DNA from: an uncultured Bacteroides sp.
Lineage (GTDB): Bacteria; Bacteroidota; Bacteroidia; Bacteroidales; Bacteroidaceae
Reading direction: 5' to 3'
NCBI GenBank assembly: GCA_949294185.1
Contig: CASFGA010000011.1
Span: 1-64,000 of the forward strand
Length of the DNA stretch: 64,000 nucleotides
How positions within the stretch are numbered: position 1 is the first letter of the stretch; every line of letters begins with the position of its first letter. The position numbers and the translations under genes were made by a program. Positions 1 to 64,000 of this stretch are shown one piece after another. A model generated the notes under the pieces. That model saw nothing but the letters and a program-made list of their open reading frames with translations. It was not told the origin of the DNA and searched no databases.

Positions 1-279
1 GAGCGCATCCTCGTTCGAAACGGAGATGTTTCCCAGTCCGAGCATGGAAGCCATTCCCATCAGCCCGCTGCTTGATGAGCTTCCCGATTCCGGCGACAGT
101 GTGACGGTCACGGTATATTCGCGCGGCATGCTGAAGGCAATTATTAAAGCAAAGAGAATACTGATTCCAACGCTCTTATAAATAGTCTTGCGCTTGTGGA
201 ATAATATTTGAACAATTTCTAATAAATCAAGCTCTTCTTCTTTTTCTTTAGGTTGAGTAGAAATAGGAGGTTTTTCCAT
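1..279 (-). CDS. Wzz-type chain-length determinant, N-terminal part
   Basis: This is the first 93 codons of a minus-strand gene that runs out of the window. The visible protein has a charged, Glu/Lys-rich cytoplasmic start. A hydrophobic segment follows at about residues 40-60, leading to a motif of the MPREYTVTVTLSPES kind, which is how Wzz/Wzc periplasmic domains begin after TM1. Wzz-family proteins set the length of polysaccharide made by the Wzy polymerase. The gene sits 14 bases after ugd and is the last visible gene of the polysaccharide operon, which supports the call. A fused tyrosine kinase (Wzc type) cannot be excluded because the C-terminus is missing. Confidence 0.8.
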   Translation of the reverse strand, partial: MEKPPISTQPKEKEEELDLLEIVQILFHKRKTIYKSVGISILFALIIAFSMPREYTVTVTLSPESGSSSSSGLMGMASMLGLGNISVSNEDAL

Positions 280-293
280 ATAGTTTTAATAGA

Positions 294-1607
294 TTATTTT
301 CCAATACACATATATTCAAATCCAAACTCTTTCATCTCTTCGGTGTCGTAAATGTTGCGTCCGTCTATGATGACAGGTTGGTTCATTGATTTTTTGATGA
401 CACCCCAACTTGGCAGTCTGAACTGTTTCCATTCGGTCAACAGAAGCAGTGCGTCTGCATTCAGTACCGCATCATACATGTCTGTTGCATAAGTTACAGT
501 CTCACCGATTCTTCTCTTGCATTCATCCATGGCGACGGGGTCATAGACTTTGACTGTACATCCGGCCTCTGTCAGTTTCTTGATCATGACCAGTGAAGTG
601 GCTTCACGCATATCGTCTGTTTCGGGCTTGAAGGCAAGTCCCCAAATTGCAATGACTTTACCTTTCAAGTCGCCGTTGTAATGTTTCAGCAGCTTTTTGA
701 ACAGTATGCTCTTCTGCTCTTCGTTTACTTCCTCAACGGCTTTCAGTACTTTCATATCATATCCGTTCTTTTCAGCTGTCTTGATCAGAGCCTTCACATC
801 TTTCGGGAAACAGGAACCTCCGTATCCGCATCCCGGATAAAGAAATTTACTTCCTATACGGCTGTCCGCTCCGATGCCTTTGCGCACCATGTTTACATCG
901 GCACCGACCAGTTCACACAGATTGGCAATGTCATTCATGAAGCTGATGCGGGTGGCGAGCATTGAGTTTGCGGCATATTTAATCATTTCTGCGCTGGGAA
1001 TATCTGTAAATATGACGCGGAAATTGTTCAGCATCAGAGGACGATACAGTCTGGTCATCATTTCTTTCGCCTTTTCCGATTCCACTCCGATGACTACCCG
1101 GTCAGGACTCATGAAGTCTTTGATGGCTGCACCTTCTTTCAGAAATTCAGGATTGCTTGCCACATCGAAAGGTATTTGTACACCGCGTTTGTCCAATTCT
1201 TCCTGAATGGCTTGTTTCACTTTCTTGGCTGTACCTACAGGGACAGTAGATTTGGTTACCAGAATCAGGTATTTGTTCATGTTTCGTCCCACCGTGCGGG
1301 CTACTTCCAATACATATTTCAGGTCTGCACTTCCGTCTTCGTCCGGCGGTGTACCTACCGCACTGAAAACGATGTCTACACTGTCAAGACATGTAGTGAT
1401 GTCGGTAGTGAAATGCAGCCTTCCTTCCTTGTAGTTTCGGAGTACCATTTCGTCTAATCCCGGTTCATAGATGGGGATTTGTCCGTTTAATAAAGATTGG
1501 ATTTTCTGTTCGTTTACATCAACACATGTAACATTGACTCCCATTTCTGCAAAACAAGTTCCTGAAACAAGTCCTACATAACCTGTTCCTACAATAGCTA
1601 TATTCAT
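294..1607 (-). CDS. ugd: UDP-glucose 6-dehydrogenase
   Basis: Oxidises UDP-glucose to UDP-glucuronate with two NAD+ in the cytoplasm, supplying uronic acid for the polysaccharide. The 437-residue length is normal for the family. The N-terminal Rossmann motif GTGYVG is at residues 7-12. The catalytic cysteine is C266 in GGSCFPKD, and the C-terminal UDP-binding domain contains WGLAFKPETDD. It lies between the UDP-glucuronate epimerase (22 bases upstream) and the Wzz gene. Dehydrogenase plus epimerase implies that UDP-GlcA and its epimer, probably UDP-GalA, are both made here. Confidence 0.95.
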   Translation of the reverse strand: MNIAIVGTGYVGLVSGTCFAEMGVNVTCVDVNEQKIQSLLNGQIPIYEPGLDEMVLRNYKEGRLHFTTDITTCLDSVDIVFSAVGTPPDEDGSADLKYVLEVARTVGRNMNKYLILVTKSTVPVGTAKKVKQAIQEELDKRGVQIPFDVASNPEFLKEGAAIKDFMSPDRVVIGVESEKAKEMMTRLYRPLMLNNFRVIFTDIPSAEMIKYAANSMLATRISFMNDIANLCELVGADVNMVRKGIGADSRIGSKFLYPGCGYGGSCFPKDVKALIKTAEKNGYDMKVLKAVEEVNEEQKSILFKKLLKHYNGDLKGKVIAIWGLAFKPETDDMREATSLVMIKKLTEAGCTVKVYDPVAMDECKRRIGETVTYATDMYDAVLNADALLLLTEWKQFRLPSWGVIKKSMNQPVIIDGRNIYDTEEMKEFGFEYMCIGK

Positions 1608-1628
1608 GATATAAAAGGATTATTAAAG

Positions 1629-2681
1629 TTAGATATTATAAAAGTTCCGATACCATTCCACGGTTTCCCTGACACCCTCTTTCAGATTCTTGTCAGGTTT
1701 GAATCCCAATTCGTTTTCCAGACGCGATGTGTCTGCGTATGTCTGATAAACATCTCCCGGCTGCATAGGGAGATAGACTTTTTCAGCTTCCCTGCCAGTA
1801 GCTTCTTCAATGGCCTGAATGAAGTCCATCAGCTTTACCGGATGTGAATTGCCGATGTTGTAGATTCGATAGGGAGCGGATGAGGAGGCAGGCGAGGGCT
1901 GTTCCGGATTCCAGTTCTTGTCCGATGTCGGAATGTGATGGATAACCTTCAGCACTCCTTCCACTATGTCGTCTATGTAAGTGAAGTCACGGAGCATGTC
2001 TCCGTTGTTGAACACCTTGATAGGCCGGTTATTCAGAATTGCGTCAGTAAACAGGAACGGCGACATGTCCGGCCGCCCCCATGGGCCATATACAGTAAAG
2101 AAACGCAGTCCGGTGGAAGGAATGCCATAAAGATGACTGTATGCATGTGCCATCAGTTCGTCCGATTTCTTGGAAGCGGCGTAAAGACTCACCGGGTGCG
2201 CTATGCTGTCATTTTCTGAGAAGGGGACTTTTCCGTTCAGTCCGTATACACTGCTTGAGCTGGCATATACCAGATGCTTCACCTTGTTTTGTCGGCATCC
2301 TTCCAGAATGTTTAGAAAACCGTCGATGTTGCTTTCTACGTATGCATACGGATTTTTGATGGAATAACGGACGCCTGCCTGTGCAGCAAGGTTGCAGACG
2401 CAATCAAAACCTCCGTTGGCAAACAGCATCTGCATGGCTTGTGTGTCTTCCAGATTCATGCGTATAAAACGGAAAGACGGGTATTTATGGCTTTGCGTAA
2501 ATTTGTACCAGTCCACTTCTTCCCTGTCAATTCCCAAAACGGCTAAACGACCGTATTTCAGATTGGTGTCATAATAGTCGTTGATATTGTCTAATCCTAC
2601 AACCTCGTTTCCTTGTTCCAAAAGTCGCAGGGAAACAAAGCTGCCGATGAATCCGGCAGCACCTGTTACCAAGATTTTCAT
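1629..2681 (-). CDS. UDP-glucuronate epimerase (SDR family)
   Basis: An extended short-chain dehydrogenase/reductase of 350 residues. The NAD-binding glycine motif GAAGFIGS is at residues 7-14, SSSVYG at 142-147, and the catalytic pair is Y167 and K171. Length and sequence style match the CapI/GAE group, which interconverts UDP-glucuronate and UDP-galacturonate. Placement directly before ugd supports a uronic acid substrate rather than plain UDP-glucose. The exact sugar specificity is an inference. GalE-type UDP-glucose 4-epimerase is the main alternative. Confidence 0.85.
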   Translation of the reverse strand: MKILVTGAAGFIGSFVSLRLLEQGNEVVGLDNINDYYDTNLKYGRLAVLGIDREEVDWYKFTQSHKYPSFRFIRMNLEDTQAMQMLFANGGFDCVCNLAAQAGVRYSIKNPYAYVESNIDGFLNILEGCRQNKVKHLVYASSSSVYGLNGKVPFSENDSIAHPVSLYAASKKSDELMAHAYSHLYGIPSTGLRFFTVYGPWGRPDMSPFLFTDAILNNRPIKVFNNGDMLRDFTYIDDIVEGVLKVIHHIPTSDKNWNPEQPSPASSSAPYRIYNIGNSHPVKLMDFIQAIEEATGREAEKVYLPMQPGDVYQTYADTSRLENELGFKPDKNLKEGVRETVEWYRNFYNI

Positions 2682-2690
2682 GAATGTAGT

Positions 2691-3818
2691 TTAATTATTG
2701 GATAGTTGTTTGTAAATGGAAAGATGAGTTTGTATGACATCTTCAATAGAGAACTTTTCTTCGGCTACTTTACGTGAATTTATTCCGAGTTTTTTGCGGA
2801 GTTCTCCGTCTTCTATTAATAATTTTAATTTTTCAGCTAAAGTTTTACTGTCTTTTATAGGAATCAAAAAACCATTGTATCCGTCTGTTACCGTTTCTTT
2901 GCAACCTATCGAACGGGTAGTGACAATGGGTCTTCCTATAGCGGTTGCCTCTATTAGTGAGCGGGGTATTCCTTCTCTGTACCAGGACGGGAAGGCTACT
3001 ATATGTGAATCTTTCAATAGTTGAAGCACATCATTTCGTAAACCCAACCATTTGATATATTTCCCGTCGCATAAATGTCTTAATGTAGATTCCTTGATGC
3101 CTTCTGGATTACTGTCTAATCCTCCACATAACAGAAATTCTACTTTATTTTTATATTGTTTTTCTAACAGTTTGGCAGCCTCGATAAGGATGAGTACTCC
3201 TTTATCTTCTACCATTCTGGCTGTGAAAATCACTTTAATTGGCGGTGATTCCGGTTCTTCCGTGAAGTTAAATTCATTTAGGTTAACTCCCGATCCGTTC
3301 GTCATGGCACATTGGCTGTCTGTAAGGATACGGTTTGATAGAAACAATGCTTTATCTTCATTATTTTGGAAAATGTCAATCAGCTTGTTTCTGTGATGCG
3401 AAAAGCGGTAAAGGCGCATGATTTGTTTGGTCATGAAAGAATCTTTTCTTTCATCAGAAAACAAAATGCCTAATCCGCTGATTGCATTCACCACCCCGTT
3501 AACCTTTAACAATTTGGCTGCCAATCCGCCCCATAATACTACCTTTAACCCTACATGATGCACAATGTCAGGCTTTTCCCTGCGATACAGATTAAGCAGA
3601 AAGCGGAATGTTTTCAGTTCTTCTTTTAAGTTTGTACCGGCTTTATTGATAGGCAGGTTGATGAAACGCAATCCGATGCTTTTGATATAATCTCCTTTGC
3701 CTGTATCTTTGGCTATAACAGTAACATCATATCCTACTTTTTTGGCTCTCAGAGCGATATCTTTCCGGTGAGATAAAAAGAAAGTATCTACGTTAACTAT
3801 GATAAAGAGTTTGGGCAT
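2691..3818 (-). CDS. Glycosyltransferase family 4
   Basis: A GT-B fold retaining glycosyltransferase of 375 residues, expected on the cytoplasmic face of the membrane. The N-terminal acceptor domain begins with a short beta strand and a SHRKDIA helix. The C-terminal domain has FTARMVEDKG followed by the E-x7-E donor-binding element in REGIPRSLIEATAIGRPIV, typical of GT4. It lies 9 bases downstream of the preceding GT4 gene. Base composition is AT-rich compared with ugd and the rfb genes. It adds one sugar of the repeat unit; donor and linkage cannot be read from sequence. Confidence 0.85.
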   Translation of the reverse strand: MPKLFIIVNVDTFFLSHRKDIALRAKKVGYDVTVIAKDTGKGDYIKSIGLRFINLPINKAGTNLKEELKTFRFLLNLYRREKPDIVHHVGLKVVLWGGLAAKLLKVNGVVNAISGLGILFSDERKDSFMTKQIMRLYRFSHHRNKLIDIFQNNEDKALFLSNRILTDSQCAMTNGSGVNLNEFNFTEEPESPPIKVIFTARMVEDKGVLILIEAAKLLEKQYKNKVEFLLCGGLDSNPEGIKESTLRHLCDGKYIKWLGLRNDVLQLLKDSHIVAFPSWYREGIPRSLIEATAIGRPIVTTRSIGCKETVTDGYNGFLIPIKDSKTLAEKLKLLIEDGELRKKLGINSRKVAEEKFSIEDVIQTHLSIYKQLSNN

Positions 3819-3824
3819 AAATGT

Positions 3825-4964
3825 TTAGATGGAATTATTGAATATATGGTAGTAGACTTGTAGTGTTTGTTTGGCATTTTCTTTCCAAGAAAATCTATTT
3901 AGATTTGATGCTAATTTTTGTTTTTTCTCGTTATAAACAAATTGATTGCTTAATGCCTCTGTAATGGTTTCTTTCATTGATTCTATCGAAAATGGATTAA
4001 AATAGAAAACAGAATCACCGCAAACTTCAGGCATGGAAGAAACATTACTTACGGCAGAAACCGTACCAAGTGCGGCAGCTTCTAAAGGGGGAAAGCCGAA
4101 GCCTTCATAAAAAGATGGAAATACAAATAAAGAGGTATTTTTATATAACCATATTAGCATTTCATGAGAGACGAAATCTAAATAATATACATCGGGGCTT
4201 TGAGAAAGATATTTGAAGAACTTTTTATAACTGTGTCCTTTTTTCCCTACTATTACCAGTTTCAAATCTTGATATTCTTTTTCCTTTAATTCATTGAAAC
4301 ACTGGATTAACCTTTCATTGTTTTTTCGAGGTTCAATATGCCCTACCGACAATAAGAATCGACACGACTGTAATTCTTTCATAAACGGAGTTTTCGTGTC
4401 ATGGGCATTGACTTCAGAGAATCGCTTTTGGTTGATCGATTCGTGAATGACAGTAATCTTATCTTGCGGAGTATGATATGCTTGTATTATTTCTTTTTTT
4501 GTAAATTCAGATATGGAAATTATATGGTGTGCCTTTTTTATGGAATGTCGTACAGCGTATTTTAAATAGATATATCGTAAAAATGCATACGTAGCGGGGT
4601 ATCTGTAAAATCTCATGTCATGAACAGTAAGAATGACTTTCGCTCTTTTAAAAGAAGGGGAATGAAAGAAAGGTGAGTGAAAAATGTCGAACTGTTCGAT
4701 TTGTTCTTCCTTTGTCCAAAAGTTTTGCTCGAATAGGCTTCTTTTAATGACTTGTGATTTGGGTCTTGAAGCGTATGGCATAACTTTGATTCGCATCGAT
4801 TGCGGGAAATTTTCTTTGGCGTACTCATACATATCTTTAAGTACATAAAGTATATATGAGTTAGTAGTATCACAAAGAGAAAGGTTGTTGACTAAATTAT
4901 ATATATACTCTTTAATTCCTCCACCTTTGGGTTGGAAAAAGGCACAATTAATTGCGATTTTCAT
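3825..4964 (-). CDS. Glycosyltransferase family 4
   Basis: A second GT4 enzyme, 379 residues. Visible hallmarks are an N-terminal FFQPKGGGIKEY glycine-rich loop, HDMRFYRYP in the acceptor domain, SVGHIEPRKN at the start of the donor domain and the E-x7-E element YEGFGFPPLEAAALG. The style is close to mannosyl/rhamnosyl-transferases of bacterial capsule and O-antigen loci. Because the operon makes dTDP-rhamnose, a rhamnosyltransferase role is possible but unproven. AT-rich, and packed 6 bases before the next GT4. Confidence 0.85.
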   Translation of the reverse strand: MKIAINCAFFQPKGGGIKEYIYNLVNNLSLCDTTNSYILYVLKDMYEYAKENFPQSMRIKVMPYASRPKSQVIKRSLFEQNFWTKEEQIEQFDIFHSPFFHSPSFKRAKVILTVHDMRFYRYPATYAFLRYIYLKYAVRHSIKKAHHIISISEFTKKEIIQAYHTPQDKITVIHESINQKRFSEVNAHDTKTPFMKELQSCRFLLSVGHIEPRKNNERLIQCFNELKEKEYQDLKLVIVGKKGHSYKKFFKYLSQSPDVYYLDFVSHEMLIWLYKNTSLFVFPSFYEGFGFPPLEAAALGTVSAVSNVSSMPEVCGDSVFYFNPFSIESMKETITEALSNQFVYNEKKQKLASNLNRFSWKENAKQTLQVYYHIFNNSI

Positions 4965-5014
4965 GAGTATGTATGATGAGTTAAATTGATGGAATTATTT
5001 GGTCTGAAGTTTGT

Positions 5015-5959
5015 TCAGATTTTAATTTCTTCGTATGGACTTTCAGATAAGAATGATGCTGTTTTTGCAAAAGAACTGCGATATAATGAATCTGAGTAAA
5101 TTAAATAAATTTTTTGAGCTTTGCTAATGACGAAAAGGTCTACAAAAGATTTTAAGTGGGTATTTAGGTTCTTATTGTTAGTAAAATCCATGTGGACAAT
5201 TTCTCCTGGTATAATATGAACATAGTTTAATTCTTTTGCTTTGGATAAAAAGGTTTTGCTATCCGAAGTTACTAATACATGGGTGTTTTTGTGTAGCTTA
5301 TGTAATTCTTCTATTTTGTTTATGCACGTATTGATTAGTATTTCTTTTTCTTTTTGAGGAAGAATAGGAAAGTTTCCTTCTACAAAGTCCCCTAAAAGCT
5401 GCTGAAATCGAAACGTTATTGAAATAAAATTTTTTCCAAGTTGGTTGATATTTAATTTTATGAGTTCGTCAAGTTCTGGAGAAGGCTTAAATAATTCGTG
5501 AAAAAGTAGGCTGAAATTATTTTTAAAATAACGCATATTGGTATAGACATGAATTTGTTTTTTCTTTTTATTTAATTTCTTGTCTGCTGTATTTCTTTGT
5601 TTTGTGTTATTTTTGCGGTAGGATATATAAACAGGAATAGAATTGCGCTTATTGTATGAAAGTTCATTTGGATTTATCGTCCAATCATATTTGTTCGGTA
5701 GTAAGAAATTCTCTAGCTGATATGGAGATTGAAAGAATGCTTTGAATGTTTTGTTGTGTTCTTTACAATAACAGTATGTAGAGACTAAGCCACATAATCG
5801 GTCGGATAAACCTCCGTGTAACATTTTTCCGTCTGCCATGTATATAATCCATTGCTCCTTGTTGGCGGCGGGCTTTTCATGGCAATTATAAAATCGTTCT
5901 AGTCGCTTATTTTTTATATAGTCTTTTAAATAGCGTATAATTTTCTTTATACATTCCAT
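5015..5959 (-). CDS. Putative fucosyltransferase-like glycosyltransferase
   Basis: A 314-residue basic protein without membrane segments. Residues 48-55 read HGGLSDRL and are followed by a GxxxxY/K helix. This resembles the N-terminal GG-LxxRL motif of GT-B fucosyltransferases of the NodZ/GT23 and related GT11 groups. A later LVTSDS segment resembles the donor-site strand of those enzymes. I do not see the canonical HxRxGD motif; the matching strand reads ITFRFQQLLGD. It sits between a GT2 and a GT4 in the capsule operon, so sugar transfer is the best inference. No GDP-fucose pathway gene is present in the window, so the donor is unknown. Very AT-rich. Confidence 0.5.
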   Translation of the reverse strand: MECIKKIIRYLKDYIKNKRLERFYNCHEKPAANKEQWIIYMADGKMLHGGLSDRLCGLVSTYCYCKEHNKTFKAFFQSPYQLENFLLPNKYDWTINPNELSYNKRNSIPVYISYRKNNTKQRNTADKKLNKKKKQIHVYTNMRYFKNNFSLLFHELFKPSPELDELIKLNINQLGKNFISITFRFQQLLGDFVEGNFPILPQKEKEILINTCINKIEELHKLHKNTHVLVTSDSKTFLSKAKELNYVHIIPGEIVHMDFTNNKNLNTHLKSFVDLFVISKAQKIYLIYSDSLYRSSFAKTASFLSESPYEEIKI

Positions 5960-5979
5960 AAGTAATAGCTTTTATGGTT

Positions 5980-6828
5980 TTAAATGTTGATATATCTTCT
6001 GATATTATATAATGCTTTGAAAAAATAGTAATGAGATACATTGAATTGTTGACGAAAGATTTTTGTTTTTTTATCGTAGTTTGTTTGAAAACCATGCTTA
6101 AAAATCTTTTTTAATAATTTTGTTTTTGTATTTTTAGGAATTCCAGAGTCGTTATTTCCATGAAGACGATATAGAATAGTAGGTTGATGGTAGCTAATGA
6201 TTATAGCTTTTTTAAATGCAGCTTGAATACCTATCCACCAATCGTGCATAATAGCATTGTCTGGCATATTTAATGCTAATGTTATTTTAGCAGTGTGGTT
6301 AAAGCCCATTGTGCATCCGGTCATATAGCAGGATACCATTGCATAGTGAGGATGATGTAAAATCTCGGGTTTTATTTTCGCATAATGCCACATTGATTTA
6401 TCTATGATATTTAGATTACTATCAACTACAGTTAAATCCGAATGAAATACAATAGGTTTATGAGGGTTCTGTGATTCGGCTTTTTTTATTTCATTTAGTG
6501 TAACTTCTACTTTTGTAGGTAGCCAAATATCATCATGATCACAAAACATATAATATGAGGCTTCTACAGATTCTAATAAATGGATGAAATTTTTTTTAGG
6601 TCCTAATGCTTTCAGATTATCTTCAACTATGATAATGTTGGAATAAGTTTTTTGGTACTCTTTGAAAAGAGATAAAGTATTATCTTTTGAACCATCGTCA
6701 TGTACATATAATGTCCAATTTTGATTTGTTTGCTTAAATAAAGAATCCAATTGTTCTTTTAGATATTTTTCACTGTTATAGGTTGCTAATAAGATAGCAA
6801 GTTGAGTAGGAGAATTGTATTTTATCAT
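5980..6828 (-). CDS. Glycosyltransferase family 2
   Basis: An inverting GT-A glycosyltransferase, 282 residues. It starts with the nucleotide-binding strand LAILLATYNSEKYL, has HDDGSKDNT, and then the metal-binding acidic motif CDHDDIW near residue 95. This architecture matches WbbL/RfbF-type rhamnosyltransferases, which fits the rfbABCD genes of the same operon; the donor assignment remains inference. The C-terminus is rich in aromatic and basic residues and may lie on the membrane. One sampled line inside the gene (6001-6060) is 14/60 G+C. Confidence 0.85.
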   Translation of the reverse strand: MIKYNSPTQLAILLATYNSEKYLKEQLDSLFKQTNQNWTLYVHDDGSKDNTLSLFKEYQKTYSNIIIVEDNLKALGPKKNFIHLLESVEASYYMFCDHDDIWLPTKVEVTLNEIKKAESQNPHKPIVFHSDLTVVDSNLNIIDKSMWHYAKIKPEILHHPHYAMVSCYMTGCTMGFNHTAKITLALNMPDNAIMHDWWIGIQAAFKKAIIISYHQPTILYRLHGNNDSGIPKNTKTKLLKKIFKHGFQTNYDKKTKIFRQQFNVSHYYFFKALYNIRRYINI

Positions 6829-6853
6829 ATTTTGAATTGAATTTGAAAAGTTG

Positions 6854-7981
6854 TTATAGGTTAAAACCTCCCCATAATTTTTCTCTATCTTTATTTATTT
6901 GTTCGTTGAGTATAGAATAGTAAGGATACCATCTTGAATATCCATTGTGTGATAGAAAATTATAGTTGAAAATAAATAGGAATAAAGAAATTAATCCGAT
7001 TTTCCATATTTTTATTCCTGTTTTTTGACGATAGCTCTCACCTATTATATTGGTGCAGCATAAAAATATAAAGGGAATACAGTAATTAATGAATCGTGAA
7101 AAGACAATTTGATATTCAATAATTCCTAACCCTAAAAGGATTGTAAAACAAAAAATATGTTCACAAGAATATGATGAGATTTTCTTTTTAAAGGTAATCA
7201 AAAGTATAAAAGGAAAAATTACATATATCAGCATTTGTGTGATGAGCCAATTAAAGTTTAGTACACTTTGTTCTGCTACAGTTGCGTATGTGATTGCTTT
7301 TTGAGCTAGTTTACCCCAAAAAGAGAATAGTCCGAGAAATGAATAACTGAAAGCTAAAAATATAGTAAATCCTATGGCTGTAAAGTAAAATCGTTTATTA
7401 AGTTTCAAGTGCTTTATTAATGGGAAAAATATTGTTATAATAGCAGATATATGAAATAGAAAAGCGATAATGACATAAAGATAGAATTTGAATAGTTTAC
7501 CTTTTTCTAATTGTTGATAGCCGATTAAAAAGACAACTACAGCAAGCGATTCTTTTAATATCTCGAAATTGAAATACATGAAATAAGTTGTTAGATATAT
7601 AAAATATCCGGTAAACGTATAAGAAGTATTTTTTCTTATGAACGAAAAAATAATAGTATTTACGATAGTAGCATGAATCAGTTGGAATAGATAGAAATCT
7701 GAATTGATAGATTTGCAAGCAGAACTTAACAATAAAAATAATGGTTGATAGTTGTATGCAAATAGATCATTCCATTCTATATTGTTTATTAAAGGAACAT
7801 CTGCATAATGATACATATAATTATATGTATCTACCCCTACTTTATATCGAAAACCGACAATGAAAATTGTGATTGTTAAAATACAAAATGATGCAAGACT
7901 TTTGTATTTAGTATGTTTGGCGATGTCGTATGTTATAATACAGCATCCTGTAATAAAAAAAAGTAAGAAGTATGATATCAT
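6854..7981 (-). CDS. wzy: EpsG-family polysaccharide polymerase (Wzy)
   Basis: An integral membrane protein of 375 residues with roughly ten hydrophobic segments. The N-terminal part contains VGFRYKVGVDTYNY, the R-x-x-x-G-x-D-x-x-Y signature of the EpsG family. EpsG proteins polymerise undecaprenyl-linked repeat units at the outer face of the inner membrane. It sits directly after the flippase gene (9 bases), as Wzx/Wzy pairs often do. Wzy sequences diverge strongly, so the call rests on topology, the EpsG motif and context. Confidence 0.75.
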   Translation of the reverse strand: MISYFLLFFITGCCIITYDIAKHTKYKSLASFCILTITIFIVGFRYKVGVDTYNYMYHYADVPLINNIEWNDLFAYNYQPLFLLLSSACKSINSDFYLFQLIHATIVNTIIFSFIRKNTSYTFTGYFIYLTTYFMYFNFEILKESLAVVVFLIGYQQLEKGKLFKFYLYVIIAFLFHISAIITIFFPLIKHLKLNKRFYFTAIGFTIFLAFSYSFLGLFSFWGKLAQKAITYATVAEQSVLNFNWLITQMLIYVIFPFILLITFKKKISSYSCEHIFCFTILLGLGIIEYQIVFSRFINYCIPFIFLCCTNIIGESYRQKTGIKIWKIGLISLFLFIFNYNFLSHNGYSRWYPYYSILNEQINKDREKLWGGFNL

Positions 7982-7990
7982 ACGAAGCTA

Positions 7991-9376
7991 TTATTGTCTA
8001 TTTTTGATAATTTGATTAAACTGCATCGTGTTTAATATAGCTCCTGATAAGTTGGTTAAAATCATAGCAATAACCATAAAGGTAACGCCTCCTATCTTAG
8101 TAAGGAAAACAGCAAGGGGGTAGAATATAACTGCTACGAATGCAGTGTTTATTACTTGTAACTTTAATTTCCCGATGCCATTTAAGAAATTTGAATAGCT
8201 CAAACTCCATACCAAAATGTAAATGTAGATGCCCATGCACAATGTAAGAGTGAAAGGTATGCTGACTTTGCTGCCAATCCATAGTTTATATGCGATGTCT
8301 GCACAAACAATCATGAGGAAAATGACGATACCTGTCAGAAACAGAAGTTTGCGTATCTTATACATGCTTTGTTTTATCCAGTCTATTTCTCCACGGGTGT
8401 ATGCATCTGTAACAGCAGACCACATGGGAGTGATGAGGATGGCAAATATCAAAGGTATTACGCTGAAATACCGATAAGCGATATTATAGGGCGTCACATT
8501 TTCAGGGCCGAGAATTTGAGATATGATGATATTGGAGGATGCAAAAAGTATGATGCCTGCTATTTGCAGAAAAAAGAACTGCATACCTATTCCCATGAGA
8601 TCTTTTAAGTAGGTGAATTGTATGCATTTAAGTGAGGGAGATATCTGAGGATATTTCCATGAAAATGTAATGGGATAAGCCGCTATGTAAATAAATACGG
8701 GAGAAATGGAATAAGTGACAGCTACGTAAAGTAAGCTCCCTTCTGTAACTTGAGTCAGTACCCAAATGAGTATCAACGATAGTCCGTGTCCCAAAAGTTT
8801 CATCAAATTGGTTATCGCTGGTAGTTGCATTGCCAAATAGATGCTTTCTACAAACTTGAAAACAAAATTCAGACAAAAGCATGCAAATGAAAACAAAACC
8901 ACATCATCCAAGTGAGGAACCGAATCGGTAGCTACGTTTAAAACAGAATACCAATTGATATAGGAGCAACATAGATATATGATGCCAAACAATAGCAAGG
9001 TGATAATAACCAATGTATAAAAGGTGGTGCTTACATAAATTTTTCCTAAATTCCAGTCTTCTTTGGCTATGGCAATGGCTAATTTATTTCTTAAACCGTT
9101 TCCTAATCCAATATCGAATGAGTTTATCCATAATAAGATGGAGTTTAGGGTGAGCCATATACCATATTCATAAGCATTAAGATAACCTAAAGTTAAAGGC
9201 ACTAATAGTAAATAAATCAGGATATCAATCCCCTTTAATAAAATAGAAGCGAAAATGTTCTTTTTTATTTTTACGGTACGTTGGTCTCCTTCTGTGAAAA
9301 GATGTTGTATCTTTTTGAACATTAATGATTTGTTTGGAGTATAAACATTAACCATAGTATAGGGAACATTGGCCAA
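7991..9376 (-). CDS. wzx: Polysaccharide flippase (Wzx, MOP superfamily)
   Basis: A 461-residue multi-pass membrane protein with 12-14 predicted hydrophobic segments and the N-terminal helix containing EYGIWLTLNS, typical of the polysaccharide transporter branch of the MOP superfamily. It would flip lipid-linked repeat units to the periplasm for the adjacent polymerase. The start is uncertain. An in-frame ATG at 9322 gives a protein beginning MFKKIQHLF, which lacks the atypical 18-residue leader and may be the true start. AT-rich, like the rest of the locus core. Confidence 0.85.
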   Translation of the reverse strand: MANVPYTMVNVYTPNKSLMFKKIQHLFTEGDQRTVKIKKNIFASILLKGIDILIYLLLVPLTLGYLNAYEYGIWLTLNSILLWINSFDIGLGNGLRNKLAIAIAKEDWNLGKIYVSTTFYTLVIITLLLFGIIYLCCSYINWYSVLNVATDSVPHLDDVVLFSFACFCLNFVFKFVESIYLAMQLPAITNLMKLLGHGLSLILIWVLTQVTEGSLLYVAVTYSISPVFIYIAAYPITFSWKYPQISPSLKCIQFTYLKDLMGIGMQFFFLQIAGIILFASSNIIISQILGPENVTPYNIAYRYFSVIPLIFAILITPMWSAVTDAYTRGEIDWIKQSMYKIRKLLFLTGIVIFLMIVCADIAYKLWIGSKVSIPFTLTLCMGIYIYILVWSLSYSNFLNGIGKLKLQVINTAFVAVIFYPLAVFLTKIGGVTFMVIAMILTNLSGAILNTMQFNQIIKNRQ

Positions 9377-9437
9377 TGAGTCCTCTATTACTATGGGTGG
9401 AAAAATATTCAGAAAAGAATGCGTTCAGAGCTTGTCT

Positions 9438-10526
9438 TTATTTTCCTTTATACATTTCTTCGTAATACTTTTGATATTCTCCCGAAGTGACATTATCCAT
9501 CCATGCTTGGTTATCTAAGTACCAACGGACGGTCTTTTCGATACCTTCTTCGAATTGCAGACTGGGTTCCCATCCTAATTCTGTTTTTAGTTTGGTAGAG
9601 TCTATAGCATAACGTAAATCGTGACCTTTTCGGTCGGTTACATAGGTTATGAGACCTAATGAATAACCTTCGGGATTTCCTAACAGACGGTCTACTGTTT
9701 TGATAATAACTTTAATAATGTCAATGTTTTTCCATTCGTTGAATCCGCCTATATTATACGTTTCGGCTATCTTGCCTTTGTGAAAAATCAGGTCGATGGC
9801 GCGGGCATGGTCTACTACATACAGCCAGTCGCGCACGTTTTCTCCTTTTCCGTAAACGGGGAGGGGCTTATGATGGCGGATATTATTGATGAACAGCGGA
9901 ATCAGTTTTTCAGGGAACTGGTAAGGGCCGTAATTATTCGAACAGTTTGTTACGATAGTAGGCATGCCGTATGTATCATGAAAAGCACGGACAAAATGGT
10001 CGCTGCTAGCTTTTGATGCTGAATAGGGGCTGTGAGGGTCGTATTTTGTGGTTTCGGTAAACAATGTGCCGTCAAACTTCAATGCTCCGTAAACTTCATC
10101 GGTTGATATGTGATAAAAACGTTTGTTCTGATAGCTTTCCGGAAGTGATTCCCAATATTCTTTTGCTGCTTGAAGTAGGCTTAAAGTACCCATTACATTG
10201 GTTCTGGCAAATGTAAACGGGTCTTTTATACTGCGGTCTACATGGCTTTCGGCTGCTAAATGAATAATTCCGTCTACTTGGTATTGTTTCATTAACTGGC
10301 TGATTTTATCAAAATCACAGATGTCGGCTTTTACGAATGTATAATTAGGCTTGTCTTCTATGTCTTTTAAGTTTGCCAAATTGCCGGCGTAAGTTAGTTT
10401 GTCCAAATTGATGATATGATACTCCGGATATTTGTTTACAAACAAACGTACTACATGACTGCCGATAAAGCCAGCTCCTCCGGTGATAATAATATTTCTT
10501 TTGAAGTTTATTGTTTGATTCTCCAT
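9438..10526 (-). CDS. rfbB: dTDP-glucose 4,6-dehydratase
   Basis: Second step of dTDP-L-rhamnose synthesis: removes water from dTDP-glucose to give dTDP-4-keto-6-deoxyglucose. It is an extended SDR of 362 residues with GGAGFIGSH at 16-24, STDEVYG at 141-147 (the D-E pair is characteristic of dehydratases) and catalytic Y168/K172. Only three bases separate it from rfbD upstream. A 61-base gap separates it from the flippase, marking the border between the conserved sugar-nucleotide block and the variable core. Confidence 0.95.
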   Translation of the reverse strand: MENQTINFKRNIIITGGAGFIGSHVVRLFVNKYPEYHIINLDKLTYAGNLANLKDIEDKPNYTFVKADICDFDKISQLMKQYQVDGIIHLAAESHVDRSIKDPFTFARTNVMGTLSLLQAAKEYWESLPESYQNKRFYHISTDEVYGALKFDGTLFTETTKYDPHSPYSASKASSDHFVRAFHDTYGMPTIVTNCSNNYGPYQFPEKLIPLFINNIRHHKPLPVYGKGENVRDWLYVVDHARAIDLIFHKGKIAETYNIGGFNEWKNIDIIKVIIKTVDRLLGNPEGYSLGLITYVTDRKGHDLRYAIDSTKLKTELGWEPSLQFEEGIEKTVRWYLDNQAWMDNVTSGEYQKYYEEMYKGK

Positions 10527-10529
10527 GGA

Positions 10530-11387
10530 TTAAGCGTTTTTAAGTTCTTCAATACATTTCTTTAGTGACTCTTTCCAATAAGGGATAGTAATATGGAATG
10601 TATCTTTTACCTTTGTCTTGTCGAGTACAGAAAAGTGTGGGCGTTTAACTTTGCTTGGAAATTCATCGCTATGGCAAGGCTGAATATCGCAGTGGTTTCC
10701 ACTCAGTTCGCAGATTTCTTTTGCAAAATCGTACCATGAGCATACCCCCTCGTTACTGAAATGGTAGATGCCTTGCCGATCGATCAGGTTTTCTTCGGTT
10801 ACCTTGAAAATGATTTGAGCCAAATCGTTGGCGTAAGTCGGGGTTCCTACCTGGTCGAATACTACTTTCAGGCTGTTTTTTTCCGATGTGAGTCGCTGCA
10901 TCGTTTTCACGAAGTTTTTGCCGAATGCTGAGTAAAGCCATGCTGTGCGGAATATCAGATATTTACATCCAGATTTTAAGATGCTTTGTTCACCGGCCAA
11001 CTTTGTAGCTCCATAAACGCCTAATGGTTCGGTCTCCCATGTCTCAGAGCAAGGAATACACTGGTTTCCTTTGAATACATAATCAGTAGATACATGAATA
11101 AAGGTGGCGTTGTATTCTTTGGCTGCTGCTGCCAAATTTTCTACAGCTTTATGGTTGATTAAGTTGGCTGTCGTGAAATCATCTTCAGCTTTGTCAACAT
11201 TTGTATAAGCTGCACAGTTGACGATAATCTGAATCTTATGGTTGTACATTGTTTCTCTGACAGCTTCCGGATTGGTTATGTCCAATTCTTCTACATCGGT
11301 AAACAAATAATGATTTTTACTGTTTTTGGCAGCAAGACGCATTGCATTGCCCAATTGCCCGTTAGCTCCTGTTACTAAAATATTCAT
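10530..11387 (-). CDS. rfbD: dTDP-4-dehydrorhamnose reductase
   Basis: Final step of dTDP-L-rhamnose synthesis, an NAD(P)H-dependent reduction. The chosen start at 11387 gives MNILVTGANGQLG, with the nucleotide-binding GANGQLG at once after the start as in RfbD proteins. An upstream in-frame start at 11441 would overlap rfbC and add 18 unconserved residues. The protein is 285 aa, the normal length. The motif HVSTDYVF and a Y-x-x-x-K pair (YGATKLAGE) are visible. Reading order rfbA-rfbC-rfbD-rfbB is collinear. Confidence 0.93.
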   Translation of the reverse strand: MNILVTGANGQLGNAMRLAAKNSKNHYLFTDVEELDITNPEAVRETMYNHKIQIIVNCAAYTNVDKAEDDFTTANLINHKAVENLAAAAKEYNATFIHVSTDYVFKGNQCIPCSETWETEPLGVYGATKLAGEQSILKSGCKYLIFRTAWLYSAFGKNFVKTMQRLTSEKNSLKVVFDQVGTPTYANDLAQIIFKVTEENLIDRQGIYHFSNEGVCSWYDFAKEICELSGNHCDIQPCHSDEFPSKVKRPHFSVLDKTKVKDTFHITIPYWKESLKKCIEELKNA

Positions 11388-11400
11388 ATTATTGGTGACA

Positions 11401-11970
11401 TTAGTACAAATCTTCATTATAATCGAATACCCATTCAGCATCTTTCAGGCAAGGGTGATGCTTGTCTTTCTCGGATAAAATGATTTGGTCAGCAGGGATT
11501 CGCCAGTCGATATGCAAATCAGGGTCGTTCCACGCAATGGCACCTTCGCTTTGGGGAGCGTAGAAGTTATCGCATTTATATTGGAAAATCACTTCATCGG
11601 TCAATACGCTGAAACCGTGGGCAAACCCGCGAGGAATGAAAAACTGGCGGTGATTGTCTTCTGTTAGTTCTACAGCAACGTATTTGCCGAATGTGGGTGA
11701 ACCTTTGCGGATATCTACTGCCACATCGAGTACACTTCCTTTTATAACACGTACCAGTTTGCTTTGTGCGTAAGGAGGCTTTTGGAAATGAAGTCCGCGC
11801 AATACGCCATACGACGACTTGCTTTCATTGTCTTGTACGAATTTTACAGTGCGCACTTGTGCGTTGAAATCGCGTTCCGAGAACGATTCGAAGAAATAGC
11901 CCCGGTCGTCTTTAAACAAACGGGGTTCGATAATGACGACTCCCTCTATGTCTGTTCTGATAATGTTCAT
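11401..11970 (-). CDS. rfbC: dTDP-4-dehydrorhamnose 3,5-epimerase (copy 1)
   Basis: Third enzyme of the dTDP-rhamnose pathway, a 189-residue cupin-fold epimerase. Family hallmarks are visible: FFESFSERDF near the N-terminus, LRGLHFQ with the catalytic histidine, KLVRVIKGSVLDVAVD, and FIPRGFAHGFSVL. It lies 13 bases after rfbA. A second copy at 18341-18910 differs at 24 of 189 positions in my hand alignment, so the two are recent paralogues or were partly homogenised. Confidence 0.95.
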   Translation of the reverse strand: MNIIRTDIEGVVIIEPRLFKDDRGYFFESFSERDFNAQVRTVKFVQDNESKSSYGVLRGLHFQKPPYAQSKLVRVIKGSVLDVAVDIRKGSPTFGKYVAVELTEDNHRQFFIPRGFAHGFSVLTDEVIFQYKCDNFYAPQSEGAIAWNDPDLHIDWRIPADQIILSEKDKHHPCLKDAEWVFDYNEDLY

Positions 11971-11983
11971 GATTTGGATGTTT

Positions 11984-12892
11984 TTAATAATCTAAATTGC
12001 TTTGTCCGGTGCGCTCTACTTCTTTAATTACGTTCAGCAAATATTTCCCGTATTCATTTTTCAGCATGGGTTGGGCTACTTCACATAGTTTTTTGGCATC
12101 AATCCAACCTTGCCGGAAGGCAATTCCTTCTAAGCAGGCAATTTTCAGTCCTTGCCGTTTCTCGATGACTTCGATAAAGGTTGAAGCTTCGCTTAGCGAA
12201 TCGTGTGTTCCGGTGTCAAGCCACGCAAATCCCCGCCCCAATGTCTGTACTTTCAGTCTCTTGTTTTGCAGAAATTCTTGGTTTACGGTAGTTATTTCCA
12301 ACTCGCCACGTGCAGAGGGCTTAATGCGGGCTGCAATATTTACTACTTCGTTGGGATAAAAATACAGTCCCACCACTGCATAGTTGGATTTCGGATGCAG
12401 AGGCTTCTCTTCAATGCTCAGGCAGTTGCCTTGTGCGTCGAATTCAGCGACACCATAGCGTTCCGGATCATTTACCCAGTAGCCGAATACGGTAGCTTTT
12501 TGTTCTTGCTCTGCTGTTTGTACCGCTTCTTTTAATAATTTGGTGAGGCCTGCTCCATGAAATATATTGTCTCCCAATATCAGACATGCACAATCATTTC
12601 CGATAAAATTGCGGCCGATAATAAAAGCTTGTGCCAAGCCATCAGGAGAGGGCTGTTCGGCATATTCAAGGTGAATTCCGAAATCGCTTCCGTCACCCAA
12701 CAACCGTTTGAATCCGGGTAAGTCATAAGGCGTTGAGATGATTAATATTTCACGGATGCCTGCCAACATTAATACGGAAAGCGGATAATAGATCATTGGT
12801 TTATCAAAAATAGGAAGCAACTGTTTGCTGACTCCTTTGGTGATAGGGTATAACCGTGTACCACTACCTCCTGCTAAAACAATACCTTTCAT
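11984..12892 (-). CDS. rfbA: Glucose-1-phosphate thymidylyltransferase (copy 1)
   Basis: First step of the dTDP-rhamnose pathway: dTTP plus glucose-1-phosphate gives dTDP-glucose. The 302-residue protein starts [16 protein letters not shown], the nucleotidyltransferase signature loop. It contains [10 protein letters not shown] with the metal-binding Asp, and [16 protein letters not shown] chose the ATG at 12892 because the signature begins there; the longer frame to 12949 adds an unconserved leader. It is the first gene after the operon promoter at 12995-13025. Confidence 0.95.
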
Positions 12893-12994
12893 GATTATTA
12901 AGTTGAAAATGCTTACTTCTTCCCAAAGCTTCGCCGTTACCTGTCCCATGTGGAGAGCTCACATGCAAGGTAAGCGGATGGATATTATGTTCTG

Positions 12995-13025
12995 CAAAAA
13001 TACGCTTAATCCGCGAAAGGGCAAA
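12995..13025 (-). promoter_or_regulatory. Promoter of the polysaccharide operon
   Basis: Reading the minus strand, TTTG (13025-13022), a 19-base spacer and TATTTTTG (13002-12995) match the Bacteroides sigma-ABfr consensus closely. Transcription would start near 12988, leaving a leader of about 95 bases before rfbA. No second strong promoter was noticed inside the operon, so all genes down to the Wzz gene may share this one. An inverted repeat CATGTG/CACATG (12947-12965) lies within the leader. Confidence 0.7.
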
Positions 13026-13202
13026 AAATGATAAGGGAATTTTGCTCTTTGCGGAACGTTTTGTTGTGAAATGAAGTGATTTGACAAATACTGCTCGGTG
13101 GGAGTATAAAAATAAATTTTTATTTTTCTCTTCTTGTTTTTTCTTTTTTACTCTCACTGCTCTCACCATGGGGGATAAAGCGTTGCGGGAAAGCGGGTTA
13201 TA

Positions 13203-13256
13203 GGGTGGTGGTAGTAACTTGTTTTTAGCGTTCGGTTATGGTTGCTGCCACCACCC
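13203..13256. repeat. Inverted repeat, 16-bp arms, in VapE gene leader
   Basis: The arms at 13203-13218 and 13241-13256 pair over 16 positions (GGGTGGTGG core against CCACCACCC, with two G-T pairs), with a 22-base loop. It is not followed by an uninterrupted T run; GGAGGGGCTTTTTC follows. It could be a weak rightward terminator shielding the VapE gene, or a binding or structured-RNA element. Confidence 0.6.
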
Positions 13257-13280
13257 GGAGGGGCTTTTTCATGGGGGGAC

Positions 13281-13311
13281 TTGACTTTGGCTGTAAAATG
13301 TTGTATCTTTA
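13281..13311 (+). promoter_or_regulatory. Candidate promoter for the VapE gene
   Basis: TTG (13281-13283), a 20-base spacer and TATCTTTA (13304-13311), one mismatch from the TAnnTTTG -7 box. If used, the leader to the ATG at 13515 would be about 200 bases and would include the hairpin at 13429-13470. Confidence 0.35.
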
Positions 13312-13428
13312 ATCGCTTTTTCGATGTTTTTATGATGGAAGGATGGAAATGTGGGTCAGGTTTTCGGGGGATTTCTCTAAAGGCGCAAAGATGTTTTCAT
13401 GCGCTTGATGCCGTGGTTTGATAGGGGT

Positions 13429-13470
13429 AAGGCAGGATTTTTACCGGAGTAAAATCCGATGCTCTGCCTT
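13429..13470 (+). terminator. Nested hairpin just before the VapE gene
   Basis: AAGGCAG (13429-13435) pairs with CTGCCTT (13464-13470). Inside it GATTTTTAC (13436-13444) pairs with GTAAAATC (13449-13456) around a short loop. TTGTTGTTTTAC follows, so it resembles a terminator. Since no rightward gene precedes it, it may act as an attenuator in the leader of the downstream gene. Function is inferred. Confidence 0.45.
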
Positions 13471-13514
13471 GTTGTTTTACAATTAGTCTTTTGTTATTCT
13501 TTTTTTGATTGCTT

Positions 13515-15578
13515 ATGAAAATAACTAGACGGACTCTGTACGGAAAAGTATGGGGACAGCGTATCATGTCGCTCGATGAAGTGGCGGCACAGGTCAAGTA
13601 TGAACGGACGAAGCTGCTTGTGGAGGCGTTTCGCAAAAGGTGGGAGATGTCGCTTCCAAGCCAGAGGGAAGGGCTTGACAGGAAGATGCCGAGGCTGCTT
13701 TTCGGGGGTGCATTCTGTAAGGAGGGCATGAAAGCCTATAGCGGATATGTGTTGCTGGAGGTGGAACGGCTGCAAACGCAGGAAGAGGCGGAGTCGCTGA
13801 AAAGGAAGATAGCGGCCTATCCGCAGGTGCTGTTTGCCATGACGGGGGCGGACGGCCGGAGTGTGAAGTTTGTGGTGCCGTATACCAGACCGGACGGCTC
13901 ATTGCCGCAGACGGAAGAAGAGGCCGCGCTGTTTCATGCCCATGCCTTCCGCCATGCGCTGAAGACTTTCGAGCCCCGTCTGGGCTGTCCGATAGAGCTT
14001 CGGAAGCCGGATGTGAGACAGTCGTGTCTGCTCAGCTACGATCCGGATGTGCATTATAATCCTCAGGCTTTTGCCATCCATCTGGAACAGCCTTTGTCCA
14101 TGCCCGAAGAGAGCCTTTATCAGGAGCGGCATGAAAAGATTTCCTCCGCAGAAGGTTCGGGAAAGTCGCTGTATGACCGTTATCGTTATGTTTCCATTCA
14201 GTATGAACTGGCTCTTCGCCGCACGCTGGAGCGTTACGGTGACTTGGACGGCAATCCGGACTTGAAGCCTGCACTGGTCTGTCTCTCGGGATTGTGCTTT
14301 GATGTAGGCATTGGCGAGGAGGATTGTGTGAAGTGGACGGCTCTTTATCTGGGAACTTTGCTGGGCGAAGTGGAGATACGCGAAACGGTGGGCAATGTCT
14401 ACGGCATGCGGGAAGGGGCGGGAAGCAGGCTTGTCTGCAAACCCGAACAGCTTCAGGCCTTGAAGATGGAGGAGTTTATGACGCGCCGCTATGAGTTTCG
14501 CTTCAACACGATGACCGGTGCGCCGGAGTATCGCGAGCGGAACAGTTTCTGTTTCAGTTTCCGTCCGCTGACAGAACGGGTGCTTAACAGCATTGCCCTG
14601 AACGCGCAGCAGGAGGGACTGATGTTGTGGGACAGGGATGTGCGGCGTTATGTCTATTCCGACCGCCTGACCGATTATGCCCCGATTGAGGGTTATCTGA
14701 AAAATCTTCCGGAGTGGGACGGTGAAGACCGTATCCGTGCGTTGGCGGCGCGCATTCCGTGTGGCAATCCTCATTGGGAACAGCTGTTTTATACCTGGTT
14801 TCTCTCTATGGTCGCCCACTGGCAGGGGCGGGATGTCCGTCACGGCAACAGTGTCTCGCCTTTGCTCGTGGGCGGGCAGGGTTGCGGAAAGTCCACTTTC
14901 TGTCTGAATCTGATGCCGCCGGAGCTGAGGATGTATTATACTGACAGCATTGATTTCGGCAAGAAGCGTGATGCCGAACTTTACCTGACGCGTTTCGGGC
15001 TTATCAACATTGATGAGTTCGATCAGGTGAGCGAGCGTCATCAGGGCTTTCTGAAACATCTGTTGCAGAAGCCGGTGGTAAACTTGCGCCGGCCTTATGC
15101 CGCTTATGTGGAGGCGGTGAAGCGCTATGCCTCGTTCATCGCCACGAGCAACCATACGGATTTGCTGAACGACCCGTCGGGCAGCCGGCGGTTTATCTGC
15201 ATCGAAGTGCGGGGGATGATAGACAATGCGCAGCCCGTGGACTATGGTCAGCTGTATGCGCAGGCGGTTGCGGCGCTGAATGGCGGCGAGCGTTACTGGT
15301 TGAGTGCGGAGGAGGAGCGGCGGCAGATGGCGGCCAATGAGGATTTCCGGCAGCGTCCGCTTTATGAAGACCTGTTTTACCGTTATTATCGTCCGGCTTC
15401 GGAAGAGGAGCAGGGGGAAAGGATGTCGGCCGGTGAGCTGTATCTGTCACTGCAAAGGAAAAGCGGCGTGAAACTGGCTCCGGGAAAAATCGCTCATTTC
15501 GGGCGTTTTCTGAAAAGTGCCGTGGAGCGGAAAGCCCACACCAAGCGCGGAGTTTTATATTCTGTGGTGGAGAAATGA
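13515..15578 (+). CDS. BT4734-type primase / VapE-family helicase
   Basis: A 687-residue two-part protein. Roughly residues 40-180 resemble the BT4734-like (VirE N-terminal) domain found with primase-like modules. The C-terminal half is a VapE (virulence-associated E) P-loop domain: Walker A GGQGCGKST at about 453-461, Walker B INIDEFDQ at about 497-504, and the sensor strand FIATSNHTDLL. Such proteins are thought to act in replication of mobile elements or phage satellites, but they occur as isolated genes beside capsule loci in Bacteroides. No integrase, att site or partner gene is seen here. I start at ATG 13515; a TTG two codons earlier is possible. Expected in the cytoplasm. Confidence 0.8.
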   Translation: MKITRRTLYGKVWGQRIMSLDEVAAQVKYERTKLLVEAFRKRWEMSLPSQREGLDRKMPRLLFGGAFCKEGMKAYSGYVLLEVERLQTQEEAESLKRKIAAYPQVLFAMTGADGRSVKFVVPYTRPDGSLPQTEEEAALFHAHAFRHALKTFEPRLGCPIELRKPDVRQSCLLSYDPDVHYNPQAFAIHLEQPLSMPEESLYQERHEKISSAEGSGKSLYDRYRYVSIQYELALRRTLERYGDLDGNPDLKPALVCLSGLCFDVGIGEEDCVKWTALYLGTLLGEVEIRETVGNVYGMREGAGSRLVCKPEQLQALKMEEFMTRRYEFRFNTMTGAPEYRERNSFCFSFRPLTERVLNSIALNAQQEGLMLWDRDVRRYVYSDRLTDYAPIEGYLKNLPEWDGEDRIRALAARIPCGNPHWEQLFYTWFLSMVAHWQGRDVRHGNSVSPLLVGGQGCGKSTFCLNLMPPELRMYYTDSIDFGKKRDAELYLTRFGLINIDEFDQVSERHQGFLKHLLQKPVVNLRRPYAAYVEAVKRYASFIATSNHTDLLNDPSGSRRFICIEVRGMIDNAQPVDYGQLYAQAVAALNGGERYWLSAEEERRQMAANEDFRQRPLYEDLFYRYYRPASEEEQGERMSAGELYLSLQRKSGVKLAPGKIAHFGRFLKSAVERKAHTKRGVLYSVVEK

Positions 15579-15638
15579 GAAAATGGTTGTTGGGTGGCGG
15601 CAGGGCAGACCTGTCGCCACTTTTTTATTGGCGGGAAA

Positions 15639-16553
15639 TTATAGCAGGCGGATTTCATCCAGTCCCATTCCCGTAGCCCGGCTGATATCTTCGATGGACA
15701 TCCCCATATCTTTCAAAGCTTTTGCTATCTTTTTCTTTTCTTCGGTCTGGCCTTGTTTGAGCCCTTCTTCTTTTCCTTGTTTGAGTCCTTCTTCTTTTCC
15801 TAAAATTCTGCCTTTTTCGATGCCCTTGTGTTCGGCGGTCGCGATGGTGTTCTGCCAGTCCCGGTAGACTTTCAGACTTTCCTCGTAGGCATCGTATTGC
15901 TCTTTTGTGAACTTTGAGATTTCCGCAGTTTCAAACAACTTGTTGAATATCCGGTCTTGGAGAGCCAACGGGCGCTCCATCAGCCGTGAAAGGTTCCGCA
16001 ACACGAAGAGCCACTTCTCGAACATGCCGTCCAGTTCGTTTTCCGTCTTGTTGAATTTAGGCATTTCGAGATAAATGAATGTCAGTTTGTCATAGAATAC
16101 GGTCTTGGTCTGGGTATCCATGAGCTGCACCTCGTGATGGAAGTAGCCTTCATCCTGATGGTCGAAAGTGAAATTGAGGATTCCGATGACATATACGGCT
16201 TTCAGCCGGTAGTTCCATTCTCCCTTTTCCCCTTGTTCCCGTATGGGGAATGTGGCGTAATACAGACTACGGTCTTTGAAGAACTGCTGTTCTCCCCGTT
16301 GCATCTCAATCAGTATTTTTTCTCCTTTTTCGTTTTCGCAGTAAACATCGAACACTGCCCTTCTGTCATATTCGGATGTGCCCAGATGTTCGGTGTTCAG
16401 ATAAGTCAGGTCGGTGATGACTTCCTTTCCCTTAAACAGACTGTTGACGAAACTGATGAGCAGCTCCTTGTTCATTTCCGTTCCGAAAAGAATCTTGAAT
16501 CCGAAATCGGTGTACGGATTGATATATCTGTCTCTTAAAGTTCTGTTGAGCAT
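15639..16553 (-). CDS. Rpn/PDDEXK-family nuclease (transposase-like)
   Basis: A 304-residue member of the PD-(D/E)XK nuclease family often labelled transposase or Rpn (recombination-promoting nuclease). The N-terminus NPYTDFGFKILFG is diagnostic. The nuclease core follows with DRRAVFDVYCENEKGEKILIEMQ, in which D, E and Q of the active site can be picked out. The C-terminal tail carries two exact copies of GKEEGLKQ then a Lys/Glu stretch, encoded by a 24-base tandem repeat, and ends in a helix-turn-helix-like MSIEDISRATGM. The start at 16553 is chosen because similarity begins at MLNRTLRD. No terminal inverted repeats were found, so it is not a recognisable insertion sequence. Confidence 0.8.
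   Translation of the reverse strand: MLNRTLRDRYINPYTDFGFKILFGTEMNKELLISFVNSLFKGKEVITDLTYLNTEHLGTSEYDRRAVFDVYCENEKGEKILIEMQRGEQQFFKDRSLYYATFPIREQGEKGEWNYRLKAVYVIGILNFTFDHQDEGYFHHEVQLMDTQTKTVFYDKLTFIYLEMPKFNKTENELDGMFEKWLFVLRNLSRLMERPLALQDRIFNKLFETAEISKFTKEQYDAYEESLKVYRDWQNTIATAEHKGIEKGRILGKEEGLKQGKEEGLKQGQTEEKKKIAKALKDMGMSIEDISRATGMGLDEIRLL
15751..15798. repeat. 24-bp tandem repeat inside the Rpn-family gene
   Basis: Two units (15751-15774 and 15775-15798) differ at one position. In the minus-strand frame each encodes the octapeptide GKEEGLKQ. Unit length is a multiple of three, so copy-number change by replication slippage would keep the reading frame. Confidence 0.85.
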
Positions 16554-16680
16554 GGCCTGATGAGTTTGATGTCTTGTTGCAAAGAACGGAAAAAAAGAGC
16601 ATTCTGCCAAATATTGTCCGGAATAAAACCGTTTGTCTTGAATTTAGGGGTTTGGGAGGATAGGTTGTTCATTTAATTTA

Positions 16681-16688
16681 TACATTTG
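16681..16688 (+). promoter_or_regulatory. -7 box of the GNAT-nitrilase gene
   Basis: TACATTTG fits the Bacteroides TAnnTTTG consensus and ends 30 bases before the chosen ATG. No TTG at the ideal 19-21 base spacing is visible (the nearest, at 16665-16667, leaves 13 bases). Its presence argues against the longer in-frame start at 16686. Confidence 0.5.
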
Positions 16689-16718
16689 CATCCGAAAAAG
16701 ATAAAAGTGTTTTTTGAT

Positions 16719-18263
16719 ATGGAACCGATACATAAAATCAATAAGGTAGAGGTGCGTAACCTTCAGATGGAGGATTACGCCCAGCTCTCACAGTCGTTTA
16801 AGCGTGTGTATGCGGATGCGGATGTGTTTTGGACAAGAGAACAGATCAAGAAACTGATTGCCATCTTTCCGGAAGGGCAGATTGTGACGGTGGTTGACAA
16901 TAAGATTGTGGGCTGTGCGCTCTCTATCATCGTGGATTATGATATGGTGAAAGGGGATCATACCTATGCGAAGGTGACCGGCAATGAAACGTTCAACACA
17001 CATAATCCGAAGGGGAACATCCTTTATGGCATTGAGGTTTTCATCCATCCGGAATATCGGGGGCTGCGTTTGGCCCGCCGTATGTATGAATATCGCAAGG
17101 AACTTTGTGAGAAGCTGAACCTGAAAGCTATCATGTTTGGCGGGCGTATACCGAATTATCACAAGTATGCCGACAAGATGCGGCCGAAGGAATATATCGA
17201 AAAGGTGCGTTCGCGTGAGATTTACGACCCGGTGCTGACCTTTCAGCTCTCGAATGATTTTCATGTGCGCCGCGTGATGCGCAATTATCTGCCGAATGAT
17301 GAAGAGTCGAAGCACTGTGCTACGCTGCTTCAGTGGGACAATATCTATTATCAGCCGCCTACAGATTCTTATGTCGACCGCAAGACGACGGTACGCGTGG
17401 GACTGGTGCAATGGCAGATGCGTTCGTACAAGACGCTTGACGATGTGTTTGAGCAGGTAGAGTTCTTCATTGATGCGGTGGCAGGATACAAGAGTGATTT
17501 TGTGCTGTTCCCAGAGTATTTCAATGCGCCGCTGATGGCGAAGTTCAACGATATGGGCGAGGCACAGTCCATCCGTTCACTGGCGCAGTATACGGAAGAG
17601 ATGCGCGACCGCTTTGTTAATCTGGCCATCAAGTATAACATCAATATCATAACGGGGAGCATGCCTTACCTGAAAGAGGACGGTTCGTTGTACAATGTAG
17701 GTTTCCTCTGCCGGCGAGACGGTACGCATGAGATGTATGAAAAGATTCACGTGACTCCGGATGAGGTGAAAAGCTGGGGACTGACCGGAGGAAAACGGGT
17801 GCAGACTTTTGAAACGGACTGTGCAAGAATCGGAGTGCTGATATGCTATGATGTAGAGTTCCCCGAACTTTCGCGTCTGATGGCCGACCAAGGGATGCAG
17901 ATTCTTTTCGTGCCTTTCCTCACGGATACGCAGAACGGTTATTCGCGGGTGCGGGTGTGTGCGCAGGCGCGTGCCATTGAGAACGAGTGCTTTGTGGTGA
18001 TAGCGGGCAGTGTGGGCAACTTGCCGCGTGTTCATAACATGGATATCCAATATGCCCAATCTGGTGTGTTTACTCCGTGCGACTTTGCTTTCCCGACCGA
18101 CGGAAAGCGCGCCGAGGCCACTCCGAACACGGAGATGATTCTGGTGTCGGATATCGACCTGGATTTGCTGAACGAACTGCATACGTATGGCAGTGTACGT
18201 AATCTGCGCGACAGGCGTAATGACTTGTATGAATTGCGCATGAAGAAGTCTGCGCAAGAGTAG
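16719..18263 (+). CDS. GNAT acetyltransferase-nitrilase fusion
   Basis: A 514-residue cytoplasmic fusion. The N-terminal ~200 residues form a GNAT acetyltransferase domain, with a GIEVFIHPEYRGLRLARRMY acetyl-CoA-binding loop. The C-terminal ~290 residues are a carbon-nitrogen hydrolase: catalytic Glu in LFPEYF (about residue 265), Lys in YEKIHV (about 340) and Cys in LICYDVEFPE (about 375). This fused architecture is a known conserved family. The nitrilase part is of the amidase/NIT group, with no biochemical substrate I can state. I start at the ATG at 16719, just after a -7 box. It converges on the rfbC copy 2 gene. Confidence 0.88.
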   Translation: MEPIHKINKVEVRNLQMEDYAQLSQSFKRVYADADVFWTREQIKKLIAIFPEGQIVTVVDNKIVGCALSIIVDYDMVKGDHTYAKVTGNETFNTHNPKGNILYGIEVFIHPEYRGLRLARRMYEYRKELCEKLNLKAIMFGGRIPNYHKYADKMRPKEYIEKVRSREIYDPVLTFQLSNDFHVRRVMRNYLPNDEESKHCATLLQWDNIYYQPPTDSYVDRKTTVRVGLVQWQMRSYKTLDDVFEQVEFFIDAVAGYKSDFVLFPEYFNAPLMAKFNDMGEAQSIRSLAQYTEEMRDRFVNLAIKYNINIITGSMPYLKEDGSLYNVGFLCRRDGTHEMYEKIHVTPDEVKSWGLTGGKRVQTFETDCARIGVLICYDVEFPELSRLMADQGMQILFVPFLTDTQNGYSRVRVCAQARAIENECFVVIAGSVGNLPRVHNMDIQYAQSGVFTPCDFAFPTDGKRAEATPNTEMILVSDIDLDLLNELHTYGSVRNLRDRRNDLYELRMKKSAQE

Positions 18264-18284
18264 AACCGCCATTTGGGGGGGAAT

Positions 18285-18335
18285 AAGTTGGCGAGGTGTC
18301 TGTTGTAGTTTTGCCGTATGACACCTCGTCAACTT
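18285..18335. terminator. Bidirectional terminator between convergent genes
   Basis: The arms AAGTTGGCGAGGTGTC (18285-18300) and GACACCTCGTCAACTT (18320-18335) pair over 16 positions with one G-T pair and a 19-base loop. It lies between the convergent GNAT-nitrilase and rfbC copy 2 genes, so it can end both transcripts. Confidence 0.7.
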
Positions 18336-18340
18336 GTTTC

Positions 18341-18910
18341 CTAATAAAGCTCTTCGCTGTAGTCAAACAGCCAGTCGGCATCTTTCAGTGGCGGGTGGTG
18401 CTTGTCTTTTTCCGAAAGAATGATTTTGTCAGCAGGAACGCGCCAGTCGATGCCCAACATCGGATCGTTCCATGCTATTGCGCCTTCGCTTTGGGGCGCA
18501 TAAAAATTGTCGCACTTATATTGGAAAATGACTTCTTCCGTCAGCACGCTGAATCCGTGGGCGAATCCTCGCGGGATAAAGAACTGGCGGTGATTGTCTT
18601 CTGTCAGTTCAACGGCCACGTGCTGCCCGAAAGTGGGAGAACCTCGACGGATGTCAACCGCCACATCCAGCACTGCTCCCTTGACGACTCTCACCAGTTT
18701 GCTTTGGGCATAAGGCGGCTTCTGGAAGTGAAGTCCGCGGAGAACTCCATAACTTGACTTGCTTTCATTGTCTTGCACGAAGCGGACGGTGCGCACTTGC
18801 CGGTCGAAATCGCGTTGTGAAAACGACTCGAAAAAATATCCCCGCCCGTCGGTGAACAGACGCGGCTCGATGATGACCACGCCCTCGATATTTGTTTTTA
18901 TTATTTCCAT
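18341..18910 (-). CDS. rfbC: dTDP-4-dehydrorhamnose 3,5-epimerase (copy 2)
   Basis: A second 189-residue RfbC with the same hallmarks as copy 1 (LRGLHFQ, KLVRVVKGAVLDVAVD, FIPRGFAHGF). It differs at 24 of 189 residues by hand alignment. It directly abuts rfbA copy 2: the rfbA stop codon is adjacent to its start, so the two are translationally close. This pair has no rfbB or rfbD partner at this site and must rely on the copies 8-9 kb away or elsewhere. Its GC content is higher than that of the capsule core. Confidence 0.95.
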   Translation of the reverse strand: MEIIKTNIEGVVIIEPRLFTDGRGYFFESFSQRDFDRQVRTVRFVQDNESKSSYGVLRGLHFQKPPYAQSKLVRVVKGAVLDVAVDIRRGSPTFGQHVAVELTEDNHRQFFIPRGFAHGFSVLTEEVIFQYKCDNFYAPQSEGAIAWNDPMLGIDWRVPADKIILSEKDKHHPPLKDADWLFDYSEELY

Positions 18911-19816
18911 TCAATCCAGGTTTTTTTGTCCGGTACGTTCTATTTCGTCAATCACTTTCAGCAGGTATTGCCCGTACTGGTTTTTCAGCATCGGCTGTGC
19001 CAGTTCGCGCATCTTGCTTTCTGTAATCCATCCCTGACGCAGGGCGATGCCTTCTAAGCAGGCCACTTTCAGCCCCTGCCGCTTCTCAATGACCTCGATG
19101 TAGGTGGAAGCCTCGGCCAGAGAGTCATGAGTGCCGGTGTCGAGCCATGCAAAACCGCGTCCCAAGGTCTGCACTTTCAGCTCCCCGTCGGCAAGGAAGC
19201 GTTGGTTGACAGAAGTGATTTCCAGTTCGCCACGGGCTGATGGCTTGATTGACTTGGCTACTTCCACCACCTTGTTCGGGTAAAAATAAAGTCCGGTCAC
19301 GGCATAGTTTGATTTGGGGTGCTGAGGCTTTTCCTCAATGGAAAGGCAGTTCCCGTTTTTGTCGAATTCGGCCACACCGTAACGCTCCGGATCGCTGACC
19401 CAATATCCGAACACAGTCGCTTTTCCTTCTTGTTCGGCGGTGCGTACCGCTTCCTTCAGCAAGACGGTGAAGCTGTTTCCGTGAAAGATGTTGTCGCCCA
19501 AAATGAGGCAGGCGGCATCGTTTCCGATGAATTTCTCGCCGATGATGAACGCTTGTGCCAGTCCGTCGGGCGAAGGCTGTTCCGCATATTCAAAGCTTAC
19601 GCCGAAATCGCTGCCGTCTCCCAACAGTCTTCGGAAGCTCGGCAGGTCATGCGGGGTGGAGATAATCAGGATTTCACGGATACCGGCAAGCATCAGCACC
19701 GAAATGGGATAGTATATCATCGGTTTGTCGAAAATGGGAAGCAGTTGTTTGCTGACTCCTTTGGTGATGGGATAGAGGCGTGTTCCCGACCCTCCGGCTA
19801 AAACGATACCTTTCAT
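18911..19816 (-). CDS. rfbA: Glucose-1-phosphate thymidylyltransferase (copy 2)
   Basis: Second RfbA, 301 residues, starting [16 protein letters not shown] at the ATG at 19816 (a longer frame adds three residues). [10 protein letters not shown] and [15 protein letters not shown] are present, so it should be active. It is highly similar to copy 1 over its whole length. As the first gene of an rfbA-rfbC pair outside the capsule operon, it may supply dTDP-sugars for another glycan when the capsule operon is off. That role is inference. Confidence 0.95.
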
Positions 19817-19893
19817 AAGCGTCATGTTAATGGTTTATAGGTACAAAATAAGGGGTTTTTCTTTAGGATTGCAATGTTTTTGAGATAAAAAAG

Positions 19894-19922
19894 AAATGGC
19901 TGCCTCATTGAAGCAGCCATTT
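19894..19922 (-). terminator. Terminator of rpsA
   Basis: A perfect 10-bp stem (AAATGGCTGC at 19894-19903 with GCAGCCATTT at 19913-19922) and a 9-base loop. Reading the minus strand, the hairpin is followed by TTCTTTTTT. It lies 25 bases after the rpsA stop codon and ahead of rfbA copy 2. Confidence 0.85.
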
Positions 19923-19946
19923 TCTCATTATGGAGGTTAGGTGAAA

Positions 19947-21728
19947 TTATTTCTTTCCTTCCAGTTGCTCTTTCAGTGCAGCCAGAGCGTCGATGTCACC
20001 CAAAGTAGTAGAAGCAGCCTGATTCTGAATCATCGGAGTTTCTTCTTTCTTTGCAGCTTTCTTGGCTCTCTTTTCTGCCTTTTCTTCAGCCTTTGCAGCA
20101 TCTTCGAAGATGCGGCTGTGAGAAAGAATGATGCGTTTTGCATCTTTGTTGAACTCGATAACCTTGAACGGTAGCTTTTCATCCAGCTGAGCCTGAGTTC
20201 CGTCTTCCTTAACCAAGTGTTTCGGAGTAGCAAATCCTTCAACACCATAAGGCAGAGCGATTACAGCACCCTTGTCCAGCATTTCGATGATGGTACCTTC
20301 GTGGATAGAACCTACGGTGAAGACAGTTTCGAATACATCCCACGGATTTTCTTCCAACTGCTTGTGTCCGAGGCTCAGGCGACGGTTTTCCTTGTCGATT
20401 TCGAGAACAACCACTTCGATGTCTGCACCAATCTGGGTAAATTCAGACGGATGTTTGATTTTCTTAGTCCATGACAAGTCAGAGATGTGAATCAAGCCAT
20501 CAACTCCTTCTTCAATTTCTACGAATACACCGAAGTTAGTGAAGTTGCGCACCTTGGCTGTATGCTTAGAGCCGACCGGATATTTTTCTTCGATGGTTTC
20601 CCATGGATCCGGTTTCAGCTGCTTGATACCCAAAGACATCTTACGCTCTTCGCGGTCGAGTGTCAGGATGACAGCTTCGATTTCGTCTCCCACCTTCATG
20701 AAGTCTTGAGCAGAACGCAGGTGCTGTGACCAGGACATTTCTGAAACGTGAATCAGACCTTCTACACCCGGAGCGATTTCGATGAATGCTCCATAGTCGG
20801 CCATAACGACTACTTTGCCCTTCACGTGGTCGCCTACTTTCAAGTTCGGATCGAGGCTGTCCCACGGGTGTGGAGTCAGTTGCTTCAAGCCCAAAGCGAT
20901 ACGTTTCTTTTCGTCATCGAAGTCGAGGATAACTACATTCAGCTTCTGGTCGAGCTGAACAACTTCATGCGGATCGCTTACACGGCCCCAAGACAAGTCG
21001 GTGATATGAATCAGACCGTCTACGCCGCCCAAGTCGATGAATACGCCGTAAGAAGTGATATTCTTGACAGTACCTTCGAGTACCTGACCTTTTTCGAGTT
21101 TGCTGATGATTTCTTTCTTCTGCTGTTCCAGTTCGGCTTCGATAAGAGCCTTGTGAGAAACAACAACGTTCTTGAATTCCTGATTGATTTTTACAACCTT
21201 GAATTCCATAGTCTTTCCTACGAATATGTCGTAGTCGCGGATAGGTTTCACATCGATCTGAGAACCCGGCAAGAATGCTTCGATGCCGAATACATCAACA
21301 ATCATACCGCCCTTCGTGCGGCATTTGATGTAACCCTTAATGATTTCTTCATTTTCAAGTGCAGCATTGACACGATCCCAAGAACGGGTAGCGCGTGCTT
21401 TCTTGTGTGACAGAACCAACTGACCTTTTTTGTCTTCCTGGTTTTCGATATAAACTTCTACTGTGTCGCCGACCTTCAAGTCCGGATTGTAGCGGAATTC
21501 GCTCAACGGGATGATACCGTCTGACTTGTAGCCGATGTTTACTACGACTTCGCGCTTGTTCATGGCAATGACTGTACCGTCTACCACTTCGCGGTCGCTT
21601 ACCTTGTTCAGGGTGTTGTCATAAGCTTTTTCCTGCTCTTCTTTGCTGATGGCAGAAGCTGCTTCGCCGTTTTCATAGGCATCCCAATTGAAATCTTCAA
21701 TGGGCTTTACATCTTTTAAGTTTTCCAT
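19947..21728 (-). CDS. rpsA: 30S ribosomal protein S1
   Basis: An RNA-binding ribosomal protein of 593 residues that helps mRNA bind the 30S subunit. Six S1 (OB-fold) repeats can be followed, each with a G-x-V-x-x-(I/M)-x-x-(Y/F)-G-x-(F/V) core such as ITSYGVFIDLGGVDGLIH and MADYGAFIEIAPGVEGLIH. An acidic N-terminal stretch (about 50 residues) and a Lys/Ala-rich C-terminal tail flank them. The gene is monocistronic, with its own -7 box and terminator. Codon use looks like that of a highly expressed gene. Confidence 0.97.
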   Translation of the reverse strand: MENLKDVKPIEDFNWDAYENGEAASAISKEEQEKAYDNTLNKVSDREVVDGTVIAMNKREVVVNIGYKSDGIIPLSEFRYNPDLKVGDTVEVYIENQEDKKGQLVLSHKKARATRSWDRVNAALENEEIIKGYIKCRTKGGMIVDVFGIEAFLPGSQIDVKPIRDYDIFVGKTMEFKVVKINQEFKNVVVSHKALIEAELEQQKKEIISKLEKGQVLEGTVKNITSYGVFIDLGGVDGLIHITDLSWGRVSDPHEVVQLDQKLNVVILDFDDEKKRIALGLKQLTPHPWDSLDPNLKVGDHVKGKVVVMADYGAFIEIAPGVEGLIHVSEMSWSQHLRSAQDFMKVGDEIEAVILTLDREERKMSLGIKQLKPDPWETIEEKYPVGSKHTAKVRNFTNFGVFVEIEEGVDGLIHISDLSWTKKIKHPSEFTQIGADIEVVVLEIDKENRRLSLGHKQLEENPWDVFETVFTVGSIHEGTIIEMLDKGAVIALPYGVEGFATPKHLVKEDGTQAQLDEKLPFKVIEFNKDAKRIILSHSRIFEDAAKAEEKAEKRAKKAAKKEETPMIQNQAASTTLGDIDALAALKEQLEGKK

Positions 21729-21792
21729 TAAAATAATAAATTGTTTGTAAATAACTAATTGCGTTAGACTTTATATTGATCTAATTCGGCCG

Positions 21793-21800
21793 CAAAGGTA
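21793..21800 (-). promoter_or_regulatory. -7 box of rpsA
   Basis: On the minus strand this reads TACCTTTG, a full match to TAnnTTTG, 65 bases upstream of the rpsA ATG. No clear TTG element is seen at the expected distance. Confidence 0.5.
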
Positions 21801-21843
21801 TGATAAAAAAACGAGAATAAAAAATGGAAGCTTGATAATATTC

Positions 21844-23733
21844 TCATTTTATCATTTCTTTTAAGGTGCTTACCAACAGATTGTGGTCGCGCAAGTCGTT
21901 GCGCAATTGGTATTTGCCATCTTTGTCTGCCACGACATAAGAGGGGATGCCGTCTATCTTGAATTTTTCGCACAGATATTTCCACTGCTCGTTGTTCAGG
22001 CGGAAGTGTTTGCCTTTGATGTCGGGGATGGTAGTCTTGTATTGGACGATGGGGGATGTTTCGTTGGCGATATAGATCCATACCAGATTGTCGCTTTTCA
22101 GTTCGGTTTCCTTCAGAGGTTCGGTTTCCTTTAGCGCCATGCGGCAAGGGCCGCACCAGGTATTCCAGAAGTCCACGAAAATGACTTTTCCCTTATAGGG
22201 CGCGATGATGGCATCGAACAATTGTTCTACCGGCACTTCGGGCGTTTTTTCGATGACAGCTTTTGCTTCTGCAGCAGCCAATTTAGCCTTGGCGTCTGCC
22301 TGCATCATCTGGAGTGCTTCCGCATAAAACGGATTGCCCAACTTTGTCGCTTCTTGAATATCCTTTTCCGTGAGTGTGGCGTTTTGGGCTTTGCCTGTCA
22401 AGGGTACATACTTTTTCAAATCAAGAATGAGACCTTCCTTGATGCCGGATGCTTCCAGCCATGTGGCATCTGAATCGTAGATTACGGATGAGGTATAGTC
22501 CAGCAGGGAAGTTCCCATCAGTAGTTTGGGGTCGTTGATATCGAATTGTGCACAGATTTTCTGCTTGTCTTCCGGCTGTATAGGCTCTATGCCCTTGATG
22601 GGAATCCGCTCCCACATATTGTTGGTGATTCTGTAGTTCTGCTCGCGGAGGAAATCACCTTCAAGCAAAGCTCCGACAGCCTCTTGTTTTAGGGTCAGCA
22701 GTGCTATTTCCCGCCCTATTTGTGTGGCATTGTCCTGCCGGATGCTGTCTGAATATTCTTTGTACATCTTGATGATCAGGTCGGCATACTCTTCCGAACT
22801 TTTTTTGTAGTCTATTGCCGGAGAATACATCAGGTGTCTCTCCTTGATTTTTCCGGCGGCATACAGATTGTTCAGATTAGCATAAGTTCCGGTTGCATAC
22901 AGGTTTCTGTGCGTATGGCGTGTCCATCCTTTTCTGGATGACATGGCCAACTGTCCGGTAGCTCTTATGTCGAAATAGATGTCGGCACTGTCTCCGGGAG
23001 CCAGCCAGATGCATCCGCCGATTCTTTCAAGCATTCCCAATGCCGGACCGTATTGCAGGAACTTGAATTTGGCGGTATGGGTCTCTTGATTGATGGATGC
23101 GGTATAATGTTCTTGATTGCCTGTCAGTGTATTTACAAAAAGACTTATGTCTTTCATGTTGACTGTCCGGTAAAGGTCTTTCCGGTCTTTGCAGCCGACT
23201 ATATGCAGATTGACGGTCGTTTCTCCCGACTTGAACATCGGGTCGGGCAGTAAAGCGTTCTCGTCTGGCTGCAAAGCTTCGGAGGGAATCCCTTCGGGGG
23301 TGTCGAATGCCTTTCTTCCGGTCAGGTCGATGCCGCAAAGCTTGAAGCAGTCTTCGCAGTCGGACTCGATGAAGTCGAATGACTTGGTGTCTTTCGGCAG
23401 CGGCTCGAACGATAGCAGGAAGGAAGCCTTTCCAGATTCGGGCATCCAGAAAAGAGAATCGGGCCGGATGCCTTCTGCATCCGTCAGTGCATATTTTTCC
23501 CCGTCTGCCTGGAGGTAGGATTTGGAGTCGATTCTGATCCAATAATGGGGGGTGAAGTAGGCATTGACATGCAATGTGGTGACCGAGTCGGTCAGTTCCA
23601 CTTTGGTGATGTCAAGAGTCTGGGTGTTGGCCAGTTCGATTAGCGGATATTCCACCGTCTTGTCTTGTCTGCCGCAGGATGCAAAAAATAAAAGAAGTGC
23701 GGCTGCAAGTGAAAAGATTAACTTGTTGTTCAT
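21844..23733 (-). CDS. TlpA-like thioredoxin lipoprotein
   Basis: A 629-residue secreted lipoprotein. The signal peptide ends in a lipobox FFASCGRQ, with the lipidated Cys near residue 20. Residues ~30-500 form a large uncharacterised region, partly beta-rich then helical. The C-terminal ~130 residues are a TlpA/ResA thioredoxin fold with VDFWNTWCGPC and redox pair C527/C530, and a cis-proline loop GIPSYV. It probably reduces disulfides or acts as a redox chaperone in the periplasm. Similar long N-terminal extensions are common among Bacteroides thioredoxin-like proteins, and their role is unknown. It is a single gene with its own -7 box. Confidence 0.85.
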   Translation of the reverse strand: MNNKLIFSLAAALLLFFASCGRQDKTVEYPLIELANTQTLDITKVELTDSVTTLHVNAYFTPHYWIRIDSKSYLQADGEKYALTDAEGIRPDSLFWMPESGKASFLLSFEPLPKDTKSFDFIESDCEDCFKLCGIDLTGRKAFDTPEGIPSEALQPDENALLPDPMFKSGETTVNLHIVGCKDRKDLYRTVNMKDISLFVNTLTGNQEHYTASINQETHTAKFKFLQYGPALGMLERIGGCIWLAPGDSADIYFDIRATGQLAMSSRKGWTRHTHRNLYATGTYANLNNLYAAGKIKERHLMYSPAIDYKKSSEEYADLIIKMYKEYSDSIRQDNATQIGREIALLTLKQEAVGALLEGDFLREQNYRITNNMWERIPIKGIEPIQPEDKQKICAQFDINDPKLLMGTSLLDYTSSVIYDSDATWLEASGIKEGLILDLKKYVPLTGKAQNATLTEKDIQEATKLGNPFYAEALQMMQADAKAKLAAAEAKAVIEKTPEVPVEQLFDAIIAPYKGKVIFVDFWNTWCGPCRMALKETEPLKETELKSDNLVWIYIANETSPIVQYKTTIPDIKGKHFRLNNEQWKYLCEKFKIDGIPSYVVADKDGKYQLRNDLRDHNLLVSTLKEMIK

Positions 23734-23765
23734 AGTGCGATGATGCTATTAAATTATTTTGCTTT

Positions 23766-23773
23766 CAAAGGTA
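23766..23773 (-). promoter_or_regulatory. -7 box of the TlpA-like gene
   Basis: TACCTTTG on the minus strand, 33 bases before the ATG, in the short gap after the beta-lactamase gene. This suggests that the thioredoxin gene is transcribed separately from the efflux/beta-lactamase operon. Confidence 0.5.
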
Positions 23774-23815
23774 AAATAAAAATTGACGTCCGGGATGTTT
23801 ACCCGGAAAAAGTTT

Positions 23816-24724
23816 TTATTTGGAAATGTACCGGTATACGGTTTCAGAAATGTCGGCGATGATTTGCGCCGTAGTTTCGGGCGTTTCTGCCGAGTTTTTG
23901 ATGAAGACGGCGATGGTATAGTGTTGTTCGTCGGGCAGGATGACGAATCCGGCATCGTTTGTGCCGATGATTTTCCCGTCAGCGTTTCGGTCGCCCGTAC
24001 CGGTCTTGTGGCCGATGACTGCCTGAGTGTTTTCAAGCGGACGCGCCAGACGGTCTTTTCCTGTCTGGCAAGAGATGAGCGTATGCTTGAGAAATTCGTG
24101 ATAACCGTTTCCGGGAAGCCGCAGTGTCAGAAATTTCTCAAACAGGCAGGCGGCGGCAAGGGGAGTGGTCTGGTTGAGATAGCAGTTGGCCAAATCACGG
24201 TGCATGTCGTCTTCGGTCATGCTGATGGAACAGCCGTCGATGCCGAGACTGTGTATGTATCGGTCGGTTTCTTTGGGGGAGACCAGGCGGTTGAACAGAA
24301 TGTCGCAGGCATTGTTGTCACTTTGCTGAAGCGTATATGTCAGCAGCCCGGATAGGGTGACTGCCACTACCTCGTCGTCCGGATACTTGTCGCGGAGCGG
24401 ACTGTAGGTGTCGGGCTTCAGTTCCTCTTTTGTTATGAAGAGTGTGGAGTCGAGCGGTATCCGGTTGCGCATCATATAGTCGGTTACGGCCAGTGCCTGA
24501 TGAAACTTGACAACGCTCATCATCGGGTAGCGGCCGTCGTTGTTGACCGTTATTGAATCTTTCCCGTTCAGGATGACGGCGATTCCCACATCAGCTCGTT
24601 TGCCGGAAATGATGCGTTGAAGCTGTTCCTTCAGTGCGGAAGTCTGTTGAGCCGACAAAAAAGCAGGGAGCATCCCTGCTCCCGCTGCCAACAAAAAAAT
24701 GATATGACGATAATGAAATTTCAT
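23816..24724 (-). CDS. Class A beta-lactamase (CepA/CfxA-like)
   Basis: A periplasmic serine beta-lactamase of 302 residues with an N-terminal signal peptide (cleavage probably near residue 25, after LSA). Active-site motifs are complete: S70-V-V-K73, SDN at 135-137, E171 in the omega loop (equivalent to Ambler Glu166) and KTGT at 240-243. The layout fits subclass A2, which includes the Bacteroides cephalosporinases CepA and CfxA; specificity cannot be read directly. The start at 24724 is chosen because the signal peptide begins there. It starts 7 bases after the TolC-like gene and so belongs to the efflux operon. Confidence 0.9.
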   Translation of the reverse strand: MKFHYRHIIFLLAAGAGMLPAFLSAQQTSALKEQLQRIISGKRADVGIAVILNGKDSITVNNDGRYPMMSVVKFHQALAVTDYMMRNRIPLDSTLFITKEELKPDTYSPLRDKYPDDEVVAVTLSGLLTYTLQQSDNNACDILFNRLVSPKETDRYIHSLGIDGCSISMTEDDMHRDLANCYLNQTTPLAAACLFEKFLTLRLPGNGYHEFLKHTLISCQTGKDRLARPLENTQAVIGHKTGTGDRNADGKIIGTNDAGFVILPDEQHYTIAVFIKNSAETPETTAQIIADISETVYRYISK

Positions 24725-24731
24725 TTTGCTC

Positions 24732-26120
24732 TTATTCTTTCCATCCTCCGCCAAGGGCTTTGTAGAGGTTTACCATTGTTATCTGCTTGTCACGAATGGC
24801 GTTGCTCAGACTGATCTGTGCATCCAGATATCCACGCTGCGCATCCAGCAGATCCATATACCCGATAGCTCCGTTCATATACTGGAGTTGGGCAAGATCG
24901 AGCGCACTCTTCGACGACTGTTCCAGACGAAGACGCGTTTCATAAATCTCCTTTATCTTGTTAAATTCGGCGATGGCATTGTATGCATCCTTGAAGGCAT
25001 TCAGCACCACCTTTTCGTAAGCGTATACAGCTTGTTCATACGCCGCTTTCTGAGCTTTCAGCCGTGCGCGGTTCTTTCCCATCGCAAAAATAGGTTGGAG
25101 CAGATTGCCTGCTATCAGGTGGTGGGGAGATTTCAGAAGGTCGCTCAACACTTCGCTCTCAGCACCGTAGGTGGCGGTCAATGCGATATTGGGGAACATA
25201 CTGGTATAGGCTACCCCTACTGCCGCATTGGCTGCTATCAGCGCTTGCTCTGCCTGGCGGATATCCGGCCGCCGCTCAAGCAAAGCCGAGGGCAGACCGA
25301 CCGGAAGGCTTACGGGGAACATCACATCTTCAGGCAGTACGGAACGGTTGATGTAGTGCGGATATTCTCCGGTAAGAAATGCGATTTCGTTTTCTTTCAA
25401 TGTGATTCGTCTTTCCAGGTCTGGAACAAGTGTCGCCGTACGTGCCAGTTCCACCTGTGCTTGCCTGAATGCCGTCTCCGAAGTCAGTCCGCCTTCGTAT
25501 CGGATGCGTGCCAGATGAAGGCTTTCACGGCGGGCGTCTACGGTTTTTCTTACGATGGAAAGTTCGTTGTCAAGTGCGACCAATTCAAAATACGACTGGG
25601 CAACTTGGGCGATAAGGCTCATTTTCAGTGCACGCTGGTTTTCTACGGCTCCCATAAACTCAGCCACGCTCTTGTCTCTCGCCCAACGCAGTTTTCCCCA
25701 AAGGTCAAGTTCCCATGAAGCGGTTCCTTTCAGGTCGAACTGGTCGTCCATGCTATAGTCGTTCCCTCCATAATTTTCTCTTTCCCGTTCGGCATATACC
25801 CGTAATCCTATTTGCGGGAACATGTTGGCATAGTCTATGCGTTTGAGAGCAGCCAGTTGCTTGACACGCGATGCGGCAATCAGCATGTCTTTGTTATAAG
25901 TCAGTGTCTTGCGTATCAAGGCTTGCAGAGTTGTGTCGGTATAGAGCTGCTCCCATGCATAGTCGGCGATGGAAGTTGTATCTACACTCAGGCTGTCGAG
26001 TGTCTCAGGCAGTTCGAGCTTGGGACGCGTGTAGTGCCTCCCCAACTGGCAGCTTCCGAGAAGGAAGGAAGTGGCCAACAGGAAGAGACAAAGACGATAT
26101 GATGATGATATCTGTTTCAT
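24732..26120 (-). CDS. TolC/NodT-type outer membrane efflux lipoprotein
   Basis: Outer membrane channel of a tripartite efflux pump, 462 residues. The N-terminus has a lipobox LLGSCQLG (Cys24), so it is a NodT-type lipoprotein. Two tandem outer-membrane-efflux repeats are visible; the second begins near RRPDIRQAEQALIAANA. It would form a trimeric beta-barrel with a long periplasmic coiled-coil tunnel. It lies 12 bases downstream of the RND pump gene. Confidence 0.93.
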   Translation of the reverse strand: MKQISSSYRLCLFLLATSFLLGSCQLGRHYTRPKLELPETLDSLSVDTTSIADYAWEQLYTDTTLQALIRKTLTYNKDMLIAASRVKQLAALKRIDYANMFPQIGLRVYAERERENYGGNDYSMDDQFDLKGTASWELDLWGKLRWARDKSVAEFMGAVENQRALKMSLIAQVAQSYFELVALDNELSIVRKTVDARRESLHLARIRYEGGLTSETAFRQAQVELARTATLVPDLERRITLKENEIAFLTGEYPHYINRSVLPEDVMFPVSLPVGLPSALLERRPDIRQAEQALIAANAAVGVAYTSMFPNIALTATYGAESEVLSDLLKSPHHLIAGNLLQPIFAMGKNRARLKAQKAAYEQAVYAYEKVVLNAFKDAYNAIAEFNKIKEIYETRLRLEQSSKSALDLAQLQYMNGAIGYMDLLDAQRGYLDAQISLSNAIRDKQITMVNLYKALGGGWKE

Positions 26121-26132
26121 AAATCAACAACG

Positions 26133-29100
26133 TTAGTTAGCATGTTTCGCTTTCAGTTTGTTTTTAGCTTTGTAAATCATGACAAAGAAGAACGGCACGA
26201 GGAAAATTCCTACGGTGACGGCTACAATCATGCCGAAAAACACACCCGTACCGATGGCCTGACGGCTTGCAGAACCCGGTCCGGAAGCGATAACCATCGG
26301 AACCATGCCGAGAATGAAGGCGAGTGAGGTCATCAGGATAGGACGGAAACGCAGATGTGCCGCATGAAGGGTGGCTTCTATCAGGTCGCGTCCGGCATCT
26401 ACCTCATCTTTTGCAAATTCTACAATCAAGATGGCGTTTTTCGCGGCCAGTCCGACAAGCATTACCAGTCCGATTTGGAAATAAGTGTCGTTTTCCAGTC
26501 CGCATAAAGCCACTCCTGCATATGCACCGAGAGCTGCTACCGGAAGCGAAAGCAGTACGGCGACAGGGATACTCCAGCTTTCATAGAGTGCGGCAAGGAA
26601 AAGGAATACAAACAGGAACACTAATGACAGAATCATGCCTGTCTGTCCGCCTGCCTGTTTTTCCTGATAAGACAGTCCGCTCCATTCCACACCGATGTTG
26701 TCGGGCAGATGGTCGCGTGCAATCTGTTCAATCAACTCCATTGCCTGACCGGAACTGTAACCATGTGATGCTGTTCCGCGGATAACGGCGGTGTTGAACA
26801 TGTTGAACCGCTTGATGCTTCCCGGTCCCGTTGTATATTCCGTTGTTCCGAGTGCGGTCAGCGGAATCATGGAACCGTCGCTTCCGCGCACAAAAAACAG
26901 ATTGATGTTGTCCCGATGGGCGCGGTAAGGGGCTTCAGCCTGGATGTATACACGGTAGATACGGTTAAACATGTTGAAGTCGTTCACATATACAGAACCG
27001 GTGTAGGCTTTCATGGTCGCAAACACATCTGCCATCGGGACTCCGGACAATTTAACCTGGTCGCGATCTACATCGAAATAGAGTTGCGGGATGGCTGCCT
27101 GTAGCGATGAAGACAGTCCGGTCAGTTCCTTGCGCTGCGAGGCATAGAACATCAGGGTGTCTGCAGCTTCCACCAGATCTTCGTAACTGGCATCTCCTCG
27201 GGCTTCGAGCTGCATTTCAAAACCGCCGGAGGTGCCTAAGCCCGGGATGACGGGTGGAGTGGAGAGATATACCTTGCATTCCGGATATTCGGTAAACTCC
27301 CGTTGCACATCTGCCATGATGTCGTCGATGGTTGTATCGTCACGTTCTTTCCATTCTTTTAGGATGACGGTCAGCTGACTTCTTGCCTGACTCGTTCCGA
27401 CGCGTGGACTGGTACCTGTTACATTCTGAACGTATTCCACGGCGGGAATCTTCATCAGATAGTCGATGGCGCGGTTGGTCACAACACGAGTCCTTTCCAG
27501 TGTTGTCCCCTCGGGCATTTCCAGTTCGACGGTAAAGTATCCCTGATCCTCTGTCGGAAGGAAGCTGGTTGGAATTAGTCTGTATAACACGAATATAAAG
27601 ACAATCACCATGCCGAATGCCGCGGTTACACGTTTGGGGTGCTTGAGGATATGCTTGATTCCGGTTACATATTTATTGTTGCCTAAATCCAACCAACGGT
27701 TGATGGCTCTGAATATTCGGTTTTTTGGCTTGTTGGGATTTGTAGGCTTCAGAATCAGGGAGCACATTACCGGACTCAAGGTCAGGGCAACTACCGTGGA
27801 AAGCAGAACGGAAATGGCGATTGTCACACTGAACTGGCGGTAAAGCTGTCCGGTAATGCCCGACAGGAAACTTACCGGAACGAATACGGCCGCCAATACC
27901 AAAGAGGTGGCAATCAATGCACCAGTCAGTCCGTCCATAGCCTTTTTGGTTGCTTCGTAAGGACTGAGGTGTTCTTCTTCCATAATGCGTTCCACATTTT
28001 CTACCACCACGATGGCGTCATCTACCACCAGACCGATGGCAAGCACCAACCCCAACAAAGTCAGTATGTTGAGTGAAAAGCCGAAGATAAGCATAAATCC
28101 GAACGTGCCTATCAGTGAGATGGGAACGGCGATGGTCGGGATAAGAGTGGCTCGCCAGCTTTGCAAAGAAAGGAATACGACGATGATAACCAGAACCAAT
28201 GCTTCGAACAAAGTCTTGTATACTTCGTGGATAGATTCGGAGATATAGGTGGTCATATCGAAAGGAATCTCGTATTTCAGTCCTTCGGGGAATGTCTTGC
28301 TCATTTCCTCCATTGCTTTCTTCACATTTTCGGCTACTTCCATAGCGTTGGCTCCCGGGAGCATGTAGATGGCAAGCACGGCTGCATTCCCGTCGTTGAT
28401 TCCGCTCTCGGTATTGTAGGATTGAGCCTCCAACGAAACGCGCGCTACATCTCGCAGACGGATAAGAGAACCGTCCGGATTTGCCCGGAGCACAATTTCT
28501 TCAAATTGAGACGCACTCGAAAGACGCCCTTGGGCGGTAATCGGGATGGTAATGTCGATTCCGCTTACCGGCTGTTGTCCCAGTACTCCCGCCGCCGATT
28601 CGCGGTTCTGGTCTTTTAAAGCGTTCTGCACATCTTGCACAGTCAGCCCGAAGTTGGCAAGACGGGCAGGGTCTACCCATATCTGCATGGCATAATAACG
28701 GCTTCCTATGTTTGAAACACGCCCTACGCCGGGAATACGACGGATAAGGTCGAGTACGTTGATAGTAGCAAAATTGCTCAGATATATCTCGTCGAATTTC
28801 GGGTCGTTGGAGGTCAAACAGACTGTCAGCAGCTGACTTGCAGCCTGTTTCTCTATTTCAATTCCGTTTTGGATGACCTCGGCCGGTAGTCGGGATTCGG
28901 CTAATTTGATACGGTTCTGTATTTCTACGGCTGCCAAATCCGGATCGGCAGAAATATCAAAGGTGACAGTTGCCGAAAAGCCTCCGGAATTTGAACTGTT
29001 TGATTCCATATAAAGCATACCCGGGGTACCGTTCAATTCTTGTTCGATAGGGGTTGCTACAGCTTGGGATACGGTCAATGCACTTGCTCCGGGATAGGAT

Positions 29101-29243
29101 GCACTGATTTTTACCACCGGCGGTGTGATCTGCGGATACTGGTCGATAGGCAGCATCAGCAGTCCGATGATACCTACGATAACGATAAGGATGGATATGA
29201 CCGCCGAAAAAACCGGCCTGTCTATAAAGAAGTTTACTTTCAT
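26133..29243 (-). CDS. RND efflux permease (AcrB/HAE1 family)
   Basis: Inner membrane proton-driven drug exporter, 1036 residues, the usual size. It begins with the amphipathic MKVNFFIDRPVF segment and TM1. TM4 carries the proton-relay pair in GLVVDDAIVVVENV, and the TM10 region carries the matching lysine in LAAKNAILIVEFA. Two large periplasmic loops fit the porter and docking domains. It is the middle gene of the adaptor-pump-channel operon. Substrates are unknown; linkage to a beta-lactamase hints at envelope-active drugs. Confidence 0.95.
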   Translation of the reverse strand: MKVNFFIDRPVFSAVISILIVIVGIIGLLMLPIDQYPQITPPVVKISASYPGASALTVSQAVATPIEQELNGTPGMLYMESNSSNSGGFSATVTFDISADPDLAAVEIQNRIKLAESRLPAEVIQNGIEIEKQAASQLLTVCLTSNDPKFDEIYLSNFATINVLDLIRRIPGVGRVSNIGSRYYAMQIWVDPARLANFGLTVQDVQNALKDQNRESAAGVLGQQPVSGIDITIPITAQGRLSSASQFEEIVLRANPDGSLIRLRDVARVSLEAQSYNTESGINDGNAAVLAIYMLPGANAMEVAENVKKAMEEMSKTFPEGLKYEIPFDMTTYISESIHEVYKTLFEALVLVIIVVFLSLQSWRATLIPTIAVPISLIGTFGFMLIFGFSLNILTLLGLVLAIGLVVDDAIVVVENVERIMEEEHLSPYEATKKAMDGLTGALIATSLVLAAVFVPVSFLSGITGQLYRQFSVTIAISVLLSTVVALTLSPVMCSLILKPTNPNKPKNRIFRAINRWLDLGNNKYVTGIKHILKHPKRVTAAFGMVIVFIFVLYRLIPTSFLPTEDQGYFTVELEMPEGTTLERTRVVTNRAIDYLMKIPAVEYVQNVTGTSPRVGTSQARSQLTVILKEWKERDDTTIDDIMADVQREFTEYPECKVYLSTPPVIPGLGTSGGFEMQLEARGDASYEDLVEAADTLMFYASQRKELTGLSSSLQAAIPQLYFDVDRDQVKLSGVPMADVFATMKAYTGSVYVNDFNMFNRIYRVYIQAEAPYRAHRDNINLFFVRGSDGSMIPLTALGTTEYTTGPGSIKRFNMFNTAVIRGTASHGYSSGQAMELIEQIARDHLPDNIGVEWSGLSYQEKQAGGQTGMILSLVFLFVFLFLAALYESWSIPVAVLLSLPVAALGAYAGVALCGLENDTYFQIGLVMLVGLAAKNAILIVEFAKDEVDAGRDLIEATLHAAHLRFRPILMTSLAFILGMVPMVIASGPGSASRQAIGTGVFFGMIVAVTVGIFLVPFFFVMIYKAKNKLKAKHAN

Positions 29244-29270
29244 TTGTGGTCTGATTTAAGCATTTCTGTT

Positions 29271-30467
29271 TTAGAGGCTGTCTCTGTCACTGTCTTCCTC
29301 TCCTTTAGGTGCTTCTCCTACGCGTACCTTGATGCCCGGACTTAGTTTGTGATAGCCTTCGCTGACAATCATCTCGCCGGGAATAAGTCCGCGTTCTACA
29401 ACAACATCATTTCCGAACTCCGGTCCCAGTTCGATGAAGCGTCTTTCTACGACAGAATCCTGCCGCATGACGAAGATATATGCACCTCCCTTTTCAATTA
29501 TCAAGGCTTTTTGCGGAACAACGGTTGCATGTTCACGCACATCTAACAGCAGACGGACTTTGGTGAATTGTCCTGGTAGTAAAACATGCTCGGGATTAGT
29601 CATTTCCGCGCGCACAGAGAATGTTCCCGTTTTGGGATCAACCTGAGGGGCGGCAAAGTCTACCAGTCCTTTATAAGGATAAACACTGTTGTCTGGCAGG
29701 GTGATGGTTACCGTCGGTTGCCAAGAGCGGGTTGAGTCTTTTTGTCCCAACGTAACGTTACGCTCCTTGCTCTTCAGGTAATCAAGGGCAGTCATGCTGA
29801 AATCAATTAGCACGGTATCGCTTTTCACTATGGTGGCGAGCAGTGATTTTCCGCTTGTCCCTACTAGTGTTCCGAGGTCAACGTGGCGTTCGCTTATTTG
29901 TCCGTCAAGTGGAGAACGTACTACCGTATAGCCCAGCTCCTGTTCGGCCTGGTCCAGATCGGCTTGACTCATGCCTACACTGGCAATGGCTGTTTCGTAG
30001 GCTGCTTCGGCATTGTCCAGATCCAAGCGGCTGGCAGCATTTTGTTCATATAGCGGACGGATGCGGGCCAGGTCGCGCTCGGCTTTTCGTGCGTTTGCTT
30101 CATCTTTCTTCAGTTGGGCGCGAGCCTTGTCCACCTTTGCTTTATATTGGTCTTGGTCGATTACGAACAACACTTGGTTGCGCTTTACTTCTGTACCTTC
30201 CTCGAAAAGCATTTGTTCAAGGAAGCCTTCTACCCGGGCGCGCACTTCTACGAATTGCTGGGCCCGTATACGTCCTACGTAATCACCGTAGATTTCCACA
30301 TCCTGTTGTTGGGCAGGGGTTACACTGACAATGGGAAGTTCTGGAACTGGAGCCGGCTGGCGGGTTAGAATCAGATAAAGTATCACGATTACAATAATAC
30401 CGATTCCGGCATAAACAGTCTGTTTTCTTTTTACCTTTAAGTCTTTTTTCGTCAAGAAACGTCTCAT
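29271..30467 (-). CDS. RND efflux periplasmic adaptor (AcrA/HlyD family)
   Basis: Membrane fusion protein of 398 residues that links the RND pump to the outer membrane channel. An N-terminal membrane anchor or signal is at about residues 15-35. The biotinyl-lipoyl-like domain and alpha-hairpin follow (VRARVEGFLEQ ... QVLFVIDQDQYKA, then a heptad-rich helix pair), then the returning lipoyl half VRSPLDGQISERHVDLG and beta-barrel domains. I start at the ATG at 30467; the frame extends to 30506 but the extra residues are not protein-like. First gene of the operon. Confidence 0.93.
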   Translation of the reverse strand: MRRFLTKKDLKVKRKQTVYAGIGIIVIVILYLILTRQPAPVPELPIVSVTPAQQQDVEIYGDYVGRIRAQQFVEVRARVEGFLEQMLFEEGTEVKRNQVLFVIDQDQYKAKVDKARAQLKKDEANARKAERDLARIRPLYEQNAASRLDLDNAEAAYETAIASVGMSQADLDQAEQELGYTVVRSPLDGQISERHVDLGTLVGTSGKSLLATIVKSDTVLIDFSMTALDYLKSKERNVTLGQKDSTRSWQPTVTITLPDNSVYPYKGLVDFAAPQVDPKTGTFSVRAEMTNPEHVLLPGQFTKVRLLLDVREHATVVPQKALIIEKGGAYIFVMRQDSVVERRFIELGPEFGNDVVVERGLIPGEMIVSEGYHKLSPGIKVRVGEAPKGEEDSDRDSL

Positions 30468-30519
30468 AATTTTTTGTTTATTATTTCGATGCCACAAGAT
30501 GGGCAAACAATATACGTGC

Positions 30520-30527
30520 CAAAGGTA
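30520..30527 (-). promoter_or_regulatory. -7 box of the RND/beta-lactamase operon
   Basis: TACCTTTG on the minus strand, 52 bases before the adaptor ATG. It is the only good -7 match upstream of the four-gene operon, so the beta-lactamase is likely to depend on it. No repressor gene of TetR or AraC type lies next to it in this window. Confidence 0.5.
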
Positions 30528-30622
30528 CGGATTTTTCTTTTAACTGTGATAATCAATATGTAATACTTGTTGGTAAATAAAGATTATTTGAGGATTGAGC
30601 AGGTTTGTTGTGGAAAAAATCC

Positions 30623-30931
30623 TCACCTTAGTTCGTTCCATAAATGTTTTAATGCGGATATCGGATGAAAAAACAACATTCTTGGTCCGGCGTAGCGCAT
30701 TACTTCTTTCATTTTTGTCCGCATGTCGGGACGGTAGCAGTGGACAGTACACAGGCGGCATGTCTTTTTCTTTTCTTGAAACGAACACTTCGACAGGCGG
30801 GTATGTGCGTATTCTAACAGCTCTGCGCACGAATGGCAAAGAGTTTTGTTCTTTTCTTTATTGCGGCAGTAAAGGTGTATCATTTGGCGTACGACCCGTT
30901 TTTCCTCTTTGATTCTCGAAGTTTTGTTCAT
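30623..30931 (-). CDS. Nitrous oxide-stimulated promoter (YgbA_NO) family protein
   Basis: A small protein of 102 residues, Cys-rich and basic. Motifs match the YgbA_NO family: an N-terminal EKRVV-x-MI-x-YC segment, CHSCAELLEYAHTRL, then KTCRLCTVHCY and a C-terminal VMRYAGPRMLFFHP. The five conserved cysteines suggest a metal site. In enteric bacteria the ygbA gene is NO-induced through NsrR and takes part in recovery from nitrosative stress. That knowledge comes from relatives; here only the family is seen. The start at 30931 is preferred over 30958. It is divergent from the ThrE-like gene. Confidence 0.8.
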   Translation of the reverse strand: MNKTSRIKEEKRVVRQMIHLYCRNKEKNKTLCHSCAELLEYAHTRLSKCSFQEKKKTCRLCTVHCYRPDMRTKMKEVMRYAGPRMLFFHPISALKHLWNELR

Positions 30932-30951
30932 GGAATGTCTGTATCGGCGTG

Positions 30952-30959
30952 CAAACATA
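30952..30959 (-). promoter_or_regulatory. -7 box of the YgbA_NO gene
   Basis: TATGTTTG on the minus strand, about 20 bases upstream of the chosen ATG. If used, the leader is very short. This supports the 30931 start, because a start at 30958 would overlap the box. Confidence 0.4.
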
Positions 30960-30981
30960 AGTAAAATTTCAGGATTTTGTC

Positions 30982-30989
30982 TAATTTTG
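30982..30989 (+). promoter_or_regulatory. -7 box of the ThrE-like gene
   Basis: TAATTTTG, a match to TAnnTTTG, 31 bases before the ATG at 31021. It is divergent from the YgbA_NO promoter with only about 20 bases between the two boxes. Confidence 0.45.
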
Positions 30990-31020
30990 CGGCCGAATTG
31001 TTTTTAAGGTAAAAAGAGTT

Positions 31021-32406
31021 ATGATATTAGAGGAACATCTGGAGACCACGGTGAAGGCTCACAACCAACAGCTGCACCGTCGGGTGGATCTCCTGTTGCG
31101 TACAGGAAAACTGTTGGTGGAAAGTCTGGCGGATACAAACCGTGTTGTGAGAAACATGAAGCGTACGGCTGCATATCTGGGCATTCCCGAAGAGAAGCTT
31201 CACATCTATGTCAGTTTTACTATGCTGATGGTGAATGTAAGTGATGGTGATTATTCGTTTACCAAGTTTCAGCGTATAGATGGACATGGTGTAAACATGT
31301 CGGCCATTTCAGAAGTAAGCAAGCTTTCGTGGCGGGCTATCGAGGAGGATTATTCTCTTGACCGTTACGAAGAGGAACTTGAAAAGATTCGCACCAAAAA
31401 GCGTAATTATAGTCCGTGGATGGTGGCGGTCGGTGCAGGGTTTGCCTGTGGAGGATTCTGCATTCAGTTCGGGTGTGACTGGATGGCGTTTTTGTATGCT
31501 TCCATTGCGGCTATTGTCGGTATGCGTGTGCGCGCCAAATGCAATGAGTCAGGGCTGAATCATTATATGGGAATTGCGATAACGGCCTTTGTCGCCACTC
31601 TTTTGGCGTGGGCGTCGACCTTGCTTCCGAGTGAGTGGACGGATACTCCCTGGCATCCTCTGCTGGCGTGTGCCCTGTTTATTGTGCCGGGTGTTCCTTT
31701 GATAAACTTTGTTGATGATATGCTCGACAATTATATTCAGGTAGGTATCGTGCGGGCAATGAATACGCTGCTGATGGTTTCGGCTATGGCCTTCGGCATT
31801 GCCTTTGCTGTAAAGCTTTGCCATATTGAAGACTTTTTCCCTACCATCAGCATGGTGCCCCATCATAGTTATTGGGAGTATGCTTTGGCTGCCGGAATTT
31901 CGGCCATAGGCTTTTCCATGATATTCAATGTACAGCGTCGGCTGCTTTGGGTAGTGGCGTTAGGTGGAATTATTGCGGTTTGCACCCGCAATTTTGTCAA
32001 TCTCGGTCCGAGTACGGACAATATCGGCCTTGACATGGGACTGGTCATCGGGTCGTTTTCAGGTTCGGTACTGGTAAGTCTGATTGCAGTAAAGGCCGTT
32101 CATTGGTTTCATGTGCCCAATCATGTGCTTACCATTCCTTCGGTTATCCCGATGATTCCCGGTGTGTTGATGTATCGTATGCTGTTCGGGCTCATTAATA
32201 TGAATGTGACTGATATTGACAAAGTGACGACTTTGATGAAGGCCATCGAATGTGGGGTCAATTCAGGCTTGGTGATTATGTGCATTTCGGTGGGAGTAGC
32301 CATACCCAATATTTTCGGCCGCAAGTATATCGCTTCTTCCAAGAACAAGCGTCTGGCTGAAGTGCTGAATGAAAGAAAGGCCCGCGGCAAGTTCGTGGAG
32401 TGGTAA
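31021..32406 (+). CDS. Threonine/serine exporter, ThrE type
   Basis: An inner membrane protein of 461 residues with both ThrE halves in one chain. The N-terminal DUF1212-like part has a soluble ~110 residues including ETTVKAHN and an NMKR segment, then five membrane spans. The C-terminal DUF3815-like part has further membrane spans and the PSVIPMIPGVLMYR loop. Relatives export threonine, serine or small peptides; the substrate here is not known. A hairpin lies about 80 bases after the stop. Confidence 0.85.
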   Translation: MILEEHLETTVKAHNQQLHRRVDLLLRTGKLLVESLADTNRVVRNMKRTAAYLGIPEEKLHIYVSFTMLMVNVSDGDYSFTKFQRIDGHGVNMSAISEVSKLSWRAIEEDYSLDRYEEELEKIRTKKRNYSPWMVAVGAGFACGGFCIQFGCDWMAFLYASIAAIVGMRVRAKCNESGLNHYMGIAITAFVATLLAWASTLLPSEWTDTPWHPLLACALFIVPGVPLINFVDDMLDNYIQVGIVRAMNTLLMVSAMAFGIAFAVKLCHIEDFFPTISMVPHHSYWEYALAAGISAIGFSMIFNVQRRLLWVVALGGIIAVCTRNFVNLGPSTDNIGLDMGLVIGSFSGSVLVSLIAVKAVHWFHVPNHVLTIPSVIPMIPGVLMYRMLFGLINMNVTDIDKVTTLMKAIECGVNSGLVIMCISVGVAIPNIFGRKYIASSKNKRLAEVLNERKARGKFVEW

Positions 32407-32414
32407 TGCCTTGG

Positions 32415-32453
32415 TACGAAATCTGTATGGCAAGGTGAAAAACGGATTTCGTA
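32415..32453. repeat. Inverted repeat after the ThrE-like gene
   Basis: TACGAAATC (32415-32423) and GATTTCGTA (32445-32453) form a perfect 9-bp stem with a 21-base loop, 9 bases past the stop codon. An A-rich stretch follows rather than T. It may protect the 3' end or take part in termination together with the next hairpin. Confidence 0.5.
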
Positions 32454-32484
32454 GTAATGAAAAAAGAGTTTGTTATAGTGAAAG

Positions 32485-32516
32485 CGGAGTCCGGCCACGG
32501 TGATGGTCGGACTCCG
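32485..32516. terminator. Hairpin terminator before ruvX
   Basis: CGGAGTCCGGCC (32485-32496) pairs with GGTCGGACTCCG (32505-32516): 12 pairs with one G-T and an 8-base loop. No T run follows on the plus strand, so strength is uncertain. Confidence 0.5.
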
Positions 32517-32607
32517 TACTGTTATGGACTGGAAAGACAATACTCGAAAAAAGAGAAAATCTCCGTTAATCTGCGTTTCAAAAATTCCCCATATTCAATT
32601 TAATTTG

Positions 32608-32615
32608 TATTTTTG
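32608..32615 (+). promoter_or_regulatory. -7 box of the ruvX-def operon
   Basis: TATTTTTG, a full match to TAnnTTTG, ends 8 bases before the ruvX ATG. The transcript would be almost leaderless, or a slightly later start codon might be used. Confidence 0.45.
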
Positions 32616-32623
32616 CCGCCAAT

Positions 32624-33049
32624 ATGAGCAGGATATTGGCGATAGATTATGGAAAGAAACGGACGGGGATAGCGGTGACGGATCCGATGCAGATAATTGC
32701 AACCGGCTTGACCACTGTCGCGACTTCCGGATTGATGGACTTTCTTCTGAAATATACAGCACAGGAGAAGGTGGAACGTATTGTCGTAGGTTATCCGAAG
32801 CAGATGAATAATGAGGATTCGGAAAATATGAAACGTATCGTTCCTTTTGTAAACCTACTGAAAAAGAAGCTTCCCGACATTCCGGTGGAGTGGGTAGACG
32901 AGCGTTTTACCTCGGTGATGGCACATCGGGCCATGATTGACGGCGGACTGAAGAAGACTGCCCGTCAAAATAAGGCCTTGGTGGACGAAATCAGTGCCAC
33001 TATCATCCTGCAGTCATATTTGGAGTCGAAAAGATATAAATTAAATTAA
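32624..33049 (+). CDS. ruvX: Putative Holliday junction resolvase RuvX/YqgF
   Basis: An RNase H-fold protein of 141 residues, the usual family length. The N-terminal ILAIDYGKKRTGIAVTD carries the first catalytic Asp. VVGYPKQMNN lies mid-protein and WVDERFTSV near residue 85. Family members take part in 16S rRNA 5' maturation or Holliday junction resolution. It is the first gene of a same-strand run with def, a TPR gene, pcrA and nspC. Confidence 0.93.
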   Translation: MSRILAIDYGKKRTGIAVTDPMQIIATGLTTVATSGLMDFLLKYTAQEKVERIVVGYPKQMNNEDSENMKRIVPFVNLLKKKLPDIPVEWVDERFTSVMAHRAMIDGGLKKTARQNKALVDEISATIILQSYLESKRYKLN

Positions 33050-33064
33050 GAAATACTGACAACA

Positions 33065-33619
33065 ATGATTTTACCTATTTACGTATACGGACAGCCCGTG
33101 TTGAGACAAGAGGCTGAAGATATAACTCCTGATTATCCGAACCTGAAGGAACTGATAAAAAACATGTTTGAAACGATGGAACATGCCGATGGCGTGGGAC
33201 TTGCCGCTCCTCAGGTGGGGCTTCCTATCCGGGTGGTGGTAATCGACCTTGATGTCCTGTCGGATGATATGCCGGAGTTCAAGGACTTCAAGCGTGCATA
33301 TATTAATCCGCATATTGTCGAGAAAGGGGACAATCTGGTGTCTATGGAGGAGGGCTGCTTGAGTCTGCCGGGTATCCATGAGAATGTGAAGCGTCCGGAC
33401 AAGATTCATGTAACTTATCTGGACGAAAATCTGAATCCCCATGATGAATGGATAGAGGGATATCTGGCGCGTGTGATGCAGCACGAGTTCGATCATCTGG
33501 ATGGAACCATGTTTATTGACCATCTTTCCGCCCTGCGTAAGCAGATGATCCGCGGGAAACTGAACTCGATGGTGAAAGGAAAAGTCCGCTGTTCTTATAA
33601 GGTGAAGGTGGTGAAATGA
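33065..33619 (+). CDS. def: Peptide deformylase
   Basis: Removes the formyl group from nascent N-terminal methionine; a cytoplasmic metalloenzyme of 184 residues. All three signature motifs are intact: [10 protein letters not shown] at 43-52, EGCLSLP at 96-102 (metal-binding Cys98) and HEFDH at 140-144. It lies 15 bases after ruvX and overlaps the next gene by an ATGA-type 4-base overlap, suggesting translational coupling. Confidence 0.96.
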
Positions 33620-35619
33620 CGATACGTTCATTATACATAGTGTTGGCAGGTCTATTCTTGCCTTTGTTTGCCCTCGCTCAAATCAATGCGGAACGGGTGA
33701 TGACGATTGGCAAGAATGCACTCTATTTTGAAGACTATGTATTGTCTATCCAGTATTTCAATCAGGTAATTAATGCTAAGCCCTATCTGGCGGAGCCTTA
33801 TTTCTATCGGGGACTTGCTAAACTGAATCTGGATGACTTCCGGGGTGCGGAAGCCGATTGCTCTGAAGCTATCGAACGCAATCCTTTTGTCGTGAACGCT
33901 TATCAGGTAAGAGGTATCTCACGCATTCAGCAGAAGAACTATAAAGATGCGATAAAGGATTATCTCAAGGCTTTGAAACTGGAGCCTGAGAATACAAGCC
34001 TGTGGCATAACTTGGCTTTATGCCGGATACAGGAGAAGGACTATACGGAGGCGCGGGCAGACTTGGATACGCTTATCCGCATCTCTCCACGCTATACGGA
34101 TGCATACTTGATGCGCACGGAGGTTTCTCTGAAGCAAAAAGATACGCTTCAGGCAATGACTGATGCGGATAAGGCCATTGAGATGGATCGTTATAATCCG
34201 GACACATGGGCCTCGAGAGGAATGTTGTTTTTGCAGCGCTCGAAATATTCGGATGCAGAATCGGACTTGACGGAAGCCATCCGTCTTTCTGTCCGTAATG
34301 CAGGGTTGTATATCAATCGTGCTTTGGCCCGTTACAATCAGAATAATTTGCGGGGGGCGATGTCCGACTATGATATTGCGCTCGATATAGACCGTAATAA
34401 TTTTATCGGGCATTACAACCGTGGCTTGTTGCGTGCGCAGGTGGGGGATGACAACCGTGCGATAGAGGATTTCGATTTTGTGCTTGAAATGGAACCGGAC
34501 AATATGATGGCCGTGTTTAACCGGGGTCTGTTGCGTGACCGTACGGGAGATTATCAGGGAGCTATCGAAGACTATACGACTGTGCTTGATGAATATCCGA
34601 ACTTCTTGGCCGGTTATCAGTATCGGGCGGATGCGCGGCGTAAGACCGGAGACTTGAAAGGGGCTGACGAGGATGATTTCAAAGTCTTGAAGGCGCAACT
34701 TGACGCACAAAACGGTCAGTCGTCGGGGCAGGCTACGGCTTCGGCCGACAAGACACGTAAGAAGTCTGACAAGAACATGAACAACTATCGCAAGATGGTG
34801 GTGGCCGACGACGGAGACGATAATAAGTATAAGACAGAATATAGGGGAAGGGTGCAAGACCGGAATGTGAACATCCTTCCGCAGCCGATGTTCGCCTTGA
34901 CTTATTACGAGCGTCAGGACGAAGTGCGGCATCAGGTGAATTTCTCAAAGGCTATCGACGACCTGAACAACCGTCATGCGTTGCCTCATCGTCTTTTGAT
35001 TACAAACAATGAAGCTTCGTTGAGCGAAGAGCAGGCCAAGCAGCACTTCGCTTCGATAGATGCGCAGACTTCGGCTATAGTTAAGGAGCCAGATAATGCC
35101 TTGAATTATTATGCCCGTGCTCTTGACTTCTATCTGGTGCAAGACTTTGATAATGCAATTGCTGACTTGGATGAAGCTATCAAGAGGGATTCAACGTTCT
35201 TCCCGGCCTATTTCTCGCGGGCATTGATTTACTACAAGCAGCTGGAATATAGGCGCAGAGATAAAGGATTTGAGCTTGAAACATCTTCCGCTGACAAGAA
35301 TGTTCAGGTGCGTACATTCGACTATGCCCGCATTCGGGAAGACCTGGATGAGGTAATCCGGTTGAATCCTGACTTTGTATATGCTTATTATAATCGGGGG
35401 AATATCCATGCAGTGCTGAAAGACTACCGTGCGGCGTTGGCCGATTATAACCAGGCGATAATGCTTGACTCTCGTTTTGCTGATGCTTACTTCAATCGCG
35501 GACTGGTGAACATTTTCCTCGGAAACAACAGTCAGGGAATACAGGATTTGAGTAAGGCCGGCGAATTGGGTATCTTCTCGGCCTATAATGTGATCAAACG
35601 ATTTACGGCAACCGAATAA
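33616..35619 (+). CDS. Tetratricopeptide repeat protein, secreted
   Basis: A 667-residue protein with an N-terminal signal peptide (about 22 residues, ending ALAQ). Around nine TPR units fill residues ~40-370 (units end in phrases such as [21 protein letters not shown]). A low-complexity Lys/Asp-rich linker (~370-430) follows, then four more TPRs to the C-terminus. It probably works as a periplasmic or outer-membrane-facing scaffold; the partner is unknown. Its start overlaps def by 4 bases and pcrA follows after 4 bases, so it is embedded in the operon. Confidence 0.88.
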
Positions 35620-35623
35620 GTAC

Positions 35624-37948
35624 ATGACAGATTATTTGGATGAATTGAACGACAGTCAGCGTGCGGCTGTCTTGTATAATGAAGGGCCCTCTCTCGTGAT
35701 TGCGGGAGCAGGCTCGGGAAAGACGCGTGTGCTGACCTATAAGATAGCCTATCTGCTGGATCATGGATACGAACCGTGGTCTATTCTTGCATTGACATTT
35801 ACCAATAAGGCGGCGCGTGAAATGAAAGAGCGCATTGCCCGCCAGGTGGGAAATGCGCGCACGCGTTATCTCTGGATGGGGACATTCCACTCTATCTTCT
35901 TGCGCATTCTGCGTGCGGAAGCTGATGCGATAGGCTTTTCCCGCAACTTTACCATTTACGATGCGGCTGATTCGAAGAGCCTGGTCAAGTCCATCATAAA
36001 GGAGATGAAGCTGGATGATAAGGTTTACAGGCCGGGAATGATTCAGAGCCGCATCAGTAGTGCCAAGAATCACTTGGTCTCTCCGGAAGCTTACGCCGCC
36101 AGCACCGAATTTTATCAGAATGATCAGACGGCGAAGATTCCGCTGATGCGCGATATTTACCGTCGTTATCAGGAGCGGTGCAGGCAGAGCGACGCTTTGG
36201 ACTTTGATGACTTGCTGTTTTATACATATATATTGTTTGACTGCCGTCCGGATATTTGCAGAAGTTATGCAGAGCGTTTCCGTTACGTACTGGTAGATGA
36301 GTATCAGGATACGAACTTTGCCCAGCATAGCATTGTGCTGCAGCTGACGAAGCACCATCAGCATGTATGTGTGGTGGGGGATGACGCTCAAAGCATCTAT
36401 TCATTCCGTGGAGCGAATATAGACAATATCTTGCGGTTCACCAAGCTGTATGACGATGTGCGCCTGTTCAAGCTGGAGCAGAACTATCGTTCTACCCAGA
36501 TTATCGTAAAGGCGGCAAACAGTCTGATAGCGAAAAACAGCGAGCAGATTCGGAAAGAAGTCTTTTCTGAAAAGGACAAGGGGGAGCCGATACCGGTGTT
36601 TAAGGCATATAGCGATGTGGAGGAGGGGGAGATTGTGGCAAACAAGATTGTTCGTCTGCATTCAGGCGGCGGATATGCTTATAGTGATTTTGCCGTACTG
36701 TATCGGACAAATGCCCAAAGCCGCATATTCGAGGAGGCGTTTCGCAGGCGGAATCTGCCTTATCGCATCTATGGCGGACTTTCTTTCTATCAACGCAAGG
36801 AGATAAAGGATGTGATAGCCTATTTCCGGTTGGCGGTAAATCCGAACGATGAAGAGGCTTTCAGGCGTGTCATCAATTATCCTGCACGGGGAATCGGGGA
36901 TACAACTCTGAACAAGCTGGTGGAAGCGGCGAATCGGGAGGGGAAAAGTCTGTGGAAGGTCTTGTCCGACCCGTTGGCTTGCGGTGTAAATATAAATAAA
37001 GGTACGCATGCCAAGCTGCAGGGCTTCCGCGATTTGATAGCGGGATTCGCTGAACGGGTGGAACGGCAGGATGCTTATGAATTGGGGCGGGATATCGTAC
37101 GCCAGTCGGGCATAGCCGCCGACATTTATCAAGACCGCTCGCCGGAGAATCTGAGCCGCCAGGAGAATCTTGAGGAGCTGATAAACGGCATGAATGACTT
37201 TTGTGCCACCCGGCGAGAAGAGGGAAACGAGCATGTGCGTCTTACCGACTATTTGTCGGAAGTATCTTTGCTGACCGATCAAGACAGTGATAAAGATGAA
37301 GACATTCCGAAAGTGACTCTTATGACCGTGCATTCGGCAAAAGGACTGGAGTTTAAGAATGTTTTCGTGGTAGGCATGGAAGAAGGGCTGTTTCCAAGTC
37401 TGCTCTCGTCCGATTCCTACCGGGCGTTGGAAGAGGAGCGCCGTCTTTTTTATGTGGCCATTACCCGTGCGGAGGAGCATTGCTATCTGTCGTATGCCAA
37501 GAATCGCTTCAGATACGGCAAGATGGAATTTTGTAATCCGAGCCGCTTCTTGAAAGATATAGATGCCTGTTATCTGGATATGCCCCAAGAGGATGTGTTT
37601 GTGCGCAGGGTGGAGGACAAGGCTGAACGTTTCCGAAATAATTTTTGCAAGGAGCAGACGCCGTTTTTGTCCGGTGAAAACATCCGTTCGGAAGAGTCTC
37701 GCTGTTTTGTGAAGCCTGCGCCGCCGCGTGTGATGCGGAAGATTGTTCCGGTTGCATCGGCTTCCTCTGCCGGTGCAGCTCCGGTTTCTGTCGGGCAGCT
37801 TATCGAACACGAGCGTTTCGGGCGGGGAGAAATCATGAGAGTGGAGGGCGCAGGAGACAACTGCAAGGCAACCGTCCGTTTTGAGCATGCGGGCGACAAG
37901 CAGTTGCTGCTGAAATTCGCCCGGTTTAAGATAATAGACAATTCTTAA
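35624..37948 (+). CDS. pcrA: UvrD/PcrA-type DNA helicase
   Basis: A superfamily 1A 3'-5' helicase of 774 residues, acting in DNA repair and replication. Motif Q/I: LNDSQRAAV and Walker A GAGSGKT at 28-34. TFTNKAAREMKER is motif Ia, VDEYQDTN motif II, VGDDAQSIYSFRGA motif III, EQNYRS motif IV, TVHSAKGLEFKNVF motif V and YVAITRAE motif VI. The C-terminal ~60 residues look like the PcrA tail that binds RNA polymerase, with VEHERFGRGEI-like sequence. pcrA is preferred to uvrD on that tail. Confidence 0.92.
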   Translation: MTDYLDELNDSQRAAVLYNEGPSLVIAGAGSGKTRVLTYKIAYLLDHGYEPWSILALTFTNKAAREMKERIARQVGNARTRYLWMGTFHSIFLRILRAEADAIGFSRNFTIYDAADSKSLVKSIIKEMKLDDKVYRPGMIQSRISSAKNHLVSPEAYAASTEFYQNDQTAKIPLMRDIYRRYQERCRQSDALDFDDLLFYTYILFDCRPDICRSYAERFRYVLVDEYQDTNFAQHSIVLQLTKHHQHVCVVGDDAQSIYSFRGANIDNILRFTKLYDDVRLFKLEQNYRSTQIIVKAANSLIAKNSEQIRKEVFSEKDKGEPIPVFKAYSDVEEGEIVANKIVRLHSGGGYAYSDFAVLYRTNAQSRIFEEAFRRRNLPYRIYGGLSFYQRKEIKDVIAYFRLAVNPNDEEAFRRVINYPARGIGDTTLNKLVEAANREGKSLWKVLSDPLACGVNINKGTHAKLQGFRDLIAGFAERVERQDAYELGRDIVRQSGIAADIYQDRSPENLSRQENLEELINGMNDFCATRREEGNEHVRLTDYLSEVSLLTDQDSDKDEDIPKVTLMTVHSAKGLEFKNVFVVGMEEGLFPSLLSSDSYRALEEERRLFYVAITRAEEHCYLSYAKNRFRYGKMEFCNPSRFLKDIDACYLDMPQEDVFVRRVEDKAERFRNNFCKEQTPFLSGENIRSEESRCFVKPAPPRVMRKIVPVASASSAGAAPVSVGQLIEHERFGRGEIMRVEGAGDNCKATVRFEHAGDKQLLLKFARFKIIDNS

Positions 37949-37961
37949 AAAGCAGATATAG

Positions 37962-39125
37962 ATGTTAGATCCGATGCAAGTGCCTTCTCCTTGCTATGTC
38001 ATGGAGGAAGAACTGCTCAGAAAGAATCTGAGCCTGATAAAACATGTGGCAGATACTGCCGGAGTGGAAATCATACTGGCTTTCAAGGCCTTTGCCATGT
38101 GGAAGTCGTTCCCGATATTCCGTGAATATATCCGTTATACCACTGCCAGCTCGGAGTATGAGGCGCGGCTTGCCTACGAGGAGTTTGGAAGCAGGGCGCA
38201 TGCCTATTCGCCGGCTTATACGGAAGCCAACTTTCCGGCGTTTTTGCGGTATTGCAGTCATATTACGTTCAATTCTCTGTCGCAGTTCAACCGTTTTTAT
38301 CCACAGGTGGTGGCAAGTGGCGAGCCGGTTTCCTGCGGATTGCGGGTGAATCCGGAGTATTCGGAGGTGGAAGTGGAGCTTTATAATCCCTGTGCGCCGG
38401 GAACGCGCTTCGGGGTGACCGCCGATTTGTTGCCGGATACTTTGCCCGAAGGCATCGATGGCTTTCATTGCCACTGCCATTGCGAGTCCAGTTCGTATGA
38501 ATTGGAACGCACTTTGCAGCATATCGAAGAACGCTTTTCCCGTTGGTTTCCTCAACTGAAGTGGCTGAACTTGGGAGGCGGTCATCTGATGACGCGTAAA
38601 GATTATGACACGGCGCATCTGATTCGTGTGTTGAAAGGGTTGAAATCACGTTATCCTCATTTGCACATTATTTTGGAACCGGGTTCGGCCTTTACCTGGC
38701 AGACCGGAACGTTGGTTTCATCGGTAGTAGACATTGTTGAGAGCAGGGGTATACGCACGGCCATTCTTGATGTAAGTTTTACTTGCCACATGCCCGATTG
38801 TCTGGAGATGCCTTATCAGCCTCAGGTGAGGGGGGCGGAATCGCTTCCTGCCGATGCGGTAAAGACGGCGGCTGAAGGAGAGCATGTCTATCGCCTGGGG
38901 GGAAACAGCTGTTTGAGCGGAGACTACATGGGCAGTTGGCGGTTCGACCATGAATTGCAGATAGGCGAACGGATTGTTTTTGAAGACATGATTCATTATA
39001 CGATGGTCAAGACAAACATGTTTAACGGTATCCATCATCCTTCTGTCGCCTTGCTGCACAAGGACGGGAATGTGGAGGTTTACAAGACTTTCCGTTACGA
39101 AGATTATCGTGACCGCATGTGCTGA
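37962..39125 (+). CDS. nspC: Carboxynorspermidine decarboxylase
   Basis: PLP-dependent fold III decarboxylase of 387 residues, the last step of the carboxy(nor)spermidine route to spermidine used in Bacteroidetes. The PLP lysine is in ILAFKAFAMW (about residue 42), and LNLGGGHLMTR provides the phosphate-binding glycine loop. The active-site cysteine region of the family fits LGGNSCLSGDYMG. It lies 13 bases after pcrA. The partner carboxyspermidine dehydrogenase gene is not in this window. Confidence 0.9.
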   Translation: MLDPMQVPSPCYVMEEELLRKNLSLIKHVADTAGVEIILAFKAFAMWKSFPIFREYIRYTTASSEYEARLAYEEFGSRAHAYSPAYTEANFPAFLRYCSHITFNSLSQFNRFYPQVVASGEPVSCGLRVNPEYSEVEVELYNPCAPGTRFGVTADLLPDTLPEGIDGFHCHCHCESSSYELERTLQHIEERFSRWFPQLKWLNLGGGHLMTRKDYDTAHLIRVLKGLKSRYPHLHIILEPGSAFTWQTGTLVSSVVDIVESRGIRTAILDVSFTCHMPDCLEMPYQPQVRGAESLPADAVKTAAEGEHVYRLGGNSCLSGDYMGSWRFDHELQIGERIVFEDMIHYTMVKTNMFNGIHHPSVALLHKDGNVEVYKTFRYEDYRDRMC

Positions 39126-39181
39126 CGAGAGGATGCTGTCTTTCTTTTTAGCGGATATGTGATAAAAAAGTATGGCAAGTG

Positions 39182-39212
39182 TTTGGTGGTTTCAGAAAAA
39201 GCACTACCTTTG
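39182..39212 (+). promoter_or_regulatory. Promoter of the tRNA cluster
   Basis: TTTG (39182-39185), a 19-base spacer and TACCTTTG (39205-39212): a textbook Bacteroides vegetative promoter, 43 bases before the first tRNA. The only terminator-like hairpin seen is after the last tRNA, so all four tRNAs are probably one transcript. Confidence 0.8.
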
Positions 39213-39255
39213 CACTCGCAATCCGGAAATCACGCCAGATTGCTGTGATAAAGTT

Positions 39256-39328
39256 GCGGAAATAGCTCAGTTGGTAGAGCATAACCTTGCCAAGGTTAGG
39301 GTCGCGAGTTCGAGTCTCGTTTTCCGCT
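39256..39328 (+). tRNA. tRNA-Gly(GCC), first copy
   Basis: 73 nt cloverleaf. The acceptor GCGGAAA pairs with TTTCCGC, the anticodon loop TTGCCAA carries GCC, and the T-arm is GCGAG TTCGAGT CTCGT. No CCA is encoded. It is identical to the copies at 39468 and 39570. Confidence 0.95.
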
Positions 39329-39330
39329 CC

Positions 39331-39349
39331 TGATGCGAAGAGCGCATCA
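39331..39349. repeat. Small hairpin between tRNA-Gly and tRNA-Leu
   Basis: TGATGCG and CGCATCA form a 7-bp perfect stem with a 5-base loop in the spacer. It may guide processing of the polycistronic tRNA precursor; that role is a guess. Confidence 0.5.
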
Positions 39350-39378
39350 CAGTCATTGAAAGAATGGAAACAGAAGTT

Positions 39379-39459
39379 GCCCAGGTGGCGGAATGGTAGA
39401 CGCGCACGTTTCAGGTGCGTGTGTCGAGAGGCATGCAGGTTCGAGTCCTGTTCTGGGCA
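39379..39459 (+). tRNA. tRNA-Leu(CAG)
   Basis: 81 nt class II tRNA. The acceptor GCCCAGG pairs with TCTGGGC and the discriminator is A. The anticodon stem CACGT/GCGTG encloses loop TTCAGGT, giving CAG. A variable arm is present. D-arm (GGCGGAATGGTAGACG) and anticodon region align with E. coli tRNA-Leu(CAG). Confidence 0.92.
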
Positions 39460-39467
39460 CTTTGATT

Positions 39468-39540
39468 GCGGAAATAGCTCAGTTGGTAGAGCATAACCTT
39501 GCCAAGGTTAGGGTCGCGAGTTCGAGTCTCGTTTTCCGCT
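39468..39540 (+). tRNA. tRNA-Gly(GCC), second copy
   Basis: 73 nt, identical to the first copy. It starts 8 bases after the tRNA-Leu, so processing must be precise. Confidence 0.95.
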
Positions 39541-39569
39541 CTTCATCCTATCCCCCATACATATTATTT

Positions 39570-39642
39570 GCGGAAATAGCTCAGTTGGTAGAGCATAACC
39601 TTGCCAAGGTTAGGGTCGCGAGTTCGAGTCTCGTTTTCCGCT
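39570..39642 (+). tRNA. tRNA-Gly(GCC), third copy
   Basis: 73 nt, identical to the other two copies. It is the last tRNA of the cluster and is followed within 10 bases by a terminator hairpin. Confidence 0.95.
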
Positions 39643-39650
39643 CACGGAAG

Positions 39651-39674
39651 ACCGGCTGTACAGTCGGTTTTTTT
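39651..39674 (+). terminator. Terminator of the tRNA cluster
   Basis: ACCGGCT (39651-39657) pairs with AGTCGGT (39662-39668), one G-T pair and a 4-base loop, followed by a T run. Typical intrinsic terminator. Confidence 0.8.
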
Positions 39675-39686
39675 ATGGTTTATCAG

Positions 39687-39717
39687 TTGGCGGGTATGGA
39701 TGGAATTGATATATTTG
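39687..39717 (+). promoter_or_regulatory. Promoter of the 70-aa gene and riboflavin synthase
   Basis: TTG (39687-39689), a 20-base spacer and TATATTTG (39710-39717) ahead of the small gene at 39759. The small gene and ribE are separated by only 19 bases and are likely co-transcribed from here. Confidence 0.6.
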
Positions 39718-39758
39718 TGCCCGCTATTTTTTAAGGAATCATTCAAAACAAGGAGAAT

Positions 39759-39971
39759 ATGAAAACTTATGACATTTTCTTTTCCGACGGGCGCACGAGC
39801 GACAATAAGGGGTTTGCGCTCAAGACTTCGGAAAAGGCGATTCACATGGCTGAAGATATGCTGATAAAGGGAAACAGTTATATCGATGATTATGCGGGAG
39901 GCACCATTTCAGTGGTCTCTTCAGACGGTGAGACTGTATGGAGCAGACCTATCCCTAAAAAGAAACCATAA
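39759..39971 (+). CDS. Hypothetical protein, 70 aa
   Basis: A small soluble protein of 70 residues beginning MKTYDIFFSDG, with predicted strand-helix-strand order: a strand with DIFFSDG, a helix with SEKAIHMAEDML, then two strands ending in SSDGETVW and a basic tail PKKKP. No family that I can name with confidence. Its own promoter, an AAGGAG purine tract just before the ATG and spacing to riboflavin synthase support that it is real. Function unknown. Confidence 0.65.
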   Translation: MKTYDIFFSDGRTSDNKGFALKTSEKAIHMAEDMLIKGNSYIDDYAGGTISVVSSDGETVWSRPIPKKKP

Positions 39972-39990
39972 TAATTTAAAATCAATATTT

Positions 39991-40605
39991 ATGTTCTCAG
40001 GAATCGTAGAAGAATATGCAGAGGTGGTAAAGGTGGTAAAGGTGGTAAAGGAGCAGGAAAACCTCCATCTGACCTTGAAGTGTTCGTTTGTAGATGAATT
40101 GAAGATTGATCAGAGCGTATCCCATAACGGTGTTTGTCTTACTGTGGTCAGCATTCAGGACGGGACATATACCGTTACGGCCATGAAGGAAACAATCGAG
40201 CGTTCCAACATCGGGATGCTGAAGCCGGGAGACAAGGTCAATGTGGAGCGCAGCATGATGATGAACGGGCGTCTGGACGGACATATCGTGCAGGGGCATG
40301 TCGATCAGACTGCCGTATGTACGGCTGTTGAAGATGCGGAGGGGAGTTGGTATTTCACGTTCAAGTATGATTTCAATCCCGAGATGGCGAAGCGCGGCTA
40401 TTTTACGGTCGACAAAGGGTCGGTGACGGTAAACGGTGTGAGCCTGACGGTATGCAATCCCACCGAAGATACGTTTCAGGTGGCCATTATCCCTTACACT
40501 TATGAACATACGAATTTCCACACAATCCGCGTGGGCAGTGTGGTGAACATTGAGTTTGATATCATAGGGAAGTATCTGAGCCGCATGATGCAGCTGTCCA
40601 AATAA
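39991..40605 (+). CDS. ribE: Riboflavin synthase alpha subunit
   Basis: Dismutates two 6,7-dimethyl-8-ribityllumazine molecules into riboflavin; 204 residues. It starts MFSGIVEE, the conserved N-terminus, so I chose the ATG at 39991 rather than the frame opening at 39886. Two lumazine-binding repeats are visible (first with SHNGVCLTVV, second with VNGVSLTVC). Residues ~14-20 carry a VVKVVKVVK run coded by a 9-base tandem repeat, inside the first strand-turn of domain 1; homologues usually have a shorter link there. Confidence 0.94.
   Translation: MFSGIVEEYAEVVKVVKVVKEQENLHLTLKCSFVDELKIDQSVSHNGVCLTVVSIQDGTYTVTAMKETIERSNIGMLKPGDKVNVERSMMMNGRLDGHIVQGHVDQTAVCTAVEDAEGSWYFTFKYDFNPEMAKRGYFTVDKGSVTVNGVSLTVCNPTEDTFQVAIIPYTYEHTNFHTIRVGSVVNIEFDIIGKYLSRMMQLSK
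40024..40050 (+). repeat. 9-bp tandem repeat in riboflavin synthase gene
   Basis: Three perfect copies of GTGGTAAAG encode VVK-VVK-VVK. Copy changes would insert or delete three residues without a frameshift. Confidence 0.85.
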
Positions 40606-40607
40606 AA

Positions 40608-40668
40608 TTTTCTCTACTTCCGTAAGCGGATTTTATCGGACAATAGCCGCTGCGGAAGTAGAGGAAAA
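40608..40668. terminator. Large bidirectional hairpin between ribE and acetyltransferase
   Basis: CTCTACTTCCG (40612-40622) pairs perfectly with CGGAAGTAGAG (40653-40663), and the T/A runs outside extend the stem. An inner AGCGG/CCGCT stem sits in the loop. It lies between convergent genes, with T-rich 3' ends on both strands. Confidence 0.7.
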
Positions 40669-40705
40669 TGATTTTGTTTCTGTCTCTTTTTTGTCCTGTC
40701 GGCTG

Positions 40706-41272
40706 CTATGCCTCAACATCACGGATATATTTGGCAGGTACTCCGCCTACAACGGTATTGGGGGCTACATCCTTTGTTACGACTGCCCCGGCCGCCACTA
40801 CTGCCCCATCGCCGATAGTCACGCCTTGCAGTATGGTAGAGTTGGAACCGACCCACACATTTTTCCCCAATACGATAGGCGCGGGGTTCATCATGCTTCG
40901 CTTCTGAGGATTCAGGTCATGATTAAGCGTGGCGAATACCACATTATGGCCGATCAGGCATCCGTCGCCGATGGTTATGCCGCCGTGATCCTGAAAGTGA
41001 CAGCAGGCATTGATGAATACATGCTTTCCTACGGTGATGTTTTTCCCGAAGTCTGTGTAGAAAGGCGGGAACACACGGAAGGTCGGTTCTACCGGCTTGC
41101 CGAAGAGGCGGGAGAAAAGTTCCCTCAGTTCGTCTTGCGAGTGGTATGAACCGTTTATTTCGCAGGTGATGCGGCGGGCTTCGTCACTCATTTCATTCAT
41201 GAAAAGTTGTGTTTCACAGTCTCCGAGCGGCTGTCTGGTCTTTACGTAGGCAAGGAAATCGTTAAGTGTCAT
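40706..41272 (-). CDS. Maltose/galactoside O-acetyltransferase-like protein
   Basis: A left-handed beta-helix acetyltransferase of 188 residues. The N-terminal helical Mac domain (about 60 residues) is followed by hexapeptide repeats such as ITIGDGCLIG, IVLGKNVWVG and VTIGDGAVV. The active-site histidine is in the FATLNHDLNP loop. It ends GGVPAKYIRDVE, typical of the MAT/GAT group. It transfers acetyl from acetyl-CoA to a sugar hydroxyl; the acceptor is unknown. The ATG at 41272 is chosen over 41308 because the Mac domain begins at MTLNDFL. Confidence 0.9.
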   Translation of the reverse strand: MTLNDFLAYVKTRQPLGDCETQLFMNEMSDEARRITCEINGSYHSQDELRELFSRLFGKPVEPTFRVFPPFYTDFGKNITVGKHVFINACCHFQDHGGITIGDGCLIGHNVVFATLNHDLNPQKRSMMNPAPIVLGKNVWVGSNSTILQGVTIGDGAVVAAGAVVTKDVAPNTVVGGVPAKYIRDVEA

Positions 41273-41395
41273 ATCGGTTGTTATATAATAAATGTGTGCA
41301 TGATTCATTCAGACGGTGCAAAAATGGGAAGAAAACGGCAGTCCGTCTGTAACCGGATTACGGATATTGATACCTCGATTACTTTTTTTGTCTCT

Positions 41396-42709
41396 TTACA
41401 GGTCTTTTATCAGAATCCTTTCGTTTTCTTTGGCAAAGTCTTCTCGGGCCTTGATAAGTGCGTTCCATGATTCCGAATATTGGGCATGGTCTATCTTGAA
41501 GTCTTCCGAACCGGTTTCATCTAATTTGGTGAGCAGCATGCCTACGGTGAGCTGGTTGATATCCACGCCTGGAACATAGCTGATGTCCCTTTCTTTTTCT
41601 TCGTTCATCGCTTCATAGATGAGTTTCATGTCTTGCAGTTCGTACAGGATGCGCTTGGTAAGCCGGATTGGAATTCTGTGTTCGCGGCTGATTTCCTCGG
41701 CCGTATAAGGGGGAAGCCCCTGCTCAAACCGCTTGCAGATGGCGGAAAGAATGATTGTGCAGAAGAAGTCGTGGTAGCGTCTGCTGATGTTGGCGGTTTC
41801 CTTTCCGAAGTCAAAAGAGGCCAGATTCTGGCTTACATAGCTCATCTCCGCACCATACAGGCAGATAGTCCACGAAATCTGCGTCCACAGCAGGAACATC
41901 GGGATGGCGGCAAAGCTCCCGTAGATGGCATTGTAGCTTGAAATCCATATCTGGCTGTTTACATAAATGTATTGGAACACCTGGAAGGCACTTCCGGCAA
42001 GGATTCCCGGAAACCAGGCATGGGCAAAACGCACTTTGGTATTCGGTATGAAGGTATACATGCCTATGAACATCCCCCAGATCAGCATGTAAGGAATGAG
42101 GCGGATGAGGAACTTGATGACGGGGGCAAGCAGAAGGAAGTTTTCCATCTCTTTCAGATAGGTGGTCATGAAGATGGTCAGACCGCCGGATATCACGATG
42201 AGAATGGGAAACAGCAGCATCATGGAGAAATAGTCCGTAATCTGCCGGAACATCGTGCGCGGATGTTTTACCTGCCAGATACTGTTGAAACTCCGTTCTA
42301 TGTTGTCTATCAGGTTGTATACTGTCCAGAGAAGCATGAGCAGGCCCACGCCGATGAATATGCCGCTTTGGGCATGGGCGAGGTAGGAGTTTATCCACGA
42401 GATTACCAGTTCGGCCTGCTCGGCGGTTACATTGCTGCGCAGCATGGTTTCCACAAACGAATCGAACCCGAAGCCGCGGGCGATGGCAAACAGCAACGCC
42501 AGAATGGGGATGATGGACAGCAGCGTGCTGTACGTTAGAGCCGACGCGCGTACCGGAATGCGGTCGCTCAGAAACTGCCGGATGGAAAGTATGATGATTT
42601 TTATGCAGGAATATAGGCGGCGCTGCACGGGGGTAACTTCATCTTCAGTGATGCGCCAGATGCCGTTGCTGAGAAATTGCAGCCAGTGCCTGATTGTCTC
42701 CTTGTTCAT
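41396..42709 (-). CDS. YihY/BrkB family membrane protein
   Basis: A 437-residue protein with a six-span YihY/BrkB domain (residues ~40-310). It includes RASALTYSTLLSIIP near the start and the PSTKVRF-like loop FIPNTKVRFAHAW before a late span. A cytoplasmic winged-helix-like C-terminal ~120 residues has REHRIPIRLTKRILYEL. The family is conserved but its activity is unknown (once called RNase BN in error). It lies directly downstream of the RNase P RNA gene on the same strand and may share its transcript. Confidence 0.85.
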   Translation of the reverse strand: MNKETIRHWLQFLSNGIWRITEDEVTPVQRRLYSCIKIIILSIRQFLSDRIPVRASALTYSTLLSIIPILALLFAIARGFGFDSFVETMLRSNVTAEQAELVISWINSYLAHAQSGIFIGVGLLMLLWTVYNLIDNIERSFNSIWQVKHPRTMFRQITDYFSMMLLFPILIVISGGLTIFMTTYLKEMENFLLLAPVIKFLIRLIPYMLIWGMFIGMYTFIPNTKVRFAHAWFPGILAGSAFQVFQYIYVNSQIWISSYNAIYGSFAAIPMFLLWTQISWTICLYGAEMSYVSQNLASFDFGKETANISRRYHDFFCTIILSAICKRFEQGLPPYTAEEISREHRIPIRLTKRILYELQDMKLIYEAMNEEKERDISYVPGVDINQLTVGMLLTKLDETGSEDFKIDHAQYSESWNALIKAREDFAKENERILIKDL

Positions 42710-42732
42710 AGATGTTATAGTTTAATGAAAAA

Positions 42733-43100
42733 GATGGCAGCCGGGCTGTAAGCCGGGTTCTGTTTCCCTGACTGGCAGGGATGTCTGTCATTTATCTACA
42801 TCTGGCGTCACCGTCAGACTCTAGCGGTCTACCCTCCGACATGGGGCGAGCAACCCTCATAATGCCGGTTTACATGACCTTGCAACTCCTAAGATGCACA
42901 GCCCGCATATCACTATACGGCTGGTGAGCTCTTGCCCCACCTTCTCACCCTTACCTTCCCGCAGGCGGAAAGGCGGTTATTTTCTTCTGCATTGCTCCGC
43001 CCTCGCAGGCAGCTTTCTGTTAGGAAGTAGGATGCTCTGTGTTGCCCGGACTTTCCTCCTGTATGAAACATACCGGCGACAGACCGCCCGACTGCAATCT
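42733..43100 (-). ncRNA. rnpB: RNase P RNA (class A)
   Basis: On the minus strand the segment opens with GCAGTCGGG (43095-43087), which pairs with CCCGGCTGC (42745-42737) as helix P1. It holds the conserved CRI block GGAGGAAAGTCCGGGCAAC near the 5' end and the 3' block with ACAGAACCCGGCTTACAG. These are the universal RNase P landmarks. Length of about 365 nt fits a class A RNA. Ends are estimated from P1 and the promoter. Confidence 0.93.
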
Positions 43101-43108
43101 CTGAAGGA

Positions 43109-43116
43109 CAAAGGTA
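43109..43116 (-). promoter_or_regulatory. -7 box of rnpB
   Basis: TACCTTTG on the minus strand, placed so that transcription would start close to 43100, the estimated RNA 5' end. Confidence 0.6.
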
Positions 43117-43400
43117 CGCAAATAAACTGAAATCTGTCGTTTCATCCTGTAATTTTTAGTTTGAGAGCGGACAAAAAACTTTTTTTGCAAGAGGAAATGA
43201 GATTTTTGTCCTGTCTCATGCTATGGTAACGAATGTAAATTTGTCAGATACCCCCGTTAACTGCGGTTAATGCAGGAGATTCCACTGTTAAAAGACAGAA
43301 AAAAGAACTGACAACATGTACAACCGTATGGATTTTGTTCTACTTTAGCAAATGAAAGGTTAAATCAATCTGAAATTAACATTTAAATGAAAATAAGATT
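43117..43400. other. Intergenic region upstream of degQ
   Basis: About 280 bases between the divergent rnpB and degQ genes. No gene is seen. It contains a short inverted repeat TTAAC/GTTAA near 43257-43270 and a weak -7-like TACTTTAG around 43341. A stress sigma factor site is possible for an HtrA gene but no consensus is clear. Confidence 0.5.
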
Positions 43401-44900
43401 ATGAAAATGTCAACTAAATTTGCGATAGGGGCAGTGGCTATGATAGCAGTCAGTGCCGGAGTGGCAGGCATTACGGCGTATGCGGTTATGCAGAGACAAC
43501 CGGAGGCTAAGGCTTCTTTCTTTGATTCTTTCCAGACAGTTCCGCTTACACGCACGGCGGCTGTCGATGCAGTCAACATGCAGCCGGTCGATTTGACAGA
43601 GGCAGCAGAAAGTTCGCTCAATTCTGTTGTGCACATCATGGCGGTGCAGCGCAGCAAGACACAGGTCGTACAGACTCAGCCTGACATCTTCGACTTCTTT
43701 TTCGGTGACGGGCGCGGGCGTCAGCGCCAGATTCAGACTCCGGAGCAGCGGGGATTCGGTTCGGGAGTCATTATTTCGACCGACGGATATATTGTGACAA
43801 ACAATCATGTGGTAGACGGAGCGGATGAGATTAGCGTGAAGTTGCACGACAGTCGTGAGCTGAAAGGCCGTGTTATCGGTACCGACCCGACAACGGACTT
43901 GGCCCTGGTGAAGATAGAAGGTGATGATTTTCCTGCTATCCCGGTCGGAAACTCCGATGCGCTGAAGGTAGGCGAGTGGGTATTGGCGGTAGGAAATCCG
44001 TTTAACTTGGGCTCAACCGTGACGGCCGGTGTAGTAAGTGCGAAAGCACGGGGGCTTGGCGCTAACCAGGTAGAGTCGTTTATCCAGACTGATGCCGCCA
44101 TCAATCAGGGTAACAGTGGTGGAGCGCTGGTCAATGCACGTGGCGAACTGGTGGGCATCAATGCCATGCTGGTTTCTCCTACGGGCGCATATTCCGGTTA
44201 CGGCTTCGCCATCCCCACCAGCATCATGACCAAAGTGGTTACCGACCTGAAGCAATACGGAACGGTACAGCGTGCTTTGCTGGGTATCATGGGACGTGAC
44301 ATGGGGCGTGAGGAATATCCGGAAGAAATCCGTAAGGAGCAAAAAGAATTGGGTATCGGTTACGGTGTTCAGATTGCGGAGGTGACAGACGAGGGCTCTG
44401 CTGCCGGAATCTTGGAAAAGAATGATGTGATCATCGCTTTGGATGGTGAAAAGGTTGAGTCGATGGCTGCACTTCAGGGCATGCTTGCCAAGAAGCGTCC
44501 GGGCGACAAGGTAAAGGTGAAAGTTTTCCGCGACAAGAAAGACAAGGAGTTTACCATCACGCTGAAGAACGCCCAAGGCAATACGAAGGTGGTGAAGAAG
44601 GCGGACATGCAGATATTGGGAGCAGCCTTCCGTGAGGTGCCCGATGAACTGAAGCGGCAGCTTAACTTGGGCTACGGTGTTCAGGTGACGGGAGTGACAG
44701 ACGGGCGCATGAAAGACAGCGGCATCCGTAAAGGATTCATAATACTGAAGGCAAACGGACGGCAGCTCCGCACGGTGGAAGATTTGGAAGAAGTGATGAA
44801 AGAGGCTTCCCAGTCGCCAGACCAGGTATTGTTTATGACCGGAGTTTATCCGGCAGGCAAGCGAGCCAATTATGCTGTCGATTTGTCACAGTCAGAATAA
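43401..44900 (+). CDS. DegQ/HtrA family serine protease
   Basis: Periplasmic protease/chaperone for misfolded envelope proteins; 499 residues. An uncleaved anchor or signal peptide is at residues 7-30. The trypsin-like domain has the full triad: H136 in TNNHVVDG, D166 in TTDLALV and S239 in NQGNSGGAL. Two PDZ domains follow (about 285-385 and 405-490). An arginine/glutamine-rich loop near residues 103-112 matches the variable LA loop. It is monocistronic with a strong terminator 50 bases later. Confidence 0.95.
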   Translation: MKMSTKFAIGAVAMIAVSAGVAGITAYAVMQRQPEAKASFFDSFQTVPLTRTAAVDAVNMQPVDLTEAAESSLNSVVHIMAVQRSKTQVVQTQPDIFDFFFGDGRGRQRQIQTPEQRGFGSGVIISTDGYIVTNNHVVDGADEISVKLHDSRELKGRVIGTDPTTDLALVKIEGDDFPAIPVGNSDALKVGEWVLAVGNPFNLGSTVTAGVVSAKARGLGANQVESFIQTDAAINQGNSGGALVNARGELVGINAMLVSPTGAYSGYGFAIPTSIMTKVVTDLKQYGTVQRALLGIMGRDMGREEYPEEIRKEQKELGIGYGVQIAEVTDEGSAAGILEKNDVIIALDGEKVESMAALQGMLAKKRPGDKVKVKVFRDKKDKEFTITLKNAQGNTKVVKKADMQILGAAFREVPDELKRQLNLGYGVQVTGVTDGRMKDSGIRKGFIILKANGRQLRTVEDLEEVMKEASQSPDQVLFMTGVYPAGKRANYAVDLSQSE

Positions 44901-44950
44901 TGTAAGGTGAATCAGGATAATTCTTAAGGTAAGAAGATTGGAATCAATAA

Positions 44951-44985
44951 AAAGGCGTGCCACTTCAGCAGGGTGGCGCGCCTTT
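44951..44985 (+). terminator. Terminator of the DegQ-like gene
   Basis: AAAGGCGTGCCAC (44951-44963) pairs with GTGGCGCGCCTTT (44973-44985) with one T-G pair and a 9-base loop. A T-rich stretch follows. Confidence 0.8.
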
Positions 44986-45071
44986 GGCATATTTTTGGTT
45001 GATGCTGTTGGAAAATTCGGATGACGGTAAAAGAAAATCTTTTTGATTAAGGGAATTCCGAATTTATTTTG

Positions 45072-45079
45072 TAATTTTG
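45072..45079 (+). promoter_or_regulatory. -7 box of the primary sigma factor gene
   Basis: TAATTTTG fits TAnnTTTG and lies 24 bases before the ATG at 45104, so the message has a short leader. The gene for the factor that reads this box thus carries such a box itself. Confidence 0.5.
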
Positions 45080-45103
45080 TACCCAAATCGTTTTATATAT
45101 AGA

Positions 45104-45964
45104 ATGAGACAATTAAAGATTACCAAAAGTATCACTAACCGAGAGAGCGCTTCTCTGGACAAGTATTTGCAGGAAATAGGTCGTGAAGACCTGATAACTG
45201 TGGAAGAAGAGGTGGAGCTCGCTCAGCGTATCCGTAAAGGAGACCGTGCAGCGTTGGAGAAACTTACACGAGCGAATTTGCGATTTGTTGTATCAGTGGC
45301 CAAACAGTATCAGAATCAGGGTTTGAGTCTTCCTGACTTGATTAATGAAGGAAACTTGGGACTGATTAAGGCTGCCGAAAAGTTTGATGAAACCCGAGGC
45401 TTCAAGTTTATCAGTTATGCCGTATGGTGGATTCGTCAGTCTATTTTGCAGGCTTTGGCAGAGCAGTCACGTATTGTGCGCTTGCCGCTGAATCAGGTAG
45501 GTTCGCTGAACAAGATCAGCAAGGCATTCTCAAAGTTCGAGCAGGAGAACGAACGCCGCCCGTCGGCTGAAGAGCTTGCGGATGAACTGGAGATTCCGGT
45601 TGACAAAATATCGGATACGCTGAAAGTTTCGGGCCGTCACATTTCTGTAGACGCACCTTTTGTGGAAGGAGAGGACAATAGTCTGTTGGATGTATTGGTT
45701 AACGACGACTCTCCGATGGCCGACCGCTCTTTGGTTAATGAATCACTTTCGAGGGAAATCGACAGAGCACTTTCTACGTTGACCGAAAGGGAGAAGGATA
45801 TTATCCAGATGTTTTTCGGTATTAACACGCAAGAAATGACGTTGGAGGAAATTGGCGACAAGTTTGGGCTTACGCGTGAGCGCGTACGGCAGATTAAGGA
45901 GAAAGCCATTCGAAGATTAAGACAGAATTCGCGTAGTAAATTGCTCAAGTCTTATTTGGGATAA
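45104..45964 (+). CDS. rpoD: Primary RNA polymerase sigma factor (sigma-ABfr type)
   Basis: A 286-residue sigma-70 family protein lacking region 1.1 and the non-conserved insert of E. coli RpoD, exactly the size of the Bacteroides primary sigma factor. Region 1.2: [10 protein letters not shown]. Region 2: [26 protein letters not shown], then [13 protein letters not shown]. Region 3: [11 protein letters not shown]. Region 4: [11 protein letters not shown], then a helix-turn-helix with [16 protein letters not shown] start at 45104 ([11 protein letters not shown]), the conserved N-terminus, not at 45077. It should direct recognition of the TTTG/TAnnTTTG promoters seen throughout the window. Confidence 0.95.
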
Positions 45965-45991
45965 GATAGAGTTTGGTTTCCGAAAAGACTG

Positions 45992-46042
45992 AATGCCATC
46001 TCGGAACAGGAGTATCGGTGGATACATGTTCGGGATGGCATT
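45992..46042. terminator. Terminator between rpoD and apbE (convergent)
   Basis: AATGCCATCTC (45992-46002) pairs with GGGATGGCATT (46032-46042) around a 29-base loop, followed by TCTTTTTC on the plus strand. It separates two convergent genes. Confidence 0.7.
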
Positions 46043-46055
46043 TCTTTTTCTGTCG

Positions 46056-47066
46056 TCAGTTTCTCATATATTTTTTCATCCCGTCGGTATGGTATGTCTG
46101 CATGCGTCCCTTTTCATCAGAATAGATGAAATAAGCGTCAAGCTCAGGATGGGCGTCACAGATGATGCGGGCGGAATCGAGTCCCAGTACCATAAAAGCT
46201 GTGGCGTATGCATCGGCGGTAGCACAGTCTTGGGCGATGACGGTTGAAGAAAGTATGTTGTGCTGTACGGGATAGCCTGTGCGGGGATCGATGGTATGGG
46301 CATATTTCTTCCCGTCCTTGTAATAATAGTTACGATAGTTGCCGGAAGTGGCCATTCCCACATTGCTTACCTCCAGAATGGTCTGCAGTTCCTGACTTAC
46401 GGCTAAGGAATCGTCCACGGGCTTGTTGATTCCGATGCGCCACGGCTGCATGCTGGCGTTCTCTCCCTTAGTAACGAGCTCTCCTCCGATTTCGATCATA
46501 TAGTTTTTCACTCCTTTACGGTTGAGCAGATGCGCCACGCAATCCACCCCGTAGCCCTTTGCCACTGCACTGCAGTCCAAGGTCATGCGTGGGTCTGCTT
46601 TGGTTATCTTTCCGTCTGTCAGGTGTATCTTGCCGATACCTATCAGTTGTTTCAGGCTGTCGACCGTGGCGGAATCCGGAAATGCGGAATGCTTGAAGCC
46701 GAATCCCCAGGCATTGACCAGCGGGGCCACGGTAATGTCGAACGCGCCTCCGGTCTCTTCCGATATTGTCTTTGACAGCATGAATACTTGGCAGAACATA
46801 CTGTCGGCTGTCATGTCGGTATTGTTGTTGATGGCCGTGATGGTCGATTTTTTGTTGAATGGCGAAAGAGAATTGTCTACTTTCCGCAATTCGTTTTCAA
46901 TATCGTCCTTCAGATTTTTTTCGCTTTGGTACGTGATTTTGTATACGGTGCCGAAAATCAGTCCTTGGTCGGTATGATACGGGGCCTGCTTTCTTAAAAT
47001 GAGGATTGTTCCGATAATCAGAAACGTGAGAAAGGGCAGCTGCCATTTCAATTGTTTGTTTGTCAT
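46056..47066 (-). CDS. apbE: FAD:protein FMN transferase
   Basis: A 336-residue ApbE anchored by an N-terminal membrane segment (about residues 8-25). It attaches FMN by phosphodiester bond to Thr/Ser of exported flavoproteins such as RnfG and RnfD. Visible motifs: SPFNKKSTITAIN, a DCSAVAKGYGVDCVA flavin-binding block, GGELVTKG and DPRTGYPV, then the metal-binding SSTVIAQDCATADAYATAF. It ends the DUF4199-to-apbE operon and lies 4-5 kb from the rnf operon, which gives it an obvious client. Confidence 0.94.
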   Translation of the reverse strand: MTNKQLKWQLPFLTFLIIGTILILRKQAPYHTDQGLIFGTVYKITYQSEKNLKDDIENELRKVDNSLSPFNKKSTITAINNNTDMTADSMFCQVFMLSKTISEETGGAFDITVAPLVNAWGFGFKHSAFPDSATVDSLKQLIGIGKIHLTDGKITKADPRMTLDCSAVAKGYGVDCVAHLLNRKGVKNYMIEIGGELVTKGENASMQPWRIGINKPVDDSLAVSQELQTILEVSNVGMATSGNYRNYYYKDGKKYAHTIDPRTGYPVQHNILSSTVIAQDCATADAYATAFMVLGLDSARIICDAHPELDAYFIYSDEKGRMQTYHTDGMKKYMRN

Positions 47067-47081
47067 ACAGGGATGTTTTGT

Positions 47082-47657
47082 TTAATGGTTTAACAATAGA
47101 TGTTCTATGAGTATCTTGGTTCCGATGCCTATCAGCATCAGTCCGCCGAACAGCTCCATGCGCAGGTTGAAGCGTTTTCCGCAGAACACTCCGATGAAGC
47201 TCCCGGCAAGCGAGATGACGAATGAGGCGATACCTATGGCCCAAAGCGGATAGGCAAGCGATGACAGTGTGTTGAATCCGGTAAAGGCGAATGAAATGCC
47301 CACGGCCAAAGCGTCGATGCTGGTGGCTACCGCCAGTGTAAGGATTACGGTAAGGCGGGTCGGGTCGAAACAGTCCGTTTCATCCTCCTTGAAATGAGAC
47401 CGTATCATGCGTATGCCCAAGAATGCCAGCAGTCCGAATGCTATCCAATGGTCGTAAGCTTCAATCAGGTGATTGAAACTGCTTGCTCCCGCCCATCCGA
47501 TGAACGGCATCGCCGCCTGAAAGAGTCCGAAGAAGAAGCCCATCAGCAGAAATGTTTTCCAGCGGATGCGGTGAAGAATGATTCCGCTTGTGACGGACAC
47601 CGTAAAGCAATCGACGGCCAGGCTGACGGCAAGCAGCCAGATTTCTGCAAGACTCAT
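47082..47657 (-). CDS. mntP: Manganese efflux pump MntP
   Basis: An inner membrane protein of 191 residues with six hydrophobic spans and the two family signatures. LAVSLAVDCFTVSVTSG is in TM1 and ATSIDALAVGISFAF in the second half, with paired acidic residues expected to bind Mn2+. Exports manganese. It sits 15 bases before apbE and next to the DUF6048 gene with no gap. I saw no yybP-ykoY-like manganese riboswitch upstream; it is inside an operon. Confidence 0.92.
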   Translation of the reverse strand: MSLAEIWLLAVSLAVDCFTVSVTSGIILHRIRWKTFLLMGFFFGLFQAAMPFIGWAGASSFNHLIEAYDHWIAFGLLAFLGIRMIRSHFKEDETDCFDPTRLTVILTLAVATSIDALAVGISFAFTGFNTLSSLAYPLWAIGIASFVISLAGSFIGVFCGKRFNLRMELFGGLMLIGIGTKILIEHLLLNH

Positions 47658-48374
47658 TTAGAAAGGCAAATTATAAATCAGGTTATACATCAAGTTGAAA
47701 CTGCTTCCCGCATTTTTTCCGAATCCGGGCACATACCAGGGTATGGAATTGTCGTGCTCGGTAATGCTGATTCTTTTCTTATAGCGCACGCTCCATCCCA
47801 TGCAGAAGCTTTTATAAATCTTTACCTTCAGCCCTACCACAGCTTCCACCCAGCTTGCGGTACTTTTGATGCCGGAATAAGAGTAGGGGACGGTAATCTC
47901 GCCGCCATAGTTCGGGTCTGTCATGTCGGGGCCGCTTATGTCATACGAAAAAGAGCTCATGCCATATCTTAGGCCTGCATACAGATAACCTGGCAGATGA
48001 GTCTTTTTATGGAATACATTATAGTCTATTCCGATGCGGAAATACGGGGCCGAAGTCTTGTAATGAAGGTCGTTTCCGTCGTTGATGGCATCGGCCTTGC
48101 CGTAACCCACCTCCACTACCGGCAGAAAGCGGTTCTTGAAGTTGGCCTGCACGGCTATCTCGCTGCTCAGGATATCGCTTCCCAGCAGGTAGCTTCCCAG
48201 TCCGGCGATTTCCACCCCTACGGATGTTCCCTGATACAGGGGCACTTCCTTTTCTTCCGCCTTTTCTTTGGCGGTGGCCTTGCGTGCCTGTCCGTTTCCG
48301 GCAAGCGGATACAGCAGAAGAAGGCTACTCAGTATCAGCGACAGTGAAATATAGTCTGAAATTTTCTTTCTCAT
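47658..48374 (-). CDS. DUF6048-family outer-surface protein
   Basis: A 238-residue exported protein: signal peptide with SLLLLYPLAG then GQA cleavage, a Lys/Glu-rich linker, and a series of amphipathic beta strands ending in aromatic residues, with C-terminal LMYNLIYNLPF. This is the pattern of an eight-strand outer membrane beta barrel. It belongs to the Bacteroidales family DUF6048; function unknown. The ATG at 48374 lies 50 bases inside the end of the DUF6452 gene, so the pair is translationally coupled and probably acts together. Confidence 0.75.
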   Translation of the reverse strand: MRKKISDYISLSLILSSLLLLYPLAGNGQARKATAKEKAEEKEVPLYQGTSVGVEIAGLGSYLLGSDILSSEIAVQANFKNRFLPVVEVGYGKADAINDGNDLHYKTSAPYFRIGIDYNVFHKKTHLPGYLYAGLRYGMSSFSYDISGPDMTDPNYGGEITVPYSYSGIKSTASWVEAVVGLKVKIYKSFCMGWSVRYKKRISITEHDNSIPWYVPGFGKNAGSSFNLMYNLIYNLPF

Positions 48375-48819
48375 TATTGTCAATATTCGAGTTGGTTACT
48401 ACCAGCGAGTCCGTCATACGGTTGGTAGAAGTGGCTTCGGTAATTTCGTAAAACATCATCGTGCCGCAGTCCAGATTCATGAAATAGGGGATATTACGGT
48501 GCTTGACGGTAATTACATCCTGTCCCTGTCTGTTGTAGCGGAAGATGAACTGTGTTTCGTTGTCGTAGCTCAAGGGAAGACTGAGTGTGCTGACTCCGGT
48601 TTCGCGGTTGATGAGGGTGTCGTTGATAAGGGTGTCGGCCGTTTCTATCCGTCCTATGACGGTCAGCGTGTCTGTATACGCGACGGATCTCCCGTATTGG
48701 TCGACGAAATTGAACTGGGCGAATGCCAGTGCGTTAGGCGGACAGTTTTCCGCTTCGCATGCCGCAAGCAGGAGGACGGAGGCCAACAGAGTTTTGGTTA
48801 TGGCAGACAGTTTTTTCAT
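48325..48819 (-). CDS. DUF6452-family lipoprotein
   Basis: A 164-residue lipoprotein: signal peptide and lipobox VLLLAACEAE (Cys21), then a beta-rich domain with a NALAFAQFNFVDQ start and a late LDCGTMMFYEI segment. It belongs to the DUF6452 family found next to DUF6048. Probably a periplasmic or outer-membrane-attached partner of the DUF6048 barrel. Its 3' end overlaps the DUF6048 start by 50 bases. It lies 4 bases after the glycosyltransferase gene. Confidence 0.75.
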   Translation of the reverse strand: MKKLSAITKTLLASVLLLAACEAENCPPNALAFAQFNFVDQYGRSVAYTDTLTVIGRIETADTLINDTLINRETGVSTLSLPLSYDNETQFIFRYNRQGQDVITVKHRNIPYFMNLDCGTMMFYEITEATSTNRMTDSLVVTNSNIDNNEKENFRLYFTVADTE

Positions 48820-48823
48820 GCGC

Positions 48824-49774
48824 TTACAATTCTTTTTCTATTAGGTACTTGTTCCGCTCCGGTGCATTGCGCGCTATCAGTTCGCCGATGAATCCGGCAA
48901 GAAACAGTTGGGTTCCCAGAATCATGGTGGTAAGCGCCAGATAGAAATAGGGGTTATCGGTTACCAGTACATAGGGATTGCCGTGATACATGTCGTATAG
49001 CTTCATTCCGCCTACCGTCACCACTGCGATAAAGCCCAGAACAAACATGATGGAGCCCAAGAAGCCGAAGATGTGCATCGGCTTCACACCGAATGTAGAC
49101 AGAAACCATAGTGTCAGCAAGTCCAGATAGCCGTTCACAAAGCGGTTCAGTCCGAATTTTGTCTTGCCGTATTTCCGTGCCTGATGGTGCACCACTTTCT
49201 CGCCGATGCGGGTAAAGCCGGCGTTTTTGGCCAGATAAGGGATGTAGCGGTGCATCTCGCCGTACACTTCGATATTCTTCACCACCTCGCGGCGGTATGC
49301 TTTAAGACCGCAGTTGAAGTCGTGCAGGTTGTGTATGCCCGATACGGCACGTGCCGTCGCGTTGAAAAGCTTGGTGGGAATCGTCTTTGAAAGCGGATCA
49401 TAACGTTTGCGCTTCCATCCCGATACGAGGTCGTATCCGTCTTCCATAATCATCCGGTAAAGTTCCGGTATTTCATCGGGACTGTCTTGCAGGTCGGCAT
49501 CCATTGTGATTACTACATCGCCTTGTGCGCGTTCGAATCCGCAGAACAGAGCCGGTGACTTGCCGTAGTTACGGCGGAACTTGATGCCTTTTACTGCAGT
49601 AGATTGTCGGCTGAGTTCCTCGATGACCTGCCAGGAACGGTCGGTGCTCCCGTCGTTTACGAAGATGACTTCGTAGCTGAATCCACGGGCTTTCATCACC
49701 CGTTCAATCCACGTGTAAAGTTCGGGCAGAGACTCTTCCTCATTATATAGAGGTACAATGACTGAAATATCCAT
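48824..49774 (-). CDS. GtrB/DPM1-like polyprenyl-phosphate glycosyltransferase
   Basis: A GT2 enzyme of 316 residues. The catalytic GT-A domain starts ISVIVPLYNEEESLPEL and has FVNDGSTDRSW and the metal-binding MDADLQDSPDE. Two C-terminal membrane spans follow (about 235-300), the layout of GtrB, DPM1 and ArnC. It would load a sugar onto undecaprenyl phosphate for use on the periplasmic side. The partner flippase or transferase is not adjacent, so the product is unknown. Confidence 0.9.
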   Translation of the reverse strand: MDISVIVPLYNEEESLPELYTWIERVMKARGFSYEVIFVNDGSTDRSWQVIEELSRQSTAVKGIKFRRNYGKSPALFCGFERAQGDVVITMDADLQDSPDEIPELYRMIMEDGYDLVSGWKRKRYDPLSKTIPTKLFNATARAVSGIHNLHDFNCGLKAYRREVVKNIEVYGEMHRYIPYLAKNAGFTRIGEKVVHHQARKYGKTKFGLNRFVNGYLDLLTLWFLSTFGVKPMHIFGFLGSIMFVLGFIAVVTVGGMKLYDMYHGNPYVLVTDNPYFYLALTTMILGTQLFLAGFIGELIARNAPERNKYLIEKEL

Positions 49775-49797
49775 ATTATATAAATGTGCAAACGGTG

Positions 49798-50328
49798 TTA
49801 TTTCTTTTTTCGCATGACAAACAGGGCGGTGGGCAGTGACAAGACGATGCCATAAAAGACATTTTGCGACATAAGCTGAAAGGTCAGTTCCAGCGGAGAA
49901 AGCGATGAAATGGTGTCGAAAGCCGTCACAAGTTGGTCTATGGAAGCTGCCAGTTCGCCTGCGGTCGCCGATTTGAGGGCGTTTATCTGTTCCAGATACA
50001 TGTCTGCCAAGTACCCGCCGTCGATAAAGCGGAAGTAGATGTAATGGCCTGCTGCCGTCAGAATGGAGGCGAACATATACATGAAAAACGTGAAAGCAAA
50101 GGCTTTCCTGAATCCCACAGCTCCTTCGCAGCCGATGTTTCTGAATTTCCGGGCATAGATATAGCCCAATACGGGAACAAAGCAGGTCAGCAATACGAAA
50201 AGCATTTGCAGCAGCGGAATGGTGAAGCCGAGCGGAAGAAAAGTGAACTTAACAATCCAGAAGATTCCCATAAAGGTTCCGTAGCGCATGGCGTATTGTT
50301 GTAAACTAACCGGTCTGTCTGTTGTCAT
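49798..50328 (-). CDS. DUF4199 membrane protein
   Basis: A 176-residue inner membrane protein with four hydrophobic segments. The third segment follows an FRKAFAFTFFMY motif, and a long periplasmic or cytoplasmic helix runs between TM3 and TM4. This is the DUF4199 pattern common in Bacteroidetes; function unknown. The ATG at 50328 is chosen over 50355 because the -7 box lies at 50353-50360. First gene of the six-gene operon ending in apbE; often found beside GtrB-like transferases. Confidence 0.8.
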   Translation of the reverse strand: MTTDRPVSLQQYAMRYGTFMGIFWIVKFTFLPLGFTIPLLQMLFVLLTCFVPVLGYIYARKFRNIGCEGAVGFRKAFAFTFFMYMFASILTAAGHYIYFRFIDGGYLADMYLEQINALKSATAGELAASIDQLVTAFDTISSLSPLELTFQLMSQNVFYGIVLSLPTALFVMRKKK

Positions 50329-50352
50329 GTTTGTCTTATTGATTAATCCCTG

Positions 50353-50360
50353 CAAAAGTA
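50353..50360 (-). promoter_or_regulatory. -7 box of the DUF4199-to-apbE operon
   Basis: TACTTTTG on the minus strand, 24 bases before the DUF4199 ATG. Gaps inside the six-gene operon are 23 bases or less, or overlaps, so one transcript is likely. Confidence 0.5.
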
Positions 50361-50443
50361 CGCTTTTTCGCTTATCTATGCTATATAAAAGCGTGAAAAA
50401 TCATTTCTTTTGGGCGAAAAGAATAAAAAAATCGGGCAATCTA

Positions 50444-50473
50444 TTGCAAAGTCGAAAAATATCCCTACCTTTG
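50444..50473 (+). promoter_or_regulatory. Promoter of the SRP RNA-tRNA-Thr unit
   Basis: TTG (50444-50446), a 19-base spacer and TACCTTTG (50466-50473), a near-ideal vegetative promoter. Transcription would start around 50480, some 50 bases ahead of the SRP RNA fold. Confidence 0.75.
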
Positions 50474-50529
50474 CACCCGCAATCGAGAAACGCCGCACAA
50501 GCGGATACCTCAAAGCGAATTTTTGACAT

Positions 50530-50630
50530 ACGGGCAAGTCCCATACGGCCAGCTCCCTTTGAATCCTCCAGGGCTTGATCGCAGCAAAGGTAGAAGGTCG
50601 TAGCGGCGCGATATGGTAAGCTTGCCCACC
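50530..50630 (+). ncRNA. ffs: Bacterial small SRP RNA (4.5S-like)
   Basis: A long hairpin of about 100 nt. GGGCAAG (50532-50538) pairs with CTTGCCC (50621-50627) and CCATA (50541-50545) with TATGG (50612-50616). The tip holds CCAGG on the left and CGCAGCAA on the right (50577-50588), matching the CAGG / AGCA symmetric loop of SRP domain IV that binds Ffh. It ends CCCACCC, like many 4.5S RNAs. The apical loop is not the common GGAA. Identified from structure and the loop motif, not by a model search. Confidence 0.75.
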
Positions 50631-50631
50631 C

Positions 50632-50705
50632 GCCTCTTTAGCTCAGTTGGCCAGAGCACGTGATTTGTAATCTCGGGGTCGTTGGTTCGAATCCGACAAG
50701 AGGCT
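50632..50705 (+). tRNA. tRNA-Thr(TGT)
   Basis: 74 nt. The acceptor GCCTCTT pairs with AAGAGGC, discriminator T. The anticodon loop TTTGTAA gives TGT, and the T-arm is GTTGG TTCGAAT CCGAC. The anticodon stem has one T-T mismatch. It begins only a base or two after the SRP RNA, from which it must be cut. Confidence 0.93.
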
Positions 50706-50717
50706 CAGGCGAGACAG

Positions 50718-50758
50718 AGACCGTTTCAGTCCAAGAGAAGACTGAGACGGTCTTTTTT
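50718..50758 (+). terminator. Terminator of the SRP RNA-tRNA-Thr unit
   Basis: AGACCGTTTCAGTC (50718-50731) pairs with GACTGAGACGGTCT (50740-50753): 14 pairs with one T-G, an 8-base loop and a following TTTTT. Strong intrinsic terminator. Confidence 0.88.
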
Positions 50759-51188
50759 CTTTGTCCGCTCTGGCGGGGATGATGCTTGCTTGTAGGTGTC
50801 GTCTGCCTGTGCAAACTGGTTGTCGGACATAATCCGTCTGCCGGTCTTGAGGAGGGATGCATTTTTTTGCAAGGTCATAAACTTCCGTTTCAAAGGGACA
50901 TATATTTCTTTTGTCAGAATCTGAATTCTTTTTCGTCGGAATGAACGGGCGGCGTTGCCTGAAATTGCTTTTTCCGGTTGAAGTGGCAGGTCTGTTATCC
51001 AAGAATCATCTTGGGTAAAGGCCGGGGAAAAAGGGATTATTCAGACGGCGGCGGATTGATTTTTAAAGGCTTGATTCTTGTCTTGTCATAAACTTACAAT
51101 TTTTTAAAAGATTTTCTCTCTCAAGGTAACCAACGAAACAATTTTTGTGTTACATTTGCCCCTGATTTGTAATGTGCAGTTTGCAAAA
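50759..51188. other. Intergenic region upstream of the rnf operon
   Basis: About 430 bases with no convincing gene. TACATTTG at 51151-51158, 31 bases before the RseC-family ATG, is the probable -7 box of the rnf operon; no good TTG is seen at the usual distance. Leftward reading frames here read through the tRNA and are artefacts. Confidence 0.55.
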
Positions 51189-51617
51189 ATGGCTAACAAT
51201 ATAAAACATCTGGGTATTGTGGAAAACATAGACGGCATTCGTCTGAAAGTGAAGATCATGCAGACTTCGGCCTGTTCGGCTTGCAGTGCGAAGGCTCATT
51301 GCCACGCATCCGAAACAAAGGAGAAGCTGATAGATGTGCGCAATGACAAGGGCCTGCCGTGCCGGATAGGGCAGGAGGTGATGATTTGCGGCAGTACATC
51401 GATGGGGATGAAGGCTGTATGGTGGGCGTTCGGCGCGCCGTTTGTCGTGCTTCTGCTCTCTCTCTTTGTCTTTATGAAGCTGACGGGAGGCGATGAGGCC
51501 CTTGCGGCAATGGTGTCTTTGTGCATGCTCGCGCCTTATTACTTTATATTGTATCTGTGCCGTGCGCGGTTGAGCCGCACTTTTGTATTTACGCTGGAAT
51601 CTGTAAACAATAATTAA
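51189..51617 (+). CDS. rseC: RseC/MucC family protein (SoxR-reducing system)
   Basis: A 142-residue membrane protein. The N-terminal domain has the conserved cysteine cluster TSACSACSAKAHCH. Two membrane spans are separated by a short loop (about 75-95 and 100-120). In other bacteria RseC works with Rnf proteins to reduce SoxR or modulates sigma-E signalling. As first gene of an rnf operon it is standard for Bacteroidetes. The ATG at 51189 is chosen because the -7 box lies at 51151-51158, within the longer frame's extra codons. Confidence 0.88.
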   Translation: MANNIKHLGIVENIDGIRLKVKIMQTSACSACSAKAHCHASETKEKLIDVRNDKGLPCRIGQEVMICGSTSMGMKAVWWAFGAPFVVLLLSLFVFMKLTGGDEALAAMVSLCMLAPYYFILYLCRARLSRTFVFTLESVNNN

Positions 51618-51638
51618 TAAACTAACTTTAATAATCCT

Positions 51639-52520
51639 ATGAACTTGATTTTGGTTGCAGTAATTTCATTGGGAGCCATCGGACTGGTGTCTGCGATAAT
51701 CCTTTACGTGGCTTCGAAGAAGTTTGCTGTGTATGAAGATCCGCGAATCGGCGAGGTGGCTGCGGCCCTTCCTCAGGCCAACTGCGGCGGATGCGGTTAT
51801 CCGGGTTGTTCAGGCTTTGCCGCCGCGTGCGTGAAGGCCGGTTCGCTGGAGGGCAAGCTGTGTCCGGTAGGCGGTCAGCCTGTGATGGAGAAAGTAGCGG
51901 CCATTCTTGGACTGGAGGCCACAGCTTCCGAGCCTAAGGTTGCGGTGGTGAGATGTAACGGTACGTGTGCCAATCGTCCGCGTATCACGCAGTATGATGG
52001 CGTGCGTTCGTGTGCGGTGGCAAACTCTACTTACGGTGGAGAGACCGGGTGTACTTTCGGATGCTTGGGCTGTGGCGACTGTGTGACGGCGTGTCAGTTT
52101 GATGCCATCCGCATGAATCCCGAAACCGGCCTGCCTGAAGTGGACGAATCGAAGTGTACGGCCTGCGGCGCATGCAGCAAGGCTTGTCCGCGCAACATTA
52201 TCGAAATCCGTCCGAAAGGGAAGAACAACCGCCGTGTCTATGTGCAGTGTGTCAACAAGGATAAGGGAGCCGTGGCTCGCAAGGCATGCACGGCCGCCTG
52301 TATCGGCTGCGGAAAGTGTGTGAAGGTATGTCCGTTCGAGGCCATTACGCTTGAAAACAATCTGGCGTATATCGACCCGGCGAAATGTAAGTCATGCCGC
52401 AAGTGTGAGATGGAGTGTCCGCAGGGCGCTATCGTTGCGGTAAACTTCCCTCCGCGCAAGCCGAAACCCGAAACTCCGGCGGCAGAAGCCAAACCTGCTC
52501 AGCCTGCAGCTGAAGCTTAA
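51639..52520 (+). CDS. rnfB: Rnf complex ferredoxin subunit RnfB
   Basis: Electron entry subunit of the ion-pumping Rnf complex; 293 residues. An N-terminal membrane anchor (about 1-25) is followed by the 4Fe-4S motif in NCGGCGYPGCSGFA. Several ferredoxin-type CxxCxxCxxxC clusters follow (CLGCGDCVTAC, CTACGACSKAC, CIGCGKCVKVC, CKSCRKCEMEC). A Pro/Ala/Glu-rich tail ends the protein. It would receive electrons from reduced ferredoxin. First subunit of the BCDGEA order. Confidence 0.95.
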   Translation: MNLILVAVISLGAIGLVSAIILYVASKKFAVYEDPRIGEVAAALPQANCGGCGYPGCSGFAAACVKAGSLEGKLCPVGGQPVMEKVAAILGLEATASEPKVAVVRCNGTCANRPRITQYDGVRSCAVANSTYGGETGCTFGCLGCGDCVTACQFDAIRMNPETGLPEVDESKCTACGACSKACPRNIIEIRPKGKNNRRVYVQCVNKDKGAVARKACTAACIGCGKCVKVCPFEAITLENNLAYIDPAKCKSCRKCEMECPQGAIVAVNFPPRKPKPETPAAEAKPAQPAAEA

Positions 52521-52556
52521 TCAATCTATAGTAGTAATAAATAAAACGATATAAAA

Positions 52557-53894
52557 GTGAAGACATTTAGAATAGGCGGAGTTCATCCGGCGGAAAACAA
52601 GTTGTCTGCCGGAAAAGCCATAGAGACACTTGCTCTTCCCAAGCAGGCCGTATTCCCCTTGTCGCAGCATATCGGTGCTCCTGCCGTGCCCGTCGTGAAG
52701 AAAGGCGATGTGGTGAAGGTGGGCACGAAGATTGCCGAGGCGGGTGGATTTGTTTCGGCTGCCATCTTCTCTTCCGTTTCTGGAAAAGTAAGCAAGATAG
52801 ACAGTGTAATCGATGCGAGCGGCTATCGCAAGCCGGCTATCTTCATCGATGTGGAAGGCGATGAATGGGAAGAGACCATCGACCGCAGTCCGGAACTGGT
52901 GAAGGAATGCAGTCTGACTCCGGAAGAGATAGTAGGAAAAATCAAGAATGCAGGTGTGGTAGGTATGGGCGGTGCCTGTTTCCCTACCCATGTCAAGCTG
53001 ACTCCCCCGCCGGGATGCCGTGCGGAGTGTGTCATCATCAATGCTGTGGAGTGTGAGCCTTATCTTACGGCCGACCATCGTCTGATGCTGGAGCATCCGG
53101 ATGAGATACTGGTCGGCGTAGAGATATTGATGCGTGCCGTTAAGGTAAGCAAGGCGTACATCGGCATCGAGAACAACAAGCCCGATGCCATTGGCCTGAT
53201 GAGAGAGAAGGCTGCGGCATATCCGGGTATCGAGGTTGTTCCTCTGAAAGTGAAATATCCGCAAGGAGGCGAGAAGCAGTTGATCGATGCCGTTATCGGC
53301 CGTCAGGTGCCCGCTCCTCCTGCTATTCCTATCAATGTGGGTGCGGTGGTGCAAAATGTAGGTACGGCTTTTGCCGTTTATGAAGCTGTGCAGAAGAACA
53401 AGCCGCTCTTTGAGCGTGTGGTGACGGTTACGGGCAAGTCGCTCAAGAACCCGTCGAATTACCTTACGCGCATGGGTACGCCGATGAGTCAGCTGATAGA
53501 AGCTGCCGGAGGCCTGCCTGAAGATACGGGGAAGGTCATAGGAGGCGGACCGATGATGGGAAAGGCTTTGGCGAACACCGAGGTGCCCGTCTGCAAGGGA
53601 AGCTCCGGCGTGCTGCTGATGAATGACAAGGAAGCCCGTCGGTCTGTTCCTCAGCCCTGCATCCGCTGTGCAAAGTGCGTCAGTGCCTGTCCGATGGGAC
53701 TGGAGCCTTATTTGCTCGCTACTTGTTCGGCTCACGGAGACTGGGAGCGCGTGGAGCATGAAATGATTATGTCGTGCATCGAGTGTGGTTCGTGCCAGTT
53801 TACCTGTCCGTCCCACCGTCCGATGCTTGATTATATCCGTTTAGGTAAAGGTAAGGTGGGCGGAATCATCCGTGCACGTAACGCTAAAAAATAA
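52557..53894 (+). CDS. rnfC: Rnf complex NADH-binding subunit RnfC
   Basis: A 445-residue membrane-associated subunit carrying FMN, the NAD(H) site and two 4Fe-4S clusters. The N-terminus FRIGGVHPAENK is family-specific. GVVGMGGACFPTHVK is the Rossmann/SLBB core, and the clusters are CIRCAKCVSACPMGLEP and CIECGSCQFTCP. It starts with GTG at 52557; the sequence around it leaves no ATG alternative. The C-terminus lacks the long extension seen in enterobacterial RnfC. Confidence 0.95.
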   Translation: MKTFRIGGVHPAENKLSAGKAIETLALPKQAVFPLSQHIGAPAVPVVKKGDVVKVGTKIAEAGGFVSAAIFSSVSGKVSKIDSVIDASGYRKPAIFIDVEGDEWEETIDRSPELVKECSLTPEEIVGKIKNAGVVGMGGACFPTHVKLTPPPGCRAECVIINAVECEPYLTADHRLMLEHPDEILVGVEILMRAVKVSKAYIGIENNKPDAIGLMREKAAAYPGIEVVPLKVKYPQGGEKQLIDAVIGRQVPAPPAIPINVGAVVQNVGTAFAVYEAVQKNKPLFERVVTVTGKSLKNPSNYLTRMGTPMSQLIEAAGGLPEDTGKVIGGGPMMGKALANTEVPVCKGSSGVLLMNDKEARRSVPQPCIRCAKCVSACPMGLEPYLLATCSAHGDWERVEHEMIMSCIECGSCQFTCPSHRPMLDYIRLGKGKVGGIIRARNAKK

Positions 53895-53903
53895 GAATTG
53901 GTT

Positions 53904-54890
53904 ATGGCAAATAAATTTATCGTATCATTGTCGCCCCACGTGCATGGAGGCGACAGCGTGCAGAAGAACATGTACGGCGTAATCATTGCCCTGATACCCG
54001 CCTTGCTTGTATCGCTGTTTATCTTCGGCGTAGGGGCTGCTATCGTTACGTTGACCTCGGTGGCCGCCTGCGTGTTCTTCGAGTGGGCTATCACAAAGTA
54101 TATATTCAAGCGCGAGCGTACTACGGTGCTCGACGGTTCGGCTGCATTGACCGGAATCTTGCTTGCGTTCAATCTTCCGTCCAATCTGCCTGTGTGGATT
54201 ATTATCATCGGTGCACTGGTGGCTATCGGTATCGGCAAAATGACGTTTGGCGGATTGGGCTGCAATCCTTTCAATCCCGCTTTGGTGGGCCGTGTGTTTC
54301 TTCTGATTTCTTTCCCGGTGCAAATGACTTCTTGGCCTGTTGCGGGGCAGTGGACAAGCTATACCGATGCAGAGACAGCAGCAACTCCATTGGCATTGAT
54401 GAAGCAAGCAGTGCATGGTGATGCAGACGCACTGAGTCAATTGCCGAGTGTAATGGATTTGTTTTTAGGGAATAATCCGGGCTGTATCGGCGAGGTAAGT
54501 GCTTTGGCCTTGCTGTTGGGATTGGCATATATGCTGTGGAAAAAGATTATTTCCTGGCACATTCCTGTGTCTATCCTTGTCACGGTATTCGTTTTCTCCG
54601 GTCTGATGCATCTGGCCAATCCGGTCTACGCGTCGCCGCTACAGCATCTCTTTACCGGAGGCTTGATGTTGGGCGCTATTTTCATGGCAACCGACTACGT
54701 TACCTCGCCCATGACCCACAAGGGAATGATTATCTACGGCGTGGCTATCGGTTTCCTGACAGTGGTAATCCGTACATTCGGCGCTTATCCCGAGGGTATG
54801 TCGTTTGCCATTCTTATCATGAATGCGTTTACTCCGCTTATCAACACTTATTGCAAACCTAAACGATTCGGGGAGGTAGTGAAGAAATGA
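53904..54890 (+). CDS. rnfD: Rnf complex membrane subunit RnfD
   Basis: Integral membrane flavoprotein of 328 residues with about nine spans. The start at ATG 53904 (MANKFIVSLSPHVH) is the conserved one; a TTG two codons earlier is possible. The motif LDGSAALTGILLAFNLP and a later ATDYVTSPMT segment, containing the threonine that accepts covalent FMN, are visible. ApbE is the likely flavin donor. Its stop overlaps the rnfG start by 4 bases. Confidence 0.95.
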   Translation: MANKFIVSLSPHVHGGDSVQKNMYGVIIALIPALLVSLFIFGVGAAIVTLTSVAACVFFEWAITKYIFKRERTTVLDGSAALTGILLAFNLPSNLPVWIIIIGALVAIGIGKMTFGGLGCNPFNPALVGRVFLLISFPVQMTSWPVAGQWTSYTDAETAATPLALMKQAVHGDADALSQLPSVMDLFLGNNPGCIGEVSALALLLGLAYMLWKKIISWHIPVSILVTVFVFSGLMHLANPVYASPLQHLFTGGLMLGAIFMATDYVTSPMTHKGMIIYGVAIGFLTVVIRTFGAYPEGMSFAILIMNAFTPLINTYCKPKRFGEVVKK

Positions 54891-55525
54891 AAAAGCTTGA
54901 ATCATCTTTAAAGAATATGGTGCTGTCGCTTACCGGTTTTTCAGTAGTGGCAGGCGCATTGTTGGGGTGGGTAAACAGCGTTACGGCCGAACCCATCGCC
55001 CAGGCAAACGCGAAGGCATTGAGCGATGCCATTGCTGTGGTCATTCCGGGATTTGACAATAATCCTGCCGAGTCACCCGACACGGTGGAAATCGACGGTG
55101 CAACCTATAAAGTATACAAGGCTACGAAGGGCGGAGAGTTTATCGGAGCCGCCGTTGAATCGTCGGCCAACGGATTTGGCGGTGCGCTGACCGTATTGGT
55201 AGGCTTCGACAAAGAAGGCAATATCATTGACTATTCGCTGCTGAGCCATGCCGAAACTCCGGGATTGGGCTCGAAAGCCGCCGACTGGTTTAAGAAGGGA
55301 GGCAAGGGCGACATTACCGGAAAGAATCCCGGTGAGCAGCCGCTCGTGGTAAACAAGGACGGCGGGCAGATTGATGCCATTACCGCCTCTACCATTACCA
55401 CTCGTGCGTTCCTGCTGGCCGTGAACAATGCTTATGCGGCTTATAAGAATCAGAATGTCGACACGACAAGCGGCGCCACTCAACAGGCGGCTCCCGCGAC
55501 GGACGAAAGTGAAACCAATGAATAA
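54887..55525 (+). CDS. rnfG: Rnf complex flavin subunit RnfG
   Basis: A 212-residue subunit with one N-terminal span and a periplasmic FMN-binding domain. The covalent FMN site is the threonine in DAITASTITTRA, equivalent to the SGAT motif of relatives. GLGSKAADW is also typical. A Thr/Ala/Glu-rich tail (about 190-212) is low complexity. It overlaps rnfD by 4 bases, suggesting translational coupling. Confidence 0.94.
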   Translation: MKKLESSLKNMVLSLTGFSVVAGALLGWVNSVTAEPIAQANAKALSDAIAVVIPGFDNNPAESPDTVEIDGATYKVYKATKGGEFIGAAVESSANGFGGALTVLVGFDKEGNIIDYSLLSHAETPGLGSKAADWFKKGGKGDITGKNPGEQPLVVNKDGGQIDAITASTITTRAFLLAVNNAYAAYKNQNVDTTSGATQQAAPATDESETNE

Positions 55526-55543
55526 AGAAAGGAGAAAAAGACT

Positions 55544-56128
55544 ATGAATAACTTTAAAGTATTGCTGAACGGGATGATCAAGGAGAATCCCACGTTTGTA
55601 CTCCTTTTGGGTATGTGTCCAACGTTGGGAACGACCTCTTCCGCCATCAACGGCATGAGTATGGGACTGGCCACAATGTTCGTGCTTATCTGCTCGAATG
55701 TAGTGATCTCTTCCATTAAGAATCTGGTGCCCGACATGGTTCGCATCCCTATTTTCGTGGTAGTGATAGCAGCGTTCGTAACTGTGCTTCAGATGGTAAT
55801 GCAGGCGTATGTGCCCGCGCTTTACGCTACATTGGGACTGTTTATCCCGTTGATTGTGGTAAACTGCATCCTGCTTGGGCGTGCCGAAGCGTTTGCCTGC
55901 AAGAACGGGCCTGTTCCCTCGTTCTTCGACGGACTGGGTATCGGTCTGGGCTTTACCATTGCCCTGACTCTGCTTGGCGGTGTACGCGAGTTCCTCGGAA
56001 CCGGAAAGCTGTTTGGCATGGCCATCATGCCTGAACAGTACGGCATGCTCGTGTTCGTGCTTGCTCCGGGTGCCTTCATCGCACTGGGCTATCTGATTGC
56101 TATCGTTAACCGCTTGAAGAAAGCATAA
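55544..56128 (+). CDS. rnfE: Rnf complex membrane subunit RnfE
   Basis: A 194-residue inner membrane protein with six spans and the family motifs NPTFVLLLGMCPTLG in the first span and NCILLGRAEAFA mid-protein. With RnfA it forms the inverted-repeat ion channel core and shares a half-buried 2Fe-2S cluster through conserved cysteines. It lies 18 bases after rnfG. Confidence 0.95.
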   Translation: MNNFKVLLNGMIKENPTFVLLLGMCPTLGTTSSAINGMSMGLATMFVLICSNVVISSIKNLVPDMVRIPIFVVVIAAFVTVLQMVMQAYVPALYATLGLFIPLIVVNCILLGRAEAFACKNGPVPSFFDGLGIGLGFTIALTLLGGVREFLGTGKLFGMAIMPEQYGMLVFVLAPGAFIALGYLIAIVNRLKKA

Positions 56129-56146
56129 TCTTTAAAACAGAAAGAT

Positions 56147-56749
56147 ATGGAATATATACTGATATTTATCACCGCCATCTTTGTGAACAACATCGTGTTG
56201 TCGCAGTTCCTCGGCATTTGTCCGTTTCTCGGCGTTTCCAAGAAGGTGGAGACAGCGATGGGGATGGGCGCTGCCGTGGCGTTTGTGCTTACACTCTCTA
56301 CCATTGTGACCTATGTCATCCAGAAGTTTGTTCTTGATCCGTTCGGACTGGCCTATCTGCAAACCATCGCTTTCATCCTGGTGATTGCCGCTTTGGTTCA
56401 GATGGTAGAAATCATTTTGAAGAAGGTTTCTCCGGCTCTTTATCAGGCATTGGGTGTGTTTCTTCCGCTGATTACCACCAACTGCTGTATCCTGGGTGTG
56501 GCCATCCTCGTTATCCAAAAGGATTTTGACCTGCTGACAGGTGTCATTTATGCCTTCTCCACCGCTTTGGGATTTGCTCTCGCGCTGATTGTCTTTGCGG
56601 GCATCCGCGAGCAGCTCAGCATGGTAAACATTCCGAAAGGCATGCAGGGCATGTCTATTGCCCTGGTAACGGCCGGCTTGCTTGCCATGGCCTTCATGGG
56701 ATTCTCTGGTGTAGACAAGGGATTGTCGGCGCTGTTCGGATTAGAATAA
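56147..56749 (+). CDS. rnfA: Rnf complex membrane subunit RnfA
   Basis: A 200-residue inner membrane protein with six spans, inverted in topology relative to RnfE. Signatures: NNIVLSQFLGICPFLGVS and TTNCCILGVAILV, with the cysteines for the shared 2Fe-2S cluster. It is the last gene of the rnf operon, with two tandem hairpins following its stop codon. Confidence 0.95.
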   Translation: MEYILIFITAIFVNNIVLSQFLGICPFLGVSKKVETAMGMGAAVAFVLTLSTIVTYVIQKFVLDPFGLAYLQTIAFILVIAALVQMVEIILKKVSPALYQALGVFLPLITTNCCILGVAILVIQKDFDLLTGVIYAFSTALGFALALIVFAGIREQLSMVNIPKGMQGMSIALVTAGLLAMAFMGFSGVDKGLSALFGLE

Positions 56750-56780
56750 TGTAAAAAGCGTTACAAGCGTTTTTGTTTCG

Positions 56781-56831
56781 GGCACGGGCTGTGCAGTATC
56801 GTCGGATATTGTGCAGTCCGTGCCTGTTTTT
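56781..56831 (+). terminator. First terminator after rnfA
   Basis: GGCACGGGCTGTGCA (56781-56795) pairs with TGTGCAGTCCGTGCC (56810-56824), two G-T pairs, a 14-base loop and then GTTTTTTG nearby. Intrinsic terminator. Confidence 0.8.
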
Positions 56832-56837
56832 TGTGCA

Positions 56838-56879
56838 TGCCAAACAGATTTTTCATGCTGACGGAAAATCTGTTTGGCA
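56838..56879 (+). terminator. Second terminator after rnfA
   Basis: A 15-bp perfect stem (TGCCAAACAGATTTT with AAAATCTGTTTGGCA) with a loop of about 10 bases, followed by TTTTTGTC. It lies only 7 bases after the T run of the first hairpin, giving a double stop. Confidence 0.82.
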
Positions 56880-57167
56880 TTTTTGTCTTGTTTTCTTCCA
56901 TTGCATCTTTCTTTTTGCGTCTGTCCTGAAGCGGGGTTTGGTTTAATTCTCAAATTATATTCTTATTTATAAAAATTATTTTGATTGTATTTAATAATTT
57001 AAATCATTATTGCTATATTTGCCCGGTAACTTTAGGAAAAGTTATGTCTGTGACTTAAAAAAAGTGTCTCGCCGGCGCAAAAAGCTCAAAGTGTGCGGCG
57101 AACAGCTCCACACTTTTGGGATAATTCGCCGTATTGGGAGTTGTTGCGGCAGTTAATGACTTTTGAA
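56880..57167. other. AT-rich leader region of the envelope cluster
   Basis: Very AT-rich (about 56941-57015), then a -7 box TATATTTG at 57014-57021 and a leader of about 140 bases. In the leader, CAAAGTGTG (57087-57095) pairs with CACACTTTTG (57109-57118). GGCGAA (57097-57102) in its loop could instead pair with TTCGCC (57125-57130). No gene is seen. Confidence 0.5.
57014..57021 (+). promoter_or_regulatory. -7 box of the envelope gene cluster
   Basis: TATATTTG, full match to TAnnTTTG, about 147 bases before the first gene. It lies after AT-rich DNA of the kind that often boosts promoters. No clear TTG at 19-21 bases. Confidence 0.5.
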
Positions 57168-57815
57168 ATGAAAAAGAACATTGTATCCGTTGCCCTTTTG
57201 GGCATGACTTTCGCGTTGGCATCTTGCGGGTCGTCGAAGCAGACGGCTGCTTCCGACTATGAGTATCAGCTGTGGAAACAGCAGCAGGAACAGCAGTCCG
57301 CACAGCAGCGTCCGGCACGCAAGCTGCGCGCGGCCGAGCCTTGCATTGAGTTGGCCTCAGCTGAATCTGAGAATCTGAGGGCTTACGGCACGGCCACCTC
57401 TTATATAGAAAAAGTGGCTTGGAACGCAGCGGAGCGGGATGCCCGTAGCAGGCTTACGGCCATGATCAAGACTGCCGTTGAAGGGGCGGCGCAGGATTAT
57501 GAGCGAAATGCCAATCAGAATCTGAAAAATACAGCAGCGACACTTAGTGAGGCAGTCATGACACAATATATGGCCGAAGAAATAAAGAATGCGCCCGTCA
57601 TCGACCACTCTCTTTATGATTTGTCGAACGGACATGTTCAGGTGTATGTATGTCTGGAGATAAAGACCAATACCGAAGAGTTGATGAAGAATCTGGACAA
57701 TGAGTTAGACCGTGACGGCGTGATCGAACTGCAATACGACCGCGATCGTTTTCTTGAAAGGATGTCTGAAGGACTTGAAGAGTATAGGAAGAAACAGGCG
57801 GAGGAAAACCTATGA
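57168..57815 (+). CDS. LPP20-like lipoprotein
   Basis: A 215-residue lipoprotein. The signal peptide ends with lipobox ALASCGSS (Cys20). A Gln-rich linker (LWKQQQEQQSAQQ) follows, then a domain with an AYGTA start and AAERDARSRLTAMI helix resembling the LPP20 fold. It ends in a charged helix EGLEEYRKKQAEEN. Probably outer-membrane-attached on the periplasmic face. Its stop overlaps the next start by 4 bases. The start at 57168 fits the signal peptide; the longer frame from 57093 is rejected. LPP20 assignment is by pattern only. Confidence 0.7.
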   Translation: MKKNIVSVALLGMTFALASCGSSKQTAASDYEYQLWKQQQEQQSAQQRPARKLRAAEPCIELASAESENLRAYGTATSYIEKVAWNAAERDARSRLTAMIKTAVEGAAQDYERNANQNLKNTAATLSEAVMTQYMAEEIKNAPVIDHSLYDLSNGHVQVYVCLEIKTNTEELMKNLDNELDRDGVIELQYDRDRFLERMSEGLEEYRKKQAEENL

Positions 57816-58714
57816 AAATCCGTTTGATATTGTTTCTTCAGCTGACGGCGCTGCTTTGGGGCGTGGAGGCGGCATCGGCGCAGCCCCGTGCCTCGGAGCC
57901 GCTGCGCCCCAGATGGGTTCAAAAGATTCCCAAGCCTACGAACCCCACCTTTACGTATGAAGTGAAATCGGCCTTTGCACCGACGCTCGATGCCGCGCGT
58001 GAGAAGTGTATGGCCGAACTGATAGCAGGGTCGGAAATGAAGAACGGGATGGTAATAGTGTCTGGCTATCAATCAAAGGAGCTTGTGTCGCAAGTATGGA
58101 AGAACGGGAAGCTGACAGAAAGGGTAGACTATGACAGCCATACCACCACGCAGGCGCAGGGAAATGAAGTGAAACTCTATGTGGAAGACATTGCGGAATA
58201 CTGGGAACGTGACAAGTCGGGCGATTATTATCTGACCAAGCTCTATGCAAAGTCGGAATTGGGAAAGGCCCCCTTGTTCGATAATGTGGAGCTGACCACC
58301 CGTTATGGCGCTCGCGGACTGTGGCGGTCGGCCATCATCCCGGGGTGGGGACAGTTCTATAAAGGCTCTAACCTGAAGGGCGGACTGTTTTTGGGCGGCA
58401 CAGCCCTGCTGGCGGGAGGTGTCGTGTTTACGGAGAATCAGCGGTCGGACTACCGCCGGAAGATAATGCGCACGCACGATGTCGGGTTGATAAACAGTTA
58501 TTCCACGAAGGCCGACCATTTTGCCACTGCGCGGAATATCTGTATCGGTGCTGCGGCAGCCCTCTATCTCTATAATCTGATAGATGCCGTGGTGGCTCCG
58601 GGCGCACGGCGCATCGTGGTAAAGAAGCGCAATCCGTTGGTAAAGGATTACGCCGTCGCGCCGTCCGTTTCGCCTGACGGCAGTCCCGTGATGGCGGCCT
58701 CGCTCACTTTCTGA
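57812..58714 (+). CDS. LPP20-like plus DUF5683 membrane protein
   Basis: A 300-residue exported protein. Signal peptide to about residue 23 (ASAQ). Residues ~35-150 resemble the preceding protein's domain: a TFTYEVKSAFA strand, DAAREKCMAELIAG helix and KLYAKSEL strand. The C-terminal ~130 residues form a DUF5683-like module, RSAIIPGWGQFYKG then a glycine-rich hydrophobic hairpin and another membrane segment near residue 250. It links a periplasmic domain to the membrane. It is translationally coupled to the LPP20-like gene, which suggests the two form a complex. Confidence 0.7.
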   Translation: MKIRLILFLQLTALLWGVEAASAQPRASEPLRPRWVQKIPKPTNPTFTYEVKSAFAPTLDAAREKCMAELIAGSEMKNGMVIVSGYQSKELVSQVWKNGKLTERVDYDSHTTTQAQGNEVKLYVEDIAEYWERDKSGDYYLTKLYAKSELGKAPLFDNVELTTRYGARGLWRSAIIPGWGQFYKGSNLKGGLFLGGTALLAGGVVFTENQRSDYRRKIMRTHDVGLINSYSTKADHFATARNICIGAAAALYLYNLIDAVVAPGARRIVVKKRNPLVKDYAVAPSVSPDGSPVMAASLTF

Positions 58715-58746
58715 CAATGTAAGGTTAATCATCAATCATAATATTT

Positions 58747-59604
58747 ATGGAAACGACTTTTGAAATAACTCCGTCTGAGCTTCAGACGAATGAAAAGCTT
58801 ATAAAGCGCGCCCGTTGGTGGATAATTACGGCTTTTGTGTGGGAAATCCTTGTCTCAATGGCTTTCTATATATTACCATATGTGATGGATACGGAACTAT
58901 GGTCTAAATACCATCAATTATTCGGTTGGTGTGCAAATATTATTTTTATATCTTTTACATATTTGGGCTTATGGTCTTTAAGGAAACATACATTTTTGCC
59001 CTTTCGTCAGTTTTCTATCATGCTGTTTATCGCTTTGTGTGGTGATAGGATTTTTATTATTATAAAACGAATTATATTTGATTGGATTCTTCCGACTCCT
59101 TCGGAAGAATATTGGCTTTCTATATGGCCGTTGGTTAATAATCTTTTTGATTTAGTTGTGACACTTTTCTTCGGATATTTATGTTGTGCCGCATATTCTT
59201 TTTTATGTAGAAATAAAGAAATAGAAGCTGTTTATCGTCCGGCTTTTTATTTGTTGTGTATTGCTCTTTTTATTGATAGAATTATAAATGTAATTATAGA
59301 TTCAGAATCAATAGCGCCATGTTTATGGGATTTGTCCTCAATAAATGCTTCATCGCTCTATTTTGATTTTAAAAGTATGTTATATGATGTGTTAAATCCA
59401 TTATATTTTGTGGTATACATCATATTCATCATCGGTTACAAGCGTTTGTTTGCCACCCCGTCGGCATTTCCTGCCAAAGATGACGGCAGTGCGTACATCA
59501 GCATTTGGAAACCGTCGCGGATGACGGCTGGTTTTCTGGTGTCGATGCTTCTGTTTATAGCGTTGCTATACTTCATGGTACGGATTGTATTTTTTCAGCA
59601 ATAA
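58747..59604 (+). CDS. Multi-pass membrane protein, unknown
   Basis: A 285-residue protein with about seven hydrophobic spans (the first near residues 22-45, the last at 260-282) and short loops. A cytoplasmic-looking N-terminus reads ELQTNEKLIKRARW. I do not recognise the family; DUF2975-like proteins have a similar outline but the match is not convincing. Base composition changes sharply within the gene: two sampled lines at 58921 and 59281 have 17/60 and 18/60 G+C, while the line at 59461 has 32/60. Same strand, 32 bases after the DUF5683 gene. Confidence 0.65.
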   Translation: METTFEITPSELQTNEKLIKRARWWIITAFVWEILVSMAFYILPYVMDTELWSKYHQLFGWCANIIFISFTYLGLWSLRKHTFLPFRQFSIMLFIALCGDRIFIIIKRIIFDWILPTPSEEYWLSIWPLVNNLFDLVVTLFFGYLCCAAYSFLCRNKEIEAVYRPAFYLLCIALFIDRIINVIIDSESIAPCLWDLSSINASSLYFDFKSMLYDVLNPLYFVVYIIFIIGYKRLFATPSAFPAKDDGSAYISIWKPSRMTAGFLVSMLLFIALLYFMVRIVFFQQ

Positions 59605-59620
59605 TTAAAAACATCAGATT

Positions 59621-60235
59621 ATGGGAACAATCGTATTGGCGATTCTCGTTTTGATAGCCGGTTACTATTTTCTAAAGAATTTTGAGAAGATAGATCGCCA
59701 CCTGTTCGATTCGGCCGAAGGCTACGAACCCTTTGGCATCGGTGTGGTATATCTCAGTGCCGTGGTGGGAGCCTTCTTCGGCTGCCTGCTTATCTATTGT
59801 GAAATGATAGACAAGAGCATAGAGCCTGTGCCTATTGTGGCCGTGGTATTGACGCTTCTGCTTATGCTCGTCTGTTATAACGTGTTTCAGGCCTTCCTTT
59901 ACATGCACTCTTCGGGCGGCATCTTCGGCAAGTCGCTGTTTATGCTCGTGTCATGCGCGTTTGCCATGCTGGTCGGAGCGGTGGGAAGTGTGGTGGTCAT
60001 CATTCTTGTCATTGCCTTTCTGGTCTTGTCTCTGTTGGGAAAGGCCGCTTTCGGCGACTCTTCATCGTCCGGAGAGCAGCGTTCCTCATCAGACAGCAGT
60101 GAACCCGAATATACGACAGAGGATGAACACGGCAATACACGTACCTTGAAACAGGATGGATGGAATAGGTTTAAAGACGATAGGGGCGATTATTGGAATG
60201 ATAACGGCGACGGAACCGTGAGCCGTGAAGATTAG
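59621..60235 (+). CDS. Membrane protein with acidic tail, unknown
   Basis: A 204-residue protein with four hydrophobic segments (about 2-18, 45-62, 72-95, 108-140). A Ser-rich linker (SSSSGEQRSSSDSS) and a 45-residue polar tail containing TLKQDGWNRFKDDRGDYW and NGDGTVSRED follow. The tail looks like a small folded or metal-binding module. I do not recognise the family. It lies 16 bases after the preceding membrane protein gene and may be its partner. Confidence 0.65.
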   Translation: MGTIVLAILVLIAGYYFLKNFEKIDRHLFDSAEGYEPFGIGVVYLSAVVGAFFGCLLIYCEMIDKSIEPVPIVAVVLTLLLMLVCYNVFQAFLYMHSSGGIFGKSLFMLVSCAFAMLVGAVGSVVVIILVIAFLVLSLLGKAAFGDSSSSGEQRSSSDSSEPEYTTEDEHGNTRTLKQDGWNRFKDDRGDYWNDNGDGTVSRED

Positions 60236-60283
60236 AAACGTTGCAATAAATTATATATGTGTTTTAAAAAAGAAGAAAACGTT

Positions 60284-61396
60284 ATGAAGAAGATTTTATT
60301 TTCAGTTTTTTGTATGATTTTCGGCATATCCATCTGTGGATGTTCGGAGGATGAAACACCCGGATTCGGTTCTATTTATGGAATCGTGACAGATGCCGAA
60401 ACCAGTCAGCCGGTATACGGTGCTTCCGTCATTCTTTCACCCGGCAATCTTTCCACCTTGACGGGGCAGGACGGACATTATGAGTTTGTCGATCTGGAGC
60501 CGGGACAGTATAAGGTGCAGGTTCAGGCCAACGGATATCAGCAGAATGTCCGTCAGATTCAGGTGAATGCAGGCGGCAGCGCGACGGGAGACATGACTCT
60601 TGATCCGGTAAGTGAGTTGTCAAACCTGACACTTTCATCCAACACGCTCGACTTTGATACGGGCTATAACGAGCTGACCCTTACGCTGACCAATACGGGG
60701 AACGCCGGAAACCTGTCGTGGAATGTGAGCGGATTGAACGTTGCGTGGCTTACCATCCAGCCGGCACAGGGTGAAATAGCCATGGGCAAGTCGGCCGAAA
60801 TCAAGGTGCTTATAGACCGCAGCCAGATTACCGCTTCCCAGTCCACCTCCTTCATCATCAATGCAGCCGGAGGCTCGCAGTCTGTCCGGGTGCTGGTAAG
60901 CACACAGGGAGAGAGCGGCGGCAATGAAGGCGGCGATGAAGGGGAAACCGGTGGCGGAGACTACTCGTCGGCCGAGGTTATGTCCTGTGATTCCCGCATC
61001 GAAGCGGCCATCGTCAGCTGCGAACGCTCCGGCTCGGCAGTGGTATTCACCTATACGCTGAAAAATACAGGGCTCGGACTGGTAAACGACTTCCGTATCT
61101 ATCATCCTGAGGCATTGGGTACAAATATCATTGACGGGTCTACCTCCTTGTTCTACGATGCCGAAGGGAATGAATACTCCGACTGCATCATGACATTCCG
61201 TGACGAGTCGGAAAGCGCATACAACATAACGGCCTCTTTCCCTGAGAATATCGCCTGCAAGGGTACGGTAACCATCAAGAACGTGCCTGCGGATGTGGAC
61301 GAGATCAATGTGGCATTGTCCGTGCTTGCTTATCCCAATTCGGAATACAATCTGGCCGGAACGATGATAACGTTTGAAAAAGTCCCCGTTTATTGA
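60284..61396 (+). CDS. Carboxypeptidase-regulatory/BACON-like lipoprotein
   Basis: A 370-residue lipoprotein with lipobox SICGCSED (Cys20). Residues ~27-105 form a carboxypeptidase-regulatory-like beta sandwich: GSIYGIVTDAETSQPVYGASV, YEFVDLEPGQYKVQV. Residues ~110-210 resemble a BACON or choice-of-anchor domain: a TLSSNTLDFD start and a WLTIQPAQGEI block. A Gly/Glu-rich linker and a C-terminal beta domain follow. Such modules mediate surface binding of glycans or proteins. Start at 60284 rather than 60257, because the signal peptide begins there. Confidence 0.75.
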   Translation: MKKILFSVFCMIFGISICGCSEDETPGFGSIYGIVTDAETSQPVYGASVILSPGNLSTLTGQDGHYEFVDLEPGQYKVQVQANGYQQNVRQIQVNAGGSATGDMTLDPVSELSNLTLSSNTLDFDTGYNELTLTLTNTGNAGNLSWNVSGLNVAWLTIQPAQGEIAMGKSAEIKVLIDRSQITASQSTSFIINAAGGSQSVRVLVSTQGESGGNEGGDEGETGGGDYSSAEVMSCDSRIEAAIVSCERSGSAVVFTYTLKNTGLGLVNDFRIYHPEALGTNIIDGSTSLFYDAEGNEYSDCIMTFRDESESAYNITASFPENIACKGTVTIKNVPADVDEINVALSVLAYPNSEYNLAGTMITFEKVPVY

Positions 61397-61408
61397 CAAT
61401 AATCAGTG

Positions 61409-62884
61409 ATGCGTATGAAATGTTTTGCAACTGTTATTTTCTTTTTGTTTTGTTTGGGCAGTCAGTCGGCTGCCCAAACTTTTGAAGACTATAAGCGAAA
61501 GGCAAGAACTGACTTCAGCGACTACAAGCATCGCCGCCGGCAGGAGTTCAAGGAATATCGTGACCGGGTCAACGCCGAGTTTGCAGCATACATGCGCCGG
61601 GCATGGCCGGGGTATAAGGCAGAGCCTGCCAAGCCTGCGCCGCAGCGTCCGGAACCTCCCCGCCCGGAAGTAAGGAAGCCCGATGTGAAGCCTGCTGACA
61701 ATCTTTTGCAGCCGGGCAGGATTACCGCACCCCAGATGCTTCCCGCAGGCCGTCCGCAGCCTGCATACCCTCTGCCCTTGCCGGACGAAGGGCAGGAAGA
61801 AGCTTCATCCTTCAGCTTTCTGTTTTATGGAACTTCGTGTGGACTGCCTTTGGAGGAGAAGCATCGCTTTGCCTTGCGCGGCACGGCGGAGGGGAATGTG
61901 GCGGATGCATGGCAGCGGCTTTCGTCGGATGACTATCTCCCCGTCGTTGCGTCTTGCCTTTCGTGGCGTGACAAGCTGTCTCTCTGCGACTGGGGATATG
62001 TACGTTTCGTGGAACAGATGGCCACGGCCTTTTTTGCAGGCAGCCAGAATGAGGCGCGGCTGATGCAGATGTATGTCCTTACCCAGTCGGGATACAAGGT
62101 GCGTATGGCGCGGGTGGGAAACCGGCTTGTATTGCTGCTCCCCTCGAAAGACGAAATCTATGAATATCCTTACCTTGCCGTGGGCGGAGAGAGGTATTAC
62201 ATCGTCGACCCGTCTGTCCGCGGGGAAACATTCTATCTGTTCGACCGTGAATATCCGAAGGAACGGCAGTTTTCACTGTTCGTCCAGACTGAACCCCTTT
62301 TGGCGGAATCTCTTTCGACGATGCGGACTTTTGCGGCCCGGCGTTATCCGGAGCTGAAGACAGACATAACGGTCAATCGCAATCTGATGAACTTTTACGA
62401 AGACTATCCGCGCGGCAACTCGATGGCCGTCTATGCACAGGCTTCGCTGAGCCGTCATGTGAAAGAGCAGCTTTATCCCGTGCTGCGTCAGGCTCTTTCC
62501 GGAAAGAGTCAGGCGGAAGCCGCAAATGTCCTGATAAACTTCGTACAGACTGCCTTCAGCTACCAGACGGATGAGGAGCAGTTTGGTGAGGAGCGGCCTT
62601 TCTTTCCCGATGAAATATTCTTTCATCCTTACAGCGACTGCGAAGACCGCGCCATTCTTTACACTGTTCTGGTCCGCGACTTGCTTGGCCTCAAGACGGC
62701 ACTGCTGTATTATCCCGGTCATTTGGCCGCGGCTGTCCGTTTCGACGAGGAAGTGACGGGCGATTACATGATGATAGAAGGCGCCCGCTATACGGTTTGC
62801 GACCCGACTTACATCGGGGCCGACATCGGTATGGCCATGCCGCAATACAGGCATGTGGCGGCGGATGTTTTCCGGCTTGAGTGA
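61409..62884 (+). CDS. Secreted transglutaminase-like protein
   Basis: A 491-residue protein with a signal peptide (cleavage after about residue 22, SAAQ). The next ~50 residues have a repeated aromatic-charged pattern with F/Y every 4-5 residues (FEDYKRKA, FSDYKHRR, FKEYRDRV, FAAYMRRA). A Pro-rich linker of ~60 residues follows. The C-terminal two thirds end in a papain-like core with a Cys in SDCEDRA, His in YPGHLAAAV and Asp in VCDPTYIG, the order expected for transglutaminase-like proteases. Probably a periplasmic or surface cysteine peptidase or crosslinker. Last gene of the cluster. Confidence 0.75.
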   Translation: MRMKCFATVIFFLFCLGSQSAAQTFEDYKRKARTDFSDYKHRRRQEFKEYRDRVNAEFAAYMRRAWPGYKAEPAKPAPQRPEPPRPEVRKPDVKPADNLLQPGRITAPQMLPAGRPQPAYPLPLPDEGQEEASSFSFLFYGTSCGLPLEEKHRFALRGTAEGNVADAWQRLSSDDYLPVVASCLSWRDKLSLCDWGYVRFVEQMATAFFAGSQNEARLMQMYVLTQSGYKVRMARVGNRLVLLLPSKDEIYEYPYLAVGGERYYIVDPSVRGETFYLFDREYPKERQFSLFVQTEPLLAESLSTMRTFAARRYPELKTDITVNRNLMNFYEDYPRGNSMAVYAQASLSRHVKEQLYPVLRQALSGKSQAEAANVLINFVQTAFSYQTDEEQFGEERPFFPDEIFFHPYSDCEDRAILYTVLVRDLLGLKTALLYYPGHLAAAVRFDEEVTGDYMMIEGARYTVCDPTYIGADIGMAMPQYRHVAADVFRLE

Positions 62885-62974
62885 CGGCGGCAGAAAGGTC
62901 TGATGGTTTTCATAATCTGTAAAAGTGGTACAATGCTCCGTAATTTGGTTCGGCGTTTTTCGCATGGGATGAGC

Positions 62975-62982
62975 TATCTTTG
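62975..62982 (+). promoter_or_regulatory. -7 box of the CMD-cupin gene
   Basis: TATCTTTG, full match to TAnnTTTG, 25 bases before the ATG at 63008. It separates this gene from the envelope cluster and argues against the longer frame from 62903. Confidence 0.55.
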
Positions 62983-63007
62983 CATCAGACAAAACAAGAT
63001 TGGCACC

Positions 63008-63853
63008 ATGATGAAACCGATTTTTCAAACTGTCAAGACAGGCGTTCTCTTGGGGATGCTTGTTTCTGCACTTAATATTCAAACCGCTATGTCACAAGAA
63101 AAGATTACGCAGACCGCCGGTCGCGTGCAGTTAGGGGAGTTCGCTCCCAAGTTTGCCGAGCTGAATGACGATGTTCTCTTCGGTGAAGTGTGGAACCGTA
63201 AAGGGCTGAGTCCGCACGACCGCAGCATGATAACCGTCGCTGCCCTTGTCGGAAAAGGGATTATCGACTCTTCTCTCACTCATCATCTCCAGTTCGCCAG
63301 ACAGAATGGCGTGACGCGCACCGAGATATCCGAGATGCTGACCCACATTGCCTTCTATGCCGGATGGCCCAATGCATGGGGAGCTTTCCGTCTGGCCAAG
63401 GAAGTATGGGCCGGCGATGCGGAGGGAGATGACGGCAAGACCGCTTTTCAGCGCGAGATGATATTTCCCGTCGGTGAGCCGAATACTGCCTATGCGAAAT
63501 ATTTTACGGGAAACAGTTATCTGGCACGCGTGTCGACCGAGCAGATTCCCTTTTCCAACGTAACGTTTGAGCCTCGCTGCCGCAACAACTGGCATATCCA
63601 TCACGCCACGAAAGGCGGCGGACAGATGTTGGTATGTGTGGCCGGAAAGGGATGGTATCAGGAAGAAGGCGAGCCCGCCGTGCAGATGCTGCCGGGTGAT
63701 GTGGTTCATATTCCCGCCAACGTGAAGCACTGGCACGGTGCCGCCGCCGACAGCTGGTTTGCCCACCTTGCATTCGAGATTCCGGGCGAGGACACTTCGA
63801 ACGAATGGTTTGAGCCGGTCACAGACGAAGCGTATGACAAGCTCGGGAAATAA
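63008..63853 (+). CDS. Secreted carboxymuconolactone decarboxylase-cupin fusion
   Basis: A 281-residue protein with a signal peptide (about 28 residues). Residues ~40-135 are a carboxymuconolactone-decarboxylase-like helical domain: LSPHDRSMITVAALVGKG, THHLQFARQNGVTRTEI and FYAGWPNAW. No CxxC redox pair is present, so it is of the CMD rather than AhpD type. Residues ~165-270 are a cupin: WHIHHATKGGGQMLVCV and PGDVVHIPANVKHWHGA, with histidines for a metal. Such fusions are common in Bacteroidetes, and their substrate is not known. ATG 63011 is an equally possible start. Confidence 0.85.
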   Translation: MMKPIFQTVKTGVLLGMLVSALNIQTAMSQEKITQTAGRVQLGEFAPKFAELNDDVLFGEVWNRKGLSPHDRSMITVAALVGKGIIDSSLTHHLQFARQNGVTRTEISEMLTHIAFYAGWPNAWGAFRLAKEVWAGDAEGDDGKTAFQREMIFPVGEPNTAYAKYFTGNSYLARVSTEQIPFSNVTFEPRCRNNWHIHHATKGGGQMLVCVAGKGWYQEEGEPAVQMLPGDVVHIPANVKHWHGAAADSWFAHLAFEIPGEDTSNEWFEPVTDEAYDKLGK

Positions 63854-63934
63854 GGCGACCGCCCCCGGCTGTCGCTGCAGCCAGAGCGGAAGGTGCGCAT
63901 GATGCGCTATGATTGATAAGTAATGGAAGATTTT

Positions 63935-64000
63935 TCAGTCCGCGGTTCCTGAGCCGGAGCCTTTGTCCGCTTCCGCATACTCCTCGATGCGGAAGCGGTT
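63935..64000 (-). CDS. C-terminal end of a minus-strand gene (partial)
   Basis: An open minus-strand frame enters from the right edge and stops with TGA at 63937-63935. The last residues read NRFRIEEYAEADKGSGSGTAD. A short acidic Gly/Ser-rich tail like this is plausible for a cytoplasmic protein but too little is visible to name it. It converges on the CMD-cupin gene; 81 bases separate the two stops, with no clear terminator. Confidence 0.35.
   Translation of the reverse strand, partial: NRFRIEEYAEADKGSGSGTAD

Follow-up and report, generated by a model that had tools for sequence, protein, structure and literature searches.

Downstream of the rnf operon in the window, the 64,000-nucleotide stretch of an uncultured Bacteroides genome analysed here, lies a compact run of six genes, raising the question as to whether they form a functional unit and what such a unit would do. 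All six open reading frames (g1 to g6) are present on the forward strand between 57168 and 62884, with intergenic gaps of -4, 32, 16, 48 and 12 bases in order, so that the tight same-strand packing and the 4-base overlap described in the sequence-only reading are borne out. Two stem-loop terminators with T-runs, both rated strong and on the same strand (56779-56826 and 56837-56880), lie 3′ of rnfA and separate the cluster from the rnf operon; g1 is preceded by a Bacteroides-type -7 box, TATATTTGC (57014..57022, + strand), a candidate promoter. The six genes are thus an isolated unit behind two terminators with its own -7 box. The single upstream box is present as described, but taken alone it is weak evidence, since the window holds 23 matches to the pattern TAnnTTTGC where 11.9 are expected. 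Ahead of the following cupin/CMD gene (ATG at 63011), at 62975, is a second -7 box, TATCTTTGC. The congeners examined have different genes 3′ of rnfA, so no single ancestral site is established, and a shared insertion site there was rejected.

The outermost genes of the cluster encode an LPP20-type lipoprotein (g1; LPP hereafter) and a tandem transglutaminase-like enzyme (g6; TG hereafter), and these two are closely linked elsewhere. A survey of 121 Bacteroidaceae genomes places 49 of 56 TG genes less than 10 kb from a same-strand LPP gene and 44 of 61 LPP genes near a same-strand TG gene, where chance would give 0.3. Both genes occur in 35 of these genomes, LPP only in 4, TG only in 3 and neither in 79, a co-occurrence whose test ignores phylogeny. 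Of the 58 loci with enough flanking sequence on either side, 45 have LPP 5′ of TG and four have it 3′, in a clustering limited to same-strand genes; LPP and TG are also paired in other Bacteroidota lineages, often as divergent neighbours. The test of a conserved system, fixed beforehand, was that four or more of the six genes occur together across Bacteroidales, and all four core types (LPP20-type lipoprotein, DUF5683 protein, CarboxypepD_reg/BACON lipoprotein and TG) are found in one run at about 30 of the 115 loci examined, three being duplicates. A congener (L229) has the core gene order of the window. These four types make up a modular cassette common in Bacteroidales and not previously described; a literature search found no paper joining LPP20, transglutaminase and Bacteroides. 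The cassette is patchy in Bacteroidaceae (38 of the 121 genomes, with up to 4 copies), and the closest relatives of g1, g2 and g6 are in Alistipes (65, 68 and 58% identity, respectively). Among laboratory strains, B. cellulosilyticus DSM 14838 has the LPP and TG genes of the cassette (locus L153). A tyrosine integrase adjoins one Alistipes-type locus (L103), and some versions of the cassette are accompanied by caspase-like proteases, sigma/anti-sigma genes or DUF6175 proteins. A plasmid-borne system was rejected, there being only one partial plasmid match, in Bacteroides finegoldii.

The remaining two genes encode polytopic orphans, g3 with about 7 TM segments (58747..59604, + strand) and g4 with about 4 and a charged C-terminal tail (59621..60235, + strand). 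Neither has a convincing relative in the 121 Bacteroidaceae genomes or among the fetched loci, and the GC content of g3 is 35%, compared with 50-56% in the flanking genes. Weak matches of g3 (E about 1e-4 to 1e-3) span 55-81 residues, in every case contain internal stop codons, and were set aside as noise, as was the lone weak match of g4 (E 0.018); a YfhO match of g4 is under the cut-off. Both genes appear to be recent, local, lineage-specific membrane additions, and the proposal that they are parts of a conserved machine is not sustained. Because they fail the co-occurrence test, what is conserved is a core of four genes whose parts can be swapped: of the six-gene machine first envisaged, the recurrent core stands and the two polytopic genes drop out.

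The first core gene, g1 (57168..57815, + strand), starts at ATG 57168 (MKKNIVSV...LASC), a GTG at 57093 having been discarded, and encodes an LPP20/FlgP-like lipoprotein. Its LPP20 label holds only in part. The g1 sequence itself has no Pfam match to LPP20 (PF02169), which is matched at E<0.01 in two of 41 family members, but a homologous protein at locus L252 exceeds the Pfam cut-off (34.4 versus 25.9 bits) and the g1 family profile matches C. jejuni FlgP (9hmf_C; E 2.1e-5, 174 of 214 positions); the match to H. pylori Lpp20 (5ok8) is weak (E 0.18). FlgP is ring-forming (PMC12222027). From the lipobox Cys the g1 protein reads CGSSKQ, and because the acidic export signal is missing it is predicted to face the periplasm. 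By contrast, g5 (60284..61396, + strand, start ATG 60284) has the lipobox context C-SEDET and, by the export-signal rule of PMC5080379, is predicted to be surface-exposed; a domain search finds CarboxypepD_reg and BACON_2 domains in it, in keeping with the binding-type, BACON-like beta domains proposed earlier. The same distinction is seen more widely, with acidic residues at positions +2 to +6 of the lipobox context standing at 0.03 for LPP and 1.29 for the CarboxypepD_reg/BACON/PEGA group (p 1.6e-10). Surface-type proteins co-encoded at cassette loci carry fn3, Lcl_C, BACON, and PEGA domains with an OMP barrel.

Gene g2 (57812..58714, + strand) encodes a fusion of an exported LPP20-like domain with a DUF5683 TM hairpin. 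DUF5683 (PF18935) scores 39.1 bits against a cut-off of 26.7 and is matched in 18 of 30 g2 relatives, and profile-profile comparison relates the exported domain to g1 (E 3.5e-7), confirming both parts of the earlier description. The N-terminal domain is modelled as beta-alpha-long hairpin-beta-beta, the element order expected for SHS2. A structure search ranks coiled-coil and helical-hairpin proteins first, with scores that common arrangements reach, the helical hairpin dominating and the SHS2 part not covered; it is the sequence profiles and the modelled topology that suggest an SHS2 assignment for g1 and g2. The sole paper naming DUF5683 in a literature search concerns nematode GPCRs.

The enzyme itself, g6 (61409..62884, + strand), has a predicted periplasmic location and a Cys411-His438-Asp465 triad. 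Its Pfam match to Transglut_core falls short (15.5 bits, cut-off 23), yet the structure model (pLDDT 93.5) and the fold matches agree with the transglutaminase-like, Cys-His-Asp character assigned from the sequence. The best fold match is LapG (Z 10.5 over 136 residues), within a set at Z 8-10.5 that includes TglA, peptide N-glycanase and transglutaminases, and the pseudomurein endo-isopeptidase PeiW follows at Z 7.6 over 111 residues, in a range reachable by common arrangements. The catalytic domain spans residues 335-491 (62411..62881, + strand), and among 72 TG proteins Cys411 and His438 are invariant and Asp465 is present in 71. It is preceded by a degenerate TG-like domain (about residues 130-290; 61796..62278, + strand) with no Cys aligned to Cys411, and the first half of the protein aligns in register to the second (p 1.6e-4). 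From the model, TG is confidently predicted to consist of two TG-fold domains in tandem, one with a live Cys-His-Asp site and the other degenerate, an architecture reported here for the first time. The curated LapG/BTLCP model gives no Pfam match for g6 or 71 relatives, and none in NCBIfam for g6.

Also new is that the mature g6 protein begins with an aromatic 11-residue repeat, [FY]xx[FY]x7, present four times. It occupies residues 23-66 (61475..61606, + strand) as FEDYKRKARTD, FSDYKHRRRQE, FKEYRDRVNAE and FAAYMRRAW, closing in the invariant Trp66; residues 25-62 are modelled as a single helix, and the 11-residue aromatic period is strong across the 72 TG proteins (lag-11 z 44). A related helix, not noted before, is found in MltC-type lytic transglycosylases and an M23 endopeptidase. 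In the comparison with the MltC-type enzymes the profile score is 40, against 9.4 +/- 1.8 for shuffled and 24.6 for reversed controls, and since the helix is periodic, part of this score reflects periodicity. Among the TG relatives examined, the four without the helix (L264-L267) have no LPP neighbour either. A further new observation is that in four distant genomes (L252-L255) TG adjoins an LpoB-LPP20-LPP-MltC operon, with LpoB (PF13036, 3e-33) identified by family search in L252 and L254; the genes of L253 and L255 are laid out alike. Full-length TG is found in 14 of 15 genomes with Mltc_N and in 8 of 380 without, in a genome-level test that ignores phylogeny.

The best explanation, to which we give close to an even chance, is that the cluster serves to remodel the cell wall, with LPP20-type lipoproteins acting as docking sites and controllers of periplasmic hydrolases. 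The core of such a module would be g1 and g6, and its usual companions a second LPP20-type protein (here g2, anchored by the DUF5683 hairpin) and the surface lipoprotein g5. An SHS2-type scaffold is most likely built by g2 together with g1, which would sit on the inner leaflet of the outer membrane; g6 would dock on it through its aromatic hendecad helix, with the proline-rich linker and dead first domain positioning the live one. That live domain would act on a peptide or isopeptide bond, cleaving or transferring it, either within peptidoglycan or where peptidoglycan joins a protein, and local wall remodelling may accompany assembly of a co-encoded surface or outer-membrane part. We infer the substrate and the membrane sidedness, as well as that g6 docks on LPP20 proteins and cleaves bonds instead of cross-linking; the cell-wall substrate, already suggested in the sequence-only reading, gains from the helix shared with MltC and M23 and from the LpoB-MltC neighbourhood, and stays conditional. 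Counting against the wall reading are the closest fold (LapG), the lack of LpoB in the window cluster and of an Mltc_N match in the window's own genome, and the helix periodicity. A bolder proposal, possible but doubtful, is that the hendecad helix, with its motif in several copies, is an undescribed docking signal with which Bacteroidota recruit several unrelated wall hydrolases (MltC, M23 and TG) to LPP20-type lipoprotein scaffolds at the outer membrane and that the cassette is a transferable modular version coupling local wall opening to surface or outer-membrane protein assembly.

LapG cleaves an adhesin, and the main rival is that TG is likewise a periplasmic protease, releasing or maturing a co-operonic surface or outer-membrane protein, with the CarboxypepD_reg/BACON/fn3/Lcl_C lipoproteins or PEGA-barrel proteins as proposed targets. 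LapG of Pseudomonas and Legionella is periplasmic like g6 and shares its catalytic fold and triad, and the co-encoded proteins do carry adhesin-like domains. These proteins are variable, however, and absent at many TG loci where LPP is nearly constant; neither a LapD-like partner nor a LapA-type adhesin linkage is seen among recurrent neighbours with named domains; the g6 helix is shared with peptidoglycan hydrolases; and g6 adds to the LapG plan its degenerate domain, proline-rich linker, helix and LPP20 lipoprotein neighbours. We regard such processing as rather unlikely. Less probable again is a true transglutaminase that cross-links envelope proteins, such as a lipoprotein to a peptidoglycan-bound protein, without cleaving: eukaryotic transglutaminases and Streptococcus pyogenes TglA match in fold and triad (Z 8-8.9), but fold likeness cannot tell transfer from hydrolysis, LapG-type proteases match better and no Gln/Lys donor-acceptor partner was identified, leaving this reading quite improbable.

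The patchy, multicopy distribution, the Alistipes relatives, the integrase beside L103, the protease, sigma-factor and DUF6175 companions and the orphans in the variable slot would also suit a transferable conflict or stress system, an enzyme with variable membrane parts serving envelope defence or competition. We consider this unlikely, since none of the six proteins matches a PADLOC family, no toxin-immunity pairing is seen and the LpoB/MltC-linked versions resemble cell-wall housekeeping. That six functionally unrelated genes simply came to lie side by side 3′ of the rnf operon is very improbable: the orphans g3 and g4, the deviant composition of g3 and the differing post-rnfA genes of congeners fit such an account, but across the phylum both the core of four genes and the LPP-TG pairing turn up far more often than expected by chance, which refutes it for the core.

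Among known systems, the LpoB/LPP20/MltC operon of L252-L255 has the same LPP family, an adjoining TG and an MltC helix related to that of g6, whereas the window cluster is without LpoB and MltC and has DUF5683 and the surface lipoprotein instead. FlgP, a basal-disk lipoprotein, resembles g1 in profile and the modelled g2 N-terminal domain in its long beta-hairpin insert and SHS2 order; a difference from FlgP and Lpp20 is that the fetched loci show no flagellar genes. PeiW, which we take to be a cysteine peptidase acting on cell-wall peptide cross-links, has a fold related to that of g6 but is an archaeal-virus enzyme without the helix or lipoprotein partners. To our knowledge, LPP20-type lipoproteins are widespread and their role outside flagella is mostly undescribed, and the peptidoglycan hydrolases of Bacteroidota and their regulators have been little studied. 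Hundreds of gut Bacteroidales genomes contain the cassette, which gives an LPP20 lipoprotein and a cysteine enzyme a concrete, testable partner; should the helix prove to be a docking module, it would provide a simple sequence signature with which to find wall hydrolases under outer-membrane control.

The six genes (g1 to g6, 57168-62884) lie on the forward strand at the positions assigned by the sequence-only reading, with successive gaps of -4, 32, 16, 48 and 12 bases and with start codons corrected to 57168 for g1 and 60284 for g5. The rnf operon upstream of g1 is closed by two strong terminators, a -7 box lies upstream of g1 at 57014, and a new -7 box is present at 62975, before the gene that follows g6. 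A second RnfE/RnfA-like gene pair (G000:C4:258809-260052; 33-46% identical) is probably the Nqr complex.

The proposal that all six genes form one trans-envelope machine survives only in part. At 115 loci fetched around relatives, the order is a g1-type lipoprotein gene (LPP), then one for a protein of the DUF5683, DUF4384 or LPP20+unknown type, then CarboxypepD_reg/BACON/PEGA proteins, then a g6-type transglutaminase-like gene (TG), with all four core types together at about 30. In 121 Bacteroidaceae genomes, 49 of 56 TG genes have a same-strand LPP gene no more than 10 kb away, compared with a chance expectation of 0.3 LPP-TG neighbours, and with kinship ignored 35 genomes contain both, four LPP only, three TG only and 79 neither. 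The cassette core is thus real, but the polytopic proteins g3 and g4 are orphans: the same 121 genomes gave zero matches to g4 and only three weak stretches for g3, each broken by stop codons, nor do the proteins encoded in the fetched neighbourhoods include a convincing match to either. The GC content of g3 is 35%, against 50-56% for its neighbours, and a congener locus (L229) has the same gene order with a different membrane protein in this slot. Neither g3 nor g4 belongs to a conserved machine.

The cassette is patchily distributed and multi-copy, the nearest relatives of g1, g2 and g6 come not from Bacteroidaceae but from Alistipes (65, 68 and 58%), and a tyrosine integrase adjoins one of these Alistipes loci (L103), so that transfer is likely. 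This tyrosine recombinase (Phage_int_SAM_5 + Phage_integrase) immediately precedes the cassette at L103:4960-6171, as does one at L106:3297-4511, which suggests mobility. The genome scan found 574 g6 relatives, from which 80 loci were kept, almost all from records titled as Bacteroidales or Bacteroidia members; one titled Ruminococcus flavefaciens is probably a mislabelled MAG. A partial TG relative (39.5% identity) lies at the record end of a Bacteroides finegoldii plasmid (NZ_OY725910.1:99973-101037). Some cassette versions include caspase-like (Peptidase_C14) proteins (L045, L046, L038, L040, L060); in three further cases (L044, L056, L058) the caspase is separated from LPP by an ECF-like sigma factor and a putative anti-sigma protein. 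In others (L052, L063, L064, L227) LPP and TG are preceded by an LPP20-domain protein of ~440 aa, with a DUF6175 protein in L064 and, judged by eye, proteins resembling SPFH/GYF types in L227. LPP and DUF5683 pairs with no TG within 10 kb (G103:C83, G067:C44, G093:C30, G076:C113, G072:C9) are in some cases close to contig ends; others may represent TG-free versions.

The lipoprotein g1 has no Pfam match with its own sequence, but its family profile matches C. jejuni FlgP (9hmf; E 2e-5) and gives a weak match to Lpp20 of H. pylori, and in a distant Bacteroidota genome a homologue scores above the LPP20 cut-off. A domain of g2 is homologous to g1 (profile-profile E 3.5e-7) and is followed by the DUF5683 membrane hairpin. 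Its predicted structure has the element order strand-helix-long hairpin-strand-strand, an order it would share with ring-forming FlgP, in which the hairpin builds the ring (PMC12222027). The Bacteroidota export signal consists of acidic residues just behind the lipidated cysteine (PMC5080379); at +2 to +6 these average 0.03 in LPP members with a clear lipobox and 1.29 in the CarboxypepD_reg/BACON/PEGA group (p 1.6e-10). By this rule g1 (CGSSKQ) is predicted to face the periplasm and g5 (CSEDET), which has CarboxypepD_reg and BACON_2 domains, the surface.

The predicted structure of g6 is confident (pLDDT 93.5). The best fold match of its modelled C-terminal domain is LapG (Z 10.5), with transglutaminases and the pseudomurein endo-isopeptidase PeiW also among the matches, and the triad Cys411, His438 and Asp465 is kept in 72, 72 and 71 of 72 relatives. 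g6 is a tandem with one degenerate domain, since its first half can be aligned in register to its second (p 1.6e-4) but has no catalytic cysteine. Two non-triad cysteines, Cys183 (61955-61957) and Cys464 (62798-62800), are nearly invariant (71/72 and 70/72), and a disulphide is possible.

The sequence-only reading missed an aromatic 11-residue repeat directly behind the signal peptide in the g6 relatives examined (338 lag-11 F/Y pairs, 55 in shuffles; z 44), among which Trp66 is invariant; in g6 the region is modelled as a single helix (residues 25-62). A phylum search matched non-TG proteins through the helix part alone, namely MltC-type lytic transglycosylases (SLT + Mltc_N) and one M23 endopeptidase (L259:7547-8380), where the helix is N-terminal and the fetched stretch has no TG or LPP gene nearby. 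The TG-MltC helix alignment scores 40, whereas column shuffles reach 9.4 +/- 1.8 and a reversed control 24.6; periodicity accounts for part, not all, of the score. In the four TG relatives examined that lack the helix (L264-L267), no LPP gene lies next to TG. In a 395-genome phylum sample, kinship ignored, full-length TG occurs in 14 of 15 Mltc_N genomes and 8 of 380 others. At four loci (L252-L255) TG adjoins an operon ordered LpoB, TPR lipoprotein, LPP20, LPP, MltC, and for L252 and L254 a family search confirmed LpoB; LPP is also near TG in L257, L263 and L271. This synteny resembles that in Helicobacter, where an LpoB homologue neighbours an envelope lipoprotein for which an interaction with peptidoglycan hydrolases was reported (PMC11394524).

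The cassette parts belong to known families; neither the LPP20-TG combination nor the TG-MltC/M23 helix was found in the open-licence papers searched. The main alternative for g6, in keeping with its fold match, is a LapG-like protease acting on a co-encoded surface protein. The best reading, which gives weight to the helix common to TG and wall enzymes, is that the LPP20-type proteins would form a scaffold, g1 at the outer membrane and g2 at the membrane-anchored hairpin, on which g6 would dock through its own helix and may target wall peptide or isopeptide bonds close to where the surface or outer-membrane part is assembled.
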